Positions 1-25,829 of a stretch of 25,829 bases of DNA are shown here, in pieces. The DNA is from a virus. The notes under the pieces were generated by a model. That model worked only from the letters and a program-made list of their open reading frames with translations. It did not search any database and was not told where the DNA came from. Made by a program: the position numbers and the translations under genes. How positions within the stretch are numbered: position 1 is the first letter of the stretch; the number at the start of each line of letters is the position of its first letter. The stretch lies in the IMG/VR virus record IMGVR_UViG_3300025138_000307, positions 1 through 25,829 of that record; one strand, written 5' to 3'.

Positions 1-469
1 GCGCGATGACTGTGGGGTGGTCAAAACCAATTGGTAACAGTCTGCGAGATGTAGGGCTATCTGATACATAATCTCTTGCCCTTTTTTCAGTAACACTAAG
101 CATTCCGTTTGGAACCCAGTGCATTATAGCACCTGCTTCAATTGCTTGCAACTGATAAGGATGTCTTTTTTCAACGGCACGATCTGCCATGAAGACAACT
201 GCCTTCTTAAAGTATTTAGTACACAGATGTGCCAATGAGATCTGAGCATAACCAGTGGCAGGTGAACTGCCATACACCCACTCCTCGATCTCAGGTTGTG
301 AGCGGATCAGGTGATCTGCGAATCGCATCTTTGATCCACCACCTATGAGGTCGTCACGGACGACGAGGATCCCCTCATGCTCCTCTACAACGGGAGGGGG
401 GAGAGTATCCTTCCAGTAAGGAATCAAGTCTAAGTAGTCTTCTGCTGACGATTCAAATAAACTAGACAT
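1..469 (-). CDS. PLP-dependent enzyme, fold type II (ACC deaminase / D-cysteine desulfhydrase-like), N-terminal part
   Basis: The gene starts at ATG 469-467 and runs off the left edge after 156 codons, open throughout. The start overlaps the gp46 stop as TGATG, with AGGA about 8 bases upstream, so translation is probably coupled to gp46. Residues 34-50 (ILVVRDDLIGGGSKMRF) match the family pattern of an Arg-Asp-Asp-Leu followed by a glycine-rich turn and the PLP-binding lysine, here Lys47. Residues 67-80 (GSSPATGYAQISLA) fit the following Ser-rich helix start that holds the substrate carboxylate, and KAVVFMADR fits the next beta strand. Known members cleave small amino acids such as ACC, D-cysteine or serine. 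The real substrate cannot be read here and the C-terminal phosphate-binding loop lies outside the window. It is not part of the T4 core set, so it is a candidate auxiliary metabolic or nucleotide-modifying gene. Fold assignment is fairly sure; function is not. Confidence 0.7.
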   Translation of the reverse strand, partial: MSSLFESSAEDYLDLIPYWKDTLPPPVVEEHEGILVVRDDLIGGGSKMRFADHLIRSQPEIEEWVYGSSPATGYAQISLAHLCTKYFKKAVVFMADRAVEKRHPYQLQAIEAGAIMHWVPNGMLSVTEKRARDYVSDSPTSRRLLPIGFDHPTVIA

Positions 470-2184
470 CACTTAATCCTGCTGAAGTTGTTCTTCTTTT
501 CGAAGGTCATCGTTGCAGGGAACTTATCAGTAAGTTGATCTGCCTTGTGGCTGATCACGAAGATATTACATTTCTTCCCGAGAGCATGAAGCAATTTCAT
601 AAACTCTTCTGTTCCTATACCGTCAAGCGACGAGTCGAAAACTTCATCGAGAATAAGAAGATTGCAGTTAGCACTATTCTTGATGCGAGCAATCTCTCTC
701 CATGCCAACAGAAGAGCAAGATCAATACGCAACTTCTCACCCTCACTGAAACTCATGTAAGAGAAGGCATCACGATGACGACTCTTGATCGTTTCGTTGA
801 ACTCTTCATCCAAGTGAAACCTGGCAAAGAAGTCCATAGAAGAAAGATATGCATTGATCATCTTATTCATGATGGGAAGATAGTGCTTTATGATCTTCGA
901 CTTTATCCCCGAGTCCTTGAGGAGAGTGTAAGCAATCGATTGTTGATTCTGGACATCAATGATTGTTTCTTTTTCCTTTTCTGATCTCTCACAATCAGAC
1001 TTATATGATGATAAGTTTTCGGTGGACTCATCGAGAGAGGAAGTGTCTTGCGAAGCCGACGATCGCATTTTTTGTAAGTCGGTGATGTGTTTGTTCGAGG
1101 CCGATACTCTACCATTGAGTTCCGTGAGCGACGATTGCTTTTCGGATACGACATCGAGAACTTCGTTGATTTCTTTATTACGCTCAAGAAGGGCCTCCAT
1201 CTTTTCAGTCATTTCATTTAAACCTGTTTTTAACTTACTGAGTTTGTCAGTAATGTCTGTCTCACGTTCTTCGATCAGAGTCTCAGGAAGATCCTGACCA
1301 CACGAACCACACACACTATCATTACGAATCTTGTCAAGATCACTGGTGAAGTTATTAACTTTAGTCTCAACTCTCGACACAATCTTTTCTAGAGACTGAA
1401 TGTCACTTGCATTTGAATGCCGATCGACAATCATGTTCACAGATTTTTCAATTTCGCTGGACAGAATTTCAGACTCAGATTGTAATTCTGTTAGGCTCTC
1501 AACTGCACTGTCGATCTTCTCGTCAAAATCGGCAAGTGATCTTTCACTCTTCTGTCGAATAGAATCAATGTGAGTCTGTTGGATTTCGATCTTATCCTTA
1601 AGGGTTTCGATTGTTCTATTGACTTCCTTGATCTCTTCTTTAGCCACGGACATCTTCTCTTTCAGAAGAGTGTTCATCGTAGAGAAGACGTTGATATCAA
1701 GAATGTCCTCGATAACTGACCGTCGATCTGCCGCAGACAACTGCATGAAGGGAACGAAAGAAGAACTACCAAGAATCACCACCTGAGTGAATGACTTGTA
1801 ATTCATTCGGAGAATCTGCTCTTCGAGCATCTTTTGATAGTCTTTAGATTTGGCGTGCTGATTAATCAATTCGTCGTTCTTGAAGATCTCAAACTTTTTA
1901 GGTTTGAGTCCACGAACAACTCTATAATTATCCTCGTTGACAGAAAACTCTACGTCAACTAAACAATCCTTCTGGTTGATCGAGTTAACCAGTTGGGGGA
2001 TATTGATCTTTCTGAATGGCTTACCAAACAGGGCAAACGTGATAGAATCCAAAAGAGCAAACGATTTACCGTGTCCGTTGTTACCACAGACAAGAGTCAT
2101 CGGTCTCTTATCGAGAAGTATCTCGGTTGGTGTATTACCAAACGATCCGAAGTTTTGGAATATTACTTTATGAAAGTTAATCAC
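469..2184 (-). CDS. gp46: Recombination endonuclease subunit gp46 (Rad50/SMC-like ATPase)
   Basis: This is the ATPase half of the phage Mre11/Rad50-type complex, which resects DNA ends for recombination-dependent replication. The N-terminal half-site has Walker A GNNGHGKS at residues 34-41. It is followed by a long heptad-rich coiled coil interrupted by a zinc-hook CxxC (CGSC, near residue 292). The C-terminal half-site has the ABC signature SFSEGEKLRIDLALL, Walker B NLLILDEVF near residue 510, and the switch histidine in VISHKAD. At 571 residues it is near the T4 protein (560). The start is GTG at 2184-2182, in a GTGA overlap with the gp47 stop and with GGAGG about 10 bases upstream. The next Met is residue 29, too close to the Walker A strand to be a likely start. 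The partner gp47 lies directly upstream. Confidence 0.96.
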   Translation of the reverse strand: MINFHKVIFQNFGSFGNTPTEILLDKRPMTLVCGNNGHGKSFALLDSITFALFGKPFRKINIPQLVNSINQKDCLVDVEFSVNEDNYRVVRGLKPKKFEIFKNDELINQHAKSKDYQKMLEEQILRMNYKSFTQVVILGSSSFVPFMQLSAADRRSVIEDILDINVFSTMNTLLKEKMSVAKEEIKEVNRTIETLKDKIEIQQTHIDSIRQKSERSLADFDEKIDSAVESLTELQSESEILSSEIEKSVNMIVDRHSNASDIQSLEKIVSRVETKVNNFTSDLDKIRNDSVCGSCGQDLPETLIEERETDITDKLSKLKTGLNEMTEKMEALLERNKEINEVLDVVSEKQSSLTELNGRVSASNKHITDLQKMRSSASQDTSSLDESTENLSSYKSDCERSEKEKETIIDVQNQQSIAYTLLKDSGIKSKIIKHYLPIMNKMINAYLSSMDFFARFHLDEEFNETIKSRHRDAFSYMSFSEGEKLRIDLALLLAWREIARIKNSANCNLLILDEVFDSSLDGIGTEEFMKLLHALGKKCNIFVISHKADQLTDKFPATMTFEKKNNFSRIK

Positions 2185-3236
2185 TGACTCAGGGCCTCCA
2201 TATACAATTCACGAATAAGATTCTTGACATCTGACTTATTGGTGATGTCCATACCATCAATTTCGTTATTGATAATAGTAACAGTATCTTGTGCCATGTC
2301 AAGGGCATCTTCTTCAATATCACTGGTGATTACTTCCTCGACGATAGTCACGTTCTGAATATTCTGTTCGTATAACTTGTCGATAAACCGATCGAACGTA
2401 TACGGACTCTTCTTATTTAAGACCAGAATCTTGATATAAGAGTTAGCATAGGAGGAAAAATCCATCGTGTCGATAATCTTTTCAATATCGGTTTCAACAT
2501 CATCGTAGGAAATTTGGTGAAACATACGGCGAGGATTCTCGATAAACTCCAGACTTCGAGTTTCCGTGTCTAGCACATGAAAACCTTTTTTATCATGAAG
2601 ATCATGAAACGTTATCTGATACTGAGTCCCAAGATAGTGGACATTGTTTCTACTGCTCTTGCTGTGGAAGTGTCCTGACAGAACCATTTCAAATCTCTTG
2701 AGATCGCCGTCAGACATACCACCCTCAAACTTATGCCCACGCATCACTTCATAACCATCCAGTTCAAAGTGACCACAGCAGATAGGAGACTTTGTCGTAG
2801 AAAGAAACTTCATAGTCTCTTCTTTGTTTTCCTTGTTGATCCAAGGAACTATTGCAACACTCAACCCACCGAAAACCAAATCTTGCGGTGACTCAATCAG
2901 ATTAAAATTATCGTATCGATCGGCAAACAACTCACGAAGCGAATTGAGTTCATTGGTGTTTCGATAGTATGTGTCGTGGTTTCCAGGCACAATGTGCATC
3001 GTCACACCCATATCACGAAGAGGATCCATGAAACAATTACGCACAGTTCCAAGTGTGTTGAAATTGACAAACTTGCGGCGATCCATAAAATCACCCAAGT
3101 GCAATACGTCCGTAATATTATTTTCTTTCAAGTAAGGAAAAAACTGATCAGTAAAAAACTCTAGGAAGTAATCAAGAAATAATTGATTGTCTCCCCTTGC
3201 ACCAAAATGCGAATCATTTAGTATCGCTATCTTCAT
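2181..3236 (-). CDS. gp47: Recombination endonuclease subunit gp47 (Mre11-like nuclease)
   Basis: This is the calcineurin-like metallophosphoesterase nuclease that works with gp46 in processing DNA ends. All the two-metal motifs are visible: DSH (D8, H10), GDFMDRR (D49, D52), GNHD (N86, H87, D88), GHFEL (H156) and SGHFHS (H189, H191). The 351-residue length fits the T4 family (339). The start codon lies inside the end of gp55 (23-base overlap), with AAAGG 7 bases upstream, so gp55-gp47-gp46 form one translationally packed unit. The last base pairs overlap the GTG start of gp46. The C-terminal part from about residue 230 is the less conserved region expected to contact the gp46 coiled coil. 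I see nothing abnormal in it. Confidence 0.96.
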   Translation of the reverse strand: MKIAILNDSHFGARGDNQLFLDYFLEFFTDQFFPYLKENNITDVLHLGDFMDRRKFVNFNTLGTVRNCFMDPLRDMGVTMHIVPGNHDTYYRNTNELNSLRELFADRYDNFNLIESPQDLVFGGLSVAIVPWINKENKEETMKFLSTTKSPICCGHFELDGYEVMRGHKFEGGMSDGDLKRFEMVLSGHFHSKSSRNNVHYLGTQYQITFHDLHDKKGFHVLDTETRSLEFIENPRRMFHQISYDDVETDIEKIIDTMDFSSYANSYIKILVLNKKSPYTFDRFIDKLYEQNIQNVTIVEEVITSDIEEDALDMAQDTVTIINNEIDGMDITNKSDVKNLIRELYMEALSQ

Positions 3237-3747
3237 TCACAGACCTTTTCTTTTTAGGTTCAAATTTTTCTATATCATTATCACTGACTTCAAAGAAATC
3301 AGCATATGCATTTTTTGCATCTTTTTCGAAGTAATTATCTTTGAACCATTTCATAAAACTACCATCGTCAAGATTTTGCATCATTTTATACTTGACATAA
3401 TTCTGCTTCTTTTCCTTTTCGATGCGGCGAAGAAAGGCATAATATATCATCTGTGTAAAATAAGAGAAGGGGTTTTTGGATTTTTCTGGATTGAAATTGT
3501 GAGCATACATGAGGCAGTTTTCTATACCGTCTGCAATCATCTCATCCCTAAAATGATAGTTTATGAAATTAGGTTTTCTTGAAAGATGCTCGGCGATTTT
3601 AACAAAACACTCTCCGATATATTCTGAGATCGGAGGTCGTTTTTCTTCGCCTGCTTCTTCTGCTTGAATGACTTCAAGTTTCCATTCAGTCATTGCTATG
3701 CAGAATTTTTCGTTGTCAACGTAGTGTTCGGTTTTTTTCTTTTTCAT
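3214..3747 (-). CDS. gp55: Late-transcription sigma factor gp55
   Basis: This divergent sigma factor binds host RNA polymerase and directs it to T4-type late promoters (TATAAATA). The region NPFSYFTQMIYYAFLRRIEK, about residues 97-116, is the hallmark of sigma region 2 in this family. The protein is small (177 residues from ATG 3747) and ends in a Lys/Glu-rich tail that may include the clamp-binding end. A longer reading from GTG 3765 is possible, but its first codons overlap a perfect -10 box TATAAT (3760-3755), so I chose the ATG. No good ribosome binding site precedes the ATG: the leader would be almost absent. The gene overlaps gp47 by 23 bases. Late promoters found before gp22 and gp23 in this window are its likely targets. 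Confidence 0.93.
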   Translation of the reverse strand: MKKKKTEHYVDNEKFCIAMTEWKLEVIQAEEAGEEKRPPISEYIGECFVKIAEHLSRKPNFINYHFRDEMIADGIENCLMYAHNFNPEKSKNPFSYFTQMIYYAFLRRIEKEKKQNYVKYKMMQNLDDGSFMKWFKDNYFEKDAKNAYADFFEVSDNDIEKFEPKKKRSVNEDSDTK

Positions 3748-3790
3748 AATAAGTATTATACTCACATTTCTTGCATTGTAAAGTTTTTTA
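3748..3790 (-). promoter_or_regulatory. Sigma70-type promoter for the gp55-gp47-gp46 unit
   Basis: The minus strand reads TTTACA (3782-3777), 16 bases, then TATAAT (3760-3755). The predicted transcription start, about 7 bases beyond the -10, falls at 3748, one base from the ATG of gp55. The 120-base intergenic region around it is strongly AT-rich, unlike the neighbouring genes, and is one of the few real gaps in the window. This is a sequence match only. Confidence 0.6.
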
Positions 3791-3866
3791 TATTTTTTTG
3801 TTTGACATACTTGACAACGATGTTACAATCTCTGTGTCCCGGTTTGAACAAGATCTACTTTAAGTA

Positions 3867-4439
3867 CTATAAGTAATCTCTAAGATCCGGAGACCAATCT
3901 CTCCAATGATTGCCTCGATCCTCCTCGTCGCCTGAGCGGGGGGGTTCTTCTATTTGTAGATCATCATGGCTACCGTCTAGATCATCAATATCCATCTCGT
4001 TTTCCATGTCTTCTAGAATACCATCTTCTACTAATTTTTTGAACATGTTTTCATCCATGGCGAAAGACATCATTATCTGCGAAAGATCCATTTGCTGTTC
4101 TTTCATTTTATCGATTTGTTCTTTCTGCTTCTTCATCAAATCTTCTAGTGATACTTCTGATTGATCGATTTCAGTTTCATAGAGTTTTGATGCTTGCGAA
4201 TCAGGTGTGAGAAAAAGGGCGATCCAATCTTCTGGGATTGCGATTTTTTTCTGATCCGAATATTCTAACCAATTCTGGAGAGTTAAAACTTCTTTACGAA
4301 GACCGCTCCACGGATCACTCAATGAAGTGACTTTCATGAGCATTGGATTCTCTACCATCAACCTACCGTTTTTCTTCCCCACAATTTTAGTGATTACCGA
4401 TTCACCACTTTTTAATTTGAGAATTCTATATGGACTCAT
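3867..4439 (-). CDS. Sm-like (LSM-type) protein with acidic C-terminal tail
   Basis: The first 40 residues (RILKLKSGESVITKIVGKKN, then a strand with MVENPMLMKV) look like the first strands of an Sm/LSM barrel: a Leu-Lys-Ser-Gly-Glu turn followed by the modified-function strand. Similar proteins are a regular neighbour of uvsW and gp55 in marine T4-like phages, where they are usually annotated as Sm-like or hypothetical. From about residue 100 there is a helical Gln/Lys/Met-rich stretch, then a strongly acidic tail (EDMENEMDIDDLDG) ending in a charged segment. Sm proteins bind U-rich or A-rich RNA as rings, so an RNA-binding role is possible but not shown. The ATG overlaps the uvsW start region: the stop of this gene is at 3867 and its start is at 4439, four bases into the preceding uvsW stop (ATGA), with GGAGG 7 bases upstream. 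Confidence 0.6.
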   Translation of the reverse strand: MSPYRILKLKSGESVITKIVGKKNGRLMVENPMLMKVTSLSDPWSGLRKEVLTLQNWLEYSDQKKIAIPEDWIALFLTPDSQASKLYETEIDQSEVSLEDLMKKQKEQIDKMKEQQMDLSQIMMSFAMDENMFKKLVEDGILEDMENEMDIDDLDGSHDDLQIEEPPRSGDEEDRGNHWRDWSPDLRDYL

Positions 4440-5944
4440 ATTGTTTCCTCCAATTGAATTGACAGAGGTTTAAAAGTGAAACCCTCTGACTTATATATCT
4501 TGATTCTCTCTAGAAAATGTCGCAGAGTATGGTTTCTGTATGATTTCCACGAAAGATCGTCTCCTATGTCGTATAGCCTTGCCGTATCTTTGTGTTCTGA
4601 TTTTCTTAATTGACGACCGATGCTTTGTAGAACACGAACTCTGGATTTCGACGGTGAGGCGAATATGATATTGTGGAGCCTGCGAATTGACACTCCAGTG
4701 GAAAACGTTCCATAGGAGGCTATTATTATAGCATCATTTATGGTCTCTGCAACTTTTCTTACTTGTTCTCTGATCTCAACTTCAGTTGCGCCGTAGATGA
4801 AGAATACGTCACGGTCTGGATACTCTTTTTTGATCATGTCATGGAGAACTTTGCCGTGTTTTTCGACAAACTGGAAAAGAATCAGAGTGTTACCTTTTAG
4901 TGTACCTGCCAATTGTTTGATGAATTTATTACGCTTTTCGTTTTTTACCAACCAATCCATTTCTTCTTGGTACTTTAATTTTTTTGCTTCTTTTTTTTCT
5001 TCGTCTGTGTAATTCAAGAGGATCGAATCAATCTTCAGTTTAGATAATAGGTCTTTGTCGATCAAGTCTTTTGTTGATGTTACATTGTAGACCGATCCGA
5101 ACAGACCTTCAATGACGAGTTTGTGCGTGAGTGTACCATCCAGAGTTCCCGTTGTTCCTATACGATAAGGGCAGTTCTGAAGTTTGGTCATTATGCTAGT
5201 TAATGATTTTGATTTGAACAGATGACACTCGTCCCCGAAGACAACTCGAAAGTTTTTGAAGTAATCGGCGGGCATCTTGTATATACTCTGCCATGTAGAA
5301 ATAAAGATCTTTTTATCGTCAGTTTTTGATTTGCCCGAAAAGATCATATGACACTTACTTTCGGCATTCCACTCGACATGTTCCGAGTAGTCTTTGAAGT
5401 CGTTGTACATCTGACTGACCAGTGATGTTGTAGGAACAATGATCAACATTTTCTCATTCTCTTTCAACAGACTTTCGTAATACCTAACCAGGCAATATAT
5501 GATAAGTGACTTTCCTGAGCCAGTAGGGGACAATAGTAAACATCTATTCTTAGAGATAGCATGTTGTATTGCATCCAGTTGGTGATCATGTACTTCAATT
5601 TTTTTGTTGTTGGCGTGTATGTTTAACTCTGTATCGATCCATTTGCGAAGGTGATCTATTGGCACAGATTTGGCATCTGATGTCAGTTCTGGTGAAACCG
5701 AAAAAGAATATTTACGATCTTCACAAAATTTCATAAAATATGGCATTAGTCCCGCATACAAAGTTTGTCCGTAGATGTTATACATCTTGATCGTACCATC
5801 CCATACCTTGTTGCGGTACGATGGCATGAACTTGTGTCCTGGCACTTTGAATGTGAAATAATCGGAGAGTTCTTTTGCGAGACCACGCTCGCACTCGATC
5901 CGTATATCAACGCTATTCACTTCAGTCACATTAAAATCACTCAT
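4436..5944 (-). CDS. uvsW: UvsW helicase (SF2 DNA/RNA-DNA helicase)
   Basis: UvsW unwinds branched DNA and R-loops and helps shift the phage from origin-based to recombination-based replication. The SF2 motifs are clear: Walker A PTGSGKS (140-146), DECH (238-241), GTTGT (263-267), and a motif VI of the form QSIGRQLRKSE near residue 440. The N-terminal 100 residues form the small DNA-binding domain typical of this family, with the aromatic-rich YRNKVWDGTIKMY segment. The 502-residue length matches T4 UvsW (503). There is no Shine-Dalgarno sequence before the ATG, and the start codon lies in one arm of a short hairpin (5942-5956). It sits 16 bases after the deaminase-like gene and overlaps the Sm-like gene by 4 bases. 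Confidence 0.95.
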   Translation of the reverse strand: MSDFNVTEVNSVDIRIECERGLAKELSDYFTFKVPGHKFMPSYRNKVWDGTIKMYNIYGQTLYAGLMPYFMKFCEDRKYSFSVSPELTSDAKSVPIDHLRKWIDTELNIHANNKKIEVHDHQLDAIQHAISKNRCLLLSPTGSGKSLIIYCLVRYYESLLKENEKMLIIVPTTSLVSQMYNDFKDYSEHVEWNAESKCHMIFSGKSKTDDKKIFISTWQSIYKMPADYFKNFRVVFGDECHLFKSKSLTSIMTKLQNCPYRIGTTGTLDGTLTHKLVIEGLFGSVYNVTSTKDLIDKDLLSKLKIDSILLNYTDEEKKEAKKLKYQEEMDWLVKNEKRNKFIKQLAGTLKGNTLILFQFVEKHGKVLHDMIKKEYPDRDVFFIYGATEVEIREQVRKVAETINDAIIIASYGTFSTGVSIRRLHNIIFASPSKSRVRVLQSIGRQLRKSEHKDTARLYDIGDDLSWKSYRNHTLRHFLERIKIYKSEGFTFKPLSIQLEETI

Positions 5945-5956
5945 ACACTATGTATG
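5942..5956 (-). promoter_or_regulatory. Small hairpin covering the uvsW start codon
   Basis: The minus strand reads CATACA-TAG-TGTATG, a 6-base-pair stem with a 3-base loop. The uvsW ATG is the last three bases of the 3' arm, and no Shine-Dalgarno sequence is visible upstream. The stem is AT-rich and may be weak, so any role in start-site control is inference. Confidence 0.3.
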
Positions 5957-5960
5957 GTGA

Positions 5961-6431
5961 TTATGGGTGAAAGATATCGCCGTTAACTTTGACTTCGATG
6001 TTCTTCTTCGACACCTTCCCATTCCAGCATCGAATTATGATACCGTTTGTCTTTAGAAGTTCTTGCACTTCCAGCATTTTCGGCGTTGACCAATCTTTTC
6101 GCCAAATGTCTGCGTACTCTTTATGGAATGTAAAAGATCTTATACCACATTCTCGGATAGCGATTGCGTCTTCTTGAGTAGGAGGAGCGGGACAATACAT
6201 ATCCATTCCCATACAGGAGACACCTCTGTTCGCGGCTCTGAAAAATAAGTTCTGTATTGCAGAACAGCGATACCAATCTTCGCCTTTTAGGTTTTCGGTT
6301 GCTAAAACGATACCAGATCTGCTGTCAAGGATTAGTGCTGAACATTGTGTATCACTTTTTGAGTGAGCCTGACAGTGTGTATATGCGTGTTTGAAATATA
6401 CGGCATGAAGAATGTTATCACTATACTCCAT
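5961..6431 (-). CDS. Deaminase-fold protein (dCMP deaminase-like) lacking the zinc and catalytic residues
   Basis: The overall frame is that of the deoxycytidylate deaminase family. It has an early segment HSKSDTQCSALILDSRSGI, like the family's S-x-D-x-x-x-x-GA-hydrophobic strand, then RAANRGVSCMGMDMY, like the family's AARxGxxxxGxxMY, then DAIAIRECGI, like AxAIxxxGI. However, the zinc ligand and general base motif HAE is replaced by SAI (residues 57-59) and PCxxC by PTQED (84-88), with spacing kept. A working deaminase is therefore unlikely; a regulatory or nucleotide-binding role is possible. I start it at ATG 6431 (156 residues), which has GGAG 11 bases upstream. A longer GTG reading from 6458 would add 9 residues deep inside uvsY. 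It overlaps the uvsY stop by 11 bases. Confidence is good for the fold and moderate for loss of activity. Confidence 0.6.
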   Translation of the reverse strand: MEYSDNILHAVYFKHAYTHCQAHSKSDTQCSALILDSRSGIVLATENLKGEDWYRCSAIQNLFFRAANRGVSCMGMDMYCPAPPTQEDAIAIRECGIRSFTFHKEYADIWRKDWSTPKMLEVQELLKTNGIIIRCWNGKVSKKNIEVKVNGDIFHP

Positions 6432-6855
6432 TGATAAACTTTCTCCATTCGATGGCACTACGGATATTCCATTGTCGGTTATTCATTATCTTAATTACTG
6501 ACTCTAGGTAAGATACTTTTTCTTTGCAGAAAGAGACTTCCATTCTTAATATAGAAAGATCTTTATCCGAATCAAGGTACTTGTCTATATCCGCTTTTAA
6601 GATGTTCAATTGAAACGGTTCCCATCCGAGTGTAGCAAGAGTTTCGGAATCCATTTTGCCTGTGTAATATTCCCACTTGCTACGAATAAGAGACTTCAAC
6701 TCTTCATCTTTTTGGGTGAGACGAAGCCTTTCATCGTGATACATGTTAAGATACTTGTTATGTAATTGTGGTGTTCGCAAAGACTCTATATCGAGTTCTG
6801 TGTCGTCCATTACCATGTCTTCAGAGACCATGGCACGCAGTTCTGTTAAGTTCAT
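6421..6855 (-). CDS. uvsY: UvsY recombination mediator
   Basis: UvsY loads the UvsX recombinase onto single-stranded DNA covered by gp32. The family signature is visible in RSKWEYYTGKM (about 58-68) and in the C-terminal QWNIRSAIEWRKFINGV, which matches the conserved helix that ends UvsY proteins. The length of 144 residues is close to T4 UvsY (137). The middle is helical and charged, as expected for a protein that forms hexamers. The ATG has a strong ribosome binding site (GGAGGT, 6866-6861) and is preceded by its own sigma70-like promoter, so this gene opens the recombination module that continues into the deaminase-like gene and uvsW. Confidence 0.9.
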   Translation of the reverse strand: MNLTELRAMVSEDMVMDDTELDIESLRTPQLHNKYLNMYHDERLRLTQKDEELKSLIRSKWEYYTGKMDSETLATLGWEPFQLNILKADIDKYLDSDKDLSILRMEVSFCKEKVSYLESVIKIMNNRQWNIRSAIEWRKFINGV

Positions 6856-6872
6856 AATATACCTCCGTGATT

Positions 6873-6900
6873 AGTATAGCACGAAGTTTTAGGCAATCAA
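6873..6900 (-). promoter_or_regulatory. Extended -10 promoter upstream of uvsY
   Basis: The minus strand has TTGATT (6900-6895), 16 bases, then TATACT (6878-6873) preceded by TGC, an extended -10. It lies in the 41-base gap between the tube-like gene and uvsY, about 18 bases from the start codon, with GGAGGT between. It fits an early or middle host-type promoter for the recombination genes. Confidence 0.5.
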
Positions 6901-7433
6901 GTGGTTAAACGCTCAATATTGTAAGACGAATACGCGAATGTTACGTTTGCTATGATAGGTTCGGCATCAGTTGCTGTGCTAGTAAAATCGATACTAGAAA
7001 TACTCTTGGGAAAAAGTTCTTTGAAGTTTACGACCAGTTTGCCTCTCATATTACTATTCGTGATCACTAGTGTTCCGTCAGAGAAGTATTGATCTGGTCC
7101 TTCAAAGTCCTTAAAGTCTTCTGCGTTTGATGTGGTTCGCATCCAATCGTAAATTTCTAGCCAGTTTTTGAGTTCTTCATCGACGACATATGAAATCGAT
7201 AAGTCATCAAAGCGAAAAACTCCAGGTCGTTTGACTGGTGCAAAATAGTTTTCCTGTTGAATTTCAGAGACATTCACGCCAGGAACTATAGCAGATTGAC
7301 AAAAGTACGTCACCGTGGGAATTCTTTGCATAGTGAATCTGTAGTCAGTAACTACAAGTGGATTGGTGTTACTTGGCTGTCTGTTTAATATGTTATCTTT
7401 AAGTTGCGATGTACCGCTAATGTAATCAGGCAT
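6897..7433 (-). CDS. Tail tube-fold protein (gp19-like paralogue; gp3 or gp54 equivalent possible)
   Basis: The protein of 178 residues carries the layout of contractile-phage tube proteins: an N-terminal strand pair (DYRFTMQRIPTVTYF), an exposed loop (CQSAIVPGVNVSEIQQ), RPGVFRFDDLSISYVVDEEL and the helix KNWLEIYDWMRT. It closes with the strands SISSIDFTSTATDAEPIIANVTFAYSSY split over about residues 145-172. The FDDL-x-I-x-(Y/F)-x-VDE-x-x-x-N-W pattern is typical of gp19-related folds. It is distinct from the main tube protein gp19 at 13213-13821. The place after gp23 and before uvsY is where marine T4-like phages keep a tail completion protein usually called gp3, so that is my best guess; a tube initiator (gp54) is the alternative. 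GGAGGAG precedes the ATG closely. It is downstream of the gp23 terminator. Confidence 0.6.
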   Translation of the reverse strand: MPDYISGTSQLKDNILNRQPSNTNPLVVTDYRFTMQRIPTVTYFCQSAIVPGVNVSEIQQENYFAPVKRPGVFRFDDLSISYVVDEELKNWLEIYDWMRTTSNAEDFKDFEGPDQYFSDGTLVITNSNMRGKLVVNFKELFPKSISSIDFTSTATDAEPIIANVTFAYSSYNIERLTT

Positions 7434-7450
7434 AACTCCTCCATACTGTA

Positions 7451-7488
7451 TGTATAAAAGAAAGCGGGGGATCTTTCGATCCCCCGCT
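7451..7488 (-). terminator. Rho-independent terminator after gp23
   Basis: The minus strand forms an 11-base-pair perfect stem, AGCGGGGGATC (arm 7488-7478) and its complement (arm 7473-7463), closed by a GAAA tetraloop (7477-7474, GNRA type). It is followed at once by TTCTTTTATACAT. This is the strongest terminator in the window and lies 28 bases after the major capsid stop codon. It should insulate or attenuate the tube-like gene and uvsY from the very abundant late capsid message. Confidence 0.88.
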
Positions 7489-7501
7489 CTACCGTTGGTT
7501 G

Positions 7502-7517
7502 GATTCTAATTAGAATC
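7502..7517. repeat. 16-base perfect palindrome at the gp23 stop codon
   Basis: GATTCTAATTAGAATC is a perfect palindrome that overlaps the gp23 TGA (7518-7516) and precedes the GC-rich terminator by 13 bases. It may be a secondary hairpin with no loop, a protein binding site, or chance. Confidence 0.5.
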
Positions 7518-9021
7518 AGACGTTGTTCTGAAGACCAGATCCGATACCGTGTAGGTTGTCTACGCGGAAGATGCGGTAGTATTGGTTCTTACGGAACGAT
7601 GCAGCCGATGTGGGATCGGAGTTACCAGCCGTAGTGTTAATACTGACGAATGGGTTGTTGACAAGACCGTAACGGGTCTTGAATCCGATCTTGGGCTGGA
7701 AAGTATCCTCACCAACAGCACGAACCATCTGGAGTGGAACGTATGGGCAGTAGAAGAGTCCAGCGTCATATGGGCTGGTTCCCTTATATCCGACACATAC
7801 GAAGTCGCGTCCAGCGTCACCAGCAGCGGTGTGAGCAGTACCAGGTCCAGCGTAAGGATCAATGTAAACCTTGATCTTACCGTTGAGTGTACCAGCAAAG
7901 GTGTTGCCAGTGTCGTCAACGTTGAGGGTGGTAGCCAGAGCAGGACTGATGTTAAGGAATCCACTCATAGCGAGGGCGGAAGCAACATCTGACGAGCAGA
8001 TGATGAAGTTGCCCTTACCACGACGGGTATCCTTAGCGATACGGTTGCACTCACGTTCGATCTGGAACATGAGTCCTCTGTATCGCTCTGCACTCCATCG
8101 ACCGTCCGAGTCACGGGCGAGGTCGTAGACACCACCAACACCTCGACCGAACGATCCACCGAGACCATCAGCAACGGTAATACCAGTGCTAACACCAGTT
8201 CCGTCGGTGTATACCTCAGAGGAAGTTCCTGCTGCTCGTCCAAAGAGGTCGAGTTGCTGGGCACCAAGTTTAGCACCACGGTAGATCGTACGCATTACTT
8301 CGCGGTTGATCTCAGCGAGAATTTCGCTGGACATGATGTTAGCGAGTTCACTCTCAGCATCAAGTCCGTGAACGGCCTTGAGGTCTTGAGCGAGTTCGGT
8401 GCTGTACTCAGCCTTGAGGGCACGACTCTTCGCTTCGACAGCGGTTCTCTCGATTGAGAATGCCATCTCGGGGAAAGAAGTTGCGAGGCGATTACCACTA
8501 AGTGCTTCTGCCTCGGAACGGGTGAAGGGATCAAGACCGTCGATTGGATCGACTGTGGATCCTTCGAAGTTTCCACCGACCACATCACCAACACGACCGA
8601 AAGCAGCAGTGCTTCCAGCAGAAGCATTGATAGCCTCGTTGAAGAGGGCTTCAGATCCACCCTGCGTGTCGTACTTAGCACGCATGGCGAAGATGAGTCC
8701 AGTGGGACCAGTCATGGGCTGGACACCACATACATCGTAAGCCATTAGGTTGGGCATGGCACGACGAACGAGCGAGATGAGGATGGGATCAAATCCCTGC
8801 ATGTTGGAGTTGCCGTTTGCAGCAGCAAGTCCAAGACCATTACCAGCAGCGTTAGCGGGGGTTTCGGCGAGATACTGTTCACGAACAGCCCTCTCTTGGT
8901 TTTCGAGAACGACAGCAGTGACGTTCTTCTTATAGGGGTCATCGATTGAAGGTAGGTCAGCGTGGTTAAGCACGGGAGCCCACTTCTCTTGTAACATTTC
9001 GGTTGAACCTAAGTTGTCCAT
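7516..9021 (-). CDS. gp23: Major capsid protein gp23
   Basis: This HK97-fold protein forms the head hexamers. The N-terminal region ends in an LAE motif (residues 51-53, ...EQYLAE then TPANAAG), the Leu-x-Glu consensus cut by the gp21 protease, so the mature protein should begin near Thr54 and be about 448 residues. The segment GFDPILISLVRRAMPNLMAYDVCGVQPMTGPTGLIFAMR is spread over about 76-113 and is the classic conserved gp23 entry region. The 501-residue length is slightly shorter than T4 gp23 (521). There is no gp24 vertex paralogue next to it, as is usual in marine relatives. AGGAG lies 8 bases from the ATG and a late promoter octamer sits 30 bases upstream. Codon choice looks strongly biased toward C-ending codons, which fits very high expression. 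Confidence 0.97.
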   Translation of the reverse strand: MDNLGSTEMLQEKWAPVLNHADLPSIDDPYKKNVTAVVLENQERAVREQYLAETPANAAGNGLGLAAANGNSNMQGFDPILISLVRRAMPNLMAYDVCGVQPMTGPTGLIFAMRAKYDTQGGSEALFNEAINASAGSTAAFGRVGDVVGGNFEGSTVDPIDGLDPFTRSEAEALSGNRLATSFPEMAFSIERTAVEAKSRALKAEYSTELAQDLKAVHGLDAESELANIMSSEILAEINREVMRTIYRGAKLGAQQLDLFGRAAGTSSEVYTDGTGVSTGITVADGLGGSFGRGVGGVYDLARDSDGRWSAERYRGLMFQIERECNRIAKDTRRGKGNFIICSSDVASALAMSGFLNISPALATTLNVDDTGNTFAGTLNGKIKVYIDPYAGPGTAHTAAGDAGRDFVCVGYKGTSPYDAGLFYCPYVPLQMVRAVGEDTFQPKIGFKTRYGLVNNPFVSINTTAGNSDPTSAASFRKNQYYRIFRVDNLHGIGSGLQNNV

Positions 9022-9050
9022 TTTTATTTCTCCTAGTTAGAAATCTTCTT

Positions 9051-9058
9051 TATTTATG
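9051..9058 (-). promoter_or_regulatory. Late promoter octamer before gp23 (CATAAATA)
   Basis: The minus strand has CATAAATA, one base from the T4 late consensus TATAAATA, 30 bases upstream of the gp23 start. The spacing is nearly the same as for the gp22 octamer (33 bases), which supports both. It would be read by gp55-RNA polymerase. Confidence 0.65.
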
Positions 9059-9070
9059 AAATCTAAAATT

Positions 9071-10009
9071 TCACTTGTTTGGGTTACGGAGGGCGCGTGA
9101 ATACGCCTCCATGAGTGGGGTCCCAGCGGAAGGCTGAACACCTTCTTCGGGGGTAGTGACATCAGTTTCTTCGGTGATTGATGAGTTCTCGGTGTACGAC
9201 TCAATGAGAGTGTCGAGTTTCTCGGTGAATTGATGAACACCGTCAAACTCAATACCTTCGGCGAGAGTACGAAGACGATCGACTTCAGTCTCTAAGAGAC
9301 CTTCGGTCTTCTCTTCGAATACGAGAGCACAATCAACGAAAGTCTTGTCCTTGCCGAGTTCGATGTTATCATTGACGGCTTCATCGAGACGGGAACGAAG
9401 TTCCTCTACCTCGGTAGCGAGTCCGTCAACAAGATCATACTTCTCTTCGGGGACATCGATGAAGGAAGACTCGAAGAGATCTCGGAGTCCACCAATGAAG
9501 TTCTCTGCGACCTCGGTACGAATACCGCTTTCGACTGCGAGTTCATTGTCCTTCATCCAGTTCTCGACGACATATCCGAGATAGTCATCAAGACGCTCTG
9601 TGATTTCGTGCTGAAGTTTCTCAACGGCTTCAGTGAGGGCAACTTCGTATGCTTCGTAGAGTTCACCTTCAACGGCGCTAGTACGCTCATTGATGGCAGT
9701 CTCGAAGATAGTGGCTGCTTTACTTCTGAAATCCTCTGAGAGATCTTCGCCGTTGAAAAGAGCATCAAGATGCTCTTTAGTCATGGAAGGCTTTTCGACC
9801 TTGGCGTTTGCGGCGGATGACTTCATCTTTACGCTAGCCTGGTTCTTCGAAGCCTTACCTTCGGTTCCCTTATCGGTATCAACCTTAGGCTTCTTGCCTT
9901 CGGTGTCCTGTTCATCATCGAGGTCAAGAATTGTTTCAGCCTCGTTGACAACTACTTGCTCTTCTGCGAGTAGTTGTTTTGCTACTTCGACTGGATCGGT
10001 ATAGTCCAT
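9071..10009 (-). CDS. gp22: Prohead core scaffold protein gp22
   Basis: This is the internal scaffold around which the gp23 shell assembles, later chopped up by gp21. The 312-residue protein (T4: 269) is acidic, rich in Glu, Asp, Lys and Ala, and predicted mostly helical. It has a low-complexity charged segment at about 25-75 and long heptad-like stretches (TEAVEKLQHEITERLDDYL, EVEELRSRLDEAVNDNIEL). A conserved piece NELAVESGIRTEVAENFIGG near 155-174 is typical of the gp22 family. It lies in the T4 order between gp21 and gp23. AAAGGAG precedes the ATG and a perfect late promoter octamer sits 33 bases upstream. Several Leu/Ile-x-Glu sequences are available as protease sites. Confidence 0.93.
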   Translation of the reverse strand: MDYTDPVEVAKQLLAEEQVVVNEAETILDLDDEQDTEGKKPKVDTDKGTEGKASKNQASVKMKSSAANAKVEKPSMTKEHLDALFNGEDLSEDFRSKAATIFETAINERTSAVEGELYEAYEVALTEAVEKLQHEITERLDDYLGYVVENWMKDNELAVESGIRTEVAENFIGGLRDLFESSFIDVPEEKYDLVDGLATEVEELRSRLDEAVNDNIELGKDKTFVDCALVFEEKTEGLLETEVDRLRTLAEGIEFDGVHQFTEKLDTLIESYTENSSITEETDVTTPEEGVQPSAGTPLMEAYSRALRNPNK

Positions 10010-10041
10010 TTATAGACTCCTTTACTCTGAAAGTTTCAATT

Positions 10042-10049
10042 TATTTATA
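10042..10049 (-). promoter_or_regulatory. Late promoter octamer before gp22 (TATAAATA)
   Basis: A perfect T4 late promoter octamer TATAAATA lies on the minus strand in the 43-base gap between gp21 and gp22. The transcription start is expected a few bases beyond 10042. It should drive gp22 and, together with the next octamer, gp23. Confidence 0.8.
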
Positions 10050-10052
10050 TGA

Positions 10053-10694
10053 TCAAAGATTTTGGATGAAGTTTTTGAAGACCTCAAGTTTTTCTTCTTC
10101 TAGTTCTTTTCGTGTTGCTTCTTGAATACGTCTTCGGTAGTTTTCAATTTGTCTTTCTTTGAAAATACCATCAGCATAAGTCCATTCTTTTCCTTCCATG
10201 ATACCATCAACAAAGGCATCAGGAGCAGAAGGATCTGCAACGATATCTACGGCAGATAACATAAAGTCTTTCTGGACTTCATTTACTCCACCCACATTTT
10301 TGATTGAACCCATTCCTCGGGAAGAAACGCCTAGTTTTGCTCCGCCGTCGATAAGATTTTGTACAATCTTTCCGTATGGTGTGTCTAGGATTTTAGCCTC
10401 ACCGTATACATCATTACCTTCGTAACGAAGATCGTTGATGATATGAGACACACGTTCCAGATTGACTGTTGGTCCTTCTGGGTGACCCAGTTCGCCTAGT
10501 GCTCTGCTTCCCTTGACATACTTATCAATGTAGCGATTGGTTTCACCGAAAAGAGTATCTCTTCCATATCTTCTGCCATTACGGTTTACTTTTTCTGCTT
10601 GCATGAAGATACCTTTGATGGAATAGTTTTTCTTTCCATCTGTTTCCTCGCAAACAAGTTGGACATCTTCGTTGACTTCAGTGATTAGTAACAT
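10053..10694 (-). CDS. gp21: Prohead maturation protease gp21
   Basis: This serine protease of the herpes-assemblin-like fold cuts gp22, gp23 and the small core proteins after Leu/Ile-x-Glu during head maturation. Catalytic candidates are His71 in ALGELGHP and Ser124 or Ser125 in LGVSSRGMG, the family's most conserved block. The following DFMLSAVDIVADPSAPDAFV (144-163) is also typical. RNGRRYGRDTLF near residues 38-49 matches the N-terminal conserved turn. The 213-residue length agrees with T4 (212). Its ATG overlaps the stop of the preceding gene as TGATG, so it is translated by coupling. Confidence 0.95.
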   Translation of the reverse strand: MLLITEVNEDVQLVCEETDGKKNYSIKGIFMQAEKVNRNGRRYGRDTLFGETNRYIDKYVKGSRALGELGHPEGPTVNLERVSHIINDLRYEGNDVYGEAKILDTPYGKIVQNLIDGGAKLGVSSRGMGSIKNVGGVNEVQKDFMLSAVDIVADPSAPDAFVDGIMEGKEWTYADGIFKERQIENYRRRIQEATRKELEEEKLEVFKNFIQNL

Positions 10695-11479
10695 CAGTTG
10701 CCTTTCCTTGCAGCAATTGCTGCTTTGATTGCTTTGTCTCTTGAACCCATGAATTCCTGAGAACCAGTTTCAATCTTTCCGTCACCGTCGTGATCTTTCT
10801 TGGCTTTTTTACTCTTCTTTTGATTCTTCGCCGCTTGCTTGCGGACATCTTTCAGACTTCCGCCCATGGCTTCGTGAGTTCCGACTAAGGGCATTTCGCT
10901 CATGTCCTCTACGGACTCTCCTACTTTATGTCCCTTGTGCTTCTTGTGAAGAAGGTGATCATGGTCGCCAGCCTTAGAGTCGGATTCAAACTCGTCTCTC
11001 ATCTTGGAAGCAACAGCCTTGCGGGTTGCGACCGAGAATCGAGATCCGTGATCCTTGTGGTAGCGATCAGCGGCATCCTTTGCAGCGTGACCGAAGGCTT
11101 TATGTGCCTTATCACTATCATAGGTTCCAGAGGCTTGCTTGTTGCGAAGGTTCTTATGAATAGGAGTCATACGCTGACGGTGAAGATCGGCATGATTGGT
11201 AGCGTAGAGGTGGAGTTCGCGGGTGTCGGAATCATCACCTTCGCCAATATTCATTCCTTCGAGATCTTCTTCGTATTGGTCATTGTACATCTCTTCGATG
11301 TCATCATCATCCCATACATCATCTTCGCAGGATTCGCAAACATTCCATGTCTCGTCGGTAACGTCCTGAATACGAGACTCGATGAGTTCGTGGACTCTTC
11401 GGTTGAGTTCTTCTTTGAGCATATCGGAAAACTCGGTGAAGTTTCCGTCGATCGCTGCTTCAGTCATCTTCTCGTTCAT
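10694..11479 (-). CDS. Prohead-associated protein in the gp68 position, with EF-hand-like loop
   Basis: It lies between the portal/gp67-like pair and gp21, where T4 has the small core protein gp68, but at 261 residues it is much larger than gp68 (141). I start it at ATG 11479, with AGGAG 9 bases upstream, giving a 20-base overlap with the preceding gene; a 302-codon reading from 11602 only adds antisense-looking residues. The N-terminal 40 residues resemble those of the neighbouring small core protein. Then come a CESC pair, a very acidic stretch (DDVWDDDDIEEMYNDQYEEDLE), a His- and Lys-rich middle, a Lys-rich patch and, near residues 229-237, DHDGDGKIE followed by SRDKAIKAAIAARKG. The D-x-D-G-D-G loop resembles an EF-hand. 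Function is not established. Confidence 0.6.
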   Translation of the reverse strand: MNEKMTEAAIDGNFTEFSDMLKEELNRRVHELIESRIQDVTDETWNVCESCEDDVWDDDDIEEMYNDQYEEDLEGMNIGEGDDSDTRELHLYATNHADLHRQRMTPIHKNLRNKQASGTYDSDKAHKAFGHAAKDAADRYHKDHGSRFSVATRKAVASKMRDEFESDSKAGDHDHLLHKKHKGHKVGESVEDMSEMPLVGTHEAMGGSLKDVRKQAAKNQKKSKKAKKDHDGDGKIETGSQEFMGSRDKAIKAAIAARKGN

Positions 11480-11663
11480 CTTCGTTATCTCCTTCTTCGG
11501 AATCTGTTTGGTTTTGCATGAGAGATGAAGACATAGAAATTTCTGCATCTCTAAGTCTTTCGGAAACTTTAGTGGAGATCGCTCTCTTAAACGAATCTTC
11601 AAAGTCTACAACGTTGCTGTCTACAACAGCCTTGAACATGTCACTGTATTCATTTTCTGGCAT
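11460..11663 (-). CDS. Small acidic prohead core protein (gp67-like)
   Basis: The protein of 67 residues has an amphipathic N-terminal helix and a tail of almost only acidic residues (DSEEGDNEDEREDD). T4 gp67, encoded at this same place after the portal, is 80 residues with the same design, so the assignment rests on position and layout. I start it at ATG 11663, which has GGAG 7 bases upstream and overlaps the portal stop by 14 bases. An ATG pair at 11684 would add 7 residues lying fully inside the portal gene. It then overlaps the next gene by 20 bases. T4 gp67 is a core component needed for correct prohead shape. Confidence 0.65.
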   Translation of the reverse strand: MPENEYSDMFKAVVDSNVVDFEDSFKRAISTKVSERLRDAEISMSSSLMQNQTDSEEGDNEDEREDD

Positions 11664-13194
11664 TAGGATCTCCAAATTCATCATCTACGGGAGGATCTTC
11701 CTCCCTTTCTTTATCTATCTGTTTCTTCATTTCGTCAGTCTCTTCTTCCGTCAAACGAAGGATTTTCTTGTACACATATTCCTTCGAGAAGTATTGACCG
11801 ATGAATTCGCCCACATCTCGCATCATTTCGATACGCTCTTTCATAATTTCTGTTTCTTTGAGTTCACTAAAGTAGTTGTCACGGTTGTAGTCGAAGAGTA
11901 TATCCTGAGTGATATCTTCAAACTCTTCTTTGCTCATGACACCCTTGACTACAAGTTGTGTTTTCAAAAGATTAATAAAAAGATCATTGAACTTAGTTCG
12001 AAGTCGTTCTACAAACTTGTAAAACTTCACTTCGTCTCTGGAGATCTCGGCAGATCTACCCATGTTGAAGCCATTATCTGCTTCCATACGGGAGGTGGGA
12101 ACATGAAGAGCCTGATATAGTCTCTTCTTGAAGTATTCTACATCTTCCATCTCGCCCAGATTCTGACCACCGTCAAGGGTGGTGATCTCGGTTCCTCTGC
12201 CACCTTCACGGCGAGGCATCCAATAGTCTTCAAGCATAGACATATGCTTACGGTCGTCACGCATCTCACCACTACTTGCATCGTAAACTAACTTATTACG
12301 ATAACGATTCATAATATCTCGGAGATATTGTTCGGCTTTATTCTTCGGAAGATTACCGACATCCACATAGAAGACACGACGCTCGGGAGCACGGGAGATT
12401 CGATAGATGACAACGGCGTCTTCAATCATACGAAGTTGATTCAGCGGTTTGATTGCCTTCTGGAGATATCCGAAAACTCTTCTTCGTGTGGAATCATATA
12501 GACCAGAATTGATGTAACAGATTGCATCGGGGAGGATTTTCAGTCCAGTGTCCATTCCTCCTGCATTTGCCTGCTGTCCTGCTGTATTTGTTCCCGTTTG
12601 TCTCTCGTTGTAGATGTAAAATTCTTCCGTGTCTCCGTATAGAGTAACGGGCATAGAACTGTTATCTTGTATCGGCTTCTTTTTTACGCTCTTTACCTTT
12701 CGGATCTTAGTCGGATCGATAGGTCGTATCTCAACGATCCCCTTTTTGGGCGACTTAGGATCCAAAATCATATGGTAATAAAGCCGACTCTCGGTATACC
12801 ACTTACGGAAAATTTCATGACCACGAGAACGAAAACGAAGAAGTTTGAGAACTCCATCGAATTCTTCCTGTACTCTCTTTTTAATGTTTGTCGATAATGA
12901 AGTTTTGTCTAGATTGAGACTGATAGCAACTCGCTCATCATCAAACACTAAAGAGTCATTACAAATATCATCGATGGCCATTTCTACCTCGGGGTGAAGG
13001 GCCATATCTCGATACTTGTAGATTAGATCAATATCGTTCTTGACATACGGATCAAAATCAAGGTAGGAGCCGTAAAAGCCCCCACCTTGAACGATTGATG
13101 CGCCATCTTCTGTGTCAGGTGGTACGAATGATACTACCTTGTCAGAGTCAGATTTTGCTTTCTCGATATTGTAACCAAACAAGTTAATCGGCAT
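11650..13194 (-). CDS. gp20: Portal vertex protein gp20
   Basis: The dodecameric portal forms the DNA entry gate, nucleates prohead assembly and docks the terminase and neck. The 514-residue protein (T4: 524) has the well-known gp20 blocks: RPIDPTKIRKV (about 179-189), ISRAPERRVFYVDVGNLPK near 273-291, the clip/stem stretch with YWMPRREGGRGTEITTLDGG, and YFKKRLYQALHVPTSRM. The last block holds the region widely used as a marker for marine T4-like phages. Upstream is the tube protein with an 18-base gap; the ribosome binding site is weak (GAAAGTGA). The last residues overlap the small core gene. Confidence 0.97.
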   Translation of the reverse strand: MPINLFGYNIEKAKSDSDKVVSFVPPDTEDGASIVQGGGFYGSYLDFDPYVKNDIDLIYKYRDMALHPEVEMAIDDICNDSLVFDDERVAISLNLDKTSLSTNIKKRVQEEFDGVLKLLRFRSRGHEIFRKWYTESRLYYHMILDPKSPKKGIVEIRPIDPTKIRKVKSVKKKPIQDNSSMPVTLYGDTEEFYIYNERQTGTNTAGQQANAGGMDTGLKILPDAICYINSGLYDSTRRRVFGYLQKAIKPLNQLRMIEDAVVIYRISRAPERRVFYVDVGNLPKNKAEQYLRDIMNRYRNKLVYDASSGEMRDDRKHMSMLEDYWMPRREGGRGTEITTLDGGQNLGEMEDVEYFKKRLYQALHVPTSRMEADNGFNMGRSAEISRDEVKFYKFVERLRTKFNDLFINLLKTQLVVKGVMSKEEFEDITQDILFDYNRDNYFSELKETEIMKERIEMMRDVGEFIGQYFSKEYVYKKILRLTEEETDEMKKQIDKEREEDPPVDDEFGDPNARK

Positions 13195-13212
13195 AAATTA
13201 ATCACTTTCATA

Positions 13213-13821
13213 TCATAGAGCGTTTTCAGGATCTGTGTTGGTATCTGCATCAGTTGGTTTTGTTTGATCTGATGCACTACCTTGACCTGAACTTGCTAAC
13301 CAATACTGGTACTGTAGAGTAACAGTAAATTCACCAATTGTGCCTTCGTTATCCGAACTAACGGAAACTGAACTAATGCTTTCTGGATAAGCACCTACGA
13401 AGTTGTAGGTTTTAATTGCGTTACCCTGTCTATTTAGGGAAGAAACTTTCCAGTCACAGAATACATCTGTGTTAAAACCAGAACCGGCACTAGTGAAGAA
13501 TCCACCCTGAACGTCAGGGGTGTTTGCTTCGAACTGGTTGATGAGGTTGGACCAGGCTTCAAACTTGTTGCGTAGTTCATAATCACCATCCATAAGAACA
13601 GTTAATGACCATGAATCGAACGAACGATCGCCTGGCATTTTGATCGTACGACCACGGTATGGAACGGTGATTGTACCAAGGTTAGCAGCAGGAAGTTCTG
13701 CTGCCTTCACAAGAAAGCGAGTCTTATTACTTGTGTTTGCACCAATCTTACCTTCGACCACGAAGAGGTTCGTACGAACGCCACCTTGAGTCAATGCAGA
13801 TTGGAAGTTCTTAATATTCAT
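13213..13821 (-). CDS. gp19: Tail tube protein gp19
   Basis: This protein stacks in hexamers to make the inner tube through which DNA passes. The 202 residues (T4: 163) start with NIKNFQSALTQGGVRTNLFVV and continue with FLVKAAELPAANLGTITVPY and RGRTIKMPGDRSFDSWSLTV, the conserved core of the T4 gp19 family. The C-terminal strand LQYQYWLASSGQG is followed by a short Asp/Thr-rich tail. The position after the sheath gene is canonical. An AGGAG-type site is 8-10 bases upstream of ATG 13821, and a UUCG-loop hairpin lies just before it. Confidence 0.92.
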   Translation of the reverse strand: MNIKNFQSALTQGGVRTNLFVVEGKIGANTSNKTRFLVKAAELPAANLGTITVPYRGRTIKMPGDRSFDSWSLTVLMDGDYELRNKFEAWSNLINQFEANTPDVQGGFFTSAGSGFNTDVFCDWKVSSLNRQGNAIKTYNFVGAYPESISSVSVSSDNEGTIGEFTVTLQYQYWLASSGQGSASDQTKPTDADTNTDPENAL

Positions 13822-13843
13822 CTAGGAATCTCCTTTGGGTTGC

Positions 13844-13861
13844 GGGGCCCCGAAGGGCCCC
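13844..13861 (-). other. RNA hairpin with UUCG tetraloop between gp18 and gp19
   Basis: The minus strand reads GGGGCCC-TTCG-GGGCCCC: a perfect 7-base-pair GC stem capped by a C(UUCG)G tetraloop, four bases after the gp18 stop. No T-run follows (the next bases are GCAACCC), so it does not look like a full terminator. It may protect the gp18 message end, mark an RNA processing site or tune gp19 translation. Confidence 0.7.
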
Positions 13862-13864
13862 TTA

Positions 13865-15820
13865 TCATCCACCGACCTCTTCGAACGAAACGCCACTAGC
13901 AGTAGCAACGAAGTTCAACTGAATAAAGTTAATAGAGCGAGTTGGTTTAATGAAGATATCCGCAACAAACTCATTTCTATCTATAACACTGCCTGGGTTA
14001 TTTGACTCGTTACATACAACTTTGAAGTCGGTTATACCTCTACGAGCCTGAACGTCGCGGAGGAATGGAACGACTAAGTTGCGGAACTGTGAGCGAGTAA
14101 ACTCATCGTTGAATTCGAAGAGTTGGAACTTGGCAGCAGTGGCGATTGCCTTCTCCAGAATGATGAAGAGGCGTCGAACGTTAATTCGATCAAACGCACT
14201 TGGTTTGGATTGTAGAGTCTTATCACCAAAGAGAACAGTACCTTCGCCTGGGAAAGAAACCACAGGGTTGATGTTGTTCTTGTAGAGTTCATCTCTGTGG
14301 GTTTGTCGTGGGTTGAACGCGAGTTTAACTACTCCGCGAATCTGTCCACGGTTGAAACCTGCGGGAGAGAACCAAGCCTCTTGCTGCTGTTCAGTTCGAG
14401 CGAGGAGACCTGCGATATCACCGTTAAGTGGGACGTATCTGTACACACCATTGAACTGATCGTACATATATTTGAACCCACTGTCCATTACTGCATAAGA
14501 AGAACTCTTATTCAGATCTGTCTTTCTAAAATCAATCGCATTTGTGGTGGCTACACCAGCCTCTTTATTCGCAAAGTCGGTAGAGGGTCTTGGTGATACG
14601 AACGCCATGCAATCTTTACGAGCATCACATAGGTCAATGATCAGACTCTGAACTGTAGCACTTGCAGGTCCACCGAGGATCAATGAAACATCAACAGTTT
14701 CGGCATCCTCAAACTTGGAATATCCACTAGTGTAAAGTTGTGTTTCTGCCTCGCTTTGAGTGAAACCACCTCCCGAAAGAACCTTCGCAAACTGGCCCGC
14801 ACTGCTCAAAGAAGTGCCTGTAATCACATTCGCAAAGGCTTTCGATGCCTTTGTCTTCACCGTAGTAGCGTAGAGTTTTACATTAGCACTGCTTCCTGCC
14901 CAGATATATCCACTCTGATCGTTGATGATATCCTGATAGAAGTTACTCTCACCAGAGAATTTCTTGGCATCTGATGCCTTAGACACTCCTTCGAAAGTTT
15001 CAAGAACTGTCCCTGCGACTCCTGTCCATGCACCAGTATGATCGATCACTGCGATATTCAGGAGATCATTCGATCCGCCAGCCTTTGATACGTCATCTGT
15101 AGTTGCATCAAAGGAAGAGAACAGATTTCTGTATCGTGACTCTAAAGTGGCGCCTTTAGTTGCTGTATCGACAACCTCGATACTAGTTACAGGAGTTATA
15201 TCAGCAGCAGTTTTCCCAGAAATTGCTGTCTTGATAGTGACACTCTGACCGCTAGGAAAACGGACAATATCCCCTGCCTGAGCAGTGATTCCGAATGAAT
15301 TTGCCCCAGTTGAGAGAGTAATACTAGAAAGTCCAACACCAACAGTTGAACCCACGGCATCACCTCCTGCTCCTACTGTGATGCCGACTAATCCGTCTCC
15401 TGCGACACTCCCGTCAAAAGCATGTACTGCGAGGGCGTTTCCTAAAACGCCAGGGTACTTAGCATAGAATGCGTTGTCGATTCTAACAGCAGACTCAAAG
15501 TCTGATGTATTCTTGATTAGAACTGCGGCGGCCTCTGCTGACACTGCATTCTTAGCGTTAGTTCCTACAGTACGAACAACCTGAAGATTGTTTCCGTATC
15601 CGAGGAAGTTAGCGGCAGTAAAAAAGTATTCATAGGTCGTGTCGTTAGGACCACCGAATCTAGATTTTAGTGTATTTACAGAATCGATTAGGGTAATCTC
15701 CTCAGCAGGTCCCCACTCAAAAACACCCGCCATACCTGCGGCTGTTGTGGCTACTGCTGGGACGATCGTCGTCAGATCGATTTCTGTGACGTTAACGCCT
15801 GGGCTGACTTGAAATCCCAT
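13865..15820 (-). CDS. gp18: Contractile tail sheath protein gp18
   Basis: The sheath subunit surrounds the tube and contracts to drive it through the cell envelope. The start VSPGVNVTEIDLTT is the near-universal opening of this family, followed by AGMAGVFEWGPAEE. The conserved C-terminal domain is clear: YVPLNGDIAGLLART, WFSPAGFNRGQIRGV, the FGDKTL block, RRLFIILEKAIATAAKFQLFE split over about 545-565, and FIKPTRSINFIQLNFV near the end. At 651 residues it is close to T4 gp18 (659). The variable central region (about 130-330) is the surface insertion. A strong ribosome binding site (AAAGGAG) lies 7 bases upstream. Confidence 0.97.
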   Translation of the reverse strand: MGFQVSPGVNVTEIDLTTIVPAVATTAAGMAGVFEWGPAEEITLIDSVNTLKSRFGGPNDTTYEYFFTAANFLGYGNNLQVVRTVGTNAKNAVSAEAAAVLIKNTSDFESAVRIDNAFYAKYPGVLGNALAVHAFDGSVAGDGLVGITVGAGGDAVGSTVGVGLSSITLSTGANSFGITAQAGDIVRFPSGQSVTIKTAISGKTAADITPVTSIEVVDTATKGATLESRYRNLFSSFDATTDDVSKAGGSNDLLNIAVIDHTGAWTGVAGTVLETFEGVSKASDAKKFSGESNFYQDIINDQSGYIWAGSSANVKLYATTVKTKASKAFANVITGTSLSSAGQFAKVLSGGGFTQSEAETQLYTSGYSKFEDAETVDVSLILGGPASATVQSLIIDLCDARKDCMAFVSPRPSTDFANKEAGVATTNAIDFRKTDLNKSSSYAVMDSGFKYMYDQFNGVYRYVPLNGDIAGLLARTEQQQEAWFSPAGFNRGQIRGVVKLAFNPRQTHRDELYKNNINPVVSFPGEGTVLFGDKTLQSKPSAFDRINVRRLFIILEKAIATAAKFQLFEFNDEFTRSQFRNLVVPFLRDVQARRGITDFKVVCNESNNPGSVIDRNEFVADIFIKPTRSINFIQLNFVATASGVSFEEVGG

Positions 15821-15872
15821 ATTAATCTCCTTTGATTAGGACCGTCTTATTTCATATTCAAACGGATCATTT

Positions 15873-15879
15873 TATTTAG
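15873..15879 (-). promoter_or_regulatory. Possible late promoter before gp18 (CCTAAATA)
   Basis: The minus strand has CCTAAATA in the 72-base gap between gp17 and gp18, about 53 bases before the gp18 start. It differs from the T4 octamer in the first two bases, but the AAATA core is kept and the gap is otherwise unexplained. Weak evidence. Confidence 0.35.
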
Positions 15880-15892
15880 GATTTCTCTGTGT

Positions 15893-18016
<2,124 letters not shown>

Positions 18017-18020
<4 letters not shown>

Positions 18021-18862
18021 ATTGTATTACCCAGAATATCTATACCAGGTCCTCCTGTATTCCCCGCCGTATAACCATAAACATAAAGTTGTGTGTCTGC
18101 GGAGAACCCAGTGACGAGGTTCGAGTCTGCTCCGCTGGGTCCAGTGACACCAATATCTACGCGAGAAAGTGCTCCTGTTGCACCAGTGATTCCACCCGTG
18201 CTGGTAAAGTCGGCAAGGAAATTTGTAATGATAATATCCTTGATAACCTTGCCTTCTTTGATAGGACCATACACATAAGACTTTGCAGTGAAGTTAATAT
18301 CGAATGTTAGAAGCCGCGTAGATTCAAGATCTCCATCATATTCGTCTGTTTGACTGACACTATTGATTACGATAGGAACATCGATGCTTGTGTTGAGATC
18401 ATTCACTTTCATCGTGATTGTAAATTCTGGCGTGAAGAACGGAAGAATTTGTTCTACTATCTGTAAACCATCATCCATATTTCTGGCGAAAATGGAAACA
18501 GTAAAATCAAAAGTGTAGGGAACTTCTGAGAAGTTACTTCTTATGTGAGTACCTTCTTGAGTTGCTCCAGTCGCCAGTCTCTTCTGTAACGTGTTTCTTT
18601 TTCGGCTGCTATCATAAGCAAACCCTGTCATCTCAAACCCGAGACGGGGAGTGGTGATTCTAGTTTTAGGATCATCACTGATAGAACTCGGTTGACGAAG
18701 ACGAACTAGAAACTTTTCTTTAGATCCATAACCCAAAGGAACTCGTATAGTTTCTTTGGCAGAACCATCGGCATTATATCTCTTCACATCAATTTCGTTG
18801 AAGAGAGTTCCGAATGCTACAACTAATTTCCGAACCGTGTTGTGATAAAAATGTCCAAACAT
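18017..18862 (-). CDS. gp15: Tail completion / sheath stabiliser protein gp15
   Basis: gp15 caps the finished tail (tail terminator) and joins it to the neck. The N-terminal block MFGHFYHNTVRKLVVAFGTL and the basic stretch VPLGYGSKEKFLVRLRQ are strongly conserved in the family, and NTLQKRLATG plus EVPYTFDFTVSIFARNMDD in the middle are also typical. At 281 residues it is close to T4 gp15 (272). The C-terminal 45 residues are Gly/Thr-rich (GGITGATGALSR, VTGPSGADSN), a loose extension I would not assign. The start overlaps the gp14 stop as TAATG with a GGAGGG site upstream. Confidence 0.92.
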
Positions 18863-19785
18863 TAGAAGTTACCCTCCGAGAATGGATCTGTTTCCGTGAA
18901 GTCAATCAGATCATTTTTATCAGCGAATTTGTCTATTGACGAACTATCGTTGTAACCATCCTGACCAACGATAGTGTCGGATGTAGCCTGCGAAGATAGT
19001 GCATAGATGGTTCCCGAATCGCCGCCGACAACATTCGTTCCGTTACTGAAAGCAGAAGAGTTGAGAATAAGTTCGTCGGTGTTCGGATCGGTTCGGCCCT
19101 TTACCTGATCTATACGAAGAACCTTGGTAGAAGAGTTCCAGTCTACGATAACGGCTGTCGCTGTTGCAAGAGCAAGGGAAGCACCCTGATATATGGTCTC
19201 TCCGTCGAAGTAATCTGCTGTAGTTCCGACAAGAGATCCCATCGTGAGATCGATAGCAAGAGTATTCTCGTTATCCTCAACCTCATCGATCTCGGAGAAA
19301 CCAGTGTCCATGTCCTGATGACTGTAGTTGAAGAGTTCGCATGATAGTTTGTATGTGTATAACTTGCCTAGTTGATAGAATGGATTTTCATGTTCTACGA
19401 ACTTGATTTCGAACACACCCTTGGTCAAAGGAAAGTAAACCAGATCACCCTCTCTCGGTCGAGTGATCTCTGAATCATGAGAAAATGATTCTTCGAATCT
19501 TCTTTTAGATACTACCAGTTCTACTGTATCACGAATCTCAAGGCCGAACTTGCTGATGAAGTCTCCGTCACCACCAAAGCCATCGACCGACTGAATATAC
19601 ATTTCAATCTCGACACCATTTTCAAATTTAGAAATGGTATCTTCACCAAACAGTTGATCTTCGTTCACGAGAGTACGAGGAATATACACCATATCACGAC
19701 CATGAATCTTTATAGTTTCGATGGTCAAGTCGTGGAGAAGATCGTTCTCTGTATTTACGTCCCTGAAGTAACTGTTCTTTGCCAT
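18862..19785 (-). CDS. gp14: Neck protein gp14
   Basis: gp14 forms part of the neck with gp13 and closes the head for tail attachment. The start AKNSYFRDVNTENDLLHDLT and IKIHGRDMVYIPRTLVNED are the conserved head of the family, followed by ELVVSKRRFEE. The middle contains EGDLVYFPLTKGVFEIKFVE and FYQLGKLYTYKLSCELFNYS (about 115-155), another family hallmark. Its 307 residues compare with 256 in T4; the extra length is in the C-terminal half, which is rich in Ser, Thr, Asp and Gly, as seen in marine relatives. The gap to gp13 is a single base, with AGGA as ribosome binding site inside the gp13 end. Confidence 0.93.
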   Translation of the reverse strand: MAKNSYFRDVNTENDLLHDLTIETIKIHGRDMVYIPRTLVNEDQLFGEDTISKFENGVEIEMYIQSVDGFGGDGDFISKFGLEIRDTVELVVSKRRFEESFSHDSEITRPREGDLVYFPLTKGVFEIKFVEHENPFYQLGKLYTYKLSCELFNYSHQDMDTGFSEIDEVEDNENTLAIDLTMGSLVGTTADYFDGETIYQGASLALATATAVIVDWNSSTKVLRIDQVKGRTDPNTDELILNSSAFSNGTNVVGGDSGTIYALSSQATSDTIVGQDGYNDSSSIDKFADKNDLIDFTETDPFSEGNF

Positions 19786-19786
19786 A

Positions 19787-20560
19787 TTATCCTACCATAA
19801 AATCTGGAGGTAACTCGTATCGAAGTGACATTTCTTCTTCTAACTTGTCCAGTCTTTCCCTGGCTTCATCCATAATTTGTCTACCATTGAACTGCACACC
19901 ACCAGGCAATTGGATTCCGTCGTACTTGGAAAGGTTTGCACCCCACTGATATCTGAATGATTCTGTGGTATACTTCAGAAGGAACTTATCTTTATAGATC
20001 TCGCCATAAGTTTCGGGATCAATCTTCGAATAACATTCAAAGACTAAGTTGGTTCCTGGCTCTACATCTTCGTCCCAATTCATGTCCACATATAATTTAT
20101 TTGTTACACGAGTGAAACGAATCATTTTCTCTGGATCGAGCATTTGCTGAAGGAGTGAAAGGTGATTCTTTGTCATGACATAGTTTGAAATGCTGCCCAT
20201 GCCTGTACGGATTCCGTAGAAATCATTCAGTGCCATTTGGTAACGAACATCAAACATATTGACAGTGCTTTCAGAAAACTGAAAGAGTCTGACGATTGTC
20301 ATGATAGAAGGGTCGATAGCATCGGTAGAAATGTAACCACCGTTCAGATCTGTTTTGCTTCTGTCGATATCCTCTTGGGTCACCTCATACTTATAGTATC
20401 GCTTTTCGACACCGTCGAAATGGTACTCTGCAAAAAGGGAGAGAGCATCATCAATACGATCCTCTAGTTGAGAATCATCCACGTTTATTTCGATGACGGG
20501 AGCGCCTAGTTTTCGAAGGCAATATTGTTTGAGATCTTCTCTAGTTGTGGGTAGTGCCAT
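19787..20560 (-). CDS. gp13: Neck protein gp13
   Basis: gp13 sits between portal and gp14 in the neck and is needed to complete heads for tail joining. The segments TTREDLKQYCLRKLGAPVIE and VDDSQLEDRIDDALSLFAEYH fit the N-terminal helical half of the family. YQMALNDFYG and the motif YVDMNWDEDVEPG near residue 155 are also typical, and the end has QLPGGVQFNGRQIMDEA. The length of 257 residues (T4: 309) matches the shorter marine type. AAAGGAG lies 7 bases before the ATG. It is the first gene of the head-neck-tail block and follows the small unknown gene after a 33-base gap. Confidence 0.93.
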   Translation of the reverse strand: MALPTTREDLKQYCLRKLGAPVIEINVDDSQLEDRIDDALSLFAEYHFDGVEKRYYKYEVTQEDIDRSKTDLNGGYISTDAIDPSIMTIVRLFQFSESTVNMFDVRYQMALNDFYGIRTGMGSISNYVMTKNHLSLLQQMLDPEKMIRFTRVTNKLYVDMNWDEDVEPGTNLVFECYSKIDPETYGEIYKDKFLLKYTTESFRYQWGANLSKYDGIQLPGGVQFNGRQIMDEARERLDKLEEEMSLRYELPPDFMVG

Positions 20561-20593
20561 TTAGAATCTCCTTTATATTATGTAGGAGACAGT

Positions 20594-20848
20594 TCAACTC
20601 TCGCTGTTTAAATAGGCTTTTAGATAGATTAAATCACTTGCTCTAGTCAAATACCTATTACCGTCATCCCAGTTCAACGGAAAGGTTTTTTTTAATCTGC
20701 CGTTAGTTGAACAGTTTTTCTTGTCGGGTTGATATATTCTCGTCCAACCTTCTTCTGGTTCATAATTTGGTTCCACAGCAAGAAAGAGTTCTAAGTCGAA
20801 CTCTTTCCCGTTTATATTTACTTTGTTTTCTCTCTGTACGAATTTCAT
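20594..20848 (-). CDS. Small protein of unknown function (84 residues)
   Basis: I do not recognise a family. The protein is soluble-looking, with mixed charge and a hydrophobic centre (FDLELFLAVEPNYEPEEGW) and several aromatic residues (RIYQPDKKNC, YLTRASDLIYLKAYL). There is no signal peptide or membrane segment, and no zinc pair. It starts at ATG 20848 in a TAATG overlap with the LamG protein stop, so it is translated by coupling, and it precedes gp13. Its place, between adsorption proteins and neck, suggests a tail or neck accessory, but nothing in the sequence shows it. Coding is supported by the tight overlap and intact frame. Confidence 0.7.
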   Translation of the reverse strand: MKFVQRENKVNINGKEFDLELFLAVEPNYEPEEGWTRIYQPDKKNCSTNGRLKKTFPLNWDDGNRYLTRASDLIYLKAYLNSES

Positions 20849-23064
20849 TATGATCCATCACCATAACCACTACCTGGCGTTCTGGATGGTAGTGCATATC
20901 CAATGTTGATTGTAGAGAATGGTGCGGTTTGGATATTTTTCAGAACTGATGATTTACCTTCAATTTTAAGATCCTCAATGCTGGTCTTGCTTTGGATTTC
21001 ATCGATTGCTGCGTATCTACCTTGATTTTTCAGGTTTCTATAAATGGTAATATCGGTCAAGAAATCATCCAACTCGTAACCGTAAACTCCAAAAGAAATT
21101 CCTTGACTGTCGAGGAAATAATATAATGATCCAGAAACTCCACCACATAATCCCACCAGTCTTTCGTATTCGATTACCCGATTTGCATTAGTCTCTGTGG
21201 CATAGAAAGTGAGACTATCTTTTGCCGCACCAAAACAACCACCACCCTGAGTGAATAGATTAGCGAAGTCGCCGAATGCACCAGAGTCTCCCGACATTGC
21301 AGTAGAGTATAATCCACGGATCGTACCAATACTCTGTTCTTCTTCGAGAATATTTTTATATGACCCGATACTTATTCCTACGTTGGTGATACCAATTACC
21401 GCATCTAGTAACGGATACACTGCCTGACTGTTTCCTGTAACACCTGCGGTGCCACCTGTATTTCCTAAATCTTGTCCTTTAATGTAACCCTTAACTGGAT
21501 TAAATCCTGTTGCGGATCCCGTGTATCCGTAGTTCGCAATGAGCAGGATTCTTCGGTCTGGATCGTAACTTTGGACCATTGCATCAGATATATTAAGTCC
21601 ATTTTCCACAAAGCGTTTACAATCATGAATACCATCACCCTTCACCAAAAGTTTAGTGTTTACGGATCCAGTGCTACCTGTTGTTGGTAGATCAATAGTG
21701 ATACCAGTGGCGAGTGTTAAGCCTGCACCTGTTGTCCCTAGCGGATCTAGATTTGTAGCAAGAATTGCAGTTGATCCCGCCTCAGATGCTTTAGCAAAAA
21801 TTAAGTTCACTTCATCGATATAACCCTTGACAGGACTAGTTCCGTCATTCTCTGCTCCGATAACGAAAGGTGCTGTGTCATCTTGGAAGATTTCTTCGGT
21901 GTTCCCTAATGCTTCAGTGTCATACAAATGACCATCAACATAAATTCTTCCTTCTACGTCGCCTATATCTACCTGAACATGATGCCACTGATTTATTGCC
22001 ACTGACGGAATGGATGCTGATAGTACTCGGTTGAAATCGGCTCCAGATGCATTGGTCGAGAATGAAAAAACGTATGACTTGGGACTAGTTTCATATTTTA
22101 AGAAGTATGCACCATTAGGTCCAGATTTGTCTCGTTTACCAACTATAAGTGTGTCTGCTGACGGTGCTGCACTATCGTGACGGATCCATGCGGATAGTCT
22201 ACAATAATACTTCGAACTGTTGTCAAACGTGAACCCCGTATCACTATTGATGTATAAAAATGGTCCTGTAGACCCACTACCTGATCCAGGCAAACGAATC
22301 GAGGCAGATCCATTTCCTGATCTACGCACAGCCGAGTGTGTTACCTCTCCCGTATTGATTGGTTTGTAGACACTTTGTTCTACATTCTCCCCGAACTGAT
22401 AGACACCACAACCATCAACGTCGGCACTGAGTCCAAAAGTGACTCCGTCAACTGACTGAAGACGAATCATATGGAAACCGTTACCAGTTGTTATTCCAGA
22501 AGATAGATTAAACCCTGAAGATATGTCCGAAGTTAATCCACTTTTCTTTAGAGCATGTATTCCCGTAGGTGTAAATCCTCTAACTTGATAGATTCCATCA
22601 AGAGTATCATATGATGTATTTAAAATCTGAAAGTGATCACCGGGAAGAAGTTTTAATTCGTCTAGGCTTTGTTTGTTGTCGAAAATATACCGAGTATATC
22701 CTCCAATAGTCGGCCGATATCCTCCGCTCAAATTTGTTGCGTAAGAGTGCTGACCACCGAGAATAAGTTTACCGATAGCAACCGATGATGAAGGTAATCT
22801 CTGTTGCGAAGTGTATCTACTGGGACCAGAAAGTGGGATATTATGAGAATCATTCTTTTCTGTTTTTACATTTTCAGGAAGAGATACCTTATTCACCACG
22901 GTATTTTCGTCTACTGAATTAGTAAGTTTGACACCGGCGGGAATAACGCTGATTGTTTCATCTGTACCGATATCGATAAGAATATTGTCATCACTATAAG
23001 GTAAAACCTTAGTGACTGTTCCGTCTACTTTATTATATACAACGATTCTTTTCTGTTCAGACAT
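20848..23064 (-). CDS. Virion protein with LamG-like domain (putative adhesin or fibre)
   Basis: This protein of 738 residues has an N-terminal beta-rich part. Then, at about 245-425, it shows a LamG/concanavalin-type jelly roll: SASIRLPGSG, YYCRLSAWIRHDSA, INQWHHVQVDIGDVEGRIYV and DGHLYDTEALG, followed by APFVIGAENDG and KGYIDEVNLIFAKAS. The W-x-H-V-x-V plus Y-V-D-G pattern is the family core. The rest is Gly/Ser/Thr-rich (GTTGAGLTLATG, GNTGGTAGVTGN), with an ending PGSGYGDGS. In other phages such domains bind host surface carbohydrates. T4 carries fibritin and gp12 at this place before gp13, so a whisker- or fibre-like role is plausible, not proven. The start at 23064 has GAGGAG overlapping the previous stop. 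Confidence 0.72.
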   Translation of the reverse strand: MSEQKRIVVYNKVDGTVTKVLPYSDDNILIDIGTDETISVIPAGVKLTNSVDENTVVNKVSLPENVKTEKNDSHNIPLSGPSRYTSQQRLPSSSVAIGKLILGGQHSYATNLSGGYRPTIGGYTRYIFDNKQSLDELKLLPGDHFQILNTSYDTLDGIYQVRGFTPTGIHALKKSGLTSDISSGFNLSSGITTGNGFHMIRLQSVDGVTFGLSADVDGCGVYQFGENVEQSVYKPINTGEVTHSAVRRSGNGSASIRLPGSGSGSTGPFLYINSDTGFTFDNSSKYYCRLSAWIRHDSAAPSADTLIVGKRDKSGPNGAYFLKYETSPKSYVFSFSTNASGADFNRVLSASIPSVAINQWHHVQVDIGDVEGRIYVDGHLYDTEALGNTEEIFQDDTAPFVIGAENDGTSPVKGYIDEVNLIFAKASEAGSTAILATNLDPLGTTGAGLTLATGITIDLPTTGSTGSVNTKLLVKGDGIHDCKRFVENGLNISDAMVQSYDPDRRILLIANYGYTGSATGFNPVKGYIKGQDLGNTGGTAGVTGNSQAVYPLLDAVIGITNVGISIGSYKNILEEEQSIGTIRGLYSTAMSGDSGAFGDFANLFTQGGGCFGAAKDSLTFYATETNANRVIEYERLVGLCGGVSGSLYYFLDSQGISFGVYGYELDDFLTDITIYRNLKNQGRYAAIDEIQSKTSIEDLKIEGKSSVLKNIQTAPFSTINIGYALPSRTPGSGYGDGS

Positions 23065-23071
23065 TTAAGGT

Positions 23072-24985
23072 TTACTCCTCTATTCCACCCACTTCTATAT
23101 ATCCCTCAAGAAGACCGGTCTTCGATCGAGGGCGTGATCCCAAGTTTGATCCAGCGACTCGGCATACCGAATTGTAAGTACAATTTATACTATCACCTTC
23201 GGTGGAAGCATTTTCGGTTACCGTGATTGTGTCACTGATAAAGTTGGAACTATAGAGAGCCTGAATAGCGTTTTTAGCATAATTTGATACTGTGATATCG
23301 TGAGCGTTGATCGTGGAGTTTGCCGCAACAGTAATAGCATCTCCGCATATACCCGCAGCAGTTTCGAATCCTGAATATTCAAACGTAGAAAAATATGTTC
23401 TACCAAAAGATGCGTCACTAACATATACACCAGACGCATCGGCGCTTGAGTAGAAAAATGGTCCAACGACCCCACTTGAAGTTTCTGATAAACTTACTGC
23501 TCTATTTACATTGTCTAAACTATCCGAAGAAGAAATATTCAGGGATGATCCCTTATCTCCAAGATAACCAAAACCGTTTCTGAAAGACATACAACCAGTG
23601 AATTCTCCGTTAGAATTCAGTCTGCACGCAAACCCCGCTCCTCCTTCAGAAAGTTCGTTGAAGTTTCTTCCTGCGTTTTGTAAATTGAAGCATGAAACGC
23701 ATCTGGTTGCTATGATGCTACTATTTCTTGATGCGATTACACCGTGTTGGCCGTTGCCTGTTGAAATGCAACTGCTCAAGGTTAAAGAAGAATGGTTGTT
23801 TGCAACAAACCCATCATTCCAGCAACCACTCACAATCAATCCGTTTAGAGTTGCGGTTGATGAATTGTTGACAAGAATTCCAGTTCCGCAAGAAACAACA
23901 GACTGGAATTGATTTTCTGATGAATCGTTCTGAATGAGATTCGATCGTTGCCTGATTTCAATTCCAATATTAAAATTGGAAACTGCAACGCCAGGATGAA
24001 GAACTAAAGTTGATCCGTTCTCTACTACAACACCAGAAGATTTAGACTTTCCACCAATACTAGTGATAGGATCGGATGTAACAATAGCCACATCTTGTAA
24101 GTTCAGTCCCGATTGGTTTGTTACTCTGATGCCGTCAAGTGAAGGACTGGTTAGATTAATCACGGAAGAAAGATATCGAACAGGAACATTGGTGTCTGAT
24201 CCTGCATATACTGGTGTCCCTACGGGATTAGACAGAGTGTGCATTCTGCTCGTTACACTGTTCGAGATTCCGTCATAAACATTTATGTTTCTGATAGGAT
24301 TTACTAATACTGGATTCTTTCCAAAGTCTGCTGCATTGGTTTTGATACGAAACGCACCATAAGTAAAAAATCTACTCATGGTTGTTCCTGTTTCAATGTA
24401 TCTTTTTACCTCTGTGTTGTCCGCAAGATTTCCGTTACCGAGGGATGCGGAGTTATGATTCATTTGAATCTCACCACCACTGAAAGGAGACACACACACA
24501 AATTTTCCAATAGATGCATTTGTTTGAGGAATATTGGTAGCACCTATAGAACTCAATACCATGTCAAACCTAGAGGATGTGGTAGGAATAGTATCTGTGT
24601 TATAGTCTCTTATTACTGTTCCGTACTGTTTGTTTCCTACCTTACCTTTATACGATGTCGTATCAAGATAATTGCTAACTGAAGTGACAGAACCAACTAC
24701 TTGTGCGCCACCTTTAAGGGTAATCCTTATCCCATCTGGGTGATCCATCACGAGCGTAGATGAAACATTATAGTTTCCGTCTGCTAAACTGATAGTAACA
24801 GAAGCGTTTTCGGGGATATGGTACGAACTAAGAAAATCAAAAGCCTTTTTAATCGTTCGGAAAGGTTTAGTTGAACTTAGTCCATTATTATTATCACTGC
24901 CCGTAGTTGAGACATACAGAAATGTTTTTCCTGATATCTCTTTGTACGAACCCGTTCTGGTTTTTGATACGATTGCACTACCCAT
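23072..24985 (-). CDS. Right-handed beta-helix virion protein (pectate lyase-like fold)
   Basis: After a short head-binding-like N-terminus comes FLYVSTTGSDNNNGLSSTKP, then FRTIKKAFDFLSS and VTISLADGNYNVSSTLVMDH. This is the standard entry of phage and bacterial pectate-lyase-like helices (GxDxNxGxxxxPFxTIxxA). The following about 450 residues show repeated short strands with Asn, Ser and Gly turns, such as GSTLVLHPGVAVSNFNIGI, SSATLNGLIVSGCWNDGFV and HSSLTLSSCISTGNGQHGV, as expected for coils of a parallel beta helix. Tailspikes with this fold bind or cut surface polysaccharide; I see no clear catalytic acid pair. The ending LLEGYIEVGGIEE is acidic. ATG 24985 has AGGA 8 bases upstream, 18 bases after the previous gene. 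Confidence 0.72.
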   Translation of the reverse strand: MGSAIVSKTRTGSYKEISGKTFLYVSTTGSDNNNGLSSTKPFRTIKKAFDFLSSYHIPENASVTISLADGNYNVSSTLVMDHPDGIRITLKGGAQVVGSVTSVSNYLDTTSYKGKVGNKQYGTVIRDYNTDTIPTTSSRFDMVLSSIGATNIPQTNASIGKFVCVSPFSGGEIQMNHNSASLGNGNLADNTEVKRYIETGTTMSRFFTYGAFRIKTNAADFGKNPVLVNPIRNINVYDGISNSVTSRMHTLSNPVGTPVYAGSDTNVPVRYLSSVINLTSPSLDGIRVTNQSGLNLQDVAIVTSDPITSIGGKSKSSGVVVENGSTLVLHPGVAVSNFNIGIEIRQRSNLIQNDSSENQFQSVVSCGTGILVNNSSTATLNGLIVSGCWNDGFVANNHSSLTLSSCISTGNGQHGVIASRNSSIIATRCVSCFNLQNAGRNFNELSEGGAGFACRLNSNGEFTGCMSFRNGFGYLGDKGSSLNISSSDSLDNVNRAVSLSETSSGVVGPFFYSSADASGVYVSDASFGRTYFSTFEYSGFETAAGICGDAITVAANSTINAHDITVSNYAKNAIQALYSSNFISDTITVTENASTEGDSINCTYNSVCRVAGSNLGSRPRSKTGLLEGYIEVGGIEE

Positions 24986-25003
24986 TTAGTTTATCCTTGT
25001 TTG

Positions 25004-25829
25004 TCATGGAGTACATACTCCTATGTCCGTACTGTCAGAACATGGATCACCCGAGGTGTCGTCGGCTTCATCGATGCTAGAACCATCGGACCAGTCAGCG
25101 TCTGGTTCAGTACCGTCCCCACCATTATCGCCGTTGTTTGATTCATTACCACCACCGAACGTGCCTGGTGCAGGGGTGTTAAGTTGGAATGCCATGAGAT
25201 TCACTGCTTCTAAGTTTAACTCGGCTGAACCATTCTGATCGAAAGCGACTATCTTGAGAATTTTTTCGTTTGTGGTTGTGGTTGCAAAGCATTGAACTTC
25301 TCTTATATCAGCCGTGTCGTCGTTTGTAAGAGAAGGACTTACTATGAATATAGGATTGCCCGCAGTAGGTGACTGATCAAAGAATCTACCATACTTTAGA
25401 AGATCGTTATAACCACCTTGTCCAGCAGTTGCACCGTCATTCAGGTTTACATAGAAACCATCAGCGACTGTTCGGCTGCCGGCGGTAAACTCTGAGGCCG
25501 TGATGCCCTTATAAGTCATTGTTAGGGCATCTTCCACAGACAATGCACCATTCCTTATCTGTCCACTCGCTATTCCTGTAATATGTGCGCCGATCATTTT
25601 GCGAAAAGAATTGTTCTGCTGGATATTTTCGAAGTTAGAAAAGTCTACACCACGTTCGAGTTGGACATTCGCTATATCTACTGTGTGTCCATGATATGGA
25701 ACTGATCCAAGTAGATTTCTGTAACTGGCAGCAGTTACACCCGCCTGTAATATAAAACTTAACTCGGTATAATTTTTTCCCTTGGTTCCAATTAGTTTGC
25801 CTGTAATGGAGGTGACTGGAAAAAATATA
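25004..25829 (-). CDS. Putative tail or baseplate appendage protein, C-terminal part
   Basis: The frame is open from the right edge of the window to TGA 25006-25004, giving at least 274 residues. An ATG at 25597 is inside it, but the frame upstream reads as normal protein (GKNYTELSFILQAGVTAAS, then PYHGHTVDIANVQLERGV and FSNFENIQQNN), so the true start lies outside. The last 60 residues are Asn, Gly and Asp-rich (GGGNESNNGDNGGDGTEP) and end with two Cys in DPCSDSTDIGVCTP. I do not recognise the family. The segment HITGIASGQIRNGALSVED is reminiscent of structural phage proteins. In T4 the neighbouring positions are occupied by gp9-gp12, so a baseplate or fibre component is my best guess. Confidence 0.6.
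   Translation of the reverse strand, partial: IFFPVTSITGKLIGTKGKNYTELSFILQAGVTAASYRNLLGSVPYHGHTVDIANVQLERGVDFSNFENIQQNNSFRKMIGAHITGIASGQIRNGALSVEDALTMTYKGITASEFTAGSRTVADGFYVNLNDGATAGQGGYNDLLKYGRFFDQSPTAGNPIFIVSPSLTNDDTADIREVQCFATTTTNEKILKIVAFDQNGSAELNLEAVNLMAFQLNTPAPGTFGGGNESNNGDNGGDGTEPDADWSDGSSIDEADDTSGDPCSDSTDIGVCTP

Follow-up and report, generated by a model that had tools for sequence, protein, structure and literature searches.

Very few phages are known to have PLP enzymes that act on DNA. In Pseudomonas phage M6, gp52 is reportedly the PLP enzyme of a thymidine-hypermodification cassette, and Lee et al. are said to have described it in 2021 as a decarboxylase acting on a base-linked amino acid. 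The M6-like phages carry one PLP enzyme among the genes of their thymidine-modification cassettes (PMC9476957). Another type of hypermodification, that of carboxymethylcytosine, is carried out by CmoX/CmoY of Synechococcus phage S-B43; a handle is added, a partner tailors it, and a ParBc protein is often encoded nearby (PMC12783734). Among metabolic enzymes, the Ser78-Asn79-His80 loop of D-cysteine desulfhydrase (DCyD) binds the substrate carboxylate, the position of its Thr288 is taken in ACC deaminase by Glu296, which contacts the pyridine nitrogen, and its Thr315 is Leu in ACC deaminases (PMC3344862).

Here, we compare these systems with a PLP gene at the left edge of the window, i.e., the whole stretch of viral DNA that was analysed (25,829 bases, IMG/VR record IMGVR_UViG_3300025138_000307).

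Gene Organization and Relatives

The record stops within the PLP gene, whose surroundings are as follows:

1 to 469, minus strand: truncated PLP gene, N-terminal 156 residues (open frame; phrog_7093, E = 2.4e-16; 100% identical stretch in L001)
242 to 271, minus strand: GSSPATGYAQ loop replacing the QSNH carboxylate-binding loop of ACC deaminase/DCyD (alignment)
329 to 331, minus strand: codon of Lys47, the predicted PLP Schiff-base lysine (K in 55/55 relatives; aligns with DCyD Lys51)
467 to 471, minus strand: TGATG, gp46 stop and PLP-gene start with a 1-base overlap (sequence)
469 to 2184, minus strand: gp46 homologue (a subunit of the recombination nuclease), immediately upstream of the PLP gene (phrog_77, E = 2.7e-163)
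2181 to 3236, minus strand: gp47 homologue (phrog_100, E = 3.1e-101)
3214 to 3765, minus strand: gp55 late sigma factor homologue, first of the overlapping gene string (phrog_234, E = 2.3e-55)

The minus-strand frame from 469 to 2 is open to the record edge, with 157 codons from an upstream GTG and 156 from the ATG. The preliminary description had placed the start of the gene in the TGATG of gp46, within a unit headed by gp55, and had read the motif RDDLIGGGSK with its lysine as residue 47. Motif and residue number were found as described, PHROG matches back the order gp55, gp47, gp46, PLP gene, and the coupling to gp46 was supported. Elsewhere in the window, a 165-residue ORF (5961 to 6458, minus strand) precedes uvsY; Pfam and PHROG searches with it gave no match, and its Cys/His spacing recalls, by eye, a cytidine-deaminase-like protein.

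The C-terminal half of the gene itself cannot be read because the record comprises only 25,829 bases. The fragment query matched 49 IMG/VR loci at 39–100% identity, one of them identical across the fragment length, and the alignment query gave at least 576 relatives. This number of relatives discounts a chance ORF, and the frame in the window is a real gene. The full-length relatives are about 255 amino acids long and carry the second half that is absent from the window, with the phosphate loop GSSGTL and the C-terminal PLP-ring residues YDAKAW...WNVG. This half is unbroken in nearly all copies, and neither a missing phosphate loop, nor frameshifts, nor the lack of a PLP fold, any of which would speak against a PLP enzyme, was encountered in the relatives. 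The exception is a contig shared by L041 and L093, on which an in-frame stop splits the PLP gene (L041:5950-6711), either as a nonsense mutation or as an assembly error.

Predicted Structure and Family Assignment

Searches of the PDB sequences with phmmer and hmmsearch returned no credible relative, only spurious legumain matches, and therefore a comparison of folds was needed. The AlphaFold2 model from a 55-sequence alignment (mean pLDDT 93.1, pTM 0.91) has, together with the Foldseek results, the tryptophan-synthase-beta-like two-domain fold. Among PDB entries, Foldseek ranked 1j0a, a homologue of ACC deaminase (E 1.3e-11, TMq 0.77), and D-cysteine desulfhydrase highest, and the best 50 of the 380 PDB matches (E ≤ 0.001) were fold-type II enzymes. 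Judged from the predicted structure, the family of the window gene is one of fold-type II PLP proteins, for which PLP binding is predicted. The fold type proposed earlier was thus confirmed by the model, Foldseek and the cofactor residues of the relatives.

In the residue numbering of relative L002, whose K46 corresponds to K47 of the window, Lys46, Pro69, Gly72, Ala74, Gly178, Leu180, Tyr232, Asp233, Ala234, Lys235, Trp237 and Trp251 are invariant among the 55 sequences. They include the putative Schiff-base lysine (55/55) and G178 of the phosphate loop (55/55), which is preceded by S/T at position 177 (55/55). Lys46, Tyr232, Asp233 and Val253 align with Lys51, Tyr287, Thr288 and Thr315 of DCyD, respectively, the mapping being a sequence alignment of distant proteins with a loop register of plus or minus one or two residues. 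By alignment only, D233 (55/55) and V253 (54/55) give the ACC deaminase pattern of an acid at the pyridine nitrogen and an aliphatic residue at the Thr315 position. Such an acid near the pyridine nitrogen would be expected to strengthen PLP as an electron sink and to favour quinonoid intermediates. The Ser78-Asn79-His80 loop was not found; the alignment has SPATGYA instead, in which Pro, Gly and Ala are invariant and Asn occurs in 1/55 only, at a variable site. The altered Ser-rich loop that had been noticed earlier was borne out by this alignment, with QSNH changed to GSSPATGYAQ.

Pfam and NCBIfam gave no match for the window fragment, Pfam gave none for the full-length relative, and distant family members match generic PALP only. 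The sole PHROG match of both the fragment and the full-length relative was phrog_7093 (for the latter, E 2.5e-36, residues 30–254), which is annotated as 'threonine dehydratase'. M6 gp52 belongs to the core of this family (2e-159), and hhalign of our family against M6 gp52 gave a probability of 98.3 and an E of 1.9e-14 over 222 columns. A tblastn match in phage SN1 was the annotated PLP enzyme of an M6-like cassette. By PHROG and profile comparison, the window protein groups with M6 gp52, outside the ACC deaminase/DCyD subfamilies. The name ACC deaminase/D-cysteine desulfhydrase, first given to the gene, suits the fold and the residue pattern but does not extend to the subfamily.

In the tree, a T4-like clade A is the sister of a clade B from siphophages and prophages; outside them stand L049/L142 and then M6. 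The branch of M6 gp52 is long, which makes the transfer of its reaction uncertain. Among viral predicted structures, the best match was A0A1P8VV91 (810 aa, 43% identity, TMq 0.87), which from its length and identity is probably the fusion protein of Erythrobacter phage R6L considered below.

The third context of the PLP family, in L049:778-4979 and L142:5880-11049, apparently has two unknown proteins in common. The former has a class II aldolase and a UDG-like gene near the PLP gene, and the latter has thymidylate-synthase-like and kinase-like genes. It looks like an undescribed hypermodification cassette.

Methyltransferase Partners in Two Phage Lineages

In clade A, the next gene encodes a protein of ~526 residues with an N6_N4_Mtase domain (E 8.6e-7) and the motif TSPPYF (P0002-type). 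The two genes usually overlap by ATGA, the methyltransferase gene lying downstream, which for the window would be past its left edge. This T4-like partner matched phrog_12517 at 4.7e-10, and Foldseek found generic class I methyltransferases only. The 14 long T4-like records with the PLP gene all encode a P0002-type methyltransferase of one lineage. The two genes are far apart in G010, both in one record, and no partner methyltransferase stands beside the PLP gene in L108, L118, L121 and L125, of which the last has one elsewhere in its record.

The converse relation is looser, as the PLP gene is near 30 of the 77 methyltransferase loci of the T4 lineage. It accompanies 40 of the 80 loci of the ParB-associated lineage, where it is nearly always adjacent. 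Because about half of the methyltransferases in either lineage lack this PLP gene nearby, the gene is optional. Among 84 dereplicated clade A methyltransferase clusters, a sample enriched for PLP genes since the PLP search had supplied many of its loci, this PLP gene was found in 45, a phrog_3650-like PLP gene in 5 and a GNAT acetyltransferase in 12, and none combined two of the three.

The phrog_3650-like protein (L208:5058-6002, L220:5066-5968, also L207, L223 and L227) is a different fold-type II PLP protein that is distantly related (PF00291, E 1.5e-13). It takes the same slot preceding the methyltransferase and has the YEAKA...FWxVGR C-terminus in common. In L156, L173, L175, L188 and others that lack the PLP gene, a small GNAT-like acetyltransferase is encoded next to the methyltransferase, in the slot after gp46, and may be a tailoring enzyme of another kind. 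A glutamine synthetase gene (Gln-synt_C, E 4.2e-22) was also observed between the PLP and methyltransferase genes (L027:6753-7820, also L026, L043 and L088).

The clade B PLP gene either neighbours a related ParB-associated methyltransferase gene or forms part of it as a fusion. The pair occurs in several gene orders and orientations, tail-to-tail included. Fusions were seen in three records, namely Erythrobacter phages R6L (L051) and ZS04 (L052), where the PLP domain is inserted between motif I and motif IV of the methyltransferase, and L235, where it is fused at the methyltransferase C-terminus.

Other genes were noted around this lineage. In R6L and ZS04, a phosphoadenosine phosphosulfate reductase-like gene lies a few genes upstream of the ParB-methyltransferase-PLP fusion. 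A PP-loop/QueC-like protein (L239:6821-7843) directly follows a ParB-lineage methyltransferase, replacing the PLP gene. We also weighed a serine-kinase activity of the ParB/sulfiredoxin neighbour but set it aside, as ParB domains often accompany phage DNA methyltransferases that have no PLP gene (PMC12783734).

Proposed Function

DNA base modification is the best explanation of the locus because context and homology point to it together. We consider it probable that the PLP enzyme, as a member of the M6 gp52 family, tailors a base modification of phage DNA with its methyltransferase-like partner. The involvement of the PLP gene in DNA modification is, from context and homology, well supported, while we infer the chemistry (decarboxylation or another quinonoid reaction) and the transferred group. 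The AdoMet-dependent partner would make the first modification on the base, and the PLP enzyme would then work on the amino-acid-like group of that base. The reaction might be a decarboxylation, as the M6 end product demands of the M6 pathway, or another one through a quinonoid. The modified phage DNA may be protected from host nucleases. Among the roles that had been proposed for the gene at the outset, DNA base hypermodification gained support from the M6 gp52 family and from the methyltransferase partner in two phage lineages, whereas amino-acid or sulfur salvage received no positive support.

A more detailed version of this pathway is attractive but speculative, and we consider it unlikely. 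The partner would move an amino-acid-bearing AdoMet group (e.g., 3-amino-3-carboxypropyl) to the amino group of a base; decarboxylation or reworking of that group by the PLP enzyme would then yield an aminoalkyl base. GNAT or other enzymes would then be alternative tailors in sister phages.

The main alternative is that the gene is an auxiliary metabolic gene for an ACC deaminase/DCyD-like enzyme that would use a free amino acid for salvage or to supply ammonia, pyruvate or sulfide. The best structural matches are indeed such enzymes, a glutamine synthetase gene adjoins the PLP gene in about five clusters, and in L118 its neighbour is a gene for an aspartate/ornithine carbamoyltransferase. However, the window protein belongs with M6 gp52 and escapes the Pfam and NCBIfam models, its substrate-carboxylate loop is replaced, and the linkage to a DNA methyltransferase, fusion included, is repeated across unrelated phage backgrounds. 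We regard a metabolic role as unlikely.

Alternatively, the PLP fold might have no catalytic task and serve the methyltransferase as a partner or specificity subunit, such as a target-recognition domain. In alpha-class methyltransferases, the recognition domain lies between motif I and motif IV, which is where the Erythrobacter phages have their insertion. On the other hand, the cofactor residues are invariant in 55/55 sequences, half of the same methyltransferases do without the PLP gene, and the slot can be occupied by a GNAT acetyltransferase or by another PLP protein of fold type II, so this possibility seems doubtful.

That the PLP and methyltransferase genes are unrelated passengers in an insertion hotspot between gp46 and gp45 is very improbable; GNAT, glycosyltransferase-like, glutamine synthetase and sugar-dehydratase genes do occur there as well, but the pairing is seen again in siphophages and prophages of a different genome plan, in several orders and as fusions, and is kept in G010 despite the distance between the genes. 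Some neighbours may still be passengers, since the slot between gp46 and the methyltransferase holds unrelated genes too.

If the tailoring of a base modification is the true function, a separate route of DNA decoration that bypasses 5-hydroxymethyluracil would exist in many siphophages and in marine T4-like phages by the hundreds. The gene, which is commonly annotated as 'threonine dehydratase' or 'ACC deaminase', would belong to DNA modification and not to host metabolism, and a short, testable gene pair would be at hand for finding a new base.

Comparison with Described Enzymes and Pathways

The family resembles ACC deaminase and DCyD in fold, PLP lysine, phosphate loop, stacking Tyr and an ACC-deaminase-like acidic residue. 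It differs from them in being ~70 residues shorter, in its replaced QSNH loop and in its gene context.

The clade B partners belong to the group of the ParB-associated phage methyltransferases phrog_498/phrog_12517. These are regarded as ordinary DNA methyltransferases, and the literature searched described no PLP partner for them. Our literature search did not find the PLP-methyltransferase pair described, a mention in Lee et al. 2021, Lee et al. 2018 or Iyer et al. 2013 being possible.

With CmoX/CmoY, the locus has in common the scheme of a methyltransferase-like enzyme plus a tailoring partner and a ParBc protein that is often nearby. CmoX, in contrast, is a C5-cytosine enzyme that works with an ATP-dependent ligase, whereas here an SPPY-type enzyme is paired with a PLP enzyme. 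A carboxy-SAM route was unsupported, as CmoA gave no match above the TIGR00740 cut-off in the records searched.

An M6-type 5-hmdU pathway was expected in the T4-like records, and its partners were not found there. The amino acid:DNA transferase ADDT (PF18724), the helical domain of the 5-hmdU kinase (phrog_2396) and the thymidylate-synthase-like hydroxymethylase (PF00303) went undetected in the 14 long T4-like records, which are possibly incomplete; as a positive control, the same searches detected the M6 partner genes in M6. Radical-SAM was present among the T4-like records in G010 only. The two systems differ in their partners, which in M6 are ADDT, the 5-hmdU kinase, a radical-SAM enzyme and the hydroxymethylase and in the T4-like phages the methyltransferase. 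The PLP enzymes themselves are alike in full-length profile homology, the PLP lysine, the same missing helix region, the phage setting, the PFPxxPxYDxKAW...FWNxG C-terminus, the Asp at the pyridine-nitrogen position and the same Asp/aliphatic pattern.

Follow-up and report, generated by a model that had tools for sequence, protein, structure and literature searches.

The locus under study lies on a 25.8-kb virus fragment (IMG/VR record IMGVR_UViG_3300025138_000307), the whole of which, 25,829 nucleotides, is referred to here as the window. Three genes are packed on its minus strand: uvsY, uvsW and, between them, a gene of unfamiliar sequence (Table 1). An earlier note on this DNA had placed a deaminase-related open reading frame between uvsY and uvsW, and this reading is confirmed, with the strand being minus. 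The start of the gene overlaps the 3′ end of uvsY, a possible sign of translational coupling, while its stop codon is separated from the start of uvsW by a gap of 16 nt. In a scan of the region for promoters and terminators, promoter-like sites did not rise above the level of shuffled sequence.

Table 1. Features of the uvsY-uvsW locus in the window
Feature	Position	Strand	Details and basis
uvsW, DNA helicase	4436..5944	minus	phrog_16, E 1.1e-99
Putative deaminase-derived pseudoenzyme gene	5961..6431	minus	156 aa + stop; ORF reading (ATG at 6431, stop at 5961), fold, homology to slot deaminases
Former [P]C-x-x-C, now P-T-Q-E-D	6168..6182	minus	codons 84-88; [ST]85-x-x-D88 in all rows
Former H-A-E, now S-A-I	6255..6263	minus	codons 57-59; S/T57 and I/V/T59 in all rows
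Trp53	6273..6275	minus	codon 53; just before the former active-site helix
Overlap, uvsY 3′ end and pseudoenzyme start	6421..6431	minus	11 nt, from sequence
uvsY, recombination mediator	6421..6855	minus	phrog_231, E 1.1e-39

Several other genes of the window deserve mention. The gene that follows uvsW (3867-4439, minus strand) encodes a 190-aa protein with a weak match to phrog_471, labeled "methylamine utilization" (E 2e-8). The same label is attached to a gene adjoining uvsW in Pelagibacter phage Mosig, and it looks doubtful for a phage gene at such a position. Two overlapping frames are found at 10694-11684 (minus strand), one spanning 10694-11602 with a TTG start and the other spanning 11460-11684 with an ATG start; the true start of the longer frame may be an internal ATG. 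At 20848-24985 (minus strand), the window encodes two large putative structural proteins (738 and 637 aa), possibly LamG-like and beta-helix-like as judged by eye.

The protein encoded between uvsY and uvsW carries S57-A58-I59 where dCMP deaminases have their HAE motif and P84-T85-Q86-E87-D88 in place of PCxxC, exactly as the earlier note had read from the sequence. Proteins that share these losses are referred to below as degenerate, and the position between uvsY and uvsW as the slot. The window protein has no match in Pfam or PHROGs, and NCBIfam also returned nothing useful; neither it nor four of its homologs contains PF00383 above the Pfam gathering cut-off. A tblastn search of annotated phages at 1e-5 gave no match. 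In a phmmer search of the PDB, T4 dCMP deaminase comes first, but its E-value of 0.3 is not significant, so that the case for descent from a deaminase rests on intermediate sequences and on the fold. With BLASTP, the window protein matches L021, an intact deaminase of the same slot, with an E-value of 1e-20. A profile-profile comparison of the degenerate and intact slot sets, spanning 153 columns, gives an E-value of 2e-31 and a probability of 99.9%. Together these two results exclude a chance resemblance to deaminases.

Structure prediction leads to the same family. An AlphaFold (AF2) model built from degenerate sequences only has a pLDDT of 74 and a pTM of 0.75; adding intact relatives raises these values to 93 and 0.88 with the same best matches, in a model that is less independent because its alignment includes intact deaminases. 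The best Foldseek match of the models is human dCMP deaminase (E 6e-9 to 8e-9). In VIA, the degenerate-only model scores Z 16.0 against 7fh4 and 14.0 against T4 1vq2, with Z 15-16 against the PBCV-1 and cyanophage dCMP deaminases. Thus the models, for which the earlier note had allowed that a different fold might emerge, have dCMP deaminases as their best matches, and the cytidine-deaminase fold is predicted to be kept. The window protein and the active dCMP deaminases (PF00383; T4 cd/1vq2, S-TIM5 4p9c, human DCTD 2w4l and PBCV-1 7fh4) have the same fold and order of elements; it differs from them in lacking any zinc ligand, the catalytic Glu, the N-x-x-P/G(Y/W)N(A/G) loop and a Pfam or PHROG match.

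A profile scan of IMG/VR recovered 15 contigs of the degenerate clade, all of them without the ligands, with proteins 39-78% identical to the window protein and 33 invariant columns. PF00383 was not matched in any of the clade contigs searched. Wherever a contig includes the flanks, the degenerate gene sits in the slot, and both this position and the overlap with uvsY are maintained across the clade. A recent frameshift or sequencing defect was considered and is excluded, the ligand loss being common to the 15 contigs. A scan of GTDB genomes with the degenerate-clade profile gave no match and hence no hint of a host.

In other T4-like phages, the slot is occupied by intact deaminases with E-H-A-E and C-x-x-C motifs. 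Those scanned match PF00383 with E-values from 9e-13 to 2e-18 and form two sequence groups, labeled marine and freshwater, which are labels for sequence groups and not checked habitats. A wider scan found HAE and CxxC kept in 78 of 79 loci, the exception ending at the contig edge after HAE; at most of the 79, uvsY and uvsW adjoin the gene. The slot deaminases, matching PF00383 and the dCMP deaminase family phrog_174, share direct common ancestry with the window protein. L021, L017 and L049, for example, have the same position and tight packing against uvsY as the window gene but keep HAE and CxxC, which it does not. A C-terminal W-x-G ... G-x-x-F-x-P tail is found both in the marine-group slot deaminases and in the window protein. 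The earlier note had argued that intact homologs at this locus would point to a defect that is recent and confined to this one sequence. Such homologs do exist; however, the loss is old and common to the whole clade, so they do not imply a recent local defect.

The content of the slot varies among T4-like phages: it may hold an intact deaminase, a degenerate deaminase, a 2OG-Fe(II) oxygenase (as in Pelagibacter phage Mosig) or nothing. Relatives of the slot deaminases with 38-48% identity and the active motif kept also occur at six loci where uvsY and uvsW are not adjacent (L238, L241, L250, L252, L254 and L259). One slot deaminase stands apart, L020:4425-4904 (= L261) on contig IMGVR_UViG_3300005613_003096. 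This long-branched protein, found on a single contig, has EHSE and C-L-P-D-C, in which the first Cys is displaced by one position; a large part of the region containing the N-x-x-P loop is lost as well. Its zinc site may have been partly lost in an independent event. It was rejected as an intermediate between the intact and degenerate states, since its long branch lies beside L019 and outside the degenerate clade; at most it is a separate case.

In a tree of the proteins, all degenerate members group together as a single clade (support 100/100) nested among the intact slot deaminases, although their exact sister is not resolved there. The phages that carry them also form one clade in a tree of uvsW and uvsY (100/99). 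The stem of the degenerate clade measures 1.45 changes per site in the deaminase tree vs 0.25 in the uvsW and uvsY tree. The simplest reading of these trees would be one loss, with rapid change along the stem and vertical descent from then on.

What has happened since the loss can be followed from substitution rates. No degenerate copy contains an internal stop. Among unsaturated degenerate pairs of appreciable divergence (dS 0.16-1.6), dN/dS is 0.09-0.29; the pair L010/L173, which differs at 2% of amino acids, was left out for having too few changes. The median ratio of dN in the gene to dN in uvsW is 2.5 in the degenerate clade vs 1.8 in the intact slot deaminases. These values are pairwise Nei-Gojobori estimates from pairs that are not independent, and serve as a comparison and not as a formal codon-model test. 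They suggest that constraint on the degenerate proteins is close to that on the intact slot enzymes and that purifying selection has held the degenerate protein since the loss. The gene does evolve faster than uvsY and uvsW, as would be expected of a decaying passenger, a dead gene whose deletion is merely pending. Yet the absence of stops, the low dN/dS, the invariant columns and a constraint near that of the intact enzymes all speak against decay, which is thus barely credible. The earlier note's proposal of a pseudoenzyme that has kept its fold is borne out by the structure models, the clade-wide loss, the tree and this signature of purifying selection, a measure that the note had itself put forward. 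The window protein is therefore almost certainly a maintained pseudoenzyme descended from an active-type dCMP deaminase of the uvsY-uvsW slot in T4-like phages.

In the deaminase fold, the zinc ligands are a His at the N-terminus of helix a2 and a pair of Cys at the N-terminus of helix a3. Across the degenerate clade, the His and the CxxC ligands are gone, and every aligned row has [ST]57, [ST]85 and D88 at these positions. Position 59, formerly the catalytic Glu, is Ile in seven aligned rows, Thr in three and Val in one. Two further residues distinguish the clade: Trp53 is invariant within it and never found in the aligned intact slot deaminases, and P84 is a newly invariant residue, the intact slot neighbors having [SAC]CxxC and not PCxxC. 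The earlier note had described the spacing of the deaminase family as preserved almost without gaps. This holds through the core but not upstream of the HAE position, where about 15 residues present in the slot relatives, including the N-x-x-P loop, are deleted.

The residues that replaced the ligands suggest how the fold could do without zinc. With intact relatives in the model, helices are predicted at 58-68 (a2) and 86-94 (a3), so that positions 57 and 85 are N-caps. S/T-x-x-D/E is the textbook helix capping box, and [ST]85-x-x-D88 is the sole such box conserved across all rows. The chance of at least two of the three ligand columns being all Ser or Thr is 0.0024. From this conservation and the predicted secondary structure, we infer that helix caps at [ST]57 (a2) and [ST]85-x-x-D88 (a3) replaced zinc, and we read the degenerate fold as probably zinc-independent with a closed pocket. 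The same conserved residues could in principle be understood otherwise: S/T57, S/T85 and D88, together with the conserved His9, His19 and His103, could form a site for another metal or for phosphate, and the protein might still be an enzyme with a rebuilt site, using another metal or none. However, the catalytic Glu has become Ile, Val or Thr, the substrate and effector loop is deleted, and helix caps account more simply for the conserved Ser/Thr and Asp, which leaves a rebuilt site highly improbable. A catalytic role of any kind is very unlikely.

The history proposed for the pseudoenzyme begins with a dCMP deaminase of active type that occupied the slot. Sequence and tree indicate that its three zinc ligands disappeared in a single ancestral loss, along with the catalytic Glu and the N-x-x-P loop. 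The zinc staple that held the N-termini of a2 and a3 would have been swapped for helix caps, yielding a protein that, by its conservation and predicted secondary structure, would bind no zinc and be unable to deaminate. The allosteric site of dCMP deaminases, where the nucleotide effector binds at the protomer interface, is marked by a G(Y/W)N(A/G) motif (PMC12088426). The corresponding loop, which reads N-x-x-P in the slot relatives, is absent from the pseudoenzyme, and the usual nucleotide binding has probably been lost with it. Deletion of the effector loop and the change of the catalytic Glu to Ile, Val or Thr thus count against the nucleotide sensor suggested by the earlier note, a role that is disfavored. 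A non-catalytic role in protein interaction is the more probable one. In this role, the pseudoenzyme would serve as a scaffold or pseudo-subunit that makes protein-protein contacts; candidate partners are further copies of itself, a deaminase of host or phage, and the co-translated UvsY and UvsW.

A specific form of this explanation, in line with the partner subunit suggested by the earlier note, is a mixed oligomer in which the pseudoenzyme tunes an active host or phage dCMP deaminase. dCMP deaminases are oligomers, and the superfamily offers precedents. In ADAT3/Tad3, the partner subunit of ADAT2, the catalytic Glu is likewise replaced by a hydrophobic residue, Val in ADAT3 and mostly Ile in the phage proteins. 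ADAT3 nevertheless retains its zinc ligands (His216, Cys254 and Cys257 in yeast; PMC7713142), of which none is left in the window protein; ADAT3 is also a known partner subunit. The N-terminal domain of human CDADC1 is inactive, lacks the allosteric site and is described as contributing structurally to the oligomer (PMC12088426). Like the window protein, it derives from a dCMP deaminase-like protein, but it is fused to an active domain whereas the phage protein is free-standing. The A-A-x-R-G stretch that closes helix a2 is retained from the marine-group intact slot enzymes, which also favors the mixed oligomer. Against a mixed oligomer, no second PF00383 deaminase was found in the degenerate-clade contigs searched, all of them fragments (the longest only 68.8 kb), and the slot-intact records searched carry one deaminase each, that in the slot. 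The clade contigs being incomplete, a partner may be encoded elsewhere, and we regard the mixed oligomer as somewhat unlikely in this specific form. A search of five degenerate-clade contigs, also fragments, found neither ThyX nor ThyA; one slot-intact record encodes ThyX some 33 kb away from the slot.

Two other roles draw on the neighborhood and on phage defense. The old deaminase surface could have been recruited as an adaptor, making the protein a recombination or replication accessory of the co-translated UvsY and UvsW, and the conservation of the slot and of the uvsY overlap in the degenerate clade fits such a role. The slot, however, predates the loss and in other phages holds active-type deaminases, a 2OG-Fe(II) oxygenase or nothing; being ancestral and variable in content, it says little by position alone, and proximity to uvsY and uvsW does not by itself show a role in recombination. 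An accessory of this kind, also among the roles suggested by the earlier note, is unlikely. Alternatively, the protein could be a decoy or inhibitor of host defense deaminases that deplete nucleotides. Inhibitors often arise as catalytically dead copies of their target, and the intact slot proteins match the deaminase domain of the anti-phage dCTP deaminase model NF041025 with E-values of about 1e-11 to 1e-14, well below the curated cut-off of that model. These matches reflect a common superfamily, and no link to a defense system was seen, which makes a decoy quite improbable. Taken more broadly, recruitment of a free-standing, zinc-free deaminase fold, with helix caps in the stabilizing role of the metal, as a non-enzymatic part of the T4-type recombination and replication machinery or as a dominant deaminase inhibitor, is a tentative proposal whose odds are below even.

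The deaminase superfamily already includes known pseudoenzymes. The family libraries used contain no free-standing example that lacks every ligand while having active-type relatives at its own locus, and a limited search of the open-access literature found no paper on such a phage deaminase pseudoenzyme. For uncultured T4-like phages it adds a new protein family, missing from Pfam and PHROGs. A single locus here presents a natural series of no gene, an active-type deaminase and a disarmed descendant under selection, so that both the origin of a pseudoenzyme and the replacement of a structural zinc can be tested directly. If true, the recruited zinc-free fold would represent a class of protein that has yet to be described in phages.
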